From contig JAPPGB010000091.1 of NCBI GenBank assembly GCA_028821475.1, forward strand, positions 1 through 64,000: a stretch of DNA of 64,000 nt, written 5' to 3'. The translations under genes were made by a program, and so were the position numbers. This stretch comes from Spirochaetaceae bacterium (lineage in GTDB: Bacteria > Spirochaetota > Spirochaetia > SZUA-6 > Bin103). The notes under the pieces were generated by a model, which was given only the letters and a program-made list of their open reading frames with translations, made no database searches and was not told the origin of the DNA. How positions within the stretch are numbered: position 1 is the first letter of the stretch; each line of letters begins with the position of its first letter. This document shows, piece after piece, positions 1-64,000 of this stretch.

Positions 1-25
1 GGCCGGAGCACCGTCCACGGCGGCG

Positions 26-559
26 GTGAGCGCGGTCCGCGGCGGCGGAGCGGCCGCGGCGGCCGCGGGCGGCGACGTGTCGCGGCGCGGCTTCCTGTCC
101 TGGATCACCGCCGGGTGGCTGGCGTTCGGCGCCCTCACCACCGGCACCCTGATCGGGACGGTGCGCTTCCTGTTTCCGAACGTGCTGTTCGAGCCGCCGC
201 AGACGTTCCGCGCCGGCTTTCCCGAGGAGTATACCGTGGGCGACGTGTCGACCCGCTTCAAGGATCAGTTCGCCGTCTGGATCGTGCGCACGCCCACCGA
301 GATCTACGTGCTGTCCACCGTCTGCACCCACCTCGGCTGCACCCCCAACTGGCTGTCCGGCGAGCAGAAGTTCAAGTGCCCGTGCCACGGCAGCGGATTC
401 CGCAAGACCGGCATCAACTTCGAAGGTCCGGCGCCCCGGCCGCTGGAGCGCTACCGGGTGGCGTTGGCCGACGACGGCCAGATCCTGGTCGACAAGACGC
501 GCAAGTACCAGTGGGAGAAGGGTGAGTGGACCGACCCCGAGTCGTTCCTGGCGGTGTAG
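26..559 (+). CDS. qcrA: Rieske [2Fe-2S] protein of a menaquinol:cytochrome c reductase
   Basis: This is the iron-sulfur subunit that takes electrons from quinol on the outer face of the membrane. The cluster-binding motifs are CTHLGC (C100, H102, C105) and CPCHGSGF (C118, C120, H121), both intact. A twin-arginine-like stretch, SRRGFLSW (about residues 19-26), precedes one hydrophobic segment, as expected for a Tat-exported, membrane-anchored Rieske protein. An Ala/Gly-rich stretch lies before it. The GTG start is a best guess, because the frame stays open to the left edge of the window and the true N-terminus may be outside. It is the first gene of a four-gene respiratory operon. Confidence 0.9.
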   Translation: MSAVRGGGAAAAAAGGDVSRRGFLSWITAGWLAFGALTTGTLIGTVRFLFPNVLFEPPQTFRAGFPEEYTVGDVSTRFKDQFAVWIVRTPTEIYVLSTVCTHLGCTPNWLSGEQKFKCPCHGSGFRKTGINFEGPAPRPLERYRVALADDGQILVDKTRKYQWEKGEWTDPESFLAV

Positions 560-609
560 CGAGCGGAGACGAAAGGGCAACATGATGAACACGAGGAGTA
601 GCGCGATCC

Positions 610-1650
610 ATGGCTGACACCGAAGCCCGATCCGGTAACGGTTCCGCCGACCGCGAAGAGGCTGCCCGCGAACGCGCAGCGGCGCGCGCCGGCGCCGCTG
701 CGCGTGAAGGGGCCGCTCGCGCGCGGGCTGCCGCACGCCAGGGAGCCGCCGCGCGTGAAGGGACCTCCGCCCGTGGAGGGGCCGCTCGCGGCGGCGACGG
801 CGCCCGCGGGGGAGGCGGCGCCCGGGGAGGCGGCGGTGCCCGCGGCCGCGGAGGCGGTGCCAACGGCAGCAAGGGCCCGAACGTACTGCGGCAGCTCGCC
901 GAATCGCAGGTAATCAAGTCGATATTCCGCACCGGCATACCGCGCACTCGCCGGCAGCGCATGATGGGCGTGCTGAACAACGTGTTCCTGCACCTCCACC
1001 CGGTGCGCCTTCCGAAGCACGCGGTCAAGGTGAAATACACCTGGTGCATGGGCGGGCTGTCGTTCTTCATCTTCCTGGTGCTGACCATCACCGGCATCCT
1101 GCTCATGTTCTACTACCGGCCTACCGTCGAAGCCGCCTACGGCGACATCATCGACATCGGCTCGCAGGTGCCGCTCGGCATCATGCGCGAGATCCACCGC
1201 TGGGGCGCGCACCTGATGGTGATAACCGTGTGGCTGCACATGTTCCGGGTGTTCATGACCGGCTCCTACAAGCCGCCGCGCGAGTTCAACTGGCTGATCG
1301 GCGTGCTGCTGCTCACGCTCACCATGTTCCTGAGCTACACCGGGTACCTGCTGCCGTGGGACCAGCTCGCCATCTGGGCGGTCACCGTGGGCGCCAACAT
1401 GGCCCGCGCGGCACCGTTTCTCGGCCACGAGGGACCGGGCGCTTCACTGCTGTCGATCGGCGACGTGAACTTCGTGCACGCCGGCGCGGACGCCAAGTTC
1501 GCCCTGCTCGGCGGGCGTTTCCTGGGAGAGGCCACGCTGCTGCGATTCTACGTGCTGCACTGCATCGGGGTGCCGTTCATCGTGATGATCCTGATGATCG
1601 TCCACTTCTGGCGCATCCGGAAGGACGGCGGGATCTCCGGACCCACGTAA
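610..1650 (+). CDS. qcrB: Cytochrome b (b6-type), N-terminal four-helix subunit
   Basis: This is the quinol-oxidising di-heme subunit. The heme ligand pairs are visible: H196/H210 (spacing 14) in the stretch beginning HRWGAH, and H317/H332 (spacing 15). The 15-residue second spacing is the b6 pattern. C146 in TWCMGG sits where cytochrome b6 and Bacillus QcrB bind an extra heme covalently, so a c-type heme on the cytoplasmic side is likely (inference from family knowledge). About residues 15-87 form an Ala/Arg/Gly-rich low-complexity extension built from AAAREG-like units, which normal cytochrome b lacks. The start has an upstream GAGGAG at 593-598. The next gene follows after 33 nt. Confidence 0.92.
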   Translation: MADTEARSGNGSADREEAARERAAARAGAAAREGAARARAAARQGAAAREGTSARGGAARGGDGARGGGGARGGGGARGRGGGANGSKGPNVLRQLAESQVIKSIFRTGIPRTRRQRMMGVLNNVFLHLHPVRLPKHAVKVKYTWCMGGLSFFIFLVLTITGILLMFYYRPTVEAAYGDIIDIGSQVPLGIMREIHRWGAHLMVITVWLHMFRVFMTGSYKPPREFNWLIGVLLLTLTMFLSYTGYLLPWDQLAIWAVTVGANMARAAPFLGHEGPGASLLSIGDVNFVHAGADAKFALLGGRFLGEATLLRFYVLHCIGVPFIVMILMIVHFWRIRKDGGISGPT

Positions 1651-1683
1651 GCGGCAAGACCAAGCGGAAGGACGCAAGGAAAG

Positions 1684-2790
1684 GTGCTCAAGCAATTCTT
1701 CAACTGGGTTTCCAACCCCGCCATCCTGTTCTCAATCTTCATCGTGGGGTTCTTCTTCATTTTCCCGCCCGGCGAGAAGCTGTACCGGCTCAACCGCCGT
1801 CTGAAGCTCGACATGCTGTGGACTCCCGCCGGCGGCGTCGTGTTCTTCGCCCTGCTTGCGATCTTCTTCCTGTGGGGGATTACCGACGCGAACTTCCGCC
1901 TCATCGTGTTCAAGCCGGACAACATTCCGATCACGGCGCTCTTGTTCCTGGTGCCGTTCTTCCTCTGGTACTCGATGAAGCAGGCACGCGACAACGATCT
2001 GCGCGCCGAGAAGGGCGAACCACCGCGCGAGGCGCTCGACAACGAGAAGGTGCTGGTGTGGCCGGACCTGGTGTACGTGGAGTTCATCTGCCTGATCCTG
2101 TCGATGGCGCTGATGATCGTCTGGTCGCTGTTCCTGAAGGCGCCGCTGGAGGAACCGGCCAACCCCACGGTGTCGCCCAACCCGTCGAAGGCGCCATGGT
2201 ACTTCCTCGGCCTGCAGGAGATGCTGGTCTACTACGACCCGTGGCTGGCGGGCGTGGTGCTGCCGACGCTGATCATCGTCGGCCTGGTCGCCATCCCCTA
2301 CATGGACATCAACCCCGGCGGCCAGGGCTTCTACAGCTACCGGCCGCGCATGAAGTCGATCAGCATCTTCCTGTTCGGCTTCGTGGTGATGTGGATCTTC
2401 CTGATCCTGGTCGGCACCTTTCTGCGCGGACCGAACTGGAACTTCTTCGGACCGTTCGAGTTCTGGGATCCCAACAAGCGTGAGGTGCTGAACAACGTAA
2501 ACCTGTCGGAATACGTGTATATCTTCCTGCTGCGCACCGGGTTGCCGAAGAACATCCTGGTCCGCGAGCTGTTCGGGATCCTGCTGATCCTGGGGTACTT
2601 CGCGATCGTGCCCGGGCTGCTGGCACAGACCGTGTTCAAACGGCTGTTCCAGCGCCTCGGCGTGGTTCGCTACAGTTTTTTCATCGTGCTGTTGCTGATG
2701 GGGTTGGCTTTGCCGATCAAGATGTACACACGCTGGCTGTTCAACCTGAAGTACATCGTCTCGATCCCGGAGTACTTCCTGAACGTATAG
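1684..2790 (+). CDS. Cytochrome b C-terminal / subunit IV-like membrane protein
   Basis: This is the partner that completes the cytochrome b core, equivalent to PetD (subunit IV). The signature PWYFLGLQE, near residue 177, belongs to the quinol-oxidation-site region of this family. At 368 residues it is far longer than plant or cyanobacterial PetD (about 160). It has roughly eight hydrophobic segments, including two before and several after the conserved core. The GTG start at 1684 follows an AAGGA-type site. The stop codon is directly followed by the ATG of the multiheme cytochrome gene, so the two are tightly coupled. I do not recognise the extra C-terminal membrane part. Confidence 0.88.
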   Translation: MLKQFFNWVSNPAILFSIFIVGFFFIFPPGEKLYRLNRRLKLDMLWTPAGGVVFFALLAIFFLWGITDANFRLIVFKPDNIPITALLFLVPFFLWYSMKQARDNDLRAEKGEPPREALDNEKVLVWPDLVYVEFICLILSMALMIVWSLFLKAPLEEPANPTVSPNPSKAPWYFLGLQEMLVYYDPWLAGVVLPTLIIVGLVAIPYMDINPGGQGFYSYRPRMKSISIFLFGFVVMWIFLILVGTFLRGPNWNFFGPFEFWDPNKREVLNNVNLSEYVYIFLLRTGLPKNILVRELFGILLILGYFAIVPGLLAQTVFKRLFQRLGVVRYSFFIVLLLMGLALPIKMYTRWLFNLKYIVSIPEYFLNV

Positions 2791-5709
2791 ATGGCAGTCC
2801 GACCGCAAGCACCGCAGCCGGAAGAGCGGCACTACAAGATCGGCACCCTGAACAAGTGGTTCGCGATCGGCAGCATCGTGCTGCTGATCACCATCATCGC
2901 GGGGTTCGCCCAGGACTACGGGCGCGAGTGGAAGCGCTGGCAGCGCGAGTTCCGCAGCATCGACCAGCGGGTGACGCGCGCCGCCTACGACGATATGGCC
3001 GCCGAGATGGAGGGCGACGCGGACCTGGCGCGGGCGCGCGAGCAGGTGGCCGCCGCCGAGGAGTCGCTGAGCGCGCGCAAGGATGACGTGGCCGCCGCCG
3101 GACGCGACGTGGACCGCCTGAAAGCGCGTTTCGACATTGTCAACTCGCGGTTCCAGAACGTGAAGGCGGAGCTGGAACGGGCCCGCTACCGCGACGAGCA
3201 GGCGTCCGCCAGCGTCGAGGGCCTGGGGCTGAACAGCGAGCGCACCGCCCGCGACCTGGAGCGATGGGAGACCCACTTCGCCGGCGCTTCGGTGGCCCAG
3301 GAGGAAGCGCAGGTCGCCCTGGATCAGGCAGAGGCCGCACTGACCGCGTTTCAGGATGACGTCCGCGCCGCCACGCGCACGCGCGACCAGCTTTCGCGCG
3401 AGGCCGACCTGCTGATGCGGCGGCTGACGCGCATGGATCCCGAGTTTTCGCCGATGGGCGTGAAGGTGGCCAACGTCATCCGCGACCTGCCGATACTCGA
3501 CCTGGCGCAGCCCACCCTGAAGGTGAACCAGGTGGTGCTGCCCGACATCCGGGAGAATCTCAACTTCGCCCAGGTGCCGCGCGTGGACCGCTGCGTGACC
3601 TGCCACCTCGGGGTGGAGCGCGCCGACCTGGAAGGGGTGGAGAACCCGCACGGCGCCCATCCGCGGCTGGCGCTGTTCGTGGCCAGCGACTCGCCGCACC
3701 CGCTCGAGGAATTCGGCTGCACGAGTTGCCACGGCGGCCGCGGACGCGCCACCGACTTCTACGGCACCGTGCACGTGCCCGATTCCTCCGACCAGGAACA
3801 CGACTGGGAAGAGCGCCTCGGCTGGAAGGAATACCACCTGTGGGAGGAGCCGATGCATCCGCTGCGCTACGCGGAGGCGGGCTGCTACCAGTGCCACAGC
3901 GGTCAGACCACGGTGCGCGGCGCCGACAAGCTCAACTACGGGCTGGCCCTGATCGAGCAGGCGGGCTGCTACTCGTGCCACCAGATCGACAGCTTCGAGC
4001 GATCGCTGCAGCGCGGCCCGTCACTGCGCAACGTGGCCGACAAGATCACCCCGGAGTTCGCCTTCCAGTGGATCAAGGATCCGGCCGCGTTTCGCGCGCA
4101 GACCTGGATGCCGTCCTACTTCGGGCAGAGCAACAACAGCGATCCCGAGTCGGCGGCGCGTTCCGACCAGGAGGTGCGGGCGATGGTGAGCTACCTGTTC
4201 GCCAACAGCACCGCCTACCCGATGGTGTCGATTCCGGTGGCCGGCGACGCGGCGCGCGGCGAGGAGCTGGTCGCCTCGGTCGGCTGCATGGCGTGTCACC
4301 AGTCGCCGGAGGAGACCGCCGGCAGCGACACCCGCACGGCCGCAAGCATCCAGGATCTGCGCCGCCAGTTCGGGCCCAACTTCCAGGGCCTGGGCAGCAA
4401 GACCTCGGCGCAGTGGGTGTACAACTGGCTCAAGGATCCGTCCAGCTACCATCCCGGCACGCGCATGCCGAGCCTGCGCCTGACCGACCAGGAGGCGGCC
4501 GACATCACCGCCTACCTGATGGGATCGACCGACGCGGCGTTCGTGAACCGCCCGGTACCGGGTGTCGACGAGGCAATCATCGACCAGATCGCGCTCGACT
4601 TCCTGTCCAACACGGCGCCGATGATCACCGCCCGCGAGCAGCTCTCCGGCATGAGCCGAAGCGAGAAGCTGGAGTACACCGGCGAACGCCTTATCGGACA
4701 GTACGGGTGTTATGCCTGTCACGACATTGCCGGCTTCGAAGGCGCCCAGCCGATCGGCACCGAGTTGACCGACATCGGACGCAAGGCGCTGCACCAGTTC
4801 GACTACGGCTTCGTCGACATCGAGCACAGCCGCACCTCCTGGTGGACCGCCAAGCTCACCGATCCGCGCATCTTCGACACCCACCGCGACCTGACTCCGA
4901 TGCTGAAGAGCCGGATGCCCAACTTCCGCTTCACGGACCTGCAGGTGGAGGCGATGGTGACCGCGCTCGCCGGATTCGTGGAGACCGACCCGGACAACAC
5001 CCTGATCGTGCCGCGCACGCCGAGCAGCCTGCGCATCGAGCAGGGCCAGCACCTGGTACGGCAGATGAACTGCCAGGGCTGCCACGTCATCGAGGGCGAC
5101 GGCGGCGCCGTGGTGGAGCGGGTGGCCGATTGGCTGCAGCGGTTCGAGGGCCGCGATGCCGCCGACGCGGGCGCGCTGGCGGCAAGCTTCTCGCCGCCCA
5201 ACCTGCTCGGCGAGGGCCGCAAGGTGCGGACCGACTGGCTGTTCGCCTTCTTCCACGAGCCGTCGCCGATCAGGCCGTGGCTGCGCATCCGCATGCCGAG
5301 CTACGGCATGACCGCCGAGCAGCGCAACGGGCTCATCGCCTACTTCACGGCGCTCGACGAGGCGGACTACCCGTTCGCCGCGGCGGTGGAGCCGGAACTG
5401 ACCGGGGAGGAGCTGGACGCGGCGCTGACCATGTTCTCGCCGCAGTACTTCAACTGCACCACCTGTCACATCCAGGGCGACCAGTTCCCGCCGGGGACGC
5501 CGGACCGCTGGGCTCCCAACTTCGCGCTCGCCGCCGAGCGGCTGCGCCCGGAGTGGATCATCGACTGGCTGGCCGACCCGCAGTCGCTGATGCCGGGCAC
5601 CCGGATGCCGGCGTTCTACCCGCTCGGCGCGCCGGGCATCCTGAACGACGACACCGACCATCAGCTCGAAGTCCTCCGCGACTACCTGCTCACCCTCGGC
5701 ACGGAGTGA
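2791..5709 (+). CDS. Membrane-anchored octaheme c-type cytochrome of the bc complex operon
   Basis: The protein has 972 residues and eight CxxCH heme-binding motifs, with the first Cys at about residues 268, 310, 365, 393, 499, 640, 761 and 889. A single hydrophobic anchor lies at about residues 25-42, followed by a charged, heptad-like region (about 55-205) that looks like a coiled coil standing the heme part off the membrane. Repeated units with W-x-x-x-W-L-x-D-P and G-T-R-M-P-like segments indicate several cytochrome c class I folds in series. Its place directly after the bc-type genes suggests it replaces cytochrome c1 as electron acceptor of the complex. Several heme motifs have the form CYxCH. 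No homologue name is assigned. Confidence 0.85.
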   Translation: MAVRPQAPQPEERHYKIGTLNKWFAIGSIVLLITIIAGFAQDYGREWKRWQREFRSIDQRVTRAAYDDMAAEMEGDADLARAREQVAAAEESLSARKDDVAAAGRDVDRLKARFDIVNSRFQNVKAELERARYRDEQASASVEGLGLNSERTARDLERWETHFAGASVAQEEAQVALDQAEAALTAFQDDVRAATRTRDQLSREADLLMRRLTRMDPEFSPMGVKVANVIRDLPILDLAQPTLKVNQVVLPDIRENLNFAQVPRVDRCVTCHLGVERADLEGVENPHGAHPRLALFVASDSPHPLEEFGCTSCHGGRGRATDFYGTVHVPDSSDQEHDWEERLGWKEYHLWEEPMHPLRYAEAGCYQCHSGQTTVRGADKLNYGLALIEQAGCYSCHQIDSFERSLQRGPSLRNVADKITPEFAFQWIKDPAAFRAQTWMPSYFGQSNNSDPESAARSDQEVRAMVSYLFANSTAYPMVSIPVAGDAARGEELVASVGCMACHQSPEETAGSDTRTAASIQDLRRQFGPNFQGLGSKTSAQWVYNWLKDPSSYHPGTRMPSLRLTDQEAADITAYLMGSTDAAFVNRPVPGVDEAIIDQIALDFLSNTAPMITAREQLSGMSRSEKLEYTGERLIGQYGCYACHDIAGFEGAQPIGTELTDIGRKALHQFDYGFVDIEHSRTSWWTAKLTDPRIFDTHRDLTPMLKSRMPNFRFTDLQVEAMVTALAGFVETDPDNTLIVPRTPSSLRIEQGQHLVRQMNCQGCHVIEGDGGAVVERVADWLQRFEGRDAADAGALAASFSPPNLLGEGRKVRTDWLFAFFHEPSPIRPWLRIRMPSYGMTAEQRNGLIAYFTALDEADYPFAAAVEPELTGEELDAALTMFSPQYFNCTTCHIQGDQFPPGTPDRWAPNFALAAERLRPEWIIDWLADPQSLMPGTRMPAFYPLGAPGILNDDTDHQLEVLRDYLLTLGTE

Positions 5710-5710
5710 G

Positions 5711-6499
5711 ATGTCGACTTTCGAGGATGGGTTCGCCGCCGTGGAAGCTGCCGCCGAGGAAGCGGAAGCCGCCGCGCGGACACTGGCTGCTACTGCCCGC
5801 AGGTTGAGAAGAGCCGCCCAAGACGGCGCCGTTGCCAAACTTCGGCGAGAGGCGCATCAACTGACGAACGCTCTGTCCGCGACCGATCAGAGCGTGGCTC
5901 GTGCGGCAGTGGCGTGGCCCTTCGACGAGTGTGCGGCGACCGCCTACATGGGCGAACGGTACGCGGACGAGTTGCGCAGCGCCGCAGGCTCGATCGGGCT
6001 CAACGTGTCGGTACGCGACGAGGCGTTGGTGTGCTCACCGTCCATTCTCCGTGTCTTGCCCGCTGACACGGCACTGAAAATCGACGGCAAGAAACGCACG
6101 GCTATCCGGCCATCGAAGCTGGCAGCGGACCTGCGTGCGATTCAGCACCGGATGCGCCCAAAGAGCGACGCCCAGCAACAGCGCTTCCTGGAAGCACTCT
6201 ACAAGGCGTTCAGGATCATAAGAGGAAAACCCTCCGATCCGTTGTTTGACGCGACGCGAGTGGTGCCGCTGTCCGAGGTGTACGCCGTTTTCACGTCGCT
6301 GCCGGGGACCAGCACGCAGTACACGAAGACCGATTTCGCGCGCGACATCTACCTGCTCGATTCCTCATCGGTAGCGGACACCAGGTCCGGGGCGCGAGTG
6401 AGCTTTACCGGCTCCGTGCGACGTAGTACCGGGATCCTTTCCTTTGTGGACCGTAACGGCAACGTGATCCGTTACTTCGGCGTACAGTTCTCGGAGTAG
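5711..6499 (+). CDS. Uncharacterised protein, first gene of a BrxD-like ATPase cassette
   Basis: This 262-residue protein is not recognised. Residues 1-60 are Ala/Glu/Arg-rich and probably form a helical coiled coil. A basic middle part (about 115-175) contains KIDGKKR and several Arg/Lys clusters. The C-terminal 60 residues alternate short polar and hydrophobic stretches and look like beta strands, ending in RYFGVQFSE. There is no signal peptide or membrane segment. The ATG lies two bases after the stop of the octaheme cytochrome gene, but base use changes here, so this is a new module and not a respiratory gene. Four bases separate it from the next gene, which implies joint translation with the two ATPase-like proteins. 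Confidence 0.75.
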   Translation: MSTFEDGFAAVEAAAEEAEAAARTLAATARRLRRAAQDGAVAKLRREAHQLTNALSATDQSVARAAVAWPFDECAATAYMGERYADELRSAAGSIGLNVSVRDEALVCSPSILRVLPADTALKIDGKKRTAIRPSKLAADLRAIQHRMRPKSDAQQQRFLEALYKAFRIIRGKPSDPLFDATRVVPLSEVYAVFTSLPGTSTQYTKTDFARDIYLLDSSSVADTRSGARVSFTGSVRRSTGILSFVDRNGNVIRYFGVQFSE

Positions 6500-6503
6500 G
6501 TCA

Positions 6504-7454
6504 ATGCACGTCACCGACTGGCTGGAGCAGATCGAGCGTGACTACCTCGCTACCTTCGTCGCGAGCGGCGGGGCGGCAGTTAAGTTCGTTGTCGGTGACG
6601 GGATGCAGCGGTCCGCGGCACGCCACGGCTTGACCAAGCTCGCCAAGGATCGCGGCTATCTCGTGTTGAGCGCGGATGCCGCGGCACATCGATTTCACAT
6701 GCCGCAGGATCTGTTCTTTGCCCTTGCAGCACAAGTAGACTGGCGGCTGGCGGCGCGCCGCTACCTTATCAACCTGTTGGCACGCGAGGGCTACCAGACT
6801 GGTGACGTTACGCCGGCCGACGAGCACGCACTGCAGGCCGTGGCTGAACTCAACAAGATCGGCAAGGAGTTCCTCCTCACGGCGTTGAATCCACGTCTGC
6901 AACGAGACGTGTTCTATGACGCCAACATGGCCAAGGATTTCCGCGTTGCGATGTCTCACCTGTGCTTGATGGAGCGCTCCGCCGAACAGCCTCATCCCGG
7001 ACAACCAATCATCGACTGGCTGACCGGCGTCAACACGCGCATCTCGAACGTGAAGCCATTCTCGATTTACAATCCGATCAACCGTACGACGGCTCGGCAT
7101 CTGCTACGCTCGGCGTTCTATTGGTTCTCCAAAGCAGGCTACCCGGGGACCGTCGTGATTCTCGACAGCACTCGGGTTACCGGGCGGACAAGGCCATCCG
7201 ACGGCTCCCGGTACTACACCAGAGCCATGACAATGGACTTCTACGAGATAATGCGGGAGTTCATCGATAGCGTTGACTTGCTCGTTGCAACCATGATCGT
7301 GTCCTGCTCCGAAGCCGCGTTTCTGGACCAGGAGGCTGACCGACAGTCTCGCGGCGTCGGGATTTATCCTGCGTTGCAGACCAGGATCATCGATGACGTT
7401 CGCGACAAGAGAATCGAGAATCCGGCGGCCGCCCTGTGCCGCCTGATGGGCTGA
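6504..7454 (+). CDS. BrxD/DUF2791-like protein with a degenerate P-loop
   Basis: The N-terminal pattern (DWLEQIERDY, then GGAAVKFVVGDG at about residues 22-34) resembles the P-loop protein family annotated as the BREX system ATP-binding domain (DUF2791, BrxD-like); this is from memory and no search was run. The usual GxxGxGK(S/T) loop is replaced by VVGDGMQRS, without the Lys, so nucleotide hydrolysis is doubtful. A hydrophobic strand ending in an acidic residue (GTVVILDS, near 214-221) may be the remains of Walker B. It sits between an unknown protein and an intact ATPase, four bases from the latter, which suggests a subunit pair in which one partner lost catalysis. Confidence 0.65.
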   Translation: MHVTDWLEQIERDYLATFVASGGAAVKFVVGDGMQRSAARHGLTKLAKDRGYLVLSADAAAHRFHMPQDLFFALAAQVDWRLAARRYLINLLAREGYQTGDVTPADEHALQAVAELNKIGKEFLLTALNPRLQRDVFYDANMAKDFRVAMSHLCLMERSAEQPHPGQPIIDWLTGVNTRISNVKPFSIYNPINRTTARHLLRSAFYWFSKAGYPGTVVILDSTRVTGRTRPSDGSRYYTRAMTMDFYEIMREFIDSVDLLVATMIVSCSEAAFLDQEADRQSRGVGIYPALQTRIIDDVRDKRIENPAAALCRLMG

Positions 7455-7458
7455 TCCG

Positions 7459-8718
7459 GTGATGGAGCAGAGCGTGCAGCAACTTCCCGACCAGCTCGAC
7501 TGCCGCCGCGCGATAGAAGCGCTTCGCAACGGCGTGCCGAACCGCGTGGCAGTGCGGATTCTCGGCAGTACGCAGCCGCAGGCCGAGCGGCAGTTTCAGG
7601 AACGCCTCACTGGCAACGGTGGCGAGGACGCCGGCGGCCTGCTGATATCGGGCGATTTCGGCGCCGGCAAGTCGCACCTGCTGGAGCACTTCGAGAACAT
7701 CGCACTGGAACGAGGTTTCGTGTGCAGCCGCATCGCGGTGAGCAAGGAGACCCCGTTCTACGACCTGGGAAAGATGTTTCGGGCGGCCGCCGACACCGGC
7801 GTGCTTCCCGACGGCAGAGTCGGTGCCATGGTGGATGAAATCGGCAACCGGCTGGCCGGTCCGAGGGATCCCCGCTACGCGACGTTCTTCCGTTGGGCTG
7901 ACGGCGCTTCCAGCGACTTGCACCGTATTTTCCCGGCGACCCTCATGGTGCACGAACGCCTGCCGGATCAGGAGATGTTGAACGCCATCAGATGGTTCTG
8001 GTCGGGAGACAAGATCGCGGTAGGCGACGTAAAGCGGGGGCTGCGCCAAATCGGGCAGCAGGGGACCTACCAGTTCCGTGCCCCGAAACTCCGCGACCTG
8101 CCTCCGCAGCGACTGCGCTTCGTCCTGGAAATGATCAAGACGTCCGGCTATCGGGGCTGGGTGGTACTCATCGACGAGTTGGAGCTGATCGGCAGCTACA
8201 GCCTGTTGCAGCGGGCGCGATCGTATGCGGAACTCGCCCGATGGATGGGCGTAGCGGATGATGCCCGCTATCCTGGGCCGGTGGTTGTGGCGGCAATCAC
8301 GGAGGACTTCGTCGAGGCGATCCTTGAAGAGAAGGGCGACCGCGTCAAGGTTCCGGCAAGGTTGCGGGAGCGCGGCGAGGCACGAATGGCGCGGCAGGCA
8401 GAGCTTGGCATGCAGTGGCTGTCTTCCCGTCGTACCCGCCTGAGCGAAGTGACCGACGACGGCGTCGATGCCGCGGTAGACCACATCAGGCGCATCTACA
8501 GCCGCGCATACGACTGGGCTGCTCCCTCGGTCAGCGCTGCCGGCGGCGGTGCCGGCTACCAGAAGCGAATGCGCTACAAGGTGCGTGGCGCCATTACGAC
8601 ATGGGACTTGCAGAGGTTGTGCGACGCCGATCCCGATATGGAGACCGAGGAATACCAGCCGACGTACCATGAAGATCACGACCTTGAGGTCGAATCCCAC
8701 GAAGATACTCCATCCTGA
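7459..8718 (+). CDS. BrxD-like P-loop ATPase (DUF2791 family)
   Basis: This 419-residue ATPase has a clear Walker A, GDFGAGKS (residues 65-72), and a Walker B-like strand GWVVLIDELEL (about 233-243). The N-terminal segment with IEALRNGVPNRVAVRILG is typical of the BREX-associated ATP-binding family as I remember it. BrxD is one component of type 2 BREX anti-phage systems, but no PglX, PglZ, PglW or PglY gene is nearby. The gene could start at GTG 7459 or at the next codon, ATG 7462. It is the last of three co-directional genes with 2-4 nt gaps. Its stop codon lies inside a short tandem repeat. Confidence 0.8.
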   Translation: MMEQSVQQLPDQLDCRRAIEALRNGVPNRVAVRILGSTQPQAERQFQERLTGNGGEDAGGLLISGDFGAGKSHLLEHFENIALERGFVCSRIAVSKETPFYDLGKMFRAAADTGVLPDGRVGAMVDEIGNRLAGPRDPRYATFFRWADGASSDLHRIFPATLMVHERLPDQEMLNAIRWFWSGDKIAVGDVKRGLRQIGQQGTYQFRAPKLRDLPPQRLRFVLEMIKTSGYRGWVVLIDELELIGSYSLLQRARSYAELARWMGVADDARYPGPVVVAAITEDFVEAILEEKGDRVKVPARLRERGEARMARQAELGMQWLSSRRTRLSEVTDDGVDAAVDHIRRIYSRAYDWAAPSVSAAGGGAGYQKRMRYKVRGAITTWDLQRLCDADPDMETEEYQPTYHEDHDLEVESHEDTPS

Positions 8719-8750
8719 TCTTCTGATCCTTTGATCCTTCTGATCCTTCT
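8714..8750. repeat. Short tandem repeat with TGATC core, period 8-9 nt
   Basis: Four TGATC cores occur at 8716, 8724, 8732 and 8741, separated by CT-rich spacers. The first core contains the stop codon of the ATPase gene. The repeat ends 18 nt before the ATG of the amylase-GlgA gene. I see no palindrome that would make it a terminator. Confidence 0.6.
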
Positions 8751-8768
8751 CATGCCAACAGGAAACCC

Positions 8769-11700
8769 ATGAATCCGGATACACCTGATCGCCGGGCCGC
8801 CGAGAGCCTCGGTACCCGAGGCGGGCCTTGCCTGACGGTGCCGTTCGGCGCGGAGGTGGACGATGCGGCGGTCAAGGTGGCGCTGCACGCCGCGTTTCGG
8901 GAACAGCGCGCGTTCGCGTTTGCACCGCGGGCCGCGTGGCAGGGCGCCGATGCCGGCGAGCGGCAACGGCTGGCGGCCGCGGTTCGCGCCGACGCGGTGG
9001 CTTCCGCCGCGCCGGACAGTCCGGCGGCGCGCGAACGGTTGCAGCGCGACGCGCGTCTCATGCAGCGGCTCGCCGGTGCCGTGCGCCTTACCCACGAGCT
9101 GCTCACGGCGCACGCGGATGTCGGCAGCCCCGCCGGGGCGCCGCGGCGCGTGGTGCTGATCCGCGAGTTGCCGGGCGCGGCCTTCGTCTTCGAACTGGGG
9201 GCGACCGCGGTGCTGGCGCGGGTCGGGCAGGGGCCGGTCGGGGCGCGGGTGCCGACCATTTATCTCGGATTGCGGCTGTTCGACCTGGCGGCGGCGGAGC
9301 AGGACGCCTCCGGCGCCGCGCGGGAGGCGCTGGGGCTGATCCTGCGCCTTGAAGAGCGCGCCATCGAGACCGGCTACTCGCACGTCGAGACGGTCGACGA
9401 CCGCCATCGCGCCACCCTGGAGAGGTTGTACCGCGCGCTACGCGAGCCGGCGCTTGGCTTTGTAGCGCCCGAGCAGGAGCTGCCGGTGCCGCGCCGCCCG
9501 GTGCGGGTCACCGCCGCCCGCCGGCAGGCGTTCCTGCGCCAGTTGAACGCGCGCCGCGCCGAGTCGCCGCTCGACTTCGACGCTGCGATCTGCACCGCGG
9601 CGATGCGCAGCCTGGAACGGCTCGCGCAGCGCGCCAAGCGGCATGGCGACGCCGGCACCCGCCGCGAGGTGGTGCGCCTGCTGGTCGCCGCCGCCGGCCA
9701 CGACCTGCACGAGGTGCGCAACCACGCCAACCTGCTCCTGGAGCGCATGCTCGCCCCCAAGGAGTTCGACGCCCCGCTGGCGCGTACCTTCGCCAACGTC
9801 ACCCGCGGCGCCACGCACCGGTTCTCGCTCGACCTGCCGCCGCGGCGCGGGCGCTACCTGGTGCGGGTCTACCGCGGCGCGCCCCACCACCGCTACCCCG
9901 GCGAGGCCGACATCCGTTACGACGAGGTGGAGCTGCGGCCCCGCGGGCCGGGGCAGCCGCTGACCGCGCGGTACTCGTTCGGCGAACTGGGCCACTACGA
10001 CTACTGCGTGGTGCGGGTGCACGCCAGCGGACGCCGGGAGTGGCTCAAGGACGCCGCCTGCAGCGGGCGCATCAACGTCATTCCCGACCTGCGTGGCGAG
10101 CTGGCGTTGCAGATCTTCCCCGACATCCACGGCCACACGCGCACCTGGTGGGGAGACGGCGAGCATCCCGGACTGGTCTACAACGAGCATGGCGAGGTGA
10201 TCCGGCTCGGCACCTTCGCCGACGTCGCCGCCCATCTCCCGCACATCCGGCGCCGCCACGGATTCAGCATCGTCTACCTGCTCGGCGTGCAGAAGCGCGG
10301 CAGCAACCGCGAGGACTGGTCGCCGCACGCCACCTCCGCCTCACCGTTCGCCCCGGAGAGCCTGGTCGAGATGGAACCTCGCCTGGGCGGCAACGACGGC
10401 CTGCGCGAGTTGGTCGAGGCAGCGCATGAACTCGGCATGAAGGTGGTGGTGGACGTGATCCCGCACCTCAACCGCCGCGTGCACGACGTCCCGGAGTCGT
10501 TCTCCGTGCGCTGCTTCGACGATGCCGGCAACCTGGTGCCGCGCGCATCGACCGACGGACGTTACGGGAGCTGGAACGACGGAGTGCTGCTCAACTACCG
10601 CCGCCTTGCGGTGTGGGAGTGGCTCGCCGGCGCGGTGCGAACCCTGGTGGAGCGGTTCGACGTCGACGGCGTGCGCTGCGACATCGCCCACGCGCTGCCG
10701 GTGGTGATGAAACGCAACAACGCCTCCACCCTGCCCTCCGGCCCGCGTTCCGACGAGGATCAGGTGGAGGGCACCATCGTGGTCAACGAGCGGGAGGACG
10801 ACCACCTCATCACCACCGGATTTTTCGATTCGGCGTGCCGCGACCTGGTCGCCAGTCCGCTGCACTACCTGCTGATGCGCGAGCTCGAGCAGGCGACACG
10901 CGGATGCGGCAAGGACTTCAGCCTGTTCCTCGCCGAGTCCTACTGGGGCCGCGAGCAGTACCTGAGCCGGGTCGGGGTGGTACCCTACAACTCCGCGCTG
11001 TTCAAGATCTGTGAGCGGGTTGCGCAGGGCACCTCCCCGGTGAGCGAGATCTACCACCTGTACGACGATCACTACCGGCACGCGCTGCCGCCCGGCACCG
11101 AGCTGATGGGCATGTTCGGCAATCACGACGAACGGCGTCCGGTGAACACGTTCGGGCGCGACAACCTGCGCCCGGTGCTGACGCTGACCTCGTTTCTGAC
11201 CAACCTGCTGCTGGACTACGAGGGCAACGCCGAGGGCGAGGCATGGAAGGTGTTCGCCGACAACGTGTACGTGGACTGGAACCGCTTCGACAGCGCGGCG
11301 GATCGCAGCGTGGAGCGGGTGTTCAGCGAGGCGTACGCGTTCCACCGCCGCAACCCGGGGCGCGGCACGCTGGTGCCGACCGACCACGAGCAGGTAGTGG
11401 CGGTTATCAAGCCGGCGCCGCGCGGCCTGTGGCTGGCGGTGTGCAGCTTCTCGGCCGACAGCGCGATGGTGAGCGTCGATCTGAGCGCGGCGGAGATGAT
11501 CGACGATGCGGCGCGCTACGTGGTGGTCGACCCTACCTACTCGCCGGTCACCCGCGGGTACGCGCACTATACCGGGCGTGAATTGCGCGTGACCCCGCTC
11601 ACCACCTCGGTGAGCTACCGGCAGCGGGTAAAGCTGTTGCGCATCGACCTGGATGCCGCGGACGCGGACGCCGGATCCCGAACGGAGGGCGGCTCCGCGA

Positions 11701-13682
11701 AGGACCTGCTGCGCGACTCCTTCGATCGGCTGCTGGTGGCGCGCTCGCGCGAGCAGGTCACCGCCTCCTACGCGTACCGGGCGCTGGCGGAAGCCGCGGC
11801 GGATCGCGAGCGGCTGGCGCGATTTCTCGACCAGACGCTGCTGCCACTGTACGACCCGTCCTCCGACGAGGCGGTCGCCCTCGGGTTGAAGCGCGCCCTG
11901 TACCACGCCCACCGCGACCGGCAAGCGCGCTCGGGCGCCGGCCCCGATGCCGGGCTCAGCTACCTGCACGCCGGTGCGCCGCCGCGGGCCGGCAAGGTAC
12001 TGGTACGCGCCCTCGCGCTGCTGCGCAGCCGGCCGCTGGTATTCGTCTCGGCGGAGGCGGAGCCGTTCTCCAAGAGCGGCGGCCTGGCCAACGTCACCTT
12101 CGAACTGCCGCGCGAACTGGCCCGCCTCGGCGAGTCGATGTACGTGATCACGCCGCTGTACCGCACCGGCGAGCGGCGCGCGGTGGGCAAGATGCGGGAC
12201 GCGGTGGCCCGCTTCGGCGTGTCCTACACCGGGGTCAACGTGCACTTCCGGCTCGGCAACGAGGACTTCGAGGTGGGCGTCCACCGGGGCGAGGTGGAGG
12301 GGGTGACCTACTTCCTGCTCGACCATCACGAACTGTTCGACGGCCTGTACTGGGGCTACCGCTCCAATGAGCGCATCCGCCGCCGGCTGGCCCTGGGACG
12401 GGCAGCCGCCGAGGTAATGATGCGCTTCCGGCTGCATCCGCAGGTGGTAGCCACCAACGATGCCGCGGCCAGCCTGGTGAGCGGCATCGTGCGCGGCGAT
12501 CCCTACTACGCCGGCAGCGCCGCATTCGCCGACACCGGTTTCGTGCACATCATCCACAACGGCGGCTGGCAATACTTCGACTGCTACGACCGCTACGAGG
12601 AGGGCGCCGACCTGTTCGGTCTGTTCAACCTTCCGTTCGAGCTCGCTCCGCGATTTACCGATCCACGCAACCCGGCACAGTTCAATCTCATGGCCGCCGG
12701 CATACGGTTCGCGGACCGGGTGTTCACGGTGAGCCCCACCTACGCACGACAGATCGAGCGTGACTGCGACGGCCTGGAGGGGCTCCTGCACGACGTAGTC
12801 GGAATCAACAACGGTATCGGCAAGGACTTTCGGCGCGGGGTAGGGCAGCGCCTGGCCCGATCCGGGCTGGAGCGGCGCCACGCTGCGAGCCTCAAGGAAC
12901 GCATCGACGCCGACCGCGCGCTGCGCGACAAGCTGGGGCGGCGGTTTCCGGAACTGCTGGGCCGGGAAGGCGAGCCGGTACGCTTTCGCAGTCAGGCGCG
13001 GCGCGACGAAGTGTTCCGCATGCGCACCAAGCTGCTCGCCCAGATCGAGTACGGCCTGACCGTTGATCCGGACCGCGTGCTGTACGTGATGATCCATCGC
13101 GTCAGCGACCAGAAGGGGTTCCAGATCCTGCTCGATGCCTCGCAGGGGATCTTCCGTGACCTGGGCGTGCAGGCGATCCTCGGCGGCCCGATCGCCCCGA
13201 ACGACCACCGCGCCGAGCAGCTCGCGGCGGGCATGCGCGCGCTCATGGAGTATTACCCCGGCTCGGTGGCCGCCCGCATCGGCTACCAGGAGATCAGCCT
13301 GCCGCTCCTGGCCGCGGACGCGTTCCTGATGCCGTCGGAATTCGAGCCCGGCGGCATCTCGCAACTCGAAGCGATGAGTTGCGGGTGCATCGTGGTGGCA
13401 CATGCCACCGGCGGCCTGCGCGATACGGTAACGCCGCTGCACGTGAGCGGCGCCTCGGTGCGCGGCTGCGGCGTGCTGTTCGGCGACTACCACGCCGGCG
13501 CGTTTCTCGATGCGATGGCGCGCTGCACCTGGTTCTTCCGCCACGCGACGGCCAGCCAGATTCGGCGCGCGCGCAACAACGCGAGGCGCAGCATCGTCTG
13601 GTGGGATCGCGCCGCGCAGCGCTACCAGCAAGAGCTGCACGCCCTCAAGGAGACCGTTCCTTCTTCCGCTCTACAACCCTGA
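8769..13682 (+). CDS. GH13 alpha-amylase-type domain fused to glycogen synthase (GT5)
   Basis: The 1,637-residue fusion has three parts. Residues 1 to about 440 are a helical region followed by a beta-rich, carbohydrate-binding-like module that I do not recognise. About 445-960 is a GH13 barrel with complete catalytic residues: nucleophile D638 in GVRCDIAH, acid/base E723 in LFLAESYWG, and transition-state D787 in GNHDE. About 1090-1637 is a GlgA-type GT5 domain starting with SKSGGLANV (usual form KTGGLADV) and carrying FEPGGISQLEAMSCG. Glycogen synthase makes alpha-1,4-glucan from a nucleotide sugar; the amylase part may trim or transfer primers. The start has AGGAAA upstream. GlgP lies 266 nt downstream. 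Confidence 0.9.
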   Translation: MNPDTPDRRAAESLGTRGGPCLTVPFGAEVDDAAVKVALHAAFREQRAFAFAPRAAWQGADAGERQRLAAAVRADAVASAAPDSPAARERLQRDARLMQRLAGAVRLTHELLTAHADVGSPAGAPRRVVLIRELPGAAFVFELGATAVLARVGQGPVGARVPTIYLGLRLFDLAAAEQDASGAAREALGLILRLEERAIETGYSHVETVDDRHRATLERLYRALREPALGFVAPEQELPVPRRPVRVTAARRQAFLRQLNARRAESPLDFDAAICTAAMRSLERLAQRAKRHGDAGTRREVVRLLVAAAGHDLHEVRNHANLLLERMLAPKEFDAPLARTFANVTRGATHRFSLDLPPRRGRYLVRVYRGAPHHRYPGEADIRYDEVELRPRGPGQPLTARYSFGELGHYDYCVVRVHASGRREWLKDAACSGRINVIPDLRGELALQIFPDIHGHTRTWWGDGEHPGLVYNEHGEVIRLGTFADVAAHLPHIRRRHGFSIVYLLGVQKRGSNREDWSPHATSASPFAPESLVEMEPRLGGNDGLRELVEAAHELGMKVVVDVIPHLNRRVHDVPESFSVRCFDDAGNLVPRASTDGRYGSWNDGVLLNYRRLAVWEWLAGAVRTLVERFDVDGVRCDIAHALPVVMKRNNASTLPSGPRSDEDQVEGTIVVNEREDDHLITTGFFDSACRDLVASPLHYLLMRELEQATRGCGKDFSLFLAESYWGREQYLSRVGVVPYNSALFKICERVAQGTSPVSEIYHLYDDHYRHALPPGTELMGMFGNHDERRPVNTFGRDNLRPVLTLTSFLTNLLLDYEGNAEGEAWKVFADNVYVDWNRFDSAADRSVERVFSEAYAFHRRNPGRGTLVPTDHEQVVAVIKPAPRGLWLAVCSFSADSAMVSVDLSAAEMIDDAARYVVVDPTYSPVTRGYAHYTGRELRVTPLTTSVSYRQRVKLLRIDLDAADADAGSRTEGGSAKDLLRDSFDRLLVARSREQVTASYAYRALAEAAADRERLARFLDQTLLPLYDPSSDEAVALGLKRALYHAHRDRQARSGAGPDAGLSYLHAGAPPRAGKVLVRALALLRSRPLVFVSAEAEPFSKSGGLANVTFELPRELARLGESMYVITPLYRTGERRAVGKMRDAVARFGVSYTGVNVHFRLGNEDFEVGVHRGEVEGVTYFLLDHHELFDGLYWGYRSNERIRRRLALGRAAAEVMMRFRLHPQVVATNDAAASLVSGIVRGDPYYAGSAAFADTGFVHIIHNGGWQYFDCYDRYEEGADLFGLFNLPFELAPRFTDPRNPAQFNLMAAGIRFADRVFTVSPTYARQIERDCDGLEGLLHDVVGINNGIGKDFRRGVGQRLARSGLERRHAASLKERIDADRALRDKLGRRFPELLGREGEPVRFRSQARRDEVFRMRTKLLAQIEYGLTVDPDRVLYVMIHRVSDQKGFQILLDASQGIFRDLGVQAILGGPIAPNDHRAEQLAAGMRALMEYYPGSVAARIGYQEISLPLLAADAFLMPSEFEPGGISQLEAMSCGCIVVAHATGGLRDTVTPLHVSGASVRGCGVLFGDYHAGAFLDAMARCTWFFRHATASQIRRARNNARRSIVWWDRAAQRYQQELHALKETVPSSALQP

Positions 13683-13733
13683 CCCCCGCCGATGCCAGGT
13701 GCAGCCGGAACAGGAATTGCACGCCAACCCCCA

Positions 13734-13879
13734 ACGCCAACCCCAACGCCATGCAGTTTGGCGCAGCCAAACTGCGGTTGTTGGCCGCCAGGCCAACGCC
13801 ATGGCCGTCACGCCAACCCCAACGCCATGCAGTTTGGCGCAGCCAAACTGCGGTTGTTGGCCGAAGGCCAACGCCATGG
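13734..13879. repeat. Two direct copies of a 70-71 nt hairpin element
   Basis: Copy 1 is 13734-13804 and copy 2 is 13810-13879, nearly identical apart from a one-base difference in spacing. Each holds a perfect 10-bp inverted repeat, GCAGTTTGGC / GCCAAACTGC, with a GCA loop (13753-13775 and 13829-13851). Flanking CCAAC and GTTGG can extend the stem. It fills most of the gap between the glycogen synthase fusion and glgP. No U-tract follows, so it does not look like an ordinary terminator. REP/BIME-like extragenic elements and mRNA-stabilising hairpins are possible. Confidence 0.85.
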
Positions 13880-13948
13880 ACAAAGCAGCAGGCTTCCTGG
13901 CACTAATACGCATCGCTCCGGCTTCATGCCCGGATCGCACCAACGCCC

Positions 13949-16489
13949 ATGTCACAGCGACTGACTTTTACCGTCAAACCCAACCTTCCACCCCGGCTTT
14001 CGCCGCTGGCCACGCTGGCCGAGGACTTCTGGATCAGTTGGCATTTCGACGCCATCCGGCTGTTCATGCGGTTCGGCAACGAACTGTGGACCGGAACCAA
14101 CCAGACGCCGGTGCGGCTACTCACCGAGGCGCCCCAGGAGCAGCTCGACGAACTCGAGCGGGATGAGTCGTTCCTGGCCCACATGGACCGCGTGTACGCC
14201 AGCTATCGCGCCTACCGCGACGCGGCGCCGTGGTACCGTGGCGCCCGCGATGCCGTGGTCGCCTACTTCTCGATGGAGTTCGGCCTCGACGTCACCCTGC
14301 CGATCTACTCAGGCGGGCTCGGCGTGCTGTCCGGCGATCACCTGAAGAGCTGCTCGGATCTCGGGCTGCCGGTGGTGGGAGTGGGACTGTTGTATCGCAC
14401 CGGCTATTTTCGCCAACACGTCACCATGGAGGGACAGCAGAAGGAGTCGTATCCGCCGAACGACTTCCACAATCTCCCGTTGACCCCGTGCACCTCCACC
14501 GACGGCACCCCCGTGCAGGTGGCGGTGGAGTTGGGCCACGAACGCGCCTTCGCACAGGTGTGGCGCGTCCAGGTGGGACGGGTGAGCCTCTACCTGCTGG
14601 ACTCCGACATCGAGATCAATGATCCGTCGGCGCGCCGCATCACGGCGCAGTTGTACGTCGCGGACCGGCGCGAGCGCCTGCGCCAGGAACTGCTGCTCGG
14701 CGTCGGCGGCGTGCGCGCCCTGGACGCGCTCGGTGTGCCGGTCGCGGTAACCCACATGAACGAGGGGCACTCGGCGTTTCTTGGTCTGGAACGCATACGA
14801 GCGCTGATGCGCGCACACGGTCTGAGCTTCGCGGAGGCGCGGCAGGCGGTGTGGAGCACCAACGTATTCACCACCCACACGCCGGTACCGGCCGGCAACG
14901 AGAGCTTCGACAACCACCTGGTGCTCGACCAGGCGGCGCCGCTGCGCGGAGAGCTGGGGCTGAACGAGGAGGAGTTCCTGGCGCTCGGGCGCGCAGGCCA
15001 CGACGAATTCGGCCTGACCCCCCTGGCCCTGCGCCTGTCCGCCTACTGCAACGGCGTCAGCCGGCTGCACGGGAGTGTGTCGCGCAGCATGTGGAGCGGC
15101 CTGTGGCCGGACGTGCCGGTGGAGGAGGTGCCGATCCGGCACATCACCAACGGCGTGCACCCGCGCAGTTGGATTTCACACGACATCCAGGATCTGCTGG
15201 AACGCTACCTGGGATCCCCCGACGAGAAGTACGGGCCGGAAGTGTCCGTCTGGGAGCAGGTGGACAATGTCGCCGACGAGGAGCTGTGGCACACCCACGA
15301 GCGCCGCCGCGAGCGCATGATCTGGTTCGCACGGCAGCGAGTCGTGGCCCAGTTGCGCCGCGAGCACGCATCCGAACGCGATCTGCAGGCGGCCGAGGTG
15401 GCGTTGCGCCCGGACGCACTCACCATCGGATTTGCGCGCCGCTTTGCCGGCTACAAGCGGGCCGGCCTGCTGTTCCGCCGGCCCGAGCGCCTGGTGCGCC
15501 TGCTCACCGACCAGGAACGCCCGGTGCAGGTCATACTGGCCGGCAAGGCGCACCCCAACGATCATCAGGGCAAAGAGATGATCCGCCATATCGTCCAGTT
15601 CGTCGCCGACCACGATCTGCGCAGCCGGCTGGTGTTTCTCGACGACTACGACATCAGCGTGGCGCGCTACCTGGTGTCCGGTTGCGACCTGTGGCTCAAC
15701 ACGCCGCGCCGCCCGCATGAAGCCAGCGGCACCAGCGGCATGAAGGCGGCCGTGAACGGGTCGCTGGTGCTGTCCACGCTGGACGGCTGGTGGGACGAAG
15801 CGTTCAGTCCCGACATCGGATGGGCGGTGGGCGCGGGCGAGAGCTACGCCGACGAAGAGGTGCAGGACGAGATCGAGGCCGACGCCGTGTTCAGCGAGTT
15901 GGAGCAGAATGTGATTCCGATGTTCTACGATCGCGGCATCGACGGCCTGCCGAGGGCATGGATCGGCAAGATGCGCCGCTCCATGAAGCAGGTGGGACAG
16001 CGCTTCAGTGCGCAGCGCATGGTGGCCGAGTATCACCGCATGTTCTATGCGCCCGCCCTGGCACAGGCGCGGCGCATGGCCGACGGGGGATGGCGCGACG
16101 CCATCGACCTGGCGAGATACCTGGGCAGGTTGGAGCAGCATTGGCCCGCCATTGCCGTCGAGCGGCTGGCCAGCAACAGTCCGCAGACGTTGCGGGTCGG
16201 CGACCGGCTGGAGGTGACGGCGGACGTACGCCTGGGAGGCCTCTCCGCCGCCGAGGTGCAGGTGTCGCTGTACCATGGTACACTGCGTGCCCGCAATGCT
16301 GGCGCCGATGCCATCACCGGTGGCGAGTGCGCGGCGATGGAGTTGGTGGCACAGGATGGCGAGACAGCCACCTACCGTGCGCAGGCGGTGTGCCACACCA
16401 CCGGGCGGGTCGGCGCCACGGTACGGATCACGCCGACCCACCCGGCGCTGGCGCATCCGTTGGTTCCCGGTCTGTTCCGCCAGGGATAA
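13949..16489 (+). CDS. glgP: Alpha-glucan (glycogen) phosphorylase
   Basis: This enzyme releases glucose-1-phosphate from glycogen or maltodextrin by phosphorolysis, using pyridoxal phosphate. The 846-residue protein belongs to the shorter bacterial/archaeal phosphorylase group. It begins with a DUF3417-like N-terminal part and the conserved AYFSMEFGL and SGGLGVLSGDH. HMNEGHSAF lies near residue 270, and the cofactor lysine K599 is in GTSGMKAAVNG. FARRFAGYKR is also present. The last 120 residues are beta-rich. It is co-directional with the amylase-GlgA fusion, so synthesis and breakdown of glycogen are encoded together. No strong ribosome site precedes the ATG. Confidence 0.93.
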   Translation: MSQRLTFTVKPNLPPRLSPLATLAEDFWISWHFDAIRLFMRFGNELWTGTNQTPVRLLTEAPQEQLDELERDESFLAHMDRVYASYRAYRDAAPWYRGARDAVVAYFSMEFGLDVTLPIYSGGLGVLSGDHLKSCSDLGLPVVGVGLLYRTGYFRQHVTMEGQQKESYPPNDFHNLPLTPCTSTDGTPVQVAVELGHERAFAQVWRVQVGRVSLYLLDSDIEINDPSARRITAQLYVADRRERLRQELLLGVGGVRALDALGVPVAVTHMNEGHSAFLGLERIRALMRAHGLSFAEARQAVWSTNVFTTHTPVPAGNESFDNHLVLDQAAPLRGELGLNEEEFLALGRAGHDEFGLTPLALRLSAYCNGVSRLHGSVSRSMWSGLWPDVPVEEVPIRHITNGVHPRSWISHDIQDLLERYLGSPDEKYGPEVSVWEQVDNVADEELWHTHERRRERMIWFARQRVVAQLRREHASERDLQAAEVALRPDALTIGFARRFAGYKRAGLLFRRPERLVRLLTDQERPVQVILAGKAHPNDHQGKEMIRHIVQFVADHDLRSRLVFLDDYDISVARYLVSGCDLWLNTPRRPHEASGTSGMKAAVNGSLVLSTLDGWWDEAFSPDIGWAVGAGESYADEEVQDEIEADAVFSELEQNVIPMFYDRGIDGLPRAWIGKMRRSMKQVGQRFSAQRMVAEYHRMFYAPALAQARRMADGGWRDAIDLARYLGRLEQHWPAIAVERLASNSPQTLRVGDRLEVTADVRLGGLSAAEVQVSLYHGTLRARNAGADAITGGECAAMELVAQDGETATYRAQAVCHTTGRVGATVRITPTHPALAHPLVPGLFRQG

Positions 16490-16610
16490 CCGACAACGGC
16501 GGCAGGCTGCCATTGCGTGATGCCTGGATCGCGACCGGTGAGCGTTTGCCCAACAGGCAGCGTGAGTGTGATCCGGGATTCGTGTAGTGACACCTTGGAC
16601 AGGACGTAAG

Positions 16611-16630
16611 CCTATGCGATAAGTTATAGG
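16611..16630. promoter_or_regulatory. Possible operator: 5-bp inverted repeat upstream of a TetR gene
   Basis: CCTAT and ATAGG form an inverted repeat with a 10-nt AT-rich spacer, 25 nt before the ATG of the first TetR gene. TetR-family repressors often bind such sites in their own promoter region. The arms are short, so chance is a real alternative. Confidence 0.25.
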
Positions 16631-16655
16631 CAACCTACAAGGCACTATTCGAATC

Positions 16656-17237
16656 ATGCCCAGAAAGAAACAATTTGAGGTCGATGCGGCGCTGACCAAG
16701 GCGATGCGTGAATTCTGGGGCCGCGGCTATCATCCGACGTCAATGCAGGATCTGGTGGACTGCATGGGCATCGGGCGCGGCAGCATTTACGACACGTTCG
16801 GCAGCAAGCGTGGATTGTTCATGCGATCCCTCGACCGCTACATCAAGCTATATGCCTCCGTGTTCCAGGACGTGCTGGCGAAGTCGACCTCGCCGTCGGA
16901 GTCGATCCTGAACGTGTTCGAGCACGCCATCGCGGCCCTGGTGGTGGGCGGCTCCCGCGATGGTTGCTTCGTCATCAACACCGCCGCGGAGCTGGCGGCT
17001 CACGACGACGAGGTCGCCGAGGTCGTTACCGCAATGTTCCGCGATACCGAACAGGTGTTCCGGGCGCTGATCGAGCAGGGCCAGGAATTGGGCGAGATTC
17101 CACCCACCGTGGATGCGGTGCTGACGGCGCGCAGCTTGCTGAGCCTCTACATAGGACTGCGCATTCTGACGCGCAGCAACCCCGACATGTCCGTCCTGCA
17201 GGCGATCAAGAGCCAAGCCGGGGCGCTCATCTCGTAA
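16656..17237 (+). CDS. TetR/AcrR-family transcriptional regulator (copy 1)
   Basis: This 193-residue regulator has an N-terminal TetR helix-turn-helix (about residues 10-55: AMREFWGRGYHPTSMQDLVD, then GRGSIYDTFGSKRGLF) and a C-terminal ligand-binding and dimerisation half resembling TetR_C proteins of the AcrR group. It starts MPRKKQF. Its paralogue, starting MPRKKTF, lies 151 nt downstream in the same direction, so the pair arose by tandem duplication and diverged. No transporter or enzyme gene is next to them apart from glgP upstream, so the ligand and target are unknown. Confidence 0.88.
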   Translation: MPRKKQFEVDAALTKAMREFWGRGYHPTSMQDLVDCMGIGRGSIYDTFGSKRGLFMRSLDRYIKLYASVFQDVLAKSTSPSESILNVFEHAIAALVVGGSRDGCFVINTAAELAAHDDEVAEVVTAMFRDTEQVFRALIEQGQELGEIPPTVDAVLTARSLLSLYIGLRILTRSNPDMSVLQAIKSQAGALIS

Positions 17238-17244
17238 TCCCGCC

Positions 17245-17291
17245 CATCACAGGCATCACAGGCATCACAAGGGCACTTCGCGGCACTTCGT
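17245..17291. repeat. Two adjacent short tandem repeats
   Basis: A 9-nt unit, CATCACAGG, occurs twice and then once imperfectly (17245-17271). It is followed directly by two copies of the 10-nt unit GGCACTTCG(C/T) (17272-17291). The repeats lie in the gap between the two TetR genes, about 100 nt before the second ATG. Confidence 0.6.
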
Positions 17292-17388
17292 AGATTTTCA
17301 TAAACTTTTCGTGCATTACCTGTAGCCTTGATCTGGAACGTATGGTAAACTATGCCCTGTTTCCAAGGTCACAAGTGAGGCGGACACA

Positions 17389-17979
17389 ATGCCGAGAAAG
17401 AAGACTTTCACCATAGAATTCGCTCTTGACAAGGCTATGGAGCTGTTTTGGGAGCGCGGCTACCAGAACACGTCGATGCGCGAGATCGCCGAACACCTGG
17501 GGCTGAGCCGGAGCAGCATCTACGCCACCTTCGGCGACAAGCATACACTGTTCGTGGAGACGTTGCGCCGCTACGGGGGCGAGTGCCGCGCACCCGGATT
17601 GAGCGATCTGGGCACCGCGGCGTCGCCGCGTGCCGCACTGCTCAGGGTATTCGAGCTGGCGATCGCCGACGCCGGTACGACGCGGCAGCGCGATCATTGC
17701 CTGCTGATCAATACGGCCATGCAGCTCATGTACAGCGATCCGGAAGTAACCCTGGTGGTCGAGAGCGCCTTCCTGGAGATGGAGAACAGCTTTCGGTCGG
17801 CGATCGAACGCGCCGCGACGGGTGGCGAGGTCGCCACCGCGGTGGACGTGGTGCAGACCGCCCGCTCGCTGCTCAGCATCTACCTTGGCCTGTGCGTGCT
17901 GCTTCGCAGCGGCGCCCGCGACGAGGTTCTGCAGGCGGTGACGCACCAGGTGGAGGCGATGCTGCCGGCGCCGGCTTGA
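17389..17979 (+). CDS. TetR/AcrR-family transcriptional regulator (copy 2)
   Basis: This 196-residue protein is a paralogue of the preceding regulator. The DNA-binding region again has the pattern FWERGYQNTSMREIAEHLG followed by SRSSIYATFGDKHTLF. The recognition helix differs (SRSSIYATF versus GRGSIYDTF), so the two copies probably bind related but not identical sites. A GAGG sequence precedes the ATG. The upstream region is AT-richer than its surroundings and may hold a promoter, with TTGATC near 17330, but I cannot place a convincing -10. It converges with menD, whose stop codon is 10 nt away. Confidence 0.88.
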   Translation: MPRKKTFTIEFALDKAMELFWERGYQNTSMREIAEHLGLSRSSIYATFGDKHTLFVETLRRYGGECRAPGLSDLGTAASPRAALLRVFELAIADAGTTRQRDHCLLINTAMQLMYSDPEVTLVVESAFLEMENSFRSAIERAATGGEVATAVDVVQTARSLLSIYLGLCVLLRSGARDEVLQAVTHQVEAMLPAPA

Positions 17980-17989
17980 TCGCGGCCTG

Positions 17990-19762
17990 CTATCCGCGGC
18001 CCGCCACCACCGCCCGCTCCGTCCGCAGGCTCAACTCGCGGTGAACGGCCGCGTTGCTGCCGCGGTCGGTTACCACTTCCAGCAGCGTGCTGTCGCCGCC
18101 TGCCGCGCGGTGCACGGCGGCAGCGAGGCAACGCTCCAGGTGTGCCGGTGTTTCCGGGCGCCGGTAGTGCAGAGCGAATCCCGCCGCCACCGGCTCGAAG
18201 CCGATCTCGTGCCGGGTCGCGAAGTAGCGCTCGAACAGCGCGTGGAAGCCGGGTTCGTCCACCCGCGCCAGCGGCAGCAGCGAAAAGATGCCGCCGCCGC
18301 GGTTGTTGACCACGACGATGACCAGCCCGTGCCGGCTTGCGCCGAGTTGGCTCAAGGAGGGCAGGTCATGCAGCAGGGACAAGTCGCCGAGCAGCGCGAC
18401 CACCGGCCGGCGCAGACCCGCGGCGAATCCCGCCGCGCTGGCGACCGCGCCGTCGATTCCGCTGGCGCCGCGGTTGGCGGCAACCGCGACCCCCGCCGGC
18501 AGCGGCGTCGCGAACGTGTCCAGGTCGCGGATCGGCATGCTGCTGGCGGCGAACAGTCCGGCCCGCGGCGGCCCGGCGGCCGCCGCGGCCGCAAGTCGCG
18601 CCACCATCGGTTCGGTCATTCCCTGCTGTTCGTCGGCCCAGCCGGCCACCGCGGCCGCCGCCCGCGCGCCGGCTTGTCCCACCGCTCCCGCATAGGCGGA
18701 GGGATCCCGCGGCGGACACTGCGCGGTCAGCGCGCGCGCCACTCGCCCTGGTTCGGCGGCGATGCGCAGCGCCGCCGAGTGGCTGGGATCGAGGCGGCGC
18801 GGGCCGGGCGCGATCTGGACCAGGCGCGGCGCAGTCTCCTGCAACAGCGTCAGGTAATGCTTGGCAACCACGTGCGATCCGAAATGCAGCACGGTGTCAG
18901 GGCGCAACGTGCGGCGCCCGGCCGGGCTCTGCAGCAGTAGCTGGGCGCCGGCATTGCCGCGAGCGCCGCTGACCGCATCGCCGAGCAGCGGCCAGCCCAG
19001 GTGTCCGGCCAGCGCTTCCACAGCCGCTCCGGCGCCGTGCGCCATGGCGCCGGCGACCAGCAGCCCGCGGCTGCTCTGTGCGACCACGGACGCGAGTTCG
19101 CTGACTGCCACCTCGCCGGGCGTGGACCGGTAGACAGTGAACGGTTCCTCCGTGGTGCACCAGCGCCGTCCCTGCGCACCCTCCAGCAACGGCTGCGGGA
19201 TCGGACCCGGCTCCAGCGGCTCGCCGAACGGCACGTTGACGTGCACCGGCCCGGCCGGATCCGTCGTGCAGCGAAGTACCGCCTGGTCGATGGTAGTCAG
19301 CACCACACGCGGGTCGACGTGTGGAGTGGGGACCGGCAGCTCGGTGGACCAGCGCGCGTATTGGCCGAACATGCCGCGCTGCAGGATGGTCTGATTCGCG
19401 CCGGTGTCGTGCAGTTCCGGCGGCCGGTCGGCGCTCAACACCAGCAGGGGCACCTGGTCCTGGGCGGCTTCCACCGCCGCCGGCAGGTAGTTGGCCAGCG
19501 CGGTGCCCGAGGTGCAAACCAGGGCGGCGGGCGATCCGGTTGCGCGCGCATGACCCACCGCGTGGAAGGCGGCTCCGCGTTCGTCGATGCACACGCTTGC
19601 CGTCACGGACGGATGGCGCGCCGCGGCCACCACCAGCGGGGTCGAGCGCGACCCGGGCGAGATGACGAAGTAGCGGCACCCGCAGCGGGCCAGTTCCTCG
19701 ACCATGAGTTGCGCCCAATGGCTGTTGGTACCGCGGCAGTTGGTACCGCGCCTGGCTGTCAT
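17990..19762 (-). CDS. menD: MenD, SEPHCHC synthase (menaquinone biosynthesis)
   Basis: MenD is a thiamine-diphosphate enzyme that joins isochorismate and 2-oxoglutarate, the first committed step to menaquinone. FVISPGSRSTPL near residue 32 and the ERGAAFHAVGHARATG region are diagnostic, and the 590-residue length is normal. The C-terminal half has the TPP-binding pattern GDLSLLHD and VNNRGGGIFSLLP. The N-terminus MTARRGTNCRGTNSHW contains a repeated RGTN encoded by a 12-nt duplication, so an alternative start further in cannot be excluded. It is the last gene of a minus-strand operon with menF and ubiE/menG, 59 nt after menF. Confidence 0.95.
   Translation of the reverse strand: MTARRGTNCRGTNSHWAQLMVEELARCGCRYFVISPGSRSTPLVVAAARHPSVTASVCIDERGAAFHAVGHARATGSPAALVCTSGTALANYLPAAVEAAQDQVPLLVLSADRPPELHDTGANQTILQRGMFGQYARWSTELPVPTPHVDPRVVLTTIDQAVLRCTTDPAGPVHVNVPFGEPLEPGPIPQPLLEGAQGRRWCTTEEPFTVYRSTPGEVAVSELASVVAQSSRGLLVAGAMAHGAGAAVEALAGHLGWPLLGDAVSGARGNAGAQLLLQSPAGRRTLRPDTVLHFGSHVVAKHYLTLLQETAPRLVQIAPGPRRLDPSHSAALRIAAEPGRVARALTAQCPPRDPSAYAGAVGQAGARAAAAVAGWADEQQGMTEPMVARLAAAAAAGPPRAGLFAASSMPIRDLDTFATPLPAGVAVAANRGASGIDGAVASAAGFAAGLRRPVVALLGDLSLLHDLPSLSQLGASRHGLVIVVVNNRGGGIFSLLPLARVDEPGFHALFERYFATRHEIGFEPVAAGFALHYRRPETPAHLERCLAAAVHRAAGGDSTLLEVVTDRGSNAAVHRELSLRTERAVVAGRG
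19724..19750. repeat. 12-nt direct duplication inside the menD start region
   Basis: GTTGGTACCGCG occurs at 19724-19735 and again at 19739-19750, a 15-nt period that keeps the frame. On the minus strand it encodes the repeated RGTN in the first residues of MenD. Confidence 0.7.
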
Positions 19763-19821
19763 GGTGCCGCGACGCTTCCGTTACCGCCGGCACCCCGCGG
19801 TGGAACCCGGCGCCGCACGAG

Positions 19822-21252
19822 CTACACCACGTCCAGAATCTGGAGGATCTTCTGTTCCATCTCCGCCCACTCCGCGTCGGCGGTCGAGCCTCGCACGATG
19901 CCGTTTCCGGCGTACAGGTGCAGCCGCTCCGCGGCCGCGACGCCGGACCGGATCGCGACCGCGAATTCCGCCTCCGCGGCGCCGATCCATCCGACCGGGC
20001 CCGCATACCAGCCGCGGTCGAATCCCTCGGTGGCGGCGATCAGGTCGCTCACGCCGCAGGTGGGGTACCCGCCGACGGCAGGGGTGGGGTGCAACCAGTG
20101 CAGCGCGTCCGCCAGCCCGAGCCCGGGACGCAACGAGCCTCTGAACGAGGTGTGAAGGTGCTGCACGTGGGCAAGCTTGCGCACGCGTGCCACCTCCTGG
20201 GTGGTCACTTCGGTACACAGTTCGCGCAGGCACTCCGCGATGCGGGTGTGCACGAAGCCATGCTCGCGCAGTTCCTTGTCGGAACGCAACAACTCCGCTT
20301 CCAGGCGCGCGTCGGCCTCGCGCGTGGCGCCGCGCGGGCGCGTGCCCGCCAGTGCTTCCGTCTCCAGCGTGGGTCCCGACAGGCGCAGCAGGCGCTCGGG
20401 AGACGCGCCCAGGAACGTCACGCCGGGGGCCGGCTGTATCGCGAAGTGAAAGGCGGTCGGGTTGACGCCACGCAGCCGCGCCAACAGCGCGAGAGCATCG
20501 ATGGGCGCAGAGAACGCGTACGAGGTGCGGCGCGCCAGCACGATCTTCTGCAGTGCGCCGCGGTTCAGGCTACCCGCGAGGCGACGCAGAATATCGGCCA
20601 CGATCCGCTGCCAGCGGGCGCGGTCCGGCTCGTGGCGGCACGAATGGTCGGCGATCTGACGAGCCCCATCCGCGGACGGGACGGCGCGCGTGGTGCGCAG
20701 CGACTCCCTGCACGCATCTCCCAGAGGCGGCAATGCGGCGTGCAGCGTACGGTGCTCGCCCGGACGAAAGTTGCACGCCAGGACGGTGCCGCCCGCGGTT
20801 CTCGTCAGCTCCACCCGCGGCAAGGTGAAGCGAAAGCTCCCGAACGGTTGCCAGAGCGGTTCCGGGCGGCCCTCGGGTGGCGCGCCGAAGCGGAAGCCGC
20901 CGTACAGCCGTTGCCGGCGACAGCCGATCGACGCTCGCACGGTCCCGCACACGTCGGCAAAGGTGAAGCCGGCGTCGCCCCTCACCTCGGCAGCGATGCC
21001 CCATCCGGCGCTCTGCAGTGCGTGGCGGCGGTCGGACCAGTAGTGGATCGCGGCCGGTGCGTTGCCGGCGAGGCGGTGCAGGAACAGCAGCGGGTCGGTG
21101 TCCGGCACCACCAACTCGGCACGCTGCCACGCCGTGCCGTGCTCGGGCCCATCGATCGACCAGTCGCCCGGCCGCAGGGTCTGCAGGGCGCGATCAACTT
21201 CGCGCGTGGGCCGAACGGCCGCGCCTTCCCGTTGCTGCGGTGCCGGGTGCAT
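19822..21252 (-). CDS. menF: Isochorismate synthase
   Basis: MenF converts chorismate to isochorismate, feeding MenD encoded just downstream. The C-terminal chorismate-binding domain is complete: FLGASPERLL, the ALAGTRPRG motif, LHPTPAVGGYP and the ending with YAGPVGW and LYAGNGIV. The first 200 residues are the variable N-terminal part of this family. The length of 476 is usual for MenF. The ATG lies 3 nt after the stop of ubiE/menG. Anthranilate or salicylate synthases share the fold, but the menD neighbour makes menaquinone synthesis by far the best reading. Confidence 0.93.
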   Translation of the reverse strand: MHPAPQQREGAAVRPTREVDRALQTLRPGDWSIDGPEHGTAWQRAELVVPDTDPLLFLHRLAGNAPAAIHYWSDRRHALQSAGWGIAAEVRGDAGFTFADVCGTVRASIGCRRQRLYGGFRFGAPPEGRPEPLWQPFGSFRFTLPRVELTRTAGGTVLACNFRPGEHRTLHAALPPLGDACRESLRTTRAVPSADGARQIADHSCRHEPDRARWQRIVADILRRLAGSLNRGALQKIVLARRTSYAFSAPIDALALLARLRGVNPTAFHFAIQPAPGVTFLGASPERLLRLSGPTLETEALAGTRPRGATREADARLEAELLRSDKELREHGFVHTRIAECLRELCTEVTTQEVARVRKLAHVQHLHTSFRGSLRPGLGLADALHWLHPTPAVGGYPTCGVSDLIAATEGFDRGWYAGPVGWIGAAEAEFAVAIRSGVAAAERLHLYAGNGIVRGSTADAEWAEMEQKILQILDVV

Positions 21253-21255
21253 CGA

Positions 21256-22002
21256 TCAGGCCGGCTTGCGCGCGCGGTAGATCGCGGCGATCCCGAAGGT
21301 CAGGGCGAGTCGGCGGACCCGTTCAAAACCGGCCTCGGTCAGCAGGCGGGTGAATGCCGGGCCGCTCGGAAACGACTCCACCGAGCGGTTCAGGTACCGG
21401 TACGCCTTCGAGTTGCCGGAGATCCAGCCGCCCACCAACGGCAGCAGGTGGCGGAAGTAGACCAGGTACGGGAGGCGCACCAGCGGATTGCTCGGCATGG
21501 CGAACTCCAGGATCGCCAAGGCGCCGGATGGGCGCAACACGCGATGCATCTCGCTCACGGCGGTCCGGTAATCGGCCACGTTGCGAATGCCGAACGCAAT
21601 GGTGACGGCGTCCACGCTCGCGCTGGCGACCGGCAGAGCCAGGGCGTTGCCGGTCGCCAGCGCGATGCGCGCGCTGCCCGGATGGTGCCGCGCCTTGACG
21701 CGCCCGCGGCTCAGCATCTCGGTGGCGATGTCAACGCCGGTAACGCGAACCTGTGGGTCGAGATCGGTGAGCATCAAGGGTAGATCCGCGGTGCCGGTTG
21801 CTACGTCGAGAACCGTACGGGGCCGGCTGGCCAAGACCAACTGCGCTGCCAGCCGGCGCCAGCGCTGATCGCGCTGCAGCGACAGCACGCGATTCAGAAG
21901 ATCGTAGCGACGGGCAAGCCCATTGAACATGGCGCCGATACGGTCTGCCGCGCGCGTCCGCACCAGCAATGGCACGCTGGAGGTGCCCGCTACCGGAGCC
22001 AT
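21256..22002 (-). CDS. menG: Demethylmenaquinone methyltransferase
   Basis: This is the UbiE/MenG SAM-dependent methyltransferase that methylates demethylmenaquinone, the last step of the pathway. It has the SAM-binding motif VLDVATGTADLPL, the family signature GIRNVADY and the NRSVESFPSG segment. I place the start at the ATG at 22002, giving 248 residues; the frame is open further upstream to 22101, but that extension is basic and unlike the family. It leads the menG-menF-menD operon. The genes match the menaquinol oxidoreductase at the left end of the window. Confidence 0.92.
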   Translation of the reverse strand: MAPVAGTSSVPLLVRTRAADRIGAMFNGLARRYDLLNRVLSLQRDQRWRRLAAQLVLASRPRTVLDVATGTADLPLMLTDLDPQVRVTGVDIATEMLSRGRVKARHHPGSARIALATGNALALPVASASVDAVTIAFGIRNVADYRTAVSEMHRVLRPSGALAILEFAMPSNPLVRLPYLVYFRHLLPLVGGWISGNSKAYRYLNRSVESFPSGPAFTRLLTEAGFERVRRLALTFGIAAIYRARKPA

Positions 22003-22100
22003 TTCGCAACAGAATCTACGGTTTCGCGCACGCTTTTTCAACCGGCCGGCGGGCCGCCCGCCCACCCCGCGCACGGCGCGCACGGCTTGCTTGGGGGCCA

Positions 22101-22119
22101 CCTATCGGGCCTATCGGGC
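22101..22119. repeat. 9-nt tandem duplication between menG and the helicase gene
   Basis: CTATCGGGC occurs twice in direct succession, between the 5' end of menG and the 3' end of the large helicase gene. It is one more of the short duplications found at gene borders in this window. Confidence 0.5.
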
Positions 22120-22136
22120 ACATGCAGACCGTCGTG

Positions 22137-25100
22137 CTATGCGCTTACCGACGGCGCGGCGATTGCCGGAGCGGCCAGGTGCGTGGCCAGGCGGCGCGCC
22201 CGGCGCGCGTCGCGCACCAGCAGAAGGCGCTCCAACCGCCAGCGCTCCTCCTCGGTCAGCGCCACCCCGTCGCCGTCCAGGAAGCGCACCGCTCCCGCCT
22301 CCCGGACCGCCAGCGGCACGCCGTCACGGTACAGGATCCGGTTGCCGCGCACCCCGGCGATACGCTGCCTGACCCGCGACGGGTGCACCTTGATGCCGGC
22401 GGCGGCAGCCGGATCGACCGCGCTGAGCACGCGCAACTCCCCCTTGGCGGGCGCCCGCCGCACCGCGCGCATGCTCGCGATCGCCTCCGCGAGGGCAAAC
22501 TGCTCCCCGCCCACACCGCTCACGAAGTAGCCGCCGCGGATCAGCCCGCGCGCCTCGAGCCGCCGGTAGACCGCGACCAGCGCACCCCAGGAAGGCGCCA
22601 GTGTTTCCCGCTCCAGCAACCGCCGGAACACGACGCCGTACCGATCCAGCAGCCTCATCGCCACCTGCTCCACGTCCAGCTCGCCGTGATCCGTCGCAAC
22701 CGACTCGGCAGCAATCAGGCTCCAGCGTCCGGACCGGTCCAGGCGCCGCGGCGCAGTCGCCGCGGCGCGGCCCACCTCGACGCGACTGCTGCCCGCGGCC
22801 GCCGGAGCGCCACGCCCGGCCGCCCCGAAGCGGGGGCGGGAAGCGGCGCCCGCAAAGGAACCGCCCGCACGGCGCAGCCGGGACTCGCGCCGGCGCTCGC
22901 CCGCGCTGCGCTGCGCCGGGCGAATGAGCGCCCGCAACCCGGCGTAGCTGTCGCAGGTGACCGCGCCTGCCGCTGCCAGCTCGGCCAGGGCGCCGTCGAC
23001 CTGGGACGGCAGCAGATTCGCACCGCGCTGAATCTCGTCGCGGAACAGGGCGCCGCCGCGGGTCAGGCAGGCATGCACCGCAGCGGCGTCAGCGGACCAC
23101 CGCGGCGTCTCCGCGGTGCCCCGGCCGTGCGCGGCGGCACGCCACATTGCCATCTCCTCGCGCGCGGCCAGGGCGATGGGGCTGCTCGACAGCGGGCCGG
23201 TCCGGGTGCCCGCGCGCGCCGCCGGGCGCAGGCGCGCCCACGCCACCTCGCCGCTTGCGCACAACAGATCGAGCCAGGCCGGGTCATACTTCGGAAGCCG
23301 CGCCGGCAGGATCCACTCTTCCCAGGCGGCGGCGGCCGCCTCGTAGCCGGCAAGCTGGTGGACCAGCGCAAGCAGTGCCTCCGGCCCGCCGGCCGCGCCG
23401 GCGCCGCCATCCGCGGCGAGCGGCGGCACCGACTGCCACACGAACAGAAAGCGCACGAAGTCGTCGAATGAGAGCGGCTCGATCTCCCGGCGGAGCCGGG
23501 CGATGGTGTAGCGGTGAATGCGTGCCAACAGGCGCCGCTCGCACCACTCCTCGCCACCGCTGCCGGTAAACTCGCCACGCAGCACCGCGCCTTCAGCCTC
23601 CAGCGCCAGCAGCGCCGCATCGATGTCGCCGCCGGGCAACCCGATCTGCCGCCCCAGGGTAGCGGAGCTGACCGGACCGGCCGCCTCCATGCGCCCGCGC
23701 ACCACCTCGCGCAGCGCTTCCTCGCGCTGCCACACCCGTTCGGTCAACACCGCCGGCAGGGCCGGCATGGGGTCGGGACTGAGCGTGTCGAACAGCGCCT
23801 GCCACAACGGCAACCGCTCGGCCGCTATCCAGCGGGCGGTTGCCGCACCGGCGACGTGGATGCGGGTGGCGCGGCCATGCGCAATGAGCGTGTGCAGCAA
23901 TTCGCCCCAGCCGGCCCGGAGGCCGTCCTCCTCGTCGATGAACGTGAGCAGGTCGAGCGCGTCGTGCAGCTCGTCGGCGTCGGTCACGCGCGGCAGTGCT
24001 TCCTCGCGCACGCGGGCGATGGCGGACGCATCGAGGGCGCCGAACTCGCGCGCCTCCTCCGGAGTCGTCCAGCGCCGGTTGCGGATTGCCTGCGTGCGCC
24101 GTTCCTCCAGCGGGGCGTCGTCCAGGAACGCGTAGGGACGGGCGTTGATGATCTCCTCGGCGAACGGCGACGGCTCACGCAGGTCGCGCGCTACCAGCTC
24201 CATGGCGCCGCCGGCGATTGCCGCCTGCAGATCTTCCAACTGCCCGATGTCCATCGCCTCGTGCAGGCAGTCGGCGATGGCCTGGCCCACCAGCGGGTGA
24301 TCGGGAATCTCCCGCTCGCCGGTGATGTTCTCCAGGCAGGCGAGCTGATCCGGGAACACCAGCGACAGCAGGTCCTCCGACTGCATCCGCTGCAGGTAGG
24401 GCGCCACCCGCTTGCCGCCACGCTGACGGAGAATCGCCAATGCGCAGGTCGCGTTCCAGCGCCAGCGGGTCTGAAACACCGGCGCATCGAGCAGCGCCTG
24501 GATCAGCACCTCGCGCACCGTCTTCCGGTTGAGGTAGCGCCACACGTCGGCGAGCGGAAAGCTGTGCGTCTGGCCGAGCGACAGCACCAGGGCATCCTCG
24601 TTGGCGGCGGCCTGCAGTTCAAAGTTGAAGTTGCGGCAAAACCGCTTGCGCAGCGCCAGCCCCCAGGCGCGGTTCAGCCGGCTGCCGCGCGGCGAGTGGA
24701 TCACCAGGTGCATGTCGCCCGCCTCGTCGAAGAACCGCTCCATTACCGCGGTGTCGTGGGTAGGCATCGCACCGAGCGCGTTCAGCCCGGCGTGCAGGTA
24801 GACCACCAACTGATCCGCCGCGACGCCATCGAGGCCCACCTCGCGCACCAGCCACTCGACCGCCGCCGGCGCGCCCTCCCCTTCGATCAGGCCGCGGATA
24901 CGCGTGCGCAGCGCGGACACCGCCCGCGACAGCTCGTTGCTGCGGCCGGGGGCTTCGCCGAGCCAGAACGGCAGCGTCGGGGGCCGGCCGGCGGCGTCCG
25001 CCACCCGCACCACCCCGGTTTCCACCTTCAGGATCTCCCACGACTTGTTGCCAAGCAGGAAGATGTCGCCGGGCACGCTTTCCACGGCGAAATCCTCGTG

Positions 25101-26723
25101 CACGGTGCCGATGAACAGGTCCTGCGGGTCCGCCCGCACGTGGTAGTCGAAGTTGTCCGGTATCGCGCCGCCGTTGGTAAGGGCGGCGAGGCGGGCGCCG
25201 CGGCGCCCGCGCAGGCGGCCGCCGATCACGTCGTGGTGCAGGTAGGCGGCGCGGCGCCCACGCGCGGTGGAGAAGCCCTCCGCGAGCATCGTCACCACGG
25301 CGTCGAACTGCTCGCGGCGCAGCGCGCGATACGGCCAGGCGCGGCGGAACACGGCAAACAGGTCGTCCGCCGCCCACTCGCGGGCGCCCACCTCGGCGAC
25401 GATCTGCTGCGCGAGCACGTCGAACGGCTGCTCCGGCACCACGATGCGGTCCAGCTCGCCCTGCTGCGCCGCGGCCAGGAGCGCGGCGGACTCGACCAGC
25501 TCGTCGCGGCTGAGCGGGAACAGGCGGCCTTTGGGGGTGCCGGAAATGTGGTGCCCGGAACGCCCGACCCGCTGCAGGAAGGCCATGATCGACCGCGGTG
25601 ACCCGAACTGGCACACCAGGTCGACCTCGCCGATGTCGATGCCCAGCTCCAGCGATGCCGTGGCCACGATGACCCGCAGCTCGCCGCTCTTCAGGCGCTG
25701 CTCGGCGTCCAGGCGCCGCTCGCGCGACAGGCTGCCGTGATGGGCGGCCACCTGCTGCTCGCCGAGCGCCGCGCCGAGGGCATGGCTCATGCGCTCGGAG
25801 AGGCGGCGGTTGTTGACGAACACCAGCGTGGTGCGGTGCTCCAGGATCAACTCGGTGAGGCGCTGGTAGAGTTCGTCCCACACCTCGTTCGCCATCACCG
25901 CTTCCAGCGGCGAGCCGGGCAACTCCAGGCCAACGTCCATGGCGCGCCGATGGCCGGTGTCGATGATGCGGCACGCCGGCGCGGCGCCGGAGCCGCAGCC
26001 GCCACCGGCGCTGGCGCCGGTCAGGAAGGCGGCGGCGGTCTCGATGGGACGCTGGGTGGCGGACAGCCCGATGCGCGTCACCGGTGCCGCGGCGAGCGCG
26101 TCGAGCCGCTCCAGGCTGAGCGCCAGGTGGGCGCCGCGCTTGGAGCCGAGCACGGCGTGAATCTCGTCCACGATCACGGTGCGCGTGGTGGCCAGCATGG
26201 CGCGGCCGCCGGCGCTGGTCAGCAGCAGGTAGAGCGACTCGGGCGTGGTCACCACGATGTGCGGCGGTCGCCTGGTCATGGCCGTCCGCGCCGCCGCGGG
26301 AGTGTCGCCGGTGCGCAGGCCGACGCGAATCTCGGCGGCATCCGGGCCGAGGAGTTCGTGCACGCCGCGCAACGGCGCTTGCAGGTTGCGCTCGATGTCG
26401 TTGCTGAGCGCCTTCAACGGCGAGACGTAAACCACCCGCGTCTCGTCGGGCAGCGAGCCGGTCTCGGCCTCGCGCACCAGTTCGTCGATGGCGCACAGGA
26501 AGGCGGCCAGGGTCTTTCCGGAGCCGGTCGGGGCGGCGATCAGGGTGTGGCTCCCTGCCTTGATCGCCGGCCACGCGGTGCGCTGCGCCTCCGACGGGGC
26601 GGCGAAGCTGCCGCGAAACCACCCGGCTACCTCCGGGTGGAAAAGATGCAAGGGATCCGGATTCGGATGAGGCAGATTCGGATAAAGCAGATTCGGATAA
26701 AGCATTGCGGCGGGTATTACCAA
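22137..26723 (-). CDS. lhr: Lhr-type ATP-dependent superfamily 2 helicase
   Basis: This 1,528-residue DNA helicase has the full Lhr architecture. Motif I is APTGSGKT near residue 60 and motif II is DEIH near residue 187. A second RecA domain follows, with ATASLELGIDIGEVD and QRVGRSGH. A winged-helix and Lhr-core region runs to about 900, and the long C-terminal region characteristic of bacterial Lhr completes it. Such enzymes translocate 3' to 5' and are linked to DNA repair. The predicted N-terminus contains a translated short repeat (LYPNL twice, then PHPNP) before the conserved LFHPEVAGWF, so translation may start at ATG 26705 or later. BREX helicase BrxHI is related but about half this size. 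Confidence 0.92.
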   Translation of the reverse strand: MVIPAAMLYPNLLYPNLPHPNPDPLHLFHPEVAGWFRGSFAAPSEAQRTAWPAIKAGSHTLIAAPTGSGKTLAAFLCAIDELVREAETGSLPDETRVVYVSPLKALSNDIERNLQAPLRGVHELLGPDAAEIRVGLRTGDTPAAARTAMTRRPPHIVVTTPESLYLLLTSAGGRAMLATTRTVIVDEIHAVLGSKRGAHLALSLERLDALAAAPVTRIGLSATQRPIETAAAFLTGASAGGGCGSGAAPACRIIDTGHRRAMDVGLELPGSPLEAVMANEVWDELYQRLTELILEHRTTLVFVNNRRLSERMSHALGAALGEQQVAAHHGSLSRERRLDAEQRLKSGELRVIVATASLELGIDIGEVDLVCQFGSPRSIMAFLQRVGRSGHHISGTPKGRLFPLSRDELVESAALLAAAQQGELDRIVVPEQPFDVLAQQIVAEVGAREWAADDLFAVFRRAWPYRALRREQFDAVVTMLAEGFSTARGRRAAYLHHDVIGGRLRGRRGARLAALTNGGAIPDNFDYHVRADPQDLFIGTVHEDFAVESVPGDIFLLGNKSWEILKVETGVVRVADAAGRPPTLPFWLGEAPGRSNELSRAVSALRTRIRGLIEGEGAPAAVEWLVREVGLDGVAADQLVVYLHAGLNALGAMPTHDTAVMERFFDEAGDMHLVIHSPRGSRLNRAWGLALRKRFCRNFNFELQAAANEDALVLSLGQTHSFPLADVWRYLNRKTVREVLIQALLDAPVFQTRWRWNATCALAILRQRGGKRVAPYLQRMQSEDLLSLVFPDQLACLENITGEREIPDHPLVGQAIADCLHEAMDIGQLEDLQAAIAGGAMELVARDLREPSPFAEEIINARPYAFLDDAPLEERRTQAIRNRRWTTPEEAREFGALDASAIARVREEALPRVTDADELHDALDLLTFIDEEDGLRAGWGELLHTLIAHGRATRIHVAGAATARWIAAERLPLWQALFDTLSPDPMPALPAVLTERVWQREEALREVVRGRMEAAGPVSSATLGRQIGLPGGDIDAALLALEAEGAVLRGEFTGSGGEEWCERRLLARIHRYTIARLRREIEPLSFDDFVRFLFVWQSVPPLAADGGAGAAGGPEALLALVHQLAGYEAAAAAWEEWILPARLPKYDPAWLDLLCASGEVAWARLRPAARAGTRTGPLSSSPIALAAREEMAMWRAAAHGRGTAETPRWSADAAAVHACLTRGGALFRDEIQRGANLLPSQVDGALAELAAAGAVTCDSYAGLRALIRPAQRSAGERRRESRLRRAGGSFAGAASRPRFGAAGRGAPAAAGSSRVEVGRAAATAPRRLDRSGRWSLIAAESVATDHGELDVEQVAMRLLDRYGVVFRRLLERETLAPSWGALVAVYRRLEARGLIRGGYFVSGVGGEQFALAEAIASMRAVRRAPAKGELRVLSAVDPAAAAGIKVHPSRVRQRIAGVRGNRILYRDGVPLAVREAGAVRFLDGDGVALTEEERWRLERLLLVRDARRARRLATHLAAPAIAAPSVSA
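26650..26701. repeat. 15-nt tandem repeat in the 5' end of the helicase gene
   Basis: The unit GCAGATTCGGATAAA occurs twice (26672-26701), with a third, degenerate copy beside it. Being a multiple of three, it stays in frame and on the minus strand encodes LYPNL-LYPNL-PHPNP at the N-terminus of the helicase. Confidence 0.75.
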
Positions 26724-26792
26724 AAAAAGGACCTCGCGGGCCGTTACGGCCAGCGAAGCCCCCCGAACGAGTCGAAGACGCGGGTGCTGAGA

Positions 26793-27053
26793 CTAATGTC
26801 CCAACCCGGACGCGCATCCGGCGCCGGCATACCCCTTGCTGAACGTCTCATCCTGGATCTGACTCTGCGTCTGAGCCGCCGTCGACATGGTCAAGCCGGA
26901 AGACGAGTTGACCAACGGAGCGGGCTCTTCCACCGAGTCTGCCACCACCTCTGAGAGGTTCAACGAGAAGGGAAGCAGGTTATCGCCGAATACCATCGAC
27001 ATCGCTACCAAGGTGACCGCCGCCATGGCGACCACCGCTATCGTGATGCGCAT
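26793..27053 (-). CDS. Small secreted or membrane-anchored peptide, unknown function
   Basis: An 86-residue reading frame begins MRITIAVVAMAAVTLVAMS, which is a plausible signal peptide or single membrane anchor. A polar remainder rich in Ser, Thr, Gln and Glu follows. A good GGAGG lies 8 nt before the ATG, which is the main reason for accepting it. I do not recognise a family. It lies between the helicase gene and a truncated gene remnant, in a low-complexity stretch, and has no evident operon partner. A chance frame is possible, but the ribosome site and the signal-like start argue for a real gene. Confidence 0.5.
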   Translation of the reverse strand: MRITIAVVAMAAVTLVAMSMVFGDNLLPFSLNLSEVVADSVEEPAPLVNSSSGLTMSTAAQTQSQIQDETFSKGYAGAGCASGLGH

Positions 27054-27101
27054 ATCGGCACCTCCGTGAACGACCATTCTACGCGACCGGACCACGCCCG
27101 G

Positions 27102-27254
27102 TCAACCACCAAAATGCGGTGCAAATGTGGTGAAGCAGTAAGTGCCCGCGTCGAGCAGCCGCTCGACGTAGGCGGTCTTGTCCAGGTAGTAGCAGTCCTG
27201 CTCGCGCAGCTCGCGGAAGGTCTGGATGCCGATCGGCGGTCGGCGCCGGCTCAT
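27102..27254 (-). pseudogene. 5' remnant of an AAA-ATPase-like gene (PF09820 type)
   Basis: Fifty codons read on the minus strand contain PIGIQTFRELREQDCYYLDK followed by TAYVERLLDAGTYCF. This matches the start of the AAA-ATPase-like/DUF1703 proteins (typically GI-x-x-F-x-x-L-R-E...YYVDKT, then a Walker A written RPRRFGKS). Here the match stops at TYCF, before the Walker A, and a stop follows eleven codons later, so about 90% of the gene is missing. These proteins are common, multicopy and often decayed in Bacteroidota and spirochaetes. It lies just after the aminotransferase gene (9 nt gap). Confidence 0.75.
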
Positions 27255-27263
27255 CGGCCCGTG

Positions 27264-28637
27264 CTACGCGGGAGCGGCGGCTGCCGCGGTGGCGTCGGTG
27301 CGGCGGTGCAGCACGCCCTCGGCGCGCAGCGACTGCAGTGCGCGTCCGAACGCGGCCACGGTGGCGTCGATGTCGGCGTCGTCGTGCACCGCGGACACGA
27401 TGAAGGTCAGCCCGGCCATCGCATCCACCCCCTCGTTGAGCAGGGCCACCCGGAACCGGCTCGCCGCCGGGCTGCTGCGCATGGCTCCCAGTTCGGGAAG
27501 CACGGCGGCGACACACTCCTCGCTGCCGTCTCCGGCCAGGTTGGGCGCCACGTGCACAAAGGAGCTCGAGCGGTAGGCGAAGCCGGCCGCGCCGCTGTCG
27601 GCGAACACGCGATTGAGGCCGTCGTACAACCGGGCCGCGGCCTGCTCGGCGCGTTCCGGGAGCGGCGCGCCGGCGAGCAGGTCGAGGCAGGTGCAGCCGG
27701 CCGCCGCGCTGAGCGGGTTGGCGTTGAAGGTGCCGGGATGGGCGACGCGCCGGCGTCCGCCCGGCAGCGCGATCTGGTCGAGAATGTCGGCGCGGCCGCC
27801 GACGGCGCCGCCGGGCAGGCCGCCGGCGACGATCTTGGCCATGGAGGTCAGGTCGGGCCGAATCCCGAGCCGCCGCTGCGCGCCGCCGGCCGAGACCCGG
27901 AAACCGGTGACCACCTCGTCCAGGATCAACAGCACCTCGTGCCGCGCGGTAATGGCGCGCAGGTCGCGCACGAACTCCGCCGCCACCGGCACGCGACCGG
28001 ACATGGCGCCGGTCGGCTCCAGGATCACGGCGCCGATGGAGCGGTCGCCGGCCAGCGTGCGATCGACCAGGTCGGCGTCGCCCTGTGCGATGACCCGCAC
28101 GGTGGCGCCCACCGCCGCCGGGATGCCGGGTCCGGCGAACGGGTCGTCTTCGCCGCCGGGGACCGCCGCGGCGTAGTCGTGCCAACCGTGGAAGTGTTCC
28201 TTGAAGCGCAGCACCGTGGGCCGGCCGGTGTGGGCGCGCGCCAGGCGCAACGCCATCATCGTGGCTTCGGTGCCGGAGCTGTGGAAGCGTACCCGCTCCA
28301 CCGACGGCATCAGGCGCTGCACGGCCTCTGCCCAGCGCAGTTCCAGCTCCGTGTTGCCGCCGAGATGGGTGCCGCGCTGCAACTGCTCGCTGACCGCCGC
28401 CACGACGGCAGGGTGGCTGTGGCCGAGCAGCAGCGCTCCGTGGCCCATCACGTAGTCGATGTACTCGTTGTCGTCCACGTCAATCTTGCGGCTGCCGGCG
28501 GCCGTGGTCATGACCAGGGGAAACGGCTGCAGAAAGCGGGTGTCGTGGGTAACGCCGCCGGGAAACGCGCCGCCGGCGAGCCGATAGATCTCGGCGGACC
28601 GCCGGTGGCGGTCCAGGTACTGCTGATCGATGCTCAT
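27264..28637 (-). CDS. Class III PLP-dependent aminotransferase, HemL-like
   Basis: This 457-residue enzyme belongs to the glutamate-1-semialdehyde aminomutase-like aminotransferases. The signatures are GHSHPAVVAAV, FHSSGTEATMMALRLARA, FKEHFHGWHDY, LDEVVTGFR and the cofactor lysine K268 in SMAKIVAGGLPGG. The sequence also fits the many HemL paralogues that act on other amino acids or amines. The lack of any other heme-biosynthesis gene nearby makes true HemL only one possibility. The ATG has GGGAG 8 nt upstream. It has no close co-directional partner except the short decayed gene downstream. Confidence 0.85.
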   Translation of the reverse strand: MSIDQQYLDRHRRSAEIYRLAGGAFPGGVTHDTRFLQPFPLVMTTAAGSRKIDVDDNEYIDYVMGHGALLLGHSHPAVVAAVSEQLQRGTHLGGNTELELRWAEAVQRLMPSVERVRFHSSGTEATMMALRLARAHTGRPTVLRFKEHFHGWHDYAAAVPGGEDDPFAGPGIPAAVGATVRVIAQGDADLVDRTLAGDRSIGAVILEPTGAMSGRVPVAAEFVRDLRAITARHEVLLILDEVVTGFRVSAGGAQRRLGIRPDLTSMAKIVAGGLPGGAVGGRADILDQIALPGGRRRVAHPGTFNANPLSAAAGCTCLDLLAGAPLPERAEQAAARLYDGLNRVFADSGAAGFAYRSSSFVHVAPNLAGDGSEECVAAVLPELGAMRSSPAASRFRVALLNEGVDAMAGLTFIVSAVHDDADIDATVAAFGRALQSLRAEGVLHRRTDATAAAAAPA

Positions 28638-28765
28638 GCGGTTGCTCCCATGTGCCGGTGGCGAACGCCGGCTGCACTCGCTGCGACGCCGGGTCCCGCC
28701 ACGGCTGTCAGCGCCCCGGACGCGCCGCCTGCCGGCGCCGCTTCCGGCCCATCCCGTCCATTCGC

Positions 28766-29086
28766 CTACGCGACCGAAACGGCGGTGCCGCTGGCGGTCA
28801 CCATGAGCATGCTGCCGCCCTGGCCGACCACCTCGTAGTCGAGGTCCACCCCGACGACCGCGTTGCCGCCCCGCTGTTCGGCCGCCTCGGCCATCTCGGC
28901 GAGCGCGATCTCGCGGGCGTTACGCAGCTCCGACTCGTAAGCGGCCGAACGTCCGCCGACGATGTCGCGGATGCCGGCGAAGAAATCCTTGAAGATGTTG
29001 GCGCCGATGATGGCTTCGCCGGTGACGATGCCCTGGTACTCGGCGATGTTCCTGCCCTCGATGGTGGGCGTGGTGGTGACAATCAT
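28766..29086 (-). CDS. YbjQ-family protein (putative heavy-metal-binding domain)
   Basis: The 106-residue protein matches the YbjQ/UPF0145 family over its whole length. It has the start [11 protein letters not shown], the segment [19 protein letters not shown], an R-E-x-A-L-x-E-M helix and the [13 protein letters not shown] strand. Members form pentamers; the metal-binding label for the family is a prediction and the role is unknown. A GGGAGAGGGAAC sequence precedes the ATG at good spacing. It stands alone between the aminotransferase and a putative outer-membrane protein. Confidence 0.9.
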
Positions 29087-29182
29087 GATGCTGTTCCCTC
29101 TCCCTGTCGATCCGCCTCACTGTCGAGTTGCCGCGGACGAGCCAAAGATCATCAGATTCCCGGCCGGGAGCAACCCGCGGAG

Positions 29183-29896
29183 CTACAGGAAGATGATGCG
29201 CAGACCGAGGCCGAGGCGGTGGGTCAGCAGCGTCCCCGGCTCCAGCGGCCACTCGAAATCGCTGCCATCAATGGAACCCGACTTGACCAGCTTGGGATCG
29301 ATGGAGCCGAGCAGCCGGTAGCCGAGGTCGATCACCATGAAGTCGGCGATGGTGTAGCCGATGCCGGCCCCCGCCTGGAACGCCAGCGACCAGGTGGAGA
29401 AGGTGTAATCGGGCTTTTCGGTCACGTTCTTCACCGTGACGTCGACCAGGTGGATGCCGAGGTTGGCGGTGCCGAACCCGCCGCCGAGGTAGAGCGTCCA
29501 CGGCGACCCCGTATCGATGTCGTACCAGGCATTGCCGGTGGCGGCGAGCACCGTGAAGCTGTCCTTGTTGTTGTCCTCTTCCAGCGTGCCGCCACGGCTG
29601 ATCTTGATGCCGGTGGAGAGGTAGGAGAGCCCGCCTTCGAGCCGGATGGCGCCGAAGTCGTAGCCGATGCCGGCGGCACCACCGGCGCCGAGAGTGAACT
29701 CCCAATCGCGGCCGAGTTCCGGCAAGGCATCGCCGGCATCTCCCACCACGGCGGACGCCACGTCGTTCGCCTCCCCCACAAGGACCGCTCCGCCGTTCAG
29801 CTCCAGGTACACGCCGGTATTCCAGGCCTGCGCGAATGCTGCCAGAGACGGCGCGGCCACCAGGACGGCCGCGGCGAGCAGCGTCCGAATTCGCAT
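29183..29896 (-). CDS. Putative outer-membrane beta-barrel protein
   Basis: This 237-residue protein has a clear signal peptide, MRIRTLLAAAVLVAAPSLAA followed by FAQA, with likely cleavage after about residue 23. The rest is Gly-rich and alternates hydrophobic and polar residues. It has strand-like segments such as WTLYLGGGFGTANLGIHLVD and ends in GLGLRIIFL, as expected of a small beta barrel. That implies a diderm cell envelope. The start at 29896 has GGGAGAG upstream; the frame continues further upstream, but without a plausible start. No specific family was recognised, and function (porin, structural or lipid-related) is open. Confidence 0.75.
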   Translation of the reverse strand: MRIRTLLAAAVLVAAPSLAAFAQAWNTGVYLELNGGAVLVGEANDVASAVVGDAGDALPELGRDWEFTLGAGGAAGIGYDFGAIRLEGGLSYLSTGIKISRGGTLEEDNNKDSFTVLAATGNAWYDIDTGSPWTLYLGGGFGTANLGIHLVDVTVKNVTEKPDYTFSTWSLAFQAGAGIGYTIADFMVIDLGYRLLGSIDPKLVKSGSIDGSDFEWPLEPGTLLTHRLGLGLRIIFL

Positions 29897-29993
29897 AGCA
29901 ATACTCTCCCGAGGCAGGGTCACGCCCACCTTCCTACCTATTTCATCGGCAGTTTGCGGCCGCTCCCGCACTCGCAGCCGCGCCGGGCAGACG

Positions 29994-31223
29994 CTATCCG
30001 AGCAGGGAGCGGGCGGCGAGCGCCTGCGCCGCCGCCCGCTCGGCGGTGTCGGCGAGGGCGGTGAGGTGGCCCATCTTGCGCCCGCGCCGCGCTTCCCGCT
30101 TGCCGTACAGGTGCAGCTTGACATTGGGGGCGGCCAGGGCCTCGTGCCACGGAGGCGCCGCCGCGTCCGCCGCGCCGCCCGCCCCGGTGTCCGCCGGGAT
30201 CCCTGCCGCGGCGGCGGGCCACAGGTCGCCGAGCAGGTTGGCCATCGCCGCCGGCGTGTGCTGGACCGGGTCGCCGAGCGGCAGCCCGCACACCGCGCGC
30301 ACGTGCTGCTCGAACTGGCTGGTCGCGCATGCGTCGAGGGTAAGGTGGCCGGAGTTGTGCGGCCGCGGGGCGACCTCGTTGACCAGCAGGTCGCCGGCCA
30401 CCTCGAACAGCTCCACGCATAGCAGTCCGACCACGCGCAACTGCTCCACCAGGGTGCGCACCAGTTCGCGGGCGCGGCGCAGCACGGCCGGGTCGCCCGC
30501 CGCCGGGGCGCTGGACAGGTCGAGGATGTGGCGCGCGTGCACGTTTTCGAACGGCCCGAAGTCGCGGTACTCGCCGCCGGCGGTGCGCGCCCCGATCACC
30601 GACAGCTCGCGGTCGAACGGCACCACCTGCTCGACGATGAGCGGCTCGCCGGCGGCGGCGCGGCGGGCGGCCGCCAGCTCGCCGGCGTCGTGCACGCGGC
30701 GCTGTCCCTTGCCGTCGTACCCGAAGCCGGCGGTCTTGACGATGGCCGGGTAACCGATATCCGCCGCCACCCGGTCGGCGGCGGCGCCGCGCTCCCCGGC
30801 AGGCGCCGCCGGCAGCGCACGCCACGCCGCGACCGGAAACCCGGCGGCGCCGAGGAACTGCTTCTCCGTGCGGCGGTTCTGCGCCGTAGCGAGCACCTCG
30901 GCACCGGGGTGCACCATGGTGCGACGCTCAGCCGCCGCCACCGCCGCGCCCGACAGGTTCTCGAACTCGAAGGTGAGCACGTCGACTCCTGCGGCGAACG
31001 CCGCGATCGCATCGACGTCGGCGTAGCTGCCCACCACTTCGCACGCCGCCACCAGCCCGGCGGGAGATCCGGCCTCCGGAGAGTACACGTGCACCCGGTA
31101 GCCGAGCGACGCCGCCGCGCCGGCGAGCATGCGTCCGAGCTGGCCGCTGCCCAGGATGCCGATGGTGGCCCCCGGCAAGAGCGGATCCGGCGCGCCCGCG
31201 CGCCGCACCATGCCGCCGCTCAT
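29994..31223 (-). CDS. purK: N5-carboxyaminoimidazole ribonucleotide synthase
   Basis: PurK uses ATP and bicarbonate to carboxylate AIR in purine synthesis; its product goes to PurE. The ATP-grasp pattern is present: [13 protein letters not shown] near residue 18, [39 protein letters not shown] and [12 protein letters not shown]. The 409-residue length is normal to slightly long, with an Ala-rich insert near residue 335. The ATG overlaps the purE stop as ATGA, so translation is coupled. The start at 31223 is supported by this overlap. purE and purK follow an ABC exporter operon on the same strand. Confidence 0.95.
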
Positions 31224-31718
31224 GGCAGCCGCGCGGCCTCCACGGCCGCCGCCCGGCGGGCGCGGTACGCGTCCAGCTCGGCGCGCAGCGGCGGGCGGCT
31301 GAGGGCCGCGATGGAGACCGCCAGCAGGGCGGCGTTGACCGCACCGGCGCGCCCGATGGCCAGGGTACCGACCGGCACGCCGGCCGGCATCTGCACGATC
31401 GACAGCAGCGAGTCGACGCCATGCAGAGCCTGGCTCTGCACCGGCACGCCGAGCACCGGCAGCGAGGTGTAGGAGGCCACCATGCCGGGCAGGTGCGCCG
31501 CGCCGCCGGCCGCGGCGACGATCACCTCGATTCCGCGCCCCGCCGCCTGGCGCGCGTACGCGCGCATCCGCTCCGGGGTGCGGTGCGCCGAAACCACCCG
31601 GCACTCGTACGGCACCGAGAACGCGCGCAGCGTCTCGTCGGCGTGCTGCATCGTGTCCCAGTCGGATGCACTGCCCATGATCACCCCGATCACCGGCGCG
31701 GGTGCGTGGCCGGACCGG

Positions 31719-31726
<8 letters not shown>
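31220..31726 (-). CDS. purE: N5-carboxyaminoimidazole ribonucleotide mutase (class I PurE)
   Basis: PurE moves the carboxylate from N5 to C4 of the imidazole ring to give CAIR. It has the class I signatures [34 protein letters not shown] and GVPVQ. With purK next to it, this is the two-step bacterial route; the treponemes I know of carry class II PurE and lack purK. The ATG at 31726 lies inside the last codons of the ABC-ATPase gene (8-nt overlap), so purE appears translationally coupled to an exporter gene, which is unusual. Length 168 residues, as expected. Confidence 0.95.
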
Positions 31727-32618
<892 letters not shown>

Positions 32619-32691
32619 GCCGGTCTCTCGGCAGCGCTTCGACGGCCGCTCAAGACGCTCCTTCGCCGGCGCAACTCGATTACCGCACCGG

Positions 32692-33417
32692 TCATGGCGG
32701 CGACCCCTCACGGCCGGTGCGCTGCACCAGGCGGCCATCCTCCAGTTGCACCAGTTGATCGGCCAACTCGACGATATAGGGGTCGTGGCTGCTCATCACC
32801 ACCGTCACGCCGTGCTCCTGCACCAGGCGCCGCACCAGCGCCATCACCTGCAGCCCGGTGTGCGTGTCCAGCTCCGCCGTGGGCTCGTCCGCGAACAGCA
32901 GGGTGGGTTCGTGCGCGATGGCGCGCGCAATGGCCACCCGCTGCTGCTCGCCGCCGGACAGCTCGCCCGGCCGGTGGTCCATGCGGCCGCGCAAGCCGAC
33001 CAGGGACAGGCAGTCGCGGGCACGCCGCTCGCGCTTCGCGTCGTCGTAGCCGGCCACGCGCAGCGCGAAGTCGACATTCTCGAACGCCGACATCACCCCG
33101 ATCAGCGCCACCGATTGAAACACGAACCCCATGCGCACCCGGCGCAGCTCATCGCGCTCGTGGTCGCTCAGGCCGACGATGTCCAGGTGCTCGAATTCCA
33201 CCCGGCCGCCGGTGGGGTAGTCGAGGGCGCCGAGGATGTTGATCAGCGTCGTCTTGCCCGACCCGGACGGCCCCTGCAGGATGGTCAGCCGCGACCGCGG
33301 CACGCGCAGGCTCACCTCGCGCAGGGCATGCACGGTGGTGCCGGCGACCGGGAACGAGCGGCTCAGGGCGGCCGCGCTGAGCACGAACGGCGAATGCAGC
33401 GACGGCGCGGAACTCAC
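32692..33417 (-). CDS. ABC transporter ATPase, MacB/LolD type
   Basis: A 241-residue ATPase with Walker A GPSGSGKTT, the Q-loop FVFQSVALIG, signature LSGGEQQRVA and Walker B LLFADEPTA. The H-loop lies in SSHDPYIV. It is paralogous to the ATPase encoded next, but lacks the AbrB-like tail. The start is a GTG that overlaps the permease stop codon as GTGA. This coupling with the permease suggests it is the permease's main partner, with the second ATPase either alternating or forming a heterodimer. The substrate is unknown; related systems export lipoproteins, macrolides or peptides. Confidence 0.9.
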   Translation of the reverse strand: MSSAPSLHSPFVLSAAALSRSFPVAGTTVHALREVSLRVPRSRLTILQGPSGSGKTTLINILGALDYPTGGRVEFEHLDIVGLSDHERDELRRVRMGFVFQSVALIGVMSAFENVDFALRVAGYDDAKRERRARDCLSLVGLRGRMDHRPGELSGGEQQRVAIARAIAHEPTLLFADEPTAELDTHTGLQVMALVRRLVQEHGVTVVMSSHDPYIVELADQLVQLEDGRLVQRTGREGSPP

Positions 33418-36230
33418 TCTTCTCCCAACTTGAGCGCCTGCTGGATGTCCAGGCGCGCGAGCAGGCCGCGGAACAGCGCCCCGCCGAGCACCAGCAGTGC
33501 CGCCGCCACCACGTAGATGCGGATGAAGTCGCCGCGCTCGCTGGCCACCCGGAACGCGGGCACCTGGTCGGCGGCGGCGTACACCACCTGCAGCAGCGGC
33601 ACGAACAACAGCGCCGCCACCCGCCCGATCACCATGCCGGCGACGATCGCCGAACCGGTAATCAGGATCTGCTCCGTCACCAGCATCGCCAGCACGCGCC
33701 GGGTCGACATGCCGATGGCGCGCAACACCCCGAATTGCAGGGTGCGCGAGCGCAGCGTCAGCACCCAGTACATCACGAAGCCGACGATGCTGATCAGCAT
33801 GGCCACCGAGAAGCCGAGCGTAAGCACCCCGTTGGTGCCCTGCAGCAGCGGATCGTTCTTGGCCGCCACCACCTCCTGGGTAGCGTCGTTCATGCTGAGA
33901 ATGTCCAACTCGCGTTCCTCGATCTCCTGGTAGACTTCCACGGTACTGCTGCGCGGTTCCCGCTTGGCCCAGATTTCGTACGGCTCGGTCGCCATCTTGG
34001 CGCGTATGTAGGGGAAGTTGGCCACCACCAGGCGCGGCGCGTTGCGTTCGTCGACCGGCACGAAGGTGGGCCAGTGATCGACGAAGCCGACCACCACCCC
34101 GTCGACCACGTCCTGGCTCGACCAGGTGACCAGTATGGTGTCGCCGAGCTTCAGTTCGAACTCCTCGGCAATCGAGGAGGACAGCAGCATCGCCTTCGGG
34201 TCCGCGGCCAGCCGGTTCAGGTAGTGGTGCCAGTGCACCGGCAGCAGGTCGGAGCGGAACCACGCCACCCGTCCGAACTCTTCCGGGGTGATCGCCATCA
34301 GCGCCGACATGGTGCGCCGGTTGCCGGGCAGCGACACCTGCGCACGCGCCTGGCGCAGCACCCTGGTGGTGCTCTCGAGGCCCGCGATCTGCGTATACGG
34401 GTGATAGGGCGGCTCCCGGTACTGCACCACCGGCGAACTGACGGCGAACGCCGCGGGCTCTCCGGGCATGCCGCCGGCGCCCTCCGGCGGCTGATCGCTC
34501 GGAAAGTAGGGTTGCATGGTGAGGTCGGCGCCCGCGGCGTAGTAGATGCGCTCCTCGATGTTGCGGTTCACGGTGCGCGCGGCGCTGCTGTTGTAGATGC
34601 CGAGGGCCAGCGTCAGGATCAGGAACACCATCAGGAACTGCTCGTGGCCGCGCGCACGCGCCACCTGGATGAAGGCCGCGTACAGCGGCGGCGACCAGCG
34701 CCGCCGGGCGACTCGGAACAGCGCGCGCACCAGGTAGGGAAACAGGCGCAGGGCGAGCATGGCGCACCCCAGGATGAACAGCACGGAGGTCAGGAACAGC
34801 AACGGGTCGAGTGGCAGATCGGATCCGGTGGCGGCCGTCAGCAGCAGGATCTCGCGGCGTTGCTGGAACTGGATCAGGCCGTACACGGCGATGGCGATCA
34901 GCACCAGGTCGAGATAGAAGCGGCGCCAGAACGTGTAGCGCCGGGTACGTGCGCCGCGCGCGCGCAGCTCCACGATCGAGGTGCGCGCGGCGCGGCTCGC
35001 CGGCAGCAGCGTGGCGGCGAGAAAGATCGCCGCCCCGACCAGGGCGAACGCGTAGGCGCGCAGGTTGATCTCGGCCTGCAGGGCGGTGCGGCCGACGAAC
35101 TCCAGAAACCCATTGGCGGCGCCCAGGAAGCGCACGATAACCAGCGCCAGCGGCGGCCCGAGCCCGAGCGCGGCGGCCGCGAGCAGCAGGCTCTGCAGCA
35201 GGTAGACGGTAAACAACTGGTTGCCGGCGGCGCCGCGGCTCTCCAGCACGGCAATCTCGGCCAAGTCGCCCTCGACGATGAGCTGCGAAACCATGTACAT
35301 GAAGAACGCCAGCACCAGCACGATCGGCACGTGCAGAAACGACAGGGTGATCTTCAGCACTGCCGCACGGCGGTTGTAGTCCTGGAGCAGCGCGGCGATG
35401 CCGAAGTCCAGCTCGACGCGGCGCTCCGCGGACGCGCGCCGGTACTCGTCGTAGCGGCGCAGCAGGTTGGGCACGTTGTCGATGGTGATGTGGTGATAGT
35501 CGAGCGCGAAGTACCAGGATCCGTGGGTCAGGTTGCGGGTAGGCTGGTACAGGAAGTCGCGCAGAAAGGTGTCGTAATCGATCAGAAAGCTCTCCGACAG
35601 CGACGTGAACCGCCGGAACCAGTACAGGTCGCTCGGATCGTTCTTGGCGAATACGCCCACCACCTTCACCGTGAGGCGCGGCTGTTCGGTGAGCAGATCG
35701 TACAGCAGGTAGGTGCGGCCCAGGATCAGTTGCAGGTCCTGCATCGCCTCGCCGGTGACGATCGCCTCGTACACGCCGTCGACCGGCTCCGGGTTGAACA
35801 TCCGCCCGTGCAGGAGGTCGACGTGATCAGGCAGGTGCTGCATCGCCTCCACGCGGCTGAACTTCTTCACCGACTCGACGCGGCTCTCCTCCGGCTGCGG
35901 GCGCACGTCGTACAGGTAATCCAGAGTCATGCGCTTCATCTGCGCGGCCACCGGGACGCCGAGGGCGGGAACCAGCCGGGTGAGAATCTCTCCCTCGAGC
36001 GCGTCGTGGAAGGGCGCCTTGGCGGCCGGCTTCTCCACCAGCCGGTAGAAATTGTAGCTGGCGGCGGTGGTGCCGGGGTAGCGCCCGGTACGCTCCTGGT
36101 AGCGCTCCAGGTCGCGCGTCAGCAGGCGCTGCAACACGCCGTCGGTGTAGATCGGTATGCTGGCCAGCAGGCCGACCGAGAGCACGGAGCCGGCCAGCAG
36201 CGCCAGCACCAGCCAGCGATGACTGGCCAT
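33414..36230 (-). CDS. Large FtsX/MacB-type ABC permease with two membrane modules
   Basis: This 938-residue membrane protein starts with one transmembrane helix (about residues 6-26). A soluble extracytoplasmic region of about 260 residues comes next, then a first FtsX-type helix set (about 290-520). A second extracytoplasmic region (about 540-790) precedes the final four-helix set, with the typical LRAIGMSTRRVL segment between helices. It is therefore an intramolecular duplication of the usual MacB/LolC unit. The next gene downstream overlaps it. Upstream lies a membrane-fusion lipoprotein gene, 17 nt away. Together they form an export machine; the cargo cannot be told from sequence. Confidence 0.88.
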   Translation of the reverse strand: MASHRWLVLALLAGSVLSVGLLASIPIYTDGVLQRLLTRDLERYQERTGRYPGTTAASYNFYRLVEKPAAKAPFHDALEGEILTRLVPALGVPVAAQMKRMTLDYLYDVRPQPEESRVESVKKFSRVEAMQHLPDHVDLLHGRMFNPEPVDGVYEAIVTGEAMQDLQLILGRTYLLYDLLTEQPRLTVKVVGVFAKNDPSDLYWFRRFTSLSESFLIDYDTFLRDFLYQPTRNLTHGSWYFALDYHHITIDNVPNLLRRYDEYRRASAERRVELDFGIAALLQDYNRRAAVLKITLSFLHVPIVLVLAFFMYMVSQLIVEGDLAEIAVLESRGAAGNQLFTVYLLQSLLLAAAALGLGPPLALVIVRFLGAANGFLEFVGRTALQAEINLRAYAFALVGAAIFLAATLLPASRAARTSIVELRARGARTRRYTFWRRFYLDLVLIAIAVYGLIQFQQRREILLLTAATGSDLPLDPLLFLTSVLFILGCAMLALRLFPYLVRALFRVARRRWSPPLYAAFIQVARARGHEQFLMVFLILTLALGIYNSSAARTVNRNIEERIYYAAGADLTMQPYFPSDQPPEGAGGMPGEPAAFAVSSPVVQYREPPYHPYTQIAGLESTTRVLRQARAQVSLPGNRRTMSALMAITPEEFGRVAWFRSDLLPVHWHHYLNRLAADPKAMLLSSSIAEEFELKLGDTILVTWSSQDVVDGVVVGFVDHWPTFVPVDERNAPRLVVANFPYIRAKMATEPYEIWAKREPRSSTVEVYQEIEERELDILSMNDATQEVVAAKNDPLLQGTNGVLTLGFSVAMLISIVGFVMYWVLTLRSRTLQFGVLRAIGMSTRRVLAMLVTEQILITGSAIVAGMVIGRVAALLFVPLLQVVYAAADQVPAFRVASERGDFIRIYVVAAALLVLGGALFRGLLARLDIQQALKLGEE

Positions 36231-36247
36231 CTTGCGCAGTACCAGCG

Positions 36248-37258
36248 TTAGCGTACGACCACCTCTTCGCCCGGCTCCAGGCCGCCCGCGACCTCCACCT
36301 GGGTTGGCGTCTGGATGCCGATCTCGACGTTGCGCTCCTCGCGCAGCCCGTCCTGGAGCACGTACACGAAACGGCGCCCGAGGTAGGTCTGCACCAGGTT
36401 GCGGGGCAGCACGATCACGTCCTCGCGGCGCGCCCGGATCAGCACCACGGTGGCGGTGTCGCCCTTCTCTACTTCCTCCGGCAGGTCGTAGACGCGAATC
36501 AGGATCAGTTCGCGCATCTCGTCCGGCGCATCGCGCGGCACGTTGAGGGGCGTCATCACCACCTCGCCGCGGAACCTGTCGCCGCGGATGTCCACGCTCA
36601 CCTCGGCGCCGAGGGCAAACTCGGAACGCTTGGGGCCGTTGTAGCTGAGCAGCGTCTCGGTCGGATCGGCGATCTGCACCACGGTGCGGAACGGCTCCAC
36701 CGGTTCGCCCTCGCCGAGCGGGGCGATGTATACCACCTCGCCGGCCACCGGCGCCACCAGGCGCGACTTGCGCAGTTCCTCGCGGAGCTGCTGCAGGCGC
36801 AACTGCTCCAGTTCGATGTCCAGGTCGGCGTTCTCGCGTGCGAAGCGGTCGGCGTCGCGGGCTGCGGCCAGTTCGGCGGCCAGCTCCGCCTTGCGCAGGC
36901 GGATCTCCTGGCGGCGCACCTCCAGCTCCAGGCTGCCGGTGTCCAGGTCGGCGACCAGTTGGCCCGGCTCCACGTCGTCGCCGTAACCCACGTAGATGCC
37001 GCGCAGCGGACCGCTGCGGAAACGGAACTTGAGCGAATACTGGCTGGGATAAATGAATACCCCGCCGACCGTCACCCGGTCTTCGATCACGCCGGGCGTG
37101 GCGGTGACGACGCGGTACTCGATCTCCGGCGTGGCCAGCAGCGGCGGCGCGAGAATCTCCTCCTCCCGGGGCAACAGGAAGCAGCCGGCGAGCACCGCCA
37201 CCGCGGCAACCGTCACGCCGCGCACCACGGCGCCCTGCAGCCGGCGCCCGGCCCGCAT
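36248..37258 (-). CDS. Periplasmic adaptor (membrane-fusion) lipoprotein
   Basis: This 336-residue HlyD/MacA-like adaptor has a lipobox, VLAGC, with lipid-bearing C26 if translation starts at ATG 37258. Another in-frame ATG at 37327 would lengthen the signal region to 49 residues, which is less likely. The order is a barrel-sandwich half-motif, a helical hairpin (about 115-180, Leu/Arg/Glu heptads), a second half-motif with SRLVAPVAGEVVYIAPLGEG, then beta-barrel and membrane-proximal parts ending in GGLEPGEEVVVR. It is the first gene of the exporter operon. The upstream 240 nt face the VOC gene and should hold divergent promoters. Confidence 0.87.
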   Translation of the reverse strand: MRAGRRLQGAVVRGVTVAAVAVLAGCFLLPREEEILAPPLLATPEIEYRVVTATPGVIEDRVTVGGVFIYPSQYSLKFRFRSGPLRGIYVGYGDDVEPGQLVADLDTGSLELEVRRQEIRLRKAELAAELAAARDADRFARENADLDIELEQLRLQQLREELRKSRLVAPVAGEVVYIAPLGEGEPVEPFRTVVQIADPTETLLSYNGPKRSEFALGAEVSVDIRGDRFRGEVVMTPLNVPRDAPDEMRELILIRVYDLPEEVEKGDTATVVLIRARREDVIVLPRNLVQTYLGRRFVYVLQDGLREERNVEIGIQTPTQVEVAGGLEPGEEVVVR

Positions 37259-37498
37259 CGTCCGAACACCGCCCGTACGCCGGCGGCGGTCCAGGAACTG
37301 AGGGCAGGGGAGGTTGCGCAACGTCATGATTCGCCGGCGGCGGCCGACTGCGGTACCGCCGGGGGTGAAAGTAACACTCCGCGCCAGTAGTTGGATAGGT
37401 GCCGGCTCTTTGCCGTGCCGGCCGTATCGACGTGGTACGTTGTCGGCCGGCGCCACAACGGCTACCATTCGGCGCATGGCGACGCCCGGATATTGCCG

Positions 37499-37942
37499 AT
37501 GATTCTCGGCGCCGATCACGTGGCCCTGAGCGTGGCCGACATGGAGCGGTCGATCCGGTTCTACACCGGTCTGTTCGGCTTCGAGGTGCGGCGCCGGCTG
37601 CCTGCCGATCCGGGCCTGCCGCTGGACAAGGTGATCGGGGTGCCCGGCGCCGCGGCCGACATCGCCCACCTGTACCTGGGCGAGTTCATGCTGGAGCTGT
37701 TTCAGTACCGCGTGCCGCAGGCGCGGGCCGAGGCCGCGCAGCGGTCGCAGGCCGATCACGGCTACATCCACTTCGGCCTGCGGGTGAAGGACATCCACGG
37801 CGAGACGGCGCGGCTGCGCGCCGCCGGGGTGAGCTTCCTCGGCGCCCCGGTGGAGTTTCGGCCCGGGGCGTGGGTGGTGTATTTTCGCGGCCCCGAAGGC
37901 GAGGTGGTGGAGTTGCGGGAGGTTGCGGACTCGCGGCGCTGA
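37499..37942 (+). CDS. VOC-superfamily (glyoxalase-like) protein
   Basis: This 147-residue protein has the two beta-alpha-beta-beta-beta modules of the vicinal-oxygen-chelate fold: DHVALSVADMERSIRFYTGLF near the N-terminus and GYIHFGLRVKDIHGET in the second half. Metal ligands would be H6 (ADHVAL), E at ELFQY, H in YIHFGL and E in GEVVELRE. This set of two His and two Glu is that of glyoxalase I and methylmalonyl-CoA epimerase types. It precedes an SDR, an E1 enzyme and a LarA-like protein, so a role as lyase, epimerase or dioxygenase in the same catabolic route is possible. The ribosome site is weak. Confidence 0.82.
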   Translation: MILGADHVALSVADMERSIRFYTGLFGFEVRRRLPADPGLPLDKVIGVPGAAADIAHLYLGEFMLELFQYRVPQARAEAAQRSQADHGYIHFGLRVKDIHGETARLRAAGVSFLGAPVEFRPGAWVVYFRGPEGEVVELREVADSRR

Positions 37943-37996
37943 ACGCGGTGCGCGGCATCGCGGCGGCGAGGCTGACAAAGGAGTGGTGAGAGACAG

Positions 37997-38761
37997 GTGA
38001 GCAGCGAACGGAAGCGTGCCGGGGGGGCACCGGTGGCGGTGGTCACCGGCGCCGGGCGCGGCATCGGGCGGGCGATCTGCCTGGCGTTGGCGCGCGACGG
38101 CGCGGACGTGGTGCCGAGCGACATCGATGCGGACGCGGCGCGCGCCACCGCCGAGCGGGTGGCTGCCCTCGGCCGGCGCGGCCACGCCCGGCAGACCGAC
38201 GTGGCGAGCGAGGAGCAGATCGTGGAGCTGATCGGCGCCACGGTGCGCGACCACGGCGGCATCGACATCCTGGTCAACAACGCGGGCGTGATCACGCTGT
38301 GCCCGATTCTGGAGCTGAGCGCCGAGCAGTGGGACCGCACCATGGCGATCAACCTGCGCGGCACCTTCCTGGCCAGCCGCGAGGCACTGCGCGTGATGTG
38401 CCGCCAGGGGCACGGCAAGATCGTCAGCATCTCGTCGATGTCGGCCAAGATCGGCGGCGTCGCGGCACCCGCCGACTACTCCGCCTCCAAGGCGGGCATC
38501 ATCACTCTGACCAAGTCGCTGGCGCTGGCCGGCGCCGCCCACGGCGTGAACGTGAACGCGGTGGCGCCGGGGCCTATCGACACCGACCTGACGCGCGCCT
38601 GGGGTGACGAAGTGAACGCCGACTTCGCCGCCAACATACCGTTCGGGCGCTACGGTGCCGCCGAGGACGTGGCCGATGCGGTGGCCTTCCTGGCGTCCGA
38701 TCGCGCCGCCTACATCACCGGCGAGATCATCGACGTCAACGGCGGCTTTCACATGGACTGA
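37997..38761 (+). CDS. Short-chain dehydrogenase/reductase (FabG-like)
   Basis: A 254-residue classical SDR with the cofactor motif TGAGRGIG, the NNAG motif, catalytic Ser in SISSMSAKIGG and YSASK active site (Tyr and Lys), and the ending ITGEIIDVNGGFHMD. The cofactor preference is not clear. The start is a GTG preceded by GGAGTGGTGAG. Its stop is 19 nt before the E1 gene, in the same direction. It would oxidise a hydroxy group or reduce a keto group on the substrate of the cassette; that link is inferred from position only. Confidence 0.9.
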   Translation: MSSERKRAGGAPVAVVTGAGRGIGRAICLALARDGADVVPSDIDADAARATAERVAALGRRGHARQTDVASEEQIVELIGATVRDHGGIDILVNNAGVITLCPILELSAEQWDRTMAINLRGTFLASREALRVMCRQGHGKIVSISSMSAKIGGVAAPADYSASKAGIITLTKSLALAGAAHGVNVNAVAPGPIDTDLTRAWGDEVNADFAANIPFGRYGAAEDVADAVAFLASDRAAYITGEIIDVNGGFHMD

Positions 38762-38780
38762 AGAGGACGGGAACAACGCG

Positions 38781-40979
38781 ATGCGGCAAGAGGAACTACA
38801 TCCCACGTTCACTTGGCAGCGCTGGCGCTCCGAGGAGGGCGACTTGGCGGCCCTGCCGGAGGGAATCGCGGCGCGCATGCTGTTCGACGTGCTGCTGATC
38901 AACCGCTTCGAGCTGGCGCTGCTGGAGCTGAAGGGCAGCGACGCGGTGTGGGGGCCGGTGCACACCAGCGTCGGCCAGGAGGCGACTGCCGCCGGCGTGG
39001 TGGCGGCGCTGCGCCCGGCCGACAAGTTCGCCGCCACCTACCGCTCCCATCACCAGTTCCTGGCCAAGGTGCTGCAGTACGAGTTGGCGGCGGACTGGAA
39101 CCCTGCGGCGGAGGAACTGCCGGAGGCGGGGCTGGAGGTGGTGCGGCGCACCATGGCGGAGATCATGGGGCTGGCGCCGGGCTACTGCGGCGGGCGCGGC
39201 GGGTCGATGCACCTGCGCTACGCACAGGCGGGGTTTCTCGGCGCCAACGCCATCGTCGCCGGCGGGCTGCCGCTGGCGGCGGGCGCGGCGTATGCGGAGA
39301 AGCAGGCCGGCAGCGACAGCGTGGTGGTGAGCTTCGTGGGCGACGGCGCCCTGCACCAGGGCGCCCTGCACGAGGCGCTGAACATGGCCGGGCTGTGGAA
39401 GCTGCCGCTGATCTGCTTCGTGGAGAACAACGGGTACGCGGTCGCCACGAGCGTGCGCGAGGCGTCGGCGGTGGAGGATCTGTCGGTGCGCGCCGCCGCC
39501 TACGACATGGACGGGTACATCGTGGACGGCAGCGACCCGGTGGCGATCTACCGGCTGGTCCGCCACGTCGCGCAGGGGCTGCGCGGCGGCGGGCGGCCGG
39601 CGCTGATCGAGGCCAAGTGCTACCGCCGCTTCCACCACGCCGGCGACGTGCCCGGCAGCGCGTTCCGCTACCGCAGCCGCGACGAGGAGGCCGCGTACGC
39701 CGGCCGCGAGGTGACGCGCGTGCTGCCGGAGGCGGTGCAGAAGGCAGGCATCCTGTCGGCGGACGAGGTGGCCCGCATCCGCGCGGGCAGCGAGCGGGCG
39801 GTGCTGGCGGCGATGGATGCCTGCGCGGTCAAGGACGAGGGCGGCGCCTGGGCGGTGCGCGCCGAGTTGTGGCCGCGGGCGGAGACGGCTGGGGACGGCA
39901 TGCGCAGCGCCGGCTCCGAGTGGCAGGGGATAACCTTCGTGTCGCCGCGCGACCTGGCGGCCAACGGCGAGCTGACCTACGCGGACGCCATCGCCGCGGT
40001 CACCGGGCGCTGGCTGGAGCGCGATCCGCGCGCCATCGTGTTCGGCGAGGAGGTGGCCAACCTGGGCGGCGGCGCCTACGGCGCCACCAGGGGGCTGCCG
40101 GAACGCTTCCCGGACCGGGTCATCAACACGCCGATCTCGGAGGGGGGCTTCGCCGGGCTCGGCTTCGGCGCCGCCCAGCTCGGCATGCGCGTGGTGGTGG
40201 AGATCATGTTCGCCGACTTCGCCCTGGTGGCCGCCGACCAGTTGTTCAACCAGATCAGCAAGGGCCGCCACATGTACGGCGACACCACCGACGTGCCGCT
40301 GGTGATACGCACCCGCATCGGCACCGGTCTCGGCTACGGCGCGCAGCACTCGATGGACCCGGTGGGCCTGTACGGCCTGTTCCCGGGCTTCCGCATCGTG
40401 GCGCCGGCCACCAGCGCCGACTACATCGGCCTGTTCAACAGCGCCATGCACTCGCTCGACCCGGTGGTGATGCTGGAACACAACGCGCTCTACACGCAGT
40501 CGTTCCCGATGCCGACGGTGCCGGCGGCGCCGGACGGCGGCCTGGACTACTGCCTGCCGTTCGGGCAGGCGGAGCTGGTGGCGCACGGCGACGACCTCAC
40601 CATCGTCACCTACGGCCACCTGGTGGGGCGCTGCCTGGGCCTGGTCGAACGGCTGAGCGCGGCGGGAGTGAGCGCCGACATCGTCGACCTGAAGACCCTC
40701 GACCACGTGGACCTGGACTACGCGACCGTGGGCGCGTCGCTGGCCCGGACCGGCGCGCTGCTGATCGTGGAGGAAGCCGCGCGCAGCCACGGCATCGCGG
40801 CCACCGTGGCCGAGCAGGTGCAGAGCCGGTTCTTCGACGACCTGGACGCCCCGGTCGCGGTGCTCACCTCGCTGGACATTTCCACTCCGGTGTCGCGCGC
40901 GCTGGAGCTCGCCGCGCTGGTCAGCGACGACCAGATCGCAGACGCCGCGGTGGCGGTGGGGAGGCGCACATGGCAGTAG
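38781..40979 (+). CDS. Fused alpha-beta E1 component of a 2-oxo acid dehydrogenase-type enzyme
   Basis: At 732 residues, this thiamine-diphosphate enzyme joins the alpha and beta chains of E1 in one polypeptide. The alpha part has the TPP motif GDGALHQG (about residue 187) to ENNGYA (about 215) and the GGRGGSMHL segment near 135. The beta part begins near residue 397 (ELTYADAIAAVTGRWLERDP) with VFGEEVANLGGGAYGATRGL and SEGGFAGLGFGAA. Such fused E1s occur in acetoin/branched-chain-type complexes. No E2 (lipoyl) or E3 gene is in the window. ATG 38781 was chosen because the longer frame overlaps the SDR. Its stop overlaps the LarA-like gene. Confidence 0.9.
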   Translation: MRQEELHPTFTWQRWRSEEGDLAALPEGIAARMLFDVLLINRFELALLELKGSDAVWGPVHTSVGQEATAAGVVAALRPADKFAATYRSHHQFLAKVLQYELAADWNPAAEELPEAGLEVVRRTMAEIMGLAPGYCGGRGGSMHLRYAQAGFLGANAIVAGGLPLAAGAAYAEKQAGSDSVVVSFVGDGALHQGALHEALNMAGLWKLPLICFVENNGYAVATSVREASAVEDLSVRAAAYDMDGYIVDGSDPVAIYRLVRHVAQGLRGGGRPALIEAKCYRRFHHAGDVPGSAFRYRSRDEEAAYAGREVTRVLPEAVQKAGILSADEVARIRAGSERAVLAAMDACAVKDEGGAWAVRAELWPRAETAGDGMRSAGSEWQGITFVSPRDLAANGELTYADAIAAVTGRWLERDPRAIVFGEEVANLGGGAYGATRGLPERFPDRVINTPISEGGFAGLGFGAAQLGMRVVVEIMFADFALVAADQLFNQISKGRHMYGDTTDVPLVIRTRIGTGLGYGAQHSMDPVGLYGLFPGFRIVAPATSADYIGLFNSAMHSLDPVVMLEHNALYTQSFPMPTVPAAPDGGLDYCLPFGQAELVAHGDDLTIVTYGHLVGRCLGLVERLSAAGVSADIVDLKTLDHVDLDYATVGASLARTGALLIVEEAARSHGIAATVAEQVQSRFFDDLDAPVAVLTSLDISTPVSRALELAALVSDDQIADAAVAVGRRTWQ

Positions 40980-42277
40980 CCGCGGCGGACAAGGCCGCCG
41001 CATCCCGCTCGGCAATCGAACGCATCCTGGCCGGCGTGCCGCTGCCCGAGATGGTGCCGGTGCGGCAGAGCTTCCCCGCGAGCCCGATCGGCGACCTGGC
41101 AGCGGCGGTGGAAGGTGCACTGGCCGACGGCGGCCTGGCCGCCATGGTGCGGCCCGGCCTGCGGGTGGCGCTGGCGGTGGGCAGCCGCGGCCTGGCCAAC
41201 CTGCCGGAACTGGTGCGGCTGCTGGCGGCGGCGGTGCGGCGGCTCGGGGCGCAGCCGTTCGTGGTGCCGGCCATGGGTAGCCACGGCGGCGCCACCGCGG
41301 AGGGCCAGACCCAACTGCTGGCCAAGATGGGAGTGACCGAGGCGGCGGTGGGCGCGCCGATCCGGGCGTCGATGGACGTGGTGGCGCTCGGTCAGGCGGC
41401 ACCGGGGCTGCCCGCGTTCGGCGACAAGCTGGCCGCGCAGGCCGACGCCACCCTCATGCTGGGCCGGGTCAAGCCGCACAGTTCGTTCCGCGGCCGCTAC
41501 GAGAGCGGGCTGATCAAGATGCTGGCCATCGGCCTGGGCAAGCAGAAGGGCGCCGAGACCTGCCACACGCGCGGCTTCGGCGCGCTGGCCGAACGCATCG
41601 CCGCGGTGGGCAAGACCGTGCTGGCGCGCGGCAACGTGGCTGGCGGCCTGGCGGTGGTGGAGAACGCCCGCCACCAGACCCACCACGTGGAACTGGTGCC
41701 CGCCGCGGCCATCCCCGAGCGCGAGCCGGCGCTGCTGAAGCTGGCCTGGGACCTCTACCCGCGGCTGCCGTTCGACCAGGCCGACGTGTTGGTGCTGGGC
41801 CGGGTCGGCAAGGAGATCAGCGGCACCGGCCTGGACTGCAACGTGGTGGGCCGCTACACGACGCCGTACGCGAGCGGCGGACCGGACATCACCCGCATCG
41901 TGGCGCTGGACACCACCCCGCTCACCGGCGGCAACGTCAACGGCATCGGCGTCGTGGACGTCACCACCGAGCGCCTGTTCGCCAAGTTCTCGTTCGCCGA
42001 GACCTACCCCAACGCGCTCACCTCCACCGCCACCGCGGCGGTCAAGATCCCGATGGTGATGCCGGACGACCGGCTCGCCATCCAGGCCGCCATCCGCACC
42101 GCCACCATCCCCGACCCGGCCGCGGTCCGCCTCGCCTGGGTCCGCGACACCCTGTCCCTCGACCGCCTGCACGTATCCGCCAACATGGCCGCCGAGATCG
42201 CCGCCCGCCCCGACGCCGCCGTCACCGGCCCCGCCCAGGCGCTCCGCTTCACCCCCGCCGGCCACCTGGATCTGTAG
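40970..42277 (+). CDS. LarA-like (nickel-pincer lactate racemase family) protein
   Basis: The 435-residue protein has the DUF2088/LarA N-terminal pattern: AMGSHGGATAEGQ near residue 103, RVKPHSSFRG near 167 and IKMLAIGLGKQKGAE near 183. These carry the His/His/Lys equivalents of the pincer-cofactor site. LarA homologues racemise or epimerise 2-hydroxy acids using a nickel-pincer nucleotide made by LarB, LarC and LarE. None of those genes is in this window, so activity depends on genes elsewhere. The ATG overlaps the E1 stop by 10 nt, indicating one operon. A hydroxy-acid route with the SDR and E1 is a reasonable guess. Confidence 0.82.
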   Translation: MAVAAADKAAASRSAIERILAGVPLPEMVPVRQSFPASPIGDLAAAVEGALADGGLAAMVRPGLRVALAVGSRGLANLPELVRLLAAAVRRLGAQPFVVPAMGSHGGATAEGQTQLLAKMGVTEAAVGAPIRASMDVVALGQAAPGLPAFGDKLAAQADATLMLGRVKPHSSFRGRYESGLIKMLAIGLGKQKGAETCHTRGFGALAERIAAVGKTVLARGNVAGGLAVVENARHQTHHVELVPAAAIPEREPALLKLAWDLYPRLPFDQADVLVLGRVGKEISGTGLDCNVVGRYTTPYASGGPDITRIVALDTTPLTGGNVNGIGVVDVTTERLFAKFSFAETYPNALTSTATAAVKIPMVMPDDRLAIQAAIRTATIPDPAAVRLAWVRDTLSLDRLHVSANMAAEIAARPDAAVTGPAQALRFTPAGHLDL

Positions 42278-42331
42278 ACCCGCGTCACCGATGCCGCGAA
42301 CGCCGGGCATCGGGGTTCGGCGCGCTTGCGC

Positions 42332-42337
42332 TATAAT
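42332..42337 (+). promoter_or_regulatory. Consensus -10 box (TATAAT) before the Nif3-like gene
   Basis: A perfect TATAAT stands out in very G+C-rich sequence, 12 nt before the GTG start at 42349. No good -35 is visible at 17 nt upstream. Transcription from it would start very near the GTG, so the message would be almost leaderless. Confidence 0.4.
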
Positions 42338-42348
42338 TGGGGTGAGCC

Positions 42349-43131
42349 GTGTTGTTGGAGGAATTCGTACAGATCGCCCACCGGCTGCTGGTGGCGGGGC
42401 CGGAGAACCCGGCGGGGGCGCAGGCGGCGCGGGTGGACGTAGCGATGAACGGGCTGCAGGTGGGCCGCAGCGACACCGCGGTGGCGCGCGTCGCGTTTGC
42501 GGTGGATGCCTGCCAGGAGACGATGCAGCGCGCCGCCGACTGGGACGCCGACCTGCTGTTCGTGCACCACGGCCTGTTCTGGGGCCGTCCGCTGGCGCTC
42601 ACCGGCACCCACCTGGAGCGCGTGCGGCTGCTGCTGGAGCACGACCTGGCGCTGTACGCCCTGCACCTGCCGCTCGACTGCCACCCCACCCTGGGCAACA
42701 ATGCCGGCCTGGCGGACGCGCTCGACCTGGCCGAGCGGGCGCCGTTCGGCGAGTACCGCGGCGTGGCGATCGGCATCCAGGGTCTGCTGCCGGAACCACT
42801 GCCGCTCGGCGAGATCGCCGGCCGCCTGTTCGGCGGCGAGCACAACTGCCTGGCGGTGCTGCCGTTCGGCCCGGAACGCATCGGACGGGTGGCGCTGGTC
42901 TCCGGCGGCGGCAACCGCGACCTCGCCGCCGCGATCGAAGCCGGCGCGGACCTGTTCGTGACCGGCGACGCGTCGCACGAGAACTATCACGCCGCGCTGG
43001 AGGCGGGCATCCACGTGCTGTCGGGCGGCCACTACCTGTCGGAGGTGTTCGGCGTGCGCTCGGTAGCCAGGCGGCTGGCCGGCGACCTGGGTCTGGAAAC
43101 CACCCTGATCGACGTGGCGACCGGGTTGTGA
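42349..43131 (+). CDS. Nif3-like dinuclear metal centre protein (YbgI/NIF3)
   Basis: This 260-residue protein belongs to the widespread Nif3/YbgI family, which forms a toroidal hexamer with two metal ions per subunit. Recognisable segments are NGLQVGR, LLFVHHGLFWG (metal-binding His pair), HLPLDCHPTLGNN, SGGGNRDL and LFVTGDASHENYHAALEAGIHVLSGGHYLSE. The molecular role is debated. The start is GTG with GGGGTGAG before it. It overlaps lspA by four bases (GTGA), so the three genes from here to 43930 form one translationally coupled unit. Confidence 0.92.
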   Translation: MLLEEFVQIAHRLLVAGPENPAGAQAARVDVAMNGLQVGRSDTAVARVAFAVDACQETMQRAADWDADLLFVHHGLFWGRPLALTGTHLERVRLLLEHDLALYALHLPLDCHPTLGNNAGLADALDLAERAPFGEYRGVAIGIQGLLPEPLPLGEIAGRLFGGEHNCLAVLPFGPERIGRVALVSGGGNRDLAAAIEAGADLFVTGDASHENYHAALEAGIHVLSGGHYLSEVFGVRSVARRLAGDLGLETTLIDVATGL

Positions 43132-43661
43132 ACTACTATCGCTCCGCGCGCGGGGGCCGCCTGCTGCCGCTGATCCTGACGCCGGTCATCCTCGCCGCCG
43201 ACCAGGCGACCAAGGCGCTGGCCGTCGCCAGCCTGCCGCCGGGGCGGCCGCAGGAGGTGATCGGCGACCTGCTGCGCCTCACGCTTGTGCACAACCCGGC
43301 CATCGCCTTCTCCATCGGCCACTCCCTGCCCGAGCAGGTGCGCCGGCCCCTGTTCCTGGTCCTGCCGCTGGTGGTGCTGGCGTGTGTTCTGGTCTACTAT
43401 CTGCGCACCGACGATCTCTCGCGGTTCCAGCGCTGGCTGGTGGCGGCGGTGCTCGGCGGCGGTCTGGCCAACATGGTGGACCGGGTGTTCCGCCCCCAGG
43501 GGGTGGTGGACTTCGTCGACGTGAAGTTCTACGGCCTGTTCGGGATGGAGCGCTACCCCACCTTCAACGTCGCCGACTCGTCGGTAGTGGTGGGCGGCAT
43601 CCTGCTGCTCGTTACCTTTCTCGGCGCGGAACTGCGCGCCCATCGGAGGGATACGCCGTGA
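43128..43661 (+). CDS. lspA: Lipoprotein signal peptidase (signal peptidase II)
   Basis: LspA cleaves the signal peptide of prolipoproteins in the inner membrane. The 177-residue protein has four membrane segments. The catalytic aspartates are visible in NMVDR and FNVADSSV, and the family motif DQATK lies near the N-terminus. The start GTG overlaps the stop of the Nif3-like gene. Lipoprotein substrates are expected in this genome, such as the adaptor lipoprotein at 36248-37258. Confidence 0.95.
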   Translation: MNYYRSARGGRLLPLILTPVILAADQATKALAVASLPPGRPQEVIGDLLRLTLVHNPAIAFSIGHSLPEQVRRPLFLVLPLVVLACVLVYYLRTDDLSRFQRWLVAAVLGGGLANMVDRVFRPQGVVDFVDVKFYGLFGMERYPTFNVADSSVVVGGILLLVTFLGAELRAHRRDTP

Positions 43662-43930
43662 ACAAGAAAGCCAACACCGCCGTCTTCATCCTGGTCGCCA
43701 CGGTATTCAACCTGCTGCTGATGGGAGTCCTGCTGATCGCCTCGTTCGTGATCGCCTCGTCCCTGTTCCGCGACTCGTCCAGCCCCCTGGCCGGGCTGAT
43801 CGGCTTCCTGATCATCGGCGTACCGATCGTGATCACCTTCTTCGCCTACGGAGCTGTCATGCGCTGGGTCCAGAAACGCTGGAACCTCGACCAGTACCTG
43901 CACCCCATCTTCCGCCGCCGCCGGCGTTGA
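43658..43930 (+). CDS. Small two-helix membrane protein, unknown function
   Basis: This 90-residue protein has two long hydrophobic segments (about 7-30 and 42-65) and a basic C-terminus ending in a run of Arg. The GTG start overlaps the lspA stop (GTGA) and has GGAGGG upstream, so it is very probably translated together with lspA. Proteins of this kind are known downstream of lspA in spirochaetes and other groups, but I cannot name a function. Just after its stop, a region of gene debris begins. Confidence 0.8.
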   Translation: MNKKANTAVFILVATVFNLLLMGVLLIASFVIASSLFRDSSSPLAGLIGFLIIGVPIVITFFAYGAVMRWVQKRWNLDQYLHPIFRRRRR

Positions 43931-43961
43931 GCGGTAGGACGGATGCTGGTAAAGACCCGCG

Positions 43962-44252
43962 CGGCAGGAGACGAATCGAATCGCCGCCGCCGATCGTGGC
44001 GATGATGGCGTCGACGTTTGGGTCCGCGAGTGCCGCCATCAGGTCGTCCGCACGCGCCCGCGGGTTGCGCGCCAACCAGTCGGGCTCGCGCCGGGCGTGC
44101 GCGGTCTCGGTCACGGCGACTCCGAACTCCTGCTCGAACTGCCGCTTACCGGCGGCGTAGCGATGCGGAAACGCTCCCGGTCCGCCCCAGGACAGAGAAA
44201 CGGCTGCTACACGGCCACCCCTCTTCAACCTCTTCGGTTTGACGATCCGCAC
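43962..44252 (-). pseudogene. Truncated LD-carboxypeptidase / MccF-like gene (S66 family), N-terminal part
   Basis: About 97 codons on the minus strand match the N-terminus of S66 peptidases. They begin VRIVKPKRLKRGGRVAAVS, continue with GAFPHRY and NPRARADDLMAALAD, and end at IIATIGGGDSIRLLP. An intact protein would be about 330-350 residues and carry the catalytic Ser in a GYSD-type motif and a Glu/His pair downstream. All of these are missing, because the similarity stops near 43962, right beside the neighbouring operon. The frame runs on as unrelated sequence. It is a decayed 5' fragment, cut at its 3' side. Confidence 0.8.
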
Positions 44253-44368
44253 GGCCGAGGCGTCACTCCCGGTTATCCCCGCACTTCCGCAAGATGGCTG
44301 TGCGGTGCGGTCTGGATGTGGTCCAGGCTCGGGTGGAGTGCCATCGCGCCGGTCGAACGTAGAGGCGT

Positions 44369-44477
44369 TCGCGGGCGAGCGGAAGTAGGCGTTGTACAGC
44401 TCGGCGTAGTGGCTACCGGCCTGCAGCAACTGCTCGTGGGTGCCCTGTTCGATGATGCTGGTGACGTAGATCCTCAT
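44369..44477 (-). pseudogene. C-terminal remnant of an ABC exporter ATPase gene
   Basis: About 36 codons read RIYVTSIIEQGTHEQLLQAG then SHYAELYNAYFR, the usual last residues of an MsbA/MdlB-type ABC exporter (IVEQGTHEELLxxGGxYAxLYxxYFR). Everything upstream, including the Walker motifs, is absent. It lies in the same reading direction as the truncated S66 gene, 116 nt before it. Both are relics of an older gene neighbourhood. The rest of 43931-44552 holds nothing that I can identify. Confidence 0.7.
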
Positions 44478-44552
44478 CGGGTTTGATCGAAACGTTACCG
44501 CGCCCGGGAGGCGAGTCGACCTGTTTCCGGTTGATTGCTTCGCGCCGTGTGG

Positions 44553-44571
44553 TGCACTACACTGTAGTGCA
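44553..44571. promoter_or_regulatory. Palindromic operator overlapping the start of the toxin-antitoxin locus
   Basis: TGCACTAC and GTAGTGCA form a perfect 8-bp inverted repeat around ACT, and the last A is the first base of the antitoxin ATG. Ribbon-helix-helix antitoxins typically bind such palindromes to repress their own operon. The position would also block ribosome access or transcript initiation. Confidence 0.65.
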
Positions 44572-45017
44572 TGGCCAACAACGAGGTGTATAGTTGGCGG
44601 CTCGACACCGCGTTGAAGGAGGCGCTGGAGCGTGCCGCCCGCGCCGACAACACGAGCGTCGCGAACTTGCTGCGGACCATAGTAGCCGACTGGCTGGCCA
44701 GCAACGCCGCTCCCGGAGAAGACGCCGAGGCCCAGCTTCGGTTGCGCAACCAGGCACTGTGCTGCGCCGGGACGATCCGGGGCGGCGATCCCGACCGTGC
44801 GGAGCAGGCGAGCCGCCGCGTGCATGCGGCGCTGGAAGCCGGACGTGCGTTGAGGGGCTCGCCGACACCGGCGCACTGCTGGCATTCCTTGACGCGGACG
44901 ACAAGTGGCACGGCCGGTGTGTCGCGGCGTTCGAACGCCTGCGTCTGCCGCTCGGTACGACCGCCGCCGTCCTGGCCGAGCTGTTCCATCTTCTCGGCGA
45001 ACACGCGGGGCACGTGA
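44571..45017 (+). CDS. Ribbon-helix-helix antitoxin (VapB-like), frame runs past its normal end
   Basis: Residues 5-45 (VYSWRLDTALKEALERAARA, then SVANLLRTIVADWLAS) are a ribbon-helix-helix/CopG-type DNA-binding domain, as in antitoxins that pair with PIN toxins. The remaining part to about residue 95 is Arg/Ala/Glu-rich and would wrap the toxin. The frame lacks a stop there and continues to 45017 across the toxin in the wrong frame, giving a nonsense tail rich in Cys, Ser and Arg. A single extra G in the GGGG at 44854-44857 would fuse it in frame to the PIN domain. It looks like an indel, a fusion or a frameshift product. Confidence 0.7.
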   Translation: MANNEVYSWRLDTALKEALERAARADNTSVANLLRTIVADWLASNAAPGEDAEAQLRLRNQALCCAGTIRGGDPDRAEQASRRVHAALEAGRALRGSPTPAHCWHSLTRTTSGTAGVSRRSNACVCRSVRPPPSWPSCSIFSANTRGT

Positions 45018-45265
45018 CTGCGGCGTGGCGGTTGCTCCGGTCGGATGCCATTACCGTGCTGCCGGTCGTCGATAACGACCTGCCTGCTCTCGATGGGCTG
45101 ATGCGGCGCTACGCCGATCGCCCCATGGACTTCGCCGACGCGACGCTGGTGCACGCGGCGAGCCGTACGGGAGTCAACACGGTCTTCACTATCGATCATG
45201 ATGATTTCCTGACCTATCGCGTCGACCGACGACGCCGGTTTCGGATCGTGCCCGACCGCTGGTAG
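44852..45265 (+). CDS. PIN-domain toxin (VapC-like), start codon missing
   Basis: The PIN nuclease core is complete: ADTGALLAFLDADD (first Asp), AVLAELFHLL (Glu), DFADATLVHAA (Asp) and FTIDHDDF (Asp). Such toxins cut tRNA or mRNA and are held by the antitoxin encoded upstream. No ATG, GTG or TTG exists in this frame close before the domain; the nearest in-frame start is ATG 44594, inside the antitoxin gene. Translation would need ribosomal slippage from the antitoxin frame (-1), or the locus suffered a one-base deletion and the toxin is silent. The coordinate given is the first codon of the domain, not a true start. Confidence 0.65.
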   Translation, partial: EGLADTGALLAFLDADDKWHGRCVAAFERLRLPLGTTAAVLAELFHLLGEHAGHVTAAWRLLRSDAITVLPVVDNDLPALDGLMRRYADRPMDFADATLVHAASRTGVNTVFTIDHDDFLTYRVDRRRRFRIVPDRW

Positions 45266-45387
45266 CTGCGCGACCCTTGGCGTGCTCCGACATCCGCGGT
45301 GCACTTCCGATGGCCGTATCTGCCGCCCACCCATGGCTCCCGGGTCACAGAATCGGGCACATGCGGTGCGGCGGAACCCTCACATCG

Positions 45388-45461
45388 TGGAGGCGACGGG
45401 AATCGAACCCACGACCTCGTGAATGCCATTCACGCGCTCTAGCCAACTGAGCTACGCCCCC
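45388..45461 (-). tRNA. tRNA-Ala (GGC anticodon)
   Basis: Read on the minus strand, the acceptor GGGGGCG pairs with CGCCTCC (one G-U), the D-arm is TAGCTCAGTTGGCTAGAGC, the anticodon stem is CGTGA/TCACG with loop ATGGCAT (anticodon GGC), and the T-arm holds GGTTCGATTCC. No CCA is encoded. It lies between the toxin-antitoxin locus and purQ. Confidence 0.93.
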
Positions 45462-45514
45462 GTGGTTCGTGACGGGTAATATACCGCCGCCTGCGATTCT
45501 GGTCGATACCCCGG

Positions 45515-46342
45515 CTATCGGTTGTCCGCGGCGTGGAGGACGGCGTTGCGGAACAGCCCGAGGGCGGCTTCGTCGAGGGCGGAGCCGGCAGCGGGCGGAA
45601 CGTTGCGCCAGGCGGGGTGGTGGTAGCGGTGCAGGAACGCCTCGGGGTGCGGCATCAGGCCGAGTACCTGCCCGCTGGGGTCGCACAGGCCGGCCAGGTT
45701 GCGCTGCGATCCGTTGGGGTTGGCGGGGTAGGGCAGCGGCGAGCCGCCGGCCGCCGCCGCCGGCCCGGCAGCCGGCCAGGCGTAGCGGGCCGCGCCGAGG
45801 TGGGCGGCGTCGATGGCGGCGAGCTGCGGCTCGGAGGCGACCAGCTTGCCTTCGCCGTGGCGCACCGGCAGTTCCAGCGCGGCGATGCCGCGCGTCCACA
45901 CGCATGGCGAGGCGGCGTCGAACGCCACCCTGACCCAGCGGTCCTCGAAGCGACCGGAGTCGTTGTGCACCAGGGCCACCGACTGCGCCGTGGCGCCGGT
46001 GGCCACGCCGCCGGGCACCAGGCCCATGCGCACCAGCACCTGGAAGCCGTTGCACACGCCCAGTACCAGGCCGCCGCGGTCCACGAACCGCGTCAGCGGC
46101 TCGCGCAGGGCGCGCCTCAGCAGGGCGGCCAGCAACGCCCCGGAGCCGACGTGATCGCCGAACGAGAACCCACCCGGCACCACGAAGATGGCGAACCGGT
46201 CGAGCGCGGCAGGATCGGCGATCAGGTCGTTGGCGTGCACGCGTACCGGGTGCGCCCCCGTAAGCCCGAACGCGGTCGCCATCTCGCGGTCGGTGTTGAT
46301 GCCGAAACCGGAAATGATGCACACCCGGACGCCGGTGCTCAT
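45515..46342 (-). CDS. purQ: Phosphoribosylformylglycinamidine synthase, glutaminase subunit
   Basis: PurQ releases ammonia from glutamine for the fourth step of purine synthesis. The catalytic Cys is C97 in LGVCNGFQVL; the His and Glu are in LMPHPEAFLH. The N-terminal VCIISGFGINTDREMATAF and VVPGGFSFGDHVGSG are diagnostic. At 275 residues it is longer than the small PurQ of Bacillus (227) and matches the forms found with large PurL. Its ATG overlaps the purL stop as ATGA. The complex with PurL and the PurS-like domain is expected to be cytosolic. Confidence 0.95.
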   Translation of the reverse strand: MSTGVRVCIISGFGINTDREMATAFGLTGAHPVRVHANDLIADPAALDRFAIFVVPGGFSFGDHVGSGALLAALLRRALREPLTRFVDRGGLVLGVCNGFQVLVRMGLVPGGVATGATAQSVALVHNDSGRFEDRWVRVAFDAASPCVWTRGIAALELPVRHGEGKLVASEPQLAAIDAAHLGAARYAWPAAGPAAAAGGSPLPYPANPNGSQRNLAGLCDPSGQVLGLMPHPEAFLHRYHHPAWRNVPPAAGSALDEAALGLFRNAVLHAADNR

Positions 46343-49300
46343 ATCGGGGTCTTCCAGGCGCGTACCAGGGCGGCCACCGGCCAGGCGGCCACCGCCTCGC
46401 CGCCGTCGAGCACGGTGAGGCGGTCGTCACCGGTCACCTCGCCTACCGCCGCACACGGCAGGCCGCGAAACTGCTCATCCACGCGGGCGGCCGTGGCGGG
46501 CGGCGCCGTCACGACGATGCGGCCGGCGGACTCGCTGAACAGCAGCCCGGCGCGCCGGTGCGCGGCGCCATCCGCCCGCGTCCGCTCGGCGGCGCCCGGC
46601 ACCCGGGCCAGGTCGATACGGGCGCCGAGGCGGCCGCCGATAGCGCACTCGGCCAGCGCTACCGCCAGCCCGCCGTCGGACACGTCGTGCGCCGCATTGA
46701 CCCAGCCCGCCGCGATGGCGCGGTGCAACACTCCGTAGCGGCGCATCGCGGCCGGCGCATCCACGGTCGGACAGTGGCGCTGCCCCTCGGCAATCGGCAG
46801 CGCAGCACCGCTCGCGGCCAGCAGGCGGGCGTAGGCGCTGGCGCCCAGCTCGCCGCGGTCGTCGCCAACCACGTAGACCAGGTCGCCGGGCCGCTTGAAA
46901 TCGGTGCTCGGCGAGCAGCGCAGGTCGGCCATGATGCCGAGCACCGACACCAGCAGGGTGGGCAGCACCGCGATCCGCCGCCCGTCCACCACGGCGTTGT
47001 TCTTCATCGAGTCCTTGCCGGAGATGAGCGGCAGGCGGTACGCCAGGCATGCCTCCCTGAGCCCGCGGGCGGCACGCACGAGCTGGGCGAGCAGGAACTC
47101 GCCCTCCGGGTTGTCGGGGCCGGCGACCGGGTCGGGCCAACAGAAGTTGTCCAGCCCCGCCATGCGCTCCGGGTCACCGCCGCATGCCACGTGGGCGCGC
47201 ACCGCCTCGTCCACCGCGCACATCGCCATGTGGTAGGCATCGTGCGCCGAGTACCAGGGACAGATGCCGTGCGTGACGGTGATGGCCCGTGTCGAGCCGG
47301 CGCGCGGGCGCAGCACGGCGCCGTCGCCGGGGCCGTCCATGCGGCGGCCGACAAACGGCTTGCCGACGGTCAACGCCTGCACCTCGTGGTCGTACTGGCG
47401 CACCAGCGGCTCCTTGGAGGCGATGTTGGGGTCCGCCAGCAGGCGCGGCAGCACCTCTTGCGGCGCCGGCGGCGTGCGGCCCGCGTCCACCGGCGGCGGC
47501 TCCGGCGCCTGCCACACCGCGCGCAGCTTCATCCTCGGCAGGCCGTGGTGCAGGAACTGCAGGTCGAGCAGCCCGACCAGCTCGCCCGCCCAGCGCACCT
47601 CGACGGCGCCGTCCGCGGTGAACTCGCCCAGGTCGGCGACCTCCACCTCGCGCCGCGCGGCCAGCGCCGCCAAAGCCGCGAAGTGCTCGGGCGGCACGGC
47701 CAGGCTCATCCGCTCCTGCGACTCGGACACCAGGATCTCCCACGGCGCCAGCCCCTGGTACTTCAGCGGCGCGCGATCCAGCTCCAGCCGCACGCCTCCG
47801 CACGCCTCCGCCATCTCCCCGAACGACGACGACAGGCCGCCGGCGCCGTTGTCGGTAATGGCGCGGTACAGCCCCAAGTCGCGCGCCTCCAGCAGGAAGT
47901 CCGCCATCTTCTTCTGCGTGATCGGATCGCCGATCTGCACCGCCGACAGCGGCGAGGACTCGTCCAGCGCCAGCGACGAAAAGGTGGCGCCGTGGATGCC
48001 GTCGCGCCCGATGCGCCCGCCGGCCATCACCGCCCGGTCGCCGGCGCGCGGCTCGGCTTGCCATGACGGCGCCCCGTCGAGCCGTGCCGGCAGGATGCCG
48101 CCGGTGCCGCAGAACACCAGCGGCTTGCCTACGAAGCTGGCGTCGAACAGCACCGCGCCGGCCACCGTCGGGATGCCGGACTGGTTGCCGCCGTCCACGA
48201 TGCCGCGGTGCACGCCGTCGAGCACCTGGCGCGGCGGCAGCAGGCCGGCCGGCACGTCGGCCAGATCGGGCGGAGCGAAGCACAGCACGTTGGTGTTGAA
48301 GATCGGCCGCGCGCCGCGGCCGGTGCCGATGATGTCGCGGTTGACCCCCACGATGCCGGTGATGGCGCCGCCGTAAGGATCGAGCGCCGACGGCGAGTTG
48401 TGCGTCTCCGCCTTGAAGCACAGCAGGGTGTCGGCGTCGAACTCGATGACCCCGGAGTTGTCGTGGAACACCGAGCGCAGAAAGCCGTCGCCGGGGTCGA
48501 CAGCGCGCGTGGTGGCGCGGATGCAGGTGTCGAACAGCGAGTCGATCTTCTCCACCCGGGAGCCGTCGCGGTACTCGATAACGGCGTTGAAGATCTTGTG
48601 CTTGCAGTGCTCGGACCAGGTCTGGGCGAGCATCTCCAGTTCCACGTCGCTGGCGGCGTCGCCGATGCCGGCGGCGCGCCGCCGATGCCTGGTGGCCGGG
48701 GCGCGGAAGTACTCGCGAATGGCTTGCATCTCGGCCCGGGACAGCGCCAGCAGGCGCGCCTCCGAGAGGGCCGCCAACGCGCCGTCCGACATGGCCGCGA
48801 CCGGGAAGCGGACGGTGCGCGGAGCGCCGGCCGCCGGCACCCGCGCAGCGCCGGCCGCGGGGTAGATGCGCGGCGGCCGGCGGCCGTCACGCCACTGGCG
48901 TGCGCCGATGGTCAGCGCGGCCTGAATCAGCGGGTTGAACAGGCCCCCGAACGCCCGCTCGGGCACGGCGTGCAGCCCGCCGCCGCGCAGCGCACTGCTT
49001 TGCAACAGGTATTGGCGCGCCGTCTGCACCAGCGCAGCATCCGGCACCGGCAACCCGAGGACGGTGCGCAGCGCGCCGCGCAGGCTGGTGGCCACCGGAT
49101 CGGTCACCCCCGGCCTGGCGGCCACCTCCAGGAGCAGGTCCCAGGGCGGCGCCCTGCCGTCTGGCGCGGCGCGTACCGAGGCCCGCTGCGCGACCGGATC
49201 GCATACCAGCTCGACCAGGTCGCGCGGCGGCAGCCCCGGCACCCCGTCCACCAGGTAGACGTCGCGGATGCTTACCGCCTGCAGCTCCGGCACGCCGCCG

Positions 49301-49374
49301 GCGCGCAATGCCTCCAATACGCGCGCCGCGCGCCCGTCGCCGATCTCCTCCCGGAACCAGACCTCAACCCGCAT
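46339..49374 (-). CDS. purL: Phosphoribosylformylglycinamidine synthase, PurS-PurL fusion
   Basis: The 1,011-residue protein catalyses ATP-dependent amidation of FGAR to FGAM. Residues 1-80 (MRVEVWFREEIGDGRAARVL, later DVYLVDGVP and LVELVCDP) look like the small PurS subunit fused to the front. A linker and helical region of about 150 residues follows. The synthetase core begins near residue 235, with MLAQTWSEHCKHKIF, LCFKAETHNSPSALDPYGGA and GGRIGRDGIHGATFSS. Bacillus PurL is about 740 residues and the E. coli enzyme about 1,295, with glutaminase included; this one keeps the glutaminase separate as PurQ. The start at 49374 is chosen because the PurS-like pattern begins there. Confidence 0.93.
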   Translation of the reverse strand: MRVEVWFREEIGDGRAARVLEALRAGGVPELQAVSIRDVYLVDGVPGLPPRDLVELVCDPVAQRASVRAAPDGRAPPWDLLLEVAARPGVTDPVATSLRGALRTVLGLPVPDAALVQTARQYLLQSSALRGGGLHAVPERAFGGLFNPLIQAALTIGARQWRDGRRPPRIYPAAGAARVPAAGAPRTVRFPVAAMSDGALAALSEARLLALSRAEMQAIREYFRAPATRHRRRAAGIGDAASDVELEMLAQTWSEHCKHKIFNAVIEYRDGSRVEKIDSLFDTCIRATTRAVDPGDGFLRSVFHDNSGVIEFDADTLLCFKAETHNSPSALDPYGGAITGIVGVNRDIIGTGRGARPIFNTNVLCFAPPDLADVPAGLLPPRQVLDGVHRGIVDGGNQSGIPTVAGAVLFDASFVGKPLVFCGTGGILPARLDGAPSWQAEPRAGDRAVMAGGRIGRDGIHGATFSSLALDESSPLSAVQIGDPITQKKMADFLLEARDLGLYRAITDNGAGGLSSSFGEMAEACGGVRLELDRAPLKYQGLAPWEILVSESQERMSLAVPPEHFAALAALAARREVEVADLGEFTADGAVEVRWAGELVGLLDLQFLHHGLPRMKLRAVWQAPEPPPVDAGRTPPAPQEVLPRLLADPNIASKEPLVRQYDHEVQALTVGKPFVGRRMDGPGDGAVLRPRAGSTRAITVTHGICPWYSAHDAYHMAMCAVDEAVRAHVACGGDPERMAGLDNFCWPDPVAGPDNPEGEFLLAQLVRAARGLREACLAYRLPLISGKDSMKNNAVVDGRRIAVLPTLLVSVLGIMADLRCSPSTDFKRPGDLVYVVGDDRGELGASAYARLLAASGAALPIAEGQRHCPTVDAPAAMRRYGVLHRAIAAGWVNAAHDVSDGGLAVALAECAIGGRLGARIDLARVPGAAERTRADGAAHRRAGLLFSESAGRIVVTAPPATAARVDEQFRGLPCAAVGEVTGDDRLTVLDGGEAVAAWPVAALVRAWKTPI

Positions 49375-49486
49375 CCCGCCGCCCGTACCGTAGCAGACCG
49401 GTCCCAAGCGGTCACCCGCGCGCGTGCGTTCGGCCCGCTTGGTACGGCAATCTAACCGATTGATCGCTCGAACTGCGCTTGACGCC

Positions 49487-49502
49487 ATCAACCGCGGTTG
49501 AT
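49487..49502. promoter_or_regulatory. Perfect 16-bp palindrome upstream of the EIIA-like gene
   Basis: ATCAACCGCGGTTGAT is its own reverse complement. It lies 23 nt before the likely ATG of the EIIA-like gene and about 110 nt before the divergent purL start. A dimeric regulator could bind here and control either or both genes. Confidence 0.45.
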
Positions 49503-49524
49503 AGTTTCGCAAAAGAAGCGTCAA

Positions 49525-50031
49525 ATGCTGCGTTGTTTTGAACCAGGTACCGTGGTAGACAACCTGCAGAGCACGGACAAGTTCGCGGCCATTCACGAGG
49601 TCGTCGGACGCGCCGCCGTGTTCGCCAACGGTGAGCAGCGAGCCGCGGTGGAGAACGCGGTGGTGCGCCGCGAGCATATCCAGACCACCGGCATCGGCCA
49701 CGGCGTCGCCGCCGCGCACGGCCAGACCGACGGCGTCAGCGAGGTCACCATCGCGCTCGGCATCTCGCGTACCGGGATCAACTACCATTCGGTCGACGGC
49801 GAGCCGGTGCGCCTGCTGTTCGTGCTCGCCACGCCGCCCGACAATCACCGCGACTACCTGACGGCACTGTCCGGCATCTGCCGGCTGAGCAAGCGCCAGT
49901 TCTTCAGCGAACTGCTCACCCGCGACATGACCGAGCAGGAGTTGCAGCAGCACATCTGCCAGGCGTTCCAGGCCGAAGTGGAACGCAGCAGCGTGCAGAG
50001 CGGCGGCGCCAACTCCACCGGTCCGAAATAG
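49525..50031 (+). CDS. PTS EIIA (PtsN/fructose-type) domain protein
   Basis: This 168-residue protein fits the type 2 EIIA fold, as in the nitrogen-PTS regulator PtsN. The phosphorylatable His is in TGIGHGVAAAHG (consensus GIGxGVAxPH, with Pro replaced by Ala). ATG 49525 begins the family-like MLRCFEPGTVVDNLQS; a TTG at 49498 would add nine residues that overlap the palindrome. No EIIB, EIIC or HPr gene is nearby, so a regulatory role is more likely than sugar transport. hisA starts 7 nt after its stop, so it may be co-transcribed with hisA-hisE. Confidence 0.8.
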   Translation: MLRCFEPGTVVDNLQSTDKFAAIHEVVGRAAVFANGEQRAAVENAVVRREHIQTTGIGHGVAAAHGQTDGVSEVTIALGISRTGINYHSVDGEPVRLLFVLATPPDNHRDYLTALSGICRLSKRQFFSELLTRDMTEQELQQHICQAFQAEVERSSVQSGGANSTGPK

Positions 50032-50037
50032 CTTCCC

Positions 50038-50820
50038 GTGCTCATCCTGCCTGCCATCGACCTGCTCGACGGGCGGCCGGTGCGCCTCACCAGGGGCGAC
50101 TTCGATACCGTTACCGACTACGCGCGCGACGCCGCGGGCAGCGCCGTCGAACTGCAACGGAAGGGTGCCCGCTGGCTGCACCTCGTCGACCTTGACGCCG
50201 CCCGCGGCAGCGGCGACAACCGAACGCTGATCGCCGCCATCCGTGCCGCGGTGGGCGTGCGGCTGCAGGTCGGCGGCGGCGTGCGCACGCTGGACGATGC
50301 CCGCCGGCTGCTGGACATGGGCGTGGACCGCGTCGTGGTCGGCTCGGCGCTGGCGCAGGATCCGGAGCTGCCGGAACGCTGGGCGGCGCAGGTGGGCGAC
50401 CGGCTGGTGGCCGGCATCGACGCCGACGACGGCGTGGTGAAGACCCACGGCTGGCTGACCGGCGGCGGCGTGGCGGACACCGACCTTGCCGCGCGCATGA
50501 AGGAACAGCCGGTGTGCGCCATCGTGTACACCAACATCGCGCGCGACGGCACCTTCGCCGGTCCCGACATCGAACGCACCGTCGCGGTGGCGCGCAGCGC
50601 ACGGAAGCCGGTCATCCTGTCGGGCGGGATCGGCGCGGCGCACGACGTGGACGCGGTGGCCGGCCTGCGCGCCGAGGGGCTGGTGGGTGTGATCATCGGC
50701 AAGGCGTGGATCGAGGGCCGCGTCGACCTGGACGACTTGCTGCGCCGCTATCCGCAGGACGACGCCGGCGTCGGCGGGCACACCGAGCCCTCCGGCCGCG
50801 AGCGCCGCCCGGCGCAATGA
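50038..50820 (+). CDS. hisA: ProFAR isomerase (histidine biosynthesis)
   Basis: HisA isomerises ProFAR to PRFAR in a TIM barrel. The catalytic Asp pair is in LPAIDLLDGRPVRL (N-terminal) and VYTNIARDGTFAGP (second half). LQVGGGVRTLDDAR and ILSGGIGAAHDV complete the phosphate-binding motifs. At 260 residues it is slightly longer than usual, because of a polar C-terminal tail of about 18 residues. It starts with GTG. The stop overlaps hisE as ATGA. Confidence 0.95.
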   Translation: MLILPAIDLLDGRPVRLTRGDFDTVTDYARDAAGSAVELQRKGARWLHLVDLDAARGSGDNRTLIAAIRAAVGVRLQVGGGVRTLDDARRLLDMGVDRVVVGSALAQDPELPERWAAQVGDRLVAGIDADDGVVKTHGWLTGGGVADTDLAARMKEQPVCAIVYTNIARDGTFAGPDIERTVAVARSARKPVILSGGIGAAHDVDAVAGLRAEGLVGVIIGKAWIEGRVDLDDLLRRYPQDDAGVGGHTEPSGRERRPAQ

Positions 50821-51125
50821 ACAGCCCGACGCCGGATTCGGCCGCCGGTATCCTGGAACGGCTGGAACAAGTGATCCGCGACCGGCGCCGCACGCTGCCG
50901 GAGGGCTCGTACACCGCCGCCCTGTTTCGCAGCGGCGACGCCGCCATCCGCAGGAAGGTGGGCGAGGAAGCGATCGAAGTGATCACCGCCGCCACCGGCG
51001 CCGAACTCGCCGCCGAGAGCGCCGACCTGGTGTTCCACCTGCTGGTGCTGCTGGCAGCCGCGGAGGTACCGCTCGACGAGGTGATGCGGATTCTCGCAGC
51101 GCGCGCCGCCGCCCGCAGGCACTGA
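50817..51125 (+). CDS. hisE: Phosphoribosyl-ATP pyrophosphohydrolase
   Basis: HisE removes pyrophosphate from PR-ATP, the second step of histidine synthesis. The 102-residue protein has the MazG-like helical signature: LPEGSYTAALF, KVGEEAIEVITAA and SADLVFHLLVLLA, whose acidic residues bind magnesium. hisE is separate from hisI here. The ATG overlaps the stop of hisA, giving a coupled hisA-hisE pair. The gene is followed by a convergent aroK after 20 nt. Confidence 0.93.
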   Translation: MNSPTPDSAAGILERLEQVIRDRRRTLPEGSYTAALFRSGDAAIRRKVGEEAIEVITAATGAELAAESADLVFHLLVLLAAAEVPLDEVMRILAARAAARRH

Positions 51126-51145
51126 CCGGGGCCCGGTTACACCAG

Positions 51146-51646
51146 TTACAACAGCGCGCGGATGGCCGCAACCACCTGCAGTGGCGAGCGTCCCTCGGCC
51201 GGGATGGTTGCGCCGGTGGCGGCATAGGTGTCGTGGCGCGCGGCGAGCAGATCGGCTATGCCTTCCGCCGTGGCCGCCAGCAGCGGCCGTCCTCCCGAGC
51301 CGCCCACTCGGCGCTGCGCTTCGGCGGCGCTGATCTGCAGGTAGAAGGTGCGGCACCTGGTGCGCAGAAACTCGTGGTTGACGGTGCGCATCGGAGCGCC
51401 GCCGCCGGTCGCGATCACCACGCTGCGCCGTGCGCCGAGTCCGAGCAGCATGCGCGTCTCGAGGGCGCGGAACACCTGCTCCCCGTCGCGCCGGAACAGT
51501 TCGGGGATCGACACGCCCGCCTCGCGCTCGATCAGCGTGTCGACGTCGACCAACTGGTAGCCGACCGCGGTCGCGAGCAGCCGCCCCACGGTGCTCTTGC
51601 CCGAGCCCATGAAGCCCACGAGGGCGATTCGATCCGGCAACGCCAT
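51146..51646 (-). CDS. aroK: Shikimate kinase
   Basis: AroK phosphorylates shikimate on the way to chorismate, which is also the precursor for the menF product encoded in this window. The 166-residue protein has Walker A GFMGSGKST, the shikimate-binding DVDTLIEREAGVSI, IATGGGAP and the lid motif GGRPLL. All segments match the family and the length is normal. It reads toward hisE and has its start 77 nt from the divergent glycosyltransferase gene. Confidence 0.95.
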   Translation of the reverse strand: MALPDRIALVGFMGSGKSTVGRLLATAVGYQLVDVDTLIEREAGVSIPELFRRDGEQVFRALETRMLLGLGARRSVVIATGGGAPMRTVNHEFLRTRCRTFYLQISAAEAQRRVGGSGGRPLLAATAEGIADLLAARHDTYAATGATIPAEGRSPLQVVAAIRALL

Positions 51647-51723
51647 ACCGTCCCGGAGCCTGCCGGTCGCAGGTCATTTCCGCAACCCGCCGCTGGTGCG
51701 CTTCGCCGGGCGACGGTAGCATC

Positions 51724-52617
51724 ATGCGTGTCATGGAGTCACAGCCGCTGGTGTCGGTCGTCATTCCCACCTACAACCGCGCCGCCCTGCTGTGCGAGGC
51801 GATCGCCTCGGTGCTGGCGCAGAGCTACGCCGCGCGCGAACTGATCGTGGTGGACGACGGCTCGACCGACGCCACGGCTGTCCGCCTGCGGTCGTTTCGC
51901 GACCTGCGCATCGTGCGCCGGGACCACACCGGCATGCCGGGCGCGGCGCGCAATGCCGGGGCCCGCGTGGCGCGCGGCGAGTACCTGGCGTTCCTGGATT
52001 CCGACGACCTGTGGCTGCCGCACAAGCTCGCGGTGCAGGTCGCCGCAGCCACCGCCGCCGGCGACGCAATCAACCACACCCGGGAACGCTGGCTGCGCGA
52101 CGGGCGGGTCGTGTCGCAGCGCGGCCAGCGCCACCGGCGCAGCGGCTACCTGTTCGCGCACTCGCTGCGCAAGTGCATCATCGGCCCCTCCACCGTGCTG
52201 CTGCGCCGCGAAGTGTTCGAGGCGGCGGGCGGTTTCCGCGAGGACCTGGAGATCGCCGAGGACTACGAGTTGTGGCTGCGGCTCACCGCGCGCCACCCGG
52301 TCGGCTACGTGGAGCGCGAGTCGGTGATCAAGCGCGCCGGCCACGGCGACCAGCTCTCCGAACGCGACGGCCACATCGAGCTGTTCCGCCTGCGCGCGCT
52401 ACGCGACCTTGTGCAACGGGGCGACTGCCGGTACTTCACTCGCTCGCAACGGGCCGCGGCCGCGGCCGAGCTGGCGCGCAAGGCGCGCATCTACGCCGCC
52501 GGCTGCCGCAAGCGCGGCCGTACCGCCGAGGCCGCCCGCTACGAAGCCCTGGCACACCGCTGGAGCGCCCCGCCCGGCGACGGCTCGCACGCTCCGGAAG
52601 CTGCCGGCCGGCGCTGA
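51724..52617 (+). CDS. Family 2 glycosyltransferase
   Basis: This 297-residue GT-A enzyme has SVVIPTYNRAALL near residue 10, VVDDGSTDAT near 40, AARNAGARVARGEYLAFLDSDDLWLP (DxD-like DSDD near 97) and a C-terminal acceptor part with the EDYELWLRL motif near 180. Such enzymes add sugars to surface polysaccharides or lipids. No other cell-surface glycan gene is adjacent. There is no clear ribosome site before ATG 51724, and ATG 51733 is an alternative. Donor and acceptor cannot be inferred. Confidence 0.88.
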   Translation: MRVMESQPLVSVVIPTYNRAALLCEAIASVLAQSYAARELIVVDDGSTDATAVRLRSFRDLRIVRRDHTGMPGAARNAGARVARGEYLAFLDSDDLWLPHKLAVQVAAATAAGDAINHTRERWLRDGRVVSQRGQRHRRSGYLFAHSLRKCIIGPSTVLLRREVFEAAGGFREDLEIAEDYELWLRLTARHPVGYVERESVIKRAGHGDQLSERDGHIELFRLRALRDLVQRGDCRYFTRSQRAAAAAELARKARIYAAGCRKRGRTAEAARYEALAHRWSAPPGDGSHAPEAAGRR

Positions 52618-52726
52618 ACAGGTCAGGCGCCTGCCACAGCCGGGCAGCTTCGTGACCCGCCCGGACCGATCCCGCGGCACCCGCGGGCGTTGACGGCGGC
52701 CGGCGGCGGCGGCACCCTTGCCCGAG

Positions 52727-53962
52727 ATGAAATTGTGGCTCAAGACCGCGCTGGCGGCGGCGGCCGGGCTGCTGATCGGAGTCCTGCTGAGCCGCGGCGG
52801 CGGCGGCGAGGTCGCCGATCTCCTGCCGCGGCTGTCCCGGGTCGCCGTGCAGGTCGGGCGCTACGCGGTGTTCCCGGTCATCTTCTTCGGCGTGGTCATG
52901 AGCACCCACGAACTGCGTTCGACTGGCACCGCGTTGCGCGTGTATGCGCGGCTGGCGCTGTACCTGGCGGGCAGCAGCGCCCTGCTCACCGTGGTGGGCC
53001 TGGCGTCGGTGCTGCTGCTGGCGCCGCAACGCATTCCCATCGTGGTGATCGTCGACCAGGCCCCGTACGCGCCCGCCGGGATCATCGACCTCGTGGCCGG
53101 CACGTTCCCCGGCAACATGTTTCAGGCGCTGGTGGGCGACGGCACGATGCTGTTGCCGCTGCTGGCGCTCGGGATCGTGCTCGGGGCGCATCTCGACTTC
53201 GACGACACGGCAGGGCGCCCGGTGACGGAACTGTTCGAGTCGCTGTGCCGCATCTTCTATCAGATCAACGCCCTGGCGGTGGAGTTGTTCTGGGTGGCAA
53301 TCGTGGTGATCGCGGCGGCCTCGGCGGTGCAGCTCGGCGGTGCCGACCTGGCGCTGTACCGTGAGCTGATCGTGGTCCTGGCAGTCGCCGTTGGCGTGCT
53401 CTACCTGGGCGTGTTTCCGGCCCTGCTCTACCTGCTCGGCGAGCGCACCAACCCCTACCGCTCGATCTACGCCGCCCTGGGACCGGCGCTCACCGCACTT
53501 GTCAGCGGCGACTCCTACGTCAGCCTCGCTGCGCTGGTGGTGCACGGACGCGAGGCGTTCCGGCTGCCGCGACGGGTCAGCGCTACCGTGTTCCCGCTGT
53601 GTGCGGTGTTCGGGCGCGCCGGTACCGCGCTGGTTACCGGCATCGGCTACCTGATGGTGCTGCGCTCCTACACCAGCTTCGAGGTCACCGTCGAGCAGCT
53701 CCTGTTTGCCGCGCTGTTCACGTTCCTGCTCTCCTTCGCCGCCGGCGCCGTGCCCGGCATCGGAGCGCTGGGCAGCCTGACCATACTGTGGTCGATGTCC
53801 GGCAACGGACTCGCGGACGGCCCGCTCATCATGCAGCCCGTGCTGCCGCTGCTCACCGGCGCCGCGGTGTTGCTCGACGTCACCACGGCGGCACTGATCG
53901 CGCACCTGGTGGGCCGCGCCGAGGCGGAGCCCGGCGTTGCACCCCCGCGCCTGCTCACCTGA
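52727..53962 (+). CDS. Dicarboxylate/amino-acid:cation symporter (DAACS family)
   Basis: This 411-residue transporter has about eight hydrophobic segments and two re-entrant loops typical of GltP/DctA proteins. It has AVFPVIFFGVVMSTHEL in the third helix region and a Ser-Tyr-rich re-entrant loop near LVSGDSYVSLAALVV. The C-terminal part has SFAAGAVPGIGALGSLTILW. Residue differences from the glutamate signature (no NMDG motif that I can see) leave the substrate open. I prefer ATG 52727 over the TTG three codons upstream. The G+C-rich gap before it (52618-52726) shows no gene. Confidence 0.85.
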   Translation: MKLWLKTALAAAAGLLIGVLLSRGGGGEVADLLPRLSRVAVQVGRYAVFPVIFFGVVMSTHELRSTGTALRVYARLALYLAGSSALLTVVGLASVLLLAPQRIPIVVIVDQAPYAPAGIIDLVAGTFPGNMFQALVGDGTMLLPLLALGIVLGAHLDFDDTAGRPVTELFESLCRIFYQINALAVELFWVAIVVIAAASAVQLGGADLALYRELIVVLAVAVGVLYLGVFPALLYLLGERTNPYRSIYAALGPALTALVSGDSYVSLAALVVHGREAFRLPRRVSATVFPLCAVFGRAGTALVTGIGYLMVLRSYTSFEVTVEQLLFAALFTFLLSFAAGAVPGIGALGSLTILWSMSGNGLADGPLIMQPVLPLLTGAAVLLDVTTAALIAHLVGRAEAEPGVAPPRLLT

Positions 53963-54070
53963 ACCGCCCAGATTGCCCGCGCGGCAGGCCGCCACAGCCC
54001 GCCCGCGGGCCGTTGACCTCGGGGCGATTGCGCTTCTATATTCCGGTGTCAGGCATTGGCGTGCCTTACC

Positions 54071-54143
54071 CGGGATGTAGCCCAGCGGCTAGGGCACCTG
54101 CTTTGGGAGCAGGAGATCGGAGGTTCGAGTCCTCTCATCCCGA
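54071..54143 (+). tRNA. tRNA-Pro (TGG anticodon)
   Basis: Acceptor CGGGATG pairs with CATCCCG, D-arm TAGCCCAGCGGCTAGGGC, anticodon stem CCTGC/GCAGG with loop TTTGGGA (anticodon TGG), T-arm GAGGTTCGAGTCCTC. No CCA is encoded. It lies 19 nt before tRNA-Arg. Confidence 0.95.
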
Positions 54144-54162
54144 ACGTCAGAACATGCGCCAG

Positions 54163-54236
54163 GCGTCCATAGCTCAGTCGGATAGAGCAGCAGCCTTCTA
54201 AGCTGCGGGTCGCGCGTTCGAGTCGCGCTGGACGCG
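54163..54236 (+). tRNA. tRNA-Arg (TCT anticodon)
   Basis: Acceptor GCGTCCA pairs with TGGACGC, D-arm TAGCTCAGTCGGATAGAGC, anticodon stem GCAGC/GCTGC with loop CTTCTAA (anticodon TCT), and a T-arm with CGTTCGAGTCG. The three-gene low-G+C island starts about 80 nt downstream, so this tRNA is the natural candidate for an old integration site, although I see no repeat of its 3' end. Confidence 0.95.
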
Positions 54237-54319
54237 AGTTCGCTTGAGGAGGGAATGTTGCGCGTTACGGTCGCACTGGCGGCTGCAAGCGGTACCTTTG
54301 CTCGGAACGGAGGAACATC

Positions 54320-55891
54320 ATGGAGAGCACTGGGTATAGTCAGGCCGTTATCCACCTTGCCTGGTTCCGGGACGATCACCTGCGCCATCTGCTGTTCGGC
54401 TTGGTCGAACTGCGGCCGAATGAGTTCCCCGCCGCGGTAGGGTCTCCAGAATACACACATCGCGCCACGTCAAGCGGCCGGAAGTACCTCTACTATCGTC
54501 GCTTCTTAATGCAATCGACGGAGGGGATCGAGTGGTATAGGAGTGCAACCGCAGGAAACCCAATAACTCTCCCGTGCGATCCGAATACTCCCACACCTGG
54601 TGACGGCGCTACACTGTCCACAGGCGCATTCGTTCAGGAGCCGTGCTGGCCACAGACCATCACATCCAACGACCTTCCTTTTGTGCCCGACTGGATGGTC
54701 AGCGCGCGATCACACTCTCTGTTCCGCCGAGATTCTATTCCTGCCGAAGTTGGAGATATTATAGAATCCGACAGGAATCGTAGAGAGTTGGAGGATTGGC
54801 TGGGTTTTGACATCGTAGATACCTATAGCGAATATCAGGGAGCCATTTGTATAGCAGCACCCAATCCTGTCTTCCGGTCGGTCGATCGATCGCTCCGCAA
54901 CGCAACGGACACACATGCGGTTGAAACCGTAGCATACAGGGTAGTAACACGCCAAGGACAGTGTCCCAAGGGGCTGCGATTGGAAATAACGAACGAACGG
55001 GTCCGCGGACGACTCTCTCCTGAGGTGCACGAGTTCGACAACGATCCGATCAAGGTTACTTCTCTTACCACCAGGATTTTCAAGGAAGGTATCTCAATCA
55101 CTCACCCTGTGTTCGGTCTCTTGTATTGGAGCAAACCGTCTCCTTTCGTTAGATCGATCCGCACCAGTATAGGGATGATACGGAGGCGAAAGACGGTTGA
55201 GGTACCCGCAGGAGGGCGTCGGCGGCCGCTTGAGCGTTACCAAGTAGACGAAGTCGGCGATACAGTAGAGAGTATCATAGGAGAAACGGCGCGCAATCCG
55301 TTATCGCGGATTGTGGAGGCGGAGATGCGACGCTCTCGTCGACAGACAGCCAAAGGTTATGATCAAGAATGGTTCTACAAGACTCCACAAGAAGCGATAC
55401 AGTTTGTACGTGCGAGAATTGGCTCGGCACGCGACGCGGTATTCATTGTGGATCCATATTTTGCCGGACGTGAATTACTAGCGTTTGGTCACGCTACTAG
55501 TCGTAGCGGAGTGCACATTCGTATCCTCAGTTCTGCAAGAGGTCTCAGGAAATCTGACTTAGGCGAGACTGCGCTTGAAGCGGGATCGAATCTTCAGAAG
55601 ATCAAAACGACGACCTTCGACGACTATTCCCGCAAGCCGGAAATAAGGATCCTCGGAGATTCGCCCGCCGTACACGATCGCTTCCTGGTGATAGACGGGA
55701 GCGTCTGGTTCTCAGGCAATTCACTGAACAGCATCGGGGAACGGGCAGGGATGATCGTCAAGTTGCCGGACCCCGAACCCGTCGTCGAGCGGCTCGATTC
55801 GTTCTGGTTGCAAGCGCGTCCTCTCTCGGAGTGGTTAGCCGACCGTGCCAATCAGGAGTTGTTTCCAGTGCACCAGGAACACGCCGTATAA
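54320..55891 (+). CDS. PLD-like domain protein, first gene of a low-G+C island
   Basis: The 523-residue protein has an unrecognised N-terminal region (about 1-340) and a C-terminal phospholipase D-like domain (about 350-505). The domain has AVFIVDPYFAGREL, GVHIRILSSARG, and the catalytic-type motif VHDRFLVIDG (H452, R454, D459). That is HxK(x4)D with Arg in place of Lys. A single motif per chain means it must dimerise to make a PLD active site. PLD-fold proteins of this type act as nucleases or helicase partners in bacterial defence loci. The arrangement reminds me of VPA1262-type proteins, but I could not check. GGAGG lies 8 nt before the ATG. Codon and base use differ from flanking genes. 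Confidence 0.75.
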   Translation: MESTGYSQAVIHLAWFRDDHLRHLLFGLVELRPNEFPAAVGSPEYTHRATSSGRKYLYYRRFLMQSTEGIEWYRSATAGNPITLPCDPNTPTPGDGATLSTGAFVQEPCWPQTITSNDLPFVPDWMVSARSHSLFRRDSIPAEVGDIIESDRNRRELEDWLGFDIVDTYSEYQGAICIAAPNPVFRSVDRSLRNATDTHAVETVAYRVVTRQGQCPKGLRLEITNERVRGRLSPEVHEFDNDPIKVTSLTTRIFKEGISITHPVFGLLYWSKPSPFVRSIRTSIGMIRRRKTVEVPAGGRRRPLERYQVDEVGDTVESIIGETARNPLSRIVEAEMRRSRRQTAKGYDQEWFYKTPQEAIQFVRARIGSARDAVFIVDPYFAGRELLAFGHATSRSGVHIRILSSARGLRKSDLGETALEAGSNLQKIKTTTFDDYSRKPEIRILGDSPAVHDRFLVIDGSVWFSGNSLNSIGERAGMIVKLPDPEPVVERLDSFWLQARPLSEWLADRANQELFPVHQEHAV

Positions 55892-55923
55892 TGCGTCGAC
55901 CTTCGTGATGGCGCCCTGCGCGA

Positions 55924-56565
55924 TTGAATTACCCCCTGCAGCCGAAGGCCGGTGTCTTTCCGCGGGTACCGGTTGAGCAGCTTCCGACACCATCGGTAGG
56001 GCCGCAGTTGCTCTGGCCCTCGATCAGATATGGAGAGCGTATGGTCCGTCATGACGCGCCTCATTTTCCTGATGCGGACGCAATCCGTGACAGGCGGGAT
56101 TCCATCGAAGCCGGCAACGAACTCAGTCTGAGAGCCTTCGAGGAAGCCGTGGCGGGTGCCGAGGTGCATGTGTTCGTGCTTGATCATCACTTCGACAAGC
56201 GGGGCGCCGATATATTGGGAGGCGGTCTGGTGCTGAGCCAGGTACGCGACGTGCGGCTGCTCACGGGACGCGGGAGTCTGGCCGATGCCGACAGGAGAGA
56301 CCTGGCCAACGTGCTCACTGAGAGTTGCAATGAGGAACGACGCGACGGCCGTCACGTGGCGGTCCGGTGGCGCGCCACCCTCAGCACAGATAGTTTCCCG
56401 TTTCTGCATGATCGGTTCGCAATCGTCGACGGAGCCCTATGGCACTTCGGCGCTACCGTCGGTGGCGGGTATCCCAGATTGACGGCTGTGAGCGGACCGT
56501 GGTCGGCAACGGAGACACGTGCAATCGACTTCTTCGAGGAGTGTTGGAGACGAAATGATGCGTGA
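55924..56565 (+). CDS. Small PLD-like protein, second gene of the island
   Basis: This 213-residue protein contains one PLD-like motif, FLHDRFAIVDG (H162, R164, D169), with the same Lys-to-Arg change as the preceding gene. VHVFVLDHHFDKRGADIL and VRDVRLLTGRGSL are the matching upstream strands. Its partner protein also has one motif, so a heterodimer with a composite site is plausible. The start is uncertain: TTG 55924 gives the longest frame, while ATG 56041 has a better GGAG site and would give 174 residues. The last bases overlap the start of the third gene. Confidence 0.72.
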   Translation: MNYPLQPKAGVFPRVPVEQLPTPSVGPQLLWPSIRYGERMVRHDAPHFPDADAIRDRRDSIEAGNELSLRAFEEAVAGAEVHVFVLDHHFDKRGADILGGGLVLSQVRDVRLLTGRGSLADADRRDLANVLTESCNEERRDGRHVAVRWRATLSTDSFPFLHDRFAIVDGALWHFGATVGGGYPRLTAVSGPWSATETRAIDFFEECWRRNDA

Positions 56566-58654
56566 CCCGCGACTTGAGCAACATCGCACCGACAGGAGGC
56601 TGCAGGATGCATCCGAAGCGGCCGCTCGCCTCGCCGACGCGGAAGCGATGGCCGCCGGCCTAGCCGAATGGTGCCGCGACGTGCTCTTTGCAGCCCACGT
56701 GCTCGATTCCGGAGACCGAGGAAACGGCCTTGCCACTTTCGCCGCGGTGCTTACCTCCCGGTATCCGGACGACGCATTCCGCGCCATTTCGGATCCTCGG
56801 CAACGACAAACCCTAGAGGCGGGGTTCAGGGCGCTGATCGAGCGGCGTGACCACCCCCAACGAGACGTCATGGGACGGCTGTTTGGGAAGGCTCTCGTAG
56901 ACGCGCTCGAGCAGGACAGCGAACGGATGACACAGCTCGTTCCCAAACTGTGGAGTGTGATCGGCTATGACTTCTTCCTCGGCTCCTGCTTTGTCGATTC
57001 GTTACGAGATCTGATTCGTCGCTCTCAGTCGGTTCGCCGCGTGATCATTGCCCTGCTCGAATCACGGGTCAACGCTATCAATGACGATCCCGGTATTGGC
57101 TCGTTTCTGAGTCAAGACCGGGAAGGGCTGAGGCAGGCTGCTGCTTCATGGCGGGAGAGCCCATCGATTGACAGACTCAAGGAATATGAGTTCGTGAACT
57201 TCGAAGATGAGTTCCTGAGCATGATACCCGGTCTTCTTGCCGAGGCCAGAGACGAAATAGTTGATTGTTTGGACCGTTTGGAGTTTCCCCTTCCGATACG
57301 GCAGATTCTCCTTCGGGTCATCGATAATCGCGCGGAAATCACGGCTCTACTTGAGAAGGCGCGCCCTTGCAGCGATGATGGGCGATCCTGGAACCATCAC
57401 CCGTTCGCACTGCTCGTGCTTCAAGTCGTGGATTACCACTGCGACGCGCTATGGGGAGCAGTACGCGCCGCACAAAACTCGGACGATGCCGAACCACAAG
57501 CTCTCGTAACCGTGAAGCACACTCTCCTGCCATGGATCAAACAGCTTGGCAGAGTCATCATGGACCGGCCTGACGGCCAGTTCCTCGCTGCACAGTGGCT
57601 GTTCACGAAGCTCGGCGATGAACGTCAACAGCGCGCCCACCTTGGATTCACTCGACAGAGCTCCGATCGGCGCATCCCGCAAGCTAATCTGATCGAATGG
57701 GTGGCCGTGGGCCTCGCGAAGGCTGGCCTTACCACCGGCTCGATCGCTGATCAGGTCGACTTCTCCACGCTGCCCCCTGGCGGCGAGATCGCCCCGGGCC
57801 GGCCCGCACCGCGTGACGATTCGCCTGATCATCGCCTTGGCGCGCTACTCGCAATGTGCTTGGTCGATTATGCGAATGACAACTCATGCGGTGATGTGGA
57901 ACGCGAACGCTTGTGCTTATTCGATCGGTTGCTGGCTTCGCGCCACGCTGGATTCGAACGGGAAACCCATGTAGGAGAGGGCCTTGACGGCATGCCGGCA
58001 CGCTACCTCGGCAGCTTGATGGCGAACCGACCGAATCCCTCCGAGCGATGGCGCCAATCATGGGATTTGCTGGTGGAGCAGCGCCGACGCGTCCAGCACT
58101 GGACCCGGACGAACGACAGCGATGCACTTGCTCCCTCGCTCTTTCTCCTCGCGGTCGGAGTGTCGGCAGTTGCATGGTTGCTCTCAACGCCCAACTCTCG
58201 TTCCGATGAGGCGCGGGTGCTGTGGCGCTCATTGTTCGACAGCACGAGAGAATGTTGGCTTACGATGACATTGAGTCATCTGTCGGAATCTATCGAGATC
58301 CATCTCCAGCGGTTGTTCTGCTGGCACCCGATGGTCTACTGCGAGCTGGATATAGCGCAAGACACCTCCGAAACATCCACACGATGCTCTGAAGAGTACG
58401 CGCAAGTCCTGTCTCAGGATCTGGATTTCCTGGGAGGAGATCACCTCATGGTTGCGATCTGTATCCTCAATGCTTCCCGGAACGGTGCCACGCCGGCCAT
58501 CATGAGCGACGTACTGAAACGTAACTCCGACCACATAGGAACCCTCATCACGCAATTCGAGCAATGGCAGGAGGTCGAACGAGAGGTCCGGAGACGACCC
58601 GATATCGTTGCCGAACTAGCCGAATTGAAGGCGAGTATAGCGACCCTAACCTGA
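56555..58654 (+). CDS. Large helical protein of unknown function, third gene of the island
   Basis: The protein has 699 residues from ATG 56555, which has GGAG six nt upstream and overlaps the preceding stop by 11 nt. I recognise no domain. It is rich in Glu, Arg, Leu and Asp with long helix-like stretches and no membrane segment or signal peptide. Heptad-like runs occur near residues 15-40 and in the last 30 residues (about [17 protein letters not shown]). A Trp-rich middle part lies at about 295-350. A scaffold or sensor role alongside the two PLD-like proteins is only a guess from the gene order. Its stop codon lies inside the 3' end of the convergent glyA. Confidence 0.7.
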
Positions 58655-60181
58655 GCACCTGCCGTTGGCGTCGGCCAGCAGGGTCTGCAGCACGTCCAGG
58701 TCGAGGCCGGGATAGGCGGGGTAGCCGGCCAGCAGTTGGGCCGCGTCGGCGCGCACGCCGCCGGCCACCTCGGCGGGCAGGCGGTAGCGGCTGCGGCTCG
58801 GGCTGCCGGCCAGCCTGCCGCGCGTGACCGGCGCCGGCTGCACCGCCTCCAGCACGCGTGCGATCTGCGCCGCCACCTGCTCCATCTGCTCCTCGCGCAT
58901 GCCAAGCGTGGTCAGTGCCGGCGTGCCCAGGCGCAGCCCCGAGGTGTACCAGGGCCCGTTGCGGTCGCCGGGTATGGCGTTGCGGTTGGCCATGATGGCG
59001 GCGTCGCGCAGCGCCGATTCCGCCTGCCGGCCGGTGACCCCGCACGGCGCCACGTCCAGCACCAGCAGGTGGTTGTCGGTGCCGCCGGTCACCAGCGCCA
59101 GCCCGCGGGCCAGCAACGCGTCCGCCAGCGCCGCGGCGTTGGCCACGACCTGCCGGGCGTAGCTTGCGAACTCGGGGCGGTTCGCCTCGGCGAACGCCAC
59201 CGCCTTGGCGGCCAGCATCTGCGGCAGCGGCCCGCCGAGCACCAGCGGGCAGCCGCGGTCCACCGCGTCGGCGAACTCGCCGCGGCACAGCACCAGGCCG
59301 CCGCGCGCGCCGCGCAGGGTCTTGTGGGTAGTGGAGGTCACCACGTCGGCGAACGGCACCGGGTCGCGGTCGCCGGCGAACGCGCCGCCGGCCACCAGCC
59401 CGGCGAAGTGAGCCATGTCCACCATCAGCACCGCCCCCGCGGCGTCGGCGATGGCGCGCAGGCGGCGGAAGTCCAGGGCGCGCGGGTAGGAGCTGTAACC
59501 GGCGAGCAGGATCAGCGGGCGCACCTCGCGCGCCTGGCGCTCCAGCGCGTCATAGTCCAGCAGTCCGCTGTCCGGGTCGACGCCGTACGAGTGGCACTCG
59601 AACATGCGCCCGGATGCGTTCAGCCGGTAGCCGTGGGTAAGGTGGCCGCCGGCACCCAGGTCCATGCCCAGGAGGCGCTGATTGCCCAGCTCCGCGCGCA
59701 GCCGCTGCCAGTCCGCCTCGCTCAGCGCCAGCGCGGACTTCGCCCGCAGGTCGGCCAGCCGGGGCTGCTCCACGCGCGTGGCCAGAATGGCCCAGTACGC
59801 CACCAGGTTGGCGTCGGCGCCGCTGTGCGGCTGCACGTAGGCGTGTTCGGCGCCGAACAACTCGCACGCCAACCGCGCCGCGCGCTCCTCCACCGCGTCC
59901 ACGTTGGCGCAGCCGGCGTAGAAGCGATGGCCCGGCACGCCCTCGGCGTACTTGTCGGTGAGCAGGTTGCCCATGGCGGCCTGCACCGCCAGGGACGCGT
60001 AGTTCTCGCTGGCGATCAGCTTCAGGTGGGCGCGCTGATCGGCGAGTTCGCGCACCACCGCGGCGGCGACCTCCGGGGACCCGTCGTACATCTGGTCGAG
60101 GGCGGCAACGTAGGCGGCCATCGGCGCCGTGACGTGCTCGGGCGAAGTCGCCGCCAGGTAGGAACTGAGGAGATTGGCCAT
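58646..60181 (-). CDS. glyA: Serine hydroxymethyltransferase
   Basis: GlyA interconverts serine and glycine with tetrahydrofolate. The cofactor lysine is in [15 protein letters not shown] (about residue 285), and [26 protein letters not shown] and the [11 protein letters not shown] segments are all present. At 511 residues it is nearly 100 longer than the common bacterial enzyme. Extra segments lie at about 125-195 (around [20 protein letters not shown]) and near 20-40. Spirochaete GlyA proteins are similarly long, as far as I recall. The stop overlaps the last gene of the island by 9 nt, tail to tail. Confidence 0.95.
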
Positions 60182-60306
60182 GAAAGTCAGCGAAACATAC
60201 CGCCGCGTGCCGCTCCAAGTCATCCGCGGCCGCCGCCGTGCCGTTCCCGATCGCCGGCGCGCCGTCCGGGGTGCATTGCGAGCGTCCGGCACGTACAATC
60301 GGCGCC

Positions 60307-60864
60307 ATGGTACCGACCCGAACCGACGCCGAACGACTGCTGGAGCAGTACATCGAGAACCCGGCGCTGCGCAACCACTGCCGCGCCGTGGCCGCCACCA
60401 TGGGCTACGTGGCCCGCGAACGCGGCGAGGAGCCCGAGCCGTGGGAGGTGATCGGGCTGGTGCACGACCTCGACTGGGAGAAGTACCCGCAGCAGCACTG
60501 CCGCAAGACCGAGCAGATCCTGCGCGCCGCCGGCTGGCCGGACCACTACGTGCGCGCGGTGATTTCGCACGGCTGGCAGATCTGCACCGACGTGGAGCCG
60601 CTCTCCGAACTGGAAAAGACCCTGTACGCGATCGATGAGCTCACCGGCTTCGTGACCGCCTGCGCCCTGGTGCGCCCATCGCGCAGCGTGCGCGACCTGG
60701 AGGTGAGGTCGGTCAGAAAGAAGTGGAAGAACGCCAACTTCGCCGCCGGCGTGGATCGCGAGGTGATCGAGCGCGGCGCCCGCATGCTCGACGCCGAGCT
60801 GAACGACCTGATTCGGACCGTCATCCTCGCGATGCGCGAAGTGGCCGACGACATCGGTTTGTAG
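60307..60864 (+). CDS. HD-domain (HDIG-type) hydrolase-like protein
   Basis: This 185-residue protein carries metal-binding residues of the HD superfamily: [12 protein letters not shown] (first His), [12 protein letters not shown] (the HD pair) and a later Asp in [11 protein letters not shown]. Similar single-domain HDIG proteins are annotated as putative phosphohydrolases acting on nucleotides. The ATG at 60307 was chosen because upstream residues in the open frame are not family-like. It is divergent from glyA, with about 125 nt between them for promoters. msrB follows 36 nt later in the same direction. Confidence 0.85.
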
Positions 60865-60900
60865 TACCGTGTCCTTGCAGGTTCGTGGAGGAGGACACTG

Positions 60901-61314
60901 GTGAGCAAGCGAGGCAAGGTCGAACCGGAGGTGCGCAAGAGCGACGCCGAGTGGCGCCGGCAGCTCACGCCCGAGCAGTATCACATTACCCGCAAGAAGG
61001 GTACCGAGCCGCCGTTCAGCGGCGCCTACTGGAACACCAAGGACGACGGTACCTATCGCTGCGTGGCGTGCGGCAGCGAGCTGTTCGACGCCGCCGACAA
61101 GTTCGACTCCGGCACCGGCTGGCCGAGCTTCACGGCCCCCGTCGCCGCGGGTTGCGTGCACACCGAGGCCGACAACAGCTTCTTCATGCGCCGCACCGAG
61201 GTGCTGTGCAACCGCTGCGAGGCCCACCTCGGACACGTGTTCGACGACGGCCCCGGTCCCGGCGGCAAGCGCTTCTGCATCAACTCGGCCGCGCTCGACC
61301 TGGAGCGCCGCTGA
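60901..61314 (+). CDS. msrB: Peptide-methionine (R)-S-oxide reductase
   Basis: MsrB repairs oxidised methionine residues. The 137-residue protein has both zinc-binding Cys pairs (CVAC, CNRC), the active-site Cys in KRFCINSAAL, and the SGTGWPSF and AHLGHVFDDGP motifs. It starts with GTG after GGAGGAGG. It is a stand-alone MsrB without an MsrA domain. The next 150 nt are G+C-rich and carry no gene before the tRNA cluster. Confidence 0.95.
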   Translation: MSKRGKVEPEVRKSDAEWRRQLTPEQYHITRKKGTEPPFSGAYWNTKDDGTYRCVACGSELFDAADKFDSGTGWPSFTAPVAAGCVHTEADNSFFMRRTEVLCNRCEAHLGHVFDDGPGPGGKRFCINSAALDLERR

Positions 61315-61467
61315 CCCGTCCGCGAAACCAACGCGGATGCCGCTGCGCGCCCGGGCCGGCCCCAGCCGCCCCGCCGGGCCCAAATTCCGGTTGACAGCCG
61401 ACCAGACCGCTGATTACCCTGTTGTTTGCGTCGCAGCGTGCGCGAGGGCGGACGGGTTGCGCCACTC

Positions 61468-61541
61468 GGTGGGTGTAGTTCAATCGGTAGAGCACCAGAC
61501 TGTGGATCTGGAAGTTGTGGGTTCAAGCCCCATCACCCACC
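61468..61541 (+). tRNA. tRNA-His (GTG anticodon)
   Basis: Acceptor GTGGGTG pairs with CACCCAC and a preceding G can serve as the extra G-1 opposite C73, typical for tRNA-His. The anticodon loop is CTGTGGA (GTG) with stem CCAGA/TCTGG; the T-arm holds GGGTTCAAGCCC. First of five tRNAs before tig. Confidence 0.94.
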
Positions 61542-61648
61542 CACCCTCTGGCGGTACCTGGGCGGCGTCCGGCGGCGGCCAGACACCAGCGGATGCCGGG
61601 CTGCGCAGGCCACCAGGTACGTGACCGGATCCGCGACGCGCGACCGTG

Positions 61649-61723
<75 letters not shown>

Positions 61724-61827
61724 GAGGGAGCAGTCGTGCGGAACCGCCTCACCGGTGCCCCATTGCACCAGAAGGGGTGGGAGCGAGGAGGAGCACAGGG
61801 ACGTGGCGGCGTCCGTTGCGACATTGA

Positions 61828-61900
61828 GGGCCGTTAGCTCAGCTGGTAGAGCAGCAGACTCTTAATCTGCGGGTCGAAGGTTCGATCCCTTCACGGCTCA
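61828..61900 (+). tRNA. tRNA-Lys (CTT anticodon)
   Basis: Acceptor GGGCCGT pairs with ACGGCTC (one G-U). The anticodon stem is GCAGA/TCTGC with loop CTCTTAA (CTT). T-arm AAGGTTCGATCCCTT. No CCA is encoded. Confidence 0.94.
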
Positions 61901-61940
61901 GCATGGCAGCCGAGGTTCCGGGGCGCGTGCCTCGGTAATG

Positions 61941-62022
61941 GCGAGAGTGGTGAAATTGGCATACACGCCAGATTTAGGATCTGGTGCCGCGAGGCGTAAG
62001 GGTTCGAGTCCCTTCTCTCGCA
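61941..62022 (+). tRNA. tRNA-Leu (TAG anticodon)
   Basis: Acceptor GCGAGAG pairs with CTCTCGC, anticodon stem CCAGA/TCTGG with loop TTTAGGA (TAG). A long variable arm, TGCCGCGAGGCGT, marks a class II tRNA. Length 82 nt. Confidence 0.95.
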
Positions 62023-62026
62023 ACAA

Positions 62027-62098
62027 GCGGGAATAGCTCAGTGGTAGAGCTCCACCTTGCCAAGGTGGAAGTCGCGGGTTCGAATCCCGTTTCCCGCT
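62027..62098 (+). tRNA. tRNA-Gly (GCC anticodon)
   Basis: Acceptor GCGGGAA pairs with TTCCCGC, anticodon stem CCACC/GGTGG with loop TTGCCAA (GCC), T-arm CGGGTTCGAATCCCG. It starts 4 nt after tRNA-Leu and ends 43 nt before the tig GTG. Confidence 0.95.
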
Positions 62099-62141
62099 CG
62101 AACATCGTTCGAATAGCTCGAAGAGAACGCAAGGCAATCGA

Positions 62142-63521
62142 GTGACCGTTACCAACCAGGAACTATCCGTCTCTGACGACAGCGAGGTGCGGCTTACCCT
62201 CACCGTGGCCGGCAGCAGCGTCCAGGAGTGCTACGACAAGTCGCTCCGCGAACTGCGCCGCGGCGCCCAGATCCGTGGCTTCCGGCGCGGCAAGGTGCCG
62301 CGCGACGTGCTGGTGCGCAAGTTCGGCGACGCCCTCGCCCGCCAGGTCGCCGAGCAGGTGATCAACGAGACCGTCAGCGAAGTGATCGCGACAGTGGAGC
62401 AGAAGCCGCTGCCCTACCTGCCGCCGCGCGCCGACTCCGAGCGGCAGATCGTGCTCGGCGAAGACTTCACCTTCACCGTGGTCTACGACACTTGGCCCGA
62501 CGTCAAGCTCGGCGACTACCGGGGCCTGAAGCTGGCGAAGCCGGAGGTGGCCGTCGAAGACGCCGACCTGGAGCGCGAGCTCGGCAACCTGCGCGAACAG
62601 AACGCCGTGGTGATCGAGAAGAGTGCGGAGGGCGACGCGCCGGTGGCGGTCGAGCAGGGCGACGTGATCACGGTCAACTACGTGGAGCTGGACGATGCGG
62701 GAGCCCCGAACTCCGCCACCGAGCGGCGCGACTTCGTGTTCGAGGTGGGCACCCACTATAACCTGTACCACATGGACGACGAGTTGATCGGCATGCAGCG
62801 CGGTGCCGACAAGGAGTTCAGCAAGTCGTTCCCGGACGACTGGGAACACCGCGAGCTGGCGGGCCGCACGGTCACCCTCAGGGTCACCGTGACCTCGGTG
62901 AAGGAGAAACAGCTCCCCGACCTCGACGATGAACTCGCCCAGGACATCAGCGAACGCTTCGAAACCCTCGACGACCTGAAGAACGACCTGCGCGAGCGGC
63001 TGCGGTCGAACGCCGACGCCCAAATCCGCACCGGGCTGATCGAGCAGATCATGGACCGGGTGGTGGAGTCATCCGAGGTGCCGCTGCCCAAGTCGATGGT
63101 GGCGGCCGACATGCAGAGCGCGTGGAGCGGCTTCGCGGCGCGCCGCGGGCAGACGCCGCAGCAGCTTGCCGCGGCGATCGAGGCCGGCGGCGGCAGCGTC
63201 GAGGCGGCCATCGAAGATATGCGCCCGACGGTGGAACACCGGGTGCGCCGCTCGCTGGTCCAGGAGGCGCTCGCCGACCGCGAGAAGATCGAGGTGGACG
63301 ACGACGATCTCGACGCCCGCCTGAACGAGATGGCCGAGCAGCGCGGCGAGGACGCCGCGGAACTGCGCACGCGCTACGAGAGCCAGAACATGCTCGCCTA
63401 CCTGCGCCGCGAGCTGCGCGACGAGCAACTGTTCGACCGCCTGATCGCGGCCTGCGACATCACGCCGGGCGCTCGCACGAGCTACACCGGCTATATGGAC
63501 TCGGTGCAGGCGAACCAGTAA
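62142..63521 (+). CDS. tig: Trigger factor, ribosome-bound chaperone with peptidyl-prolyl isomerase domain
   Basis: Trigger factor binds nascent chains at the ribosome exit. The 459-residue protein has the ribosome-binding signature region at about 40-50 (GFRRGKVPRDV, equivalent to GFRxGKxP). An FKBP-type isomerase domain follows at about 165-255, with GDVITVNYVELDD and DELIGMQRGADKEF. The helical C-terminal arms start near residue 265 and have DELAQDISERFETLDDLKND. Start is GTG 62142. clpP follows 51 nt after its stop, the common tig-clpP order, so protein folding and degradation genes are linked. Confidence 0.95.
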   Translation: MTVTNQELSVSDDSEVRLTLTVAGSSVQECYDKSLRELRRGAQIRGFRRGKVPRDVLVRKFGDALARQVAEQVINETVSEVIATVEQKPLPYLPPRADSERQIVLGEDFTFTVVYDTWPDVKLGDYRGLKLAKPEVAVEDADLERELGNLREQNAVVIEKSAEGDAPVAVEQGDVITVNYVELDDAGAPNSATERRDFVFEVGTHYNLYHMDDELIGMQRGADKEFSKSFPDDWEHRELAGRTVTLRVTVTSVKEKQLPDLDDELAQDISERFETLDDLKNDLRERLRSNADAQIRTGLIEQIMDRVVESSEVPLPKSMVAADMQSAWSGFAARRGQTPQQLAAAIEAGGGSVEAAIEDMRPTVEHRVRRSLVQEALADREKIEVDDDDLDARLNEMAEQRGEDAAELRTRYESQNMLAYLRRELRDEQLFDRLIAACDITPGARTSYTGYMDSVQANQ

Positions 63522-63572
63522 ATTAGCGCAGTCTCCCGTGCCCCGCGGGCAGGGGCCGGCTCTACATACATC

Positions 63573-64000
63573 ATGGACGCACAGCTAAACAGTCTGGTAC
63601 CCATCGTCATCGAACAGACCGGCCGGGGGGAGCGTTCCTACGACATCTACTCGCGGCTGCTCAAGGACCGCATCATCTTCATCGACGGTGAGATCTTCGA
63701 CGTCACCGCCGACTTGGTCGTAGCCCAGCTCCTGTTCCTGCAGTCGCAGGACCCGGACCGCGACATCCAGCTCTACATCAATTCACCCGGCGGCTCGGTC
63801 ACCGCCGGCCTCGCGATCTACGACACCATGCAGTACGTCCGGCCGGACATTCAGACCGTGTGCCTCGGGCAGGCGGCGTCGATGGGCGCCCTGCTGCTCG
63901 CCGCCGGCACCCACGGCAAGCGGTTCGCGCTGCCCTCCGCGCGCATGCTCATTCACCAGCCGTGGGGCGGCGTGCAGGGTCAGGCGGCGGACATCAGCAT
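63573..64000 (+). CDS. clpP: ATP-dependent Clp protease proteolytic subunit (cut by window end)
   Basis: The first 142 codons are present. Translation from ATG 63573 gives [20 protein letters not shown] and then [15 protein letters not shown], the standard ClpP start. [19 protein letters not shown] follows, then the nucleophile Ser in [14 protein letters not shown] and catalytic His in [14 protein letters not shown]. The last member of the triad lies beyond the window. The gene forms the expected pair with tig. Confidence 0.95.

What the first reader, a model, noticed from the sequence alone, without database searches (positions are those of the whole stretch)
5711..8718. Stand-alone three-gene cassette with an intact and a degenerate BrxD-like ATPase
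Three tightly spaced genes (gaps 4 nt) encode an unknown 262-residue protein, a 316-residue protein that resembles the BREX ATP-binding family but has lost the Walker A lysine, and a 419-residue relative with intact GDFGAGKS. None of the other BREX core genes is nearby. Base use differs from the respiratory operon that it directly follows. An ATPase with a catalytically dead sister plus a small unknown partner looks like a self-contained machine, possibly an undescribed defence or DNA-processing system. Function is inference.
Basis: partly seen in the sequence, partly recalled or inferred. Interest (0 to 1): 0.75.

Follow-up and report, generated by a model that had tools for sequence, protein, structure and literature searches.

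The report
Three-gene machine with dead-live ATPase pair
A three-gene cassette found across eleven named bacterial phyla encodes one working ATPase, a permanently disabled sister ATPase and a coiled-coil partner without known relatives; about half the time it sits next to a DNA-translocating helicase, so it is probably an uncatalogued DNA-handling and likely anti-invader machine.

Summary
Confirmed. Window 5711-8718 holds P1 (262 aa, unknown), A (316 aa, BrxC/BrxD-family AAA+ without P-loop) and B (419 aa, intact). A genome scan found 321 relatives; 80 loci were read. P1-A-B, in that order, was complete in 65 of 66 testable loci (the 66th has an A-B fusion), in eleven named phyla. A lacks a P-loop in 76 of 78 loci, yet is under purifying selection and keeps Y-x-A-L-x-x-R in 78 of 78; B's Walker motifs are conserved. 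So A is an obligate pseudo-ATPase partner, not a decaying gene. In Nitrospirota A and B are one protein.

In 35 of 65 loci an SNF2 helicase follows, 13 of 39 with an Mrr-type nuclease motif; the window copy has none. A same-genus genome lacks the trio at this site, and its GC3 is foreign. The genome has no PglZ. No Pfam, NCBIfam or PADLOC model describes the trio.

Best reading: a heteromeric ORC/Cdc6-like AAA+ loader or switch for SF2 DNA translocases, probably in anti-invader defence. The pairing is strongly supported; loading and defence are inferred.

The parts
5711..6499 (+). P1, 262 aa: N-terminal coiled-coil helical hairpin, middle beta region, C-terminal segment with winged-helix-like order of elements; no known family
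   Evidence: ORF; no family; AlphaFold2 mean pLDDT 93.8; no PDB or viral fold match at E<=0.001; 79-member alignment
6504..7454 (+). A, 316 aa: PF10923-family AAA+ pseudo-ATPase; P-loop and Walker-B Glu lost, Y-x-A-L-x-x-R kept (candidate arginine finger R294), shorter at both ends than the two intact relatives
   Evidence: Pfam; alignments; motif count; dN/dS; AlphaFold2 mean pLDDT 95
7459..8718 (+). B, 419 aa: PF10923-family AAA+ with intact Walker A (GDFGAGKSH) and Walker B (VVLIDELEL)
   Evidence: Pfam; alignments
5698..8769 (.). Interval that is absent in a same-genus genome (G001), where the cytochrome gene is followed directly by the downstream glycogen-metabolism gene
   Evidence: L108 aligns to window 2356-5698 and then from 8820, with about 130 bp between

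Best explanation
The trio encodes one heteromeric machine. B binds and hydrolyses ATP. A is a fixed pseudo-ATPase that packs against B and supplies, in trans, the arginine finger (R294 in Y-x-A-L-x-x-R) that completes B's active site, as inactive subunits do in ORC and clamp loaders. P1 is the coiled-coil adaptor, with a probable winged-helix end, that tethers the A-B pair to DNA or to a client. The client is an SF2 translocase, usually an SNF2 protein with or without an Mrr nuclease, which the machine loads or switches on; the whole acts on invading DNA. Shown here: conservation of the trio, loss of catalytic motifs in A, selection on A, A-B fusion, frequent SNF2 linkage, patchy presence. Inferred: the trans arginine finger, loading, DNA binding by P1, defence. 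In the window the core stands without a neighbouring translocase, so it must use one in trans or act alone.
For: P1-A-B order in 65 of 66 testable loci, 80 loci read, eleven named phyla. A lacks the P-loop in 76 of 78 and the Walker-B DE in 78 of 78, while B keeps DE in 80 of 80 and Walker A in all 81 rows shown. A keeps Y.AL..R in 78 of 78 and further invariant Arg, Trp and Tyr residues. dN/dS of A is 0.06-0.23, the same range as B. A and B are homologous (hhalign 95.6%, E 1.3e-8) and are fused in two Nitrospirota loci, duplicated in tandem. Distance correlations among P1, A and B are 0.89-0.91. SNF2 downstream in 35 of 65, SNF2 plus Mrr_cat by Pfam, Mrr-like motif in 13 of 39 and B-SNF2 distance correlation 0.85. 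Neighbours of SNF2-bearing loci match many PADLOC families, among them CRISPR type I-G, R-M, DUF1156 MTase, PLD_Helicase and DpdF. BrxD is classed as ORC/Cdc6 AAA+ and suggested to load BrxHI (PMC12839542).
Against: 30 of 65 loci have no SNF2 next to the trio, nor has the window, and neighbours of such loci are mostly ordinary genes. The trio was not found in viral contigs, phage records or plasmids, so mobility is seen only as patchiness and an empty site. No experiment shows defence. The arginine-finger assignment rests on motif position by analogy with ORC/Cdc6, not on a structure of a complex. In two spirochaete loci both ATPases are intact, so the dead partner is not essential in every member of the wider family.
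Confidence: 0.55

Rival explanations
1. The trio is a DNA-repair or chromosome-maintenance machine: an AAA+ pair that loads SNF2-type translocases at damaged or stalled sites of the host's own DNA.
For: 30 of 65 loci lie without an SNF2 neighbour, mostly among ordinary genes; not found in phage, plasmid or viral collections; within Actinomycetota and Acidobacteriota the B tree is largely clade-wise.
Against: Patchy presence (in the window's phylum only three of 296 genomes have clear hits), empty site in the same genus, foreign GC3, frequent Mrr nuclease partner and defence genes near SNF2-bearing loci.
Confidence: 0.2
2. The window copy is a leftover core whose helicase effector was lost; it is kept as a regulator in trans or is on its way out.
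For: Most members of the window's own clade of 15 B proteins carry SNF2 downstream; the window and its nearest relative L019 do not. SNF2 proteins elsewhere in the genome match only over the helicase core.
Against: Window against L019: dN/dS 0.17-0.27 for P1, A and B, so all three stayed under selection along lineages that lack SNF2 today. Many other helicase-less loci exist.
Confidence: 0.2
3. A is simply a decaying copy of an ATPase gene in one genome.
For: The P-loop and Walker B are lost in the window copy.
Against: The same loss is found in 76 of 78 loci in many phyla; A has invariant residues and dN/dS of 0.06-0.23.
Confidence: 0.01
4. The trio is a remnant of a BREX locus (type 2 BrxD with partners).
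For: A and B belong to PF10923 BrxC_BrxD.
Against: No PglZ in the genome; B scores 60.8 bits against the BrxD equivalog cut-off of 350; no PglX, PglZ or BrxC among neighbours of 29 helicase-less loci.
Confidence: 0.02

Closest known systems
BREX type 2 BrxD-BrxHI dyad
   Same: ATPase of the same Pfam family (PF10923), linked to an SF2 helicase that it is thought to load (PMC12839542)
   Different: No PglX, PglZ or BrxC found; two ATPases, one dead; P1 added; the helicase is SNF2 rather than Ski2/Lhr-like, and optional; score far below the BrxD equivalog cut-off
Shango (SngA, SngB, SngC)
   Same: Small compact system with a PF10923-type ATPase (SngB) and a helicase
   Different: The window's B hits SngB only weakly (5e-5); P1 matches no SngA or TerB family; the Lhr-like SngC is replaced by SNF2 or absent; single ATPase there, a dead-live pair here
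ORC/Cdc6 and RFC clamp loaders (what it may work like)
   Same: Heteromeric AAA+ assemblies with inactive subunits that take part in composite ATP sites and load a ring or helicase on DNA (established knowledge)
   Different: Only a remote relation; fold matches were not significant; this is a bacterial accessory cassette
Zorya ZorD
   Same: SNF2 helicase with Mrr-like nuclease; the trio's SNF2 partner hits ZorD and DpdE models best
   Different: That is the optional partner only; P1, A and B have no ZorA, ZorB or ZorC match

Membership tests
PF10923 BrxC_BrxD | Score above the curated cut-off (22.2 bits) | tested here: met
   A 32.7, B 74.6 bits
BREX BrxD equivalog (NF033438) | Score above 350 bits | tested here: not met
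   B 60.8, A 26 bits; all 73 B relatives hit the model, best E only 3.7e-20
BREX system | PglZ present | tested here: not met
   No PglZ (PF08665) in the 95.7% complete genome
Shango | SngB-like ATPase | tested here: inconclusive
   B hits SngB at 20.6 bits, weaker than BrxD
Shango | SngA TerB protein and SngC helicase next to it | tested here: not met
   P1 has no TerB or SngA match; the genes next to the trio are a cytochrome and a glycogen-metabolism gene
Active AAA+ ATPase | Walker A and Walker B in B | tested here: met
   GDFGAGKSH and VVLIDE
Active AAA+ ATPase | Walker A and Walker B in A | tested here: not met
   No GxxxxGK[ST], no DE
ORC/Cdc6-type heteromeric AAA+ | Trans arginine finger | tested here: inconclusive
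   Y.AL..R in 78 of 78 A proteins; no complex structure could be predicted
Known anti-phage system | Protection against phage | not testable with these tools
   No experiment available

The most novel reading that the evidence does not exclude
A widespread, undescribed anti-invader system whose core is an obligate pseudo-AAA+/AAA+ pair with a split active site, similar in logic to the dead-live subunits of ORC and clamp loaders, that loads interchangeable SNF2 or other SF2 translocase-nucleases onto foreign DNA through a coiled-coil adaptor without known fold relatives.
Probability: 0.4. Interest if true: 0.85.

Novelty: new variant of a known kind. Interest (0 to 1): 0.68.

Why it matters
Defence catalogues are built on known gene families, and this cassette escapes them: P1 has no family and A and B get only a generic BrxD label. 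A catalytically dead ATPase kept beside a live one across eleven phyla is a clean natural example of an obligate pseudo-ATPase in a small bacterial machine. It would let one test how such pairs work, and whether BrxD-type ATPases load helicases, with three to five genes instead of a full BREX locus.

Tried and rejected
A single-sequence genome scan found no relatives; an alignment of three was needed. Plasmids, phages and viral contigs: none. Foldseek of P1 against PDB and viral models and of A against PDB gave no match at E<=0.001. P1 against the first gene of Lhr-type loci: at best a weak hint (L016, hhalign E 0.0033 at 9.7% probability) or none (L008). Weak DUF3375/JetA hits of a few P1 relatives and DUF2399 of A are below cut-offs and were not used. 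No long direct repeats flank the insertion and no promoter-like site was found. The first neighbour map called some wrong frames in GC-rich loci and was replaced by an HMM search of six frames. A decaying-copy reading of A was rejected by dN/dS and conservation. No text on this trio was found in the paper library, which lacks most subscription papers and preprints. Prevalence within other orders could not be measured, because the genome search accepts only genome handles as centre.

Full report
Observation. The second and third belong to PF10923 BrxC_BrxD above the curated cut-off; the first has no family in Pfam, PADLOC or NCBIfam. Third codon positions are less GC-rich than in the flanking genes.

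The trio is a recurrent unit. Two genomes of the same class hold the same three genes. An alignment of the third gene, scanned against 84,980 genomes, gave 321 relatives, of which 80 loci were fetched. Six-frame HMM searches show P1-A-B in that order; where at least 2.5 kb lies upstream of B, 65 of 66 loci have all three, and the exception is an A-B fusion. The 80 loci come from eleven named phyla, among them Chloroflexota, Actinomycetota, Acidobacteriota, Pseudomonadota, Nitrospirota and Bacillota. The genes typically overlap or lie within tens of bases of each other. Pairwise distances of P1, A and B correlate at 0.89-0.91, above all 999 permutations, so the unit is inherited together.

One ATPase is dead. 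In 76 of 78 A proteins no GxxxxGK[ST] remains, and none of the 78 has the Walker-B DE; B keeps both. Only L014 and L015 have a P-loop in A. A is not decaying: dN/dS is 0.06-0.23, like B, and many Arg, Trp, Tyr and Gly residues are near-invariant. The motif Y.AL..R is in 78 of 78 A proteins. It sits where ORC/Cdc6 proteins carry the arginine finger (inference from the order of motifs). The rows of B that were displayed have a looser VPxRLR there, and L014 and L015 lack it. In the genome's second, separate locus (L008) the first ATPase has YRALQDR and the second does not, so the asymmetry may be older than the P-loop loss (inference). A and B are homologous. In two Nitrospirota loci they are one polypeptide, twice in tandem, which argues that they work together one to one.

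P1. AlphaFold2 gives a confident model (pLDDT 93.8) with a long helical hairpin, a beta region and a C-terminal order of helices and strands that looks like a winged helix (the winged-helix reading is mine). Foldseek finds no match at E<=0.001 in PDB or viral models. Sequence hits in PDB are coiled-coil or helical-bundle proteins. A few relatives touch DUF3375 (JetA) weakly.

Partners. Of 65 loci with 3 kb downstream, 35 have an SNF2 protein on the same strand, often preceded by a short protein of about 188 aa that resembles the N-terminus of the fused forms. Pfam sees SNF2, Helicase_C and Mrr_cat in L034; 13 of 39 SNF2 proteins carry an Mrr-like motif. Presence of SNF2 needs nine changes on the B tree. 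Other SF2 helicases sit next to some loci: PLD_Helicase in L049, a DpdE-like one in L033, an XPB/PbeA-like one beside L014. Neighbours of 22 SNF2-bearing loci match 77 PADLOC families at 1e-15 in 125 proteins, against 25 families in 90 proteins from 29 helicase-less loci. These counts are rough: models overlap, the loci were chosen differently, and no random background was scanned.

The window copy. A same-genus genome has the respiratory operon joined to the glycogen gene, with about 130 bp between the aligned parts. The cassette was therefore gained here or lost there. P1 starts one base after the stop codon of the cytochrome gene and no promoter-like site was found, so it may be read from the operon's promoter (inference). 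No SNF2 lies beside it, and SNF2 proteins elsewhere in the genome match only over the core. The nearest relative, L019, lacks it as well.

What it is not. No PglZ in the genome and a BrxD score far below the equivalog cut-off: not BREX. Not Shango: no TerB partner, no SngC. The recent BREX survey (PMC12839542) describes BrxD as a standalone ORC/Cdc6 ATPase that may load BrxHI; the passages read do not mention this trio. [quoted passage not shown]

Verdict. The trio is a real, conserved and uncatalogued cassette with an obligate pseudo-ATPase. That it forms one machine is strongly supported. That it loads or switches SF2 translocases is likely. That it defends against invaders is plausible but unproven.

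Noticed in passing
L008:5270-13252 (own genome, C164): A second, separate set: UvrD-like 766 aa, unknown 295 aa, two PF10923 ATPases with intact P-loops (431 and 501 aa) and an Lhr/BrxHI/SngC-like helicase of 698 aa.
   Followed up: partly
L070:7002-11710 and L072:3472-8252: Dead A and live B fused in one protein and duplicated in tandem in two Nitrospirota genomes.
   Followed up: yes
L014:7202-12125: Trio with both ATPases intact and a divergent XPB/PbeA-like helicase 55 bp upstream.
   Followed up: partly
L049:451-11743: PLD_Helicase directly upstream of the trio, with a large ORF before it (a DUF1156 methyltransferase hit came from the pooled scan that held it), and SNF2 downstream.
   Followed up: partly
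L017:1-10601: BrxD-like ATPase, Lhr-like helicase, a DNA methyltransferase-like protein and a type III restriction-like protein in one row in another genome of the phylum (read by eye only).
   Followed up: no
L016:5886-11053: A 292-aa protein with a C-terminal segment like that of P1, two BrxD-like ATPases and an Lhr-like helicase split in two ORFs.
   Followed up: partly
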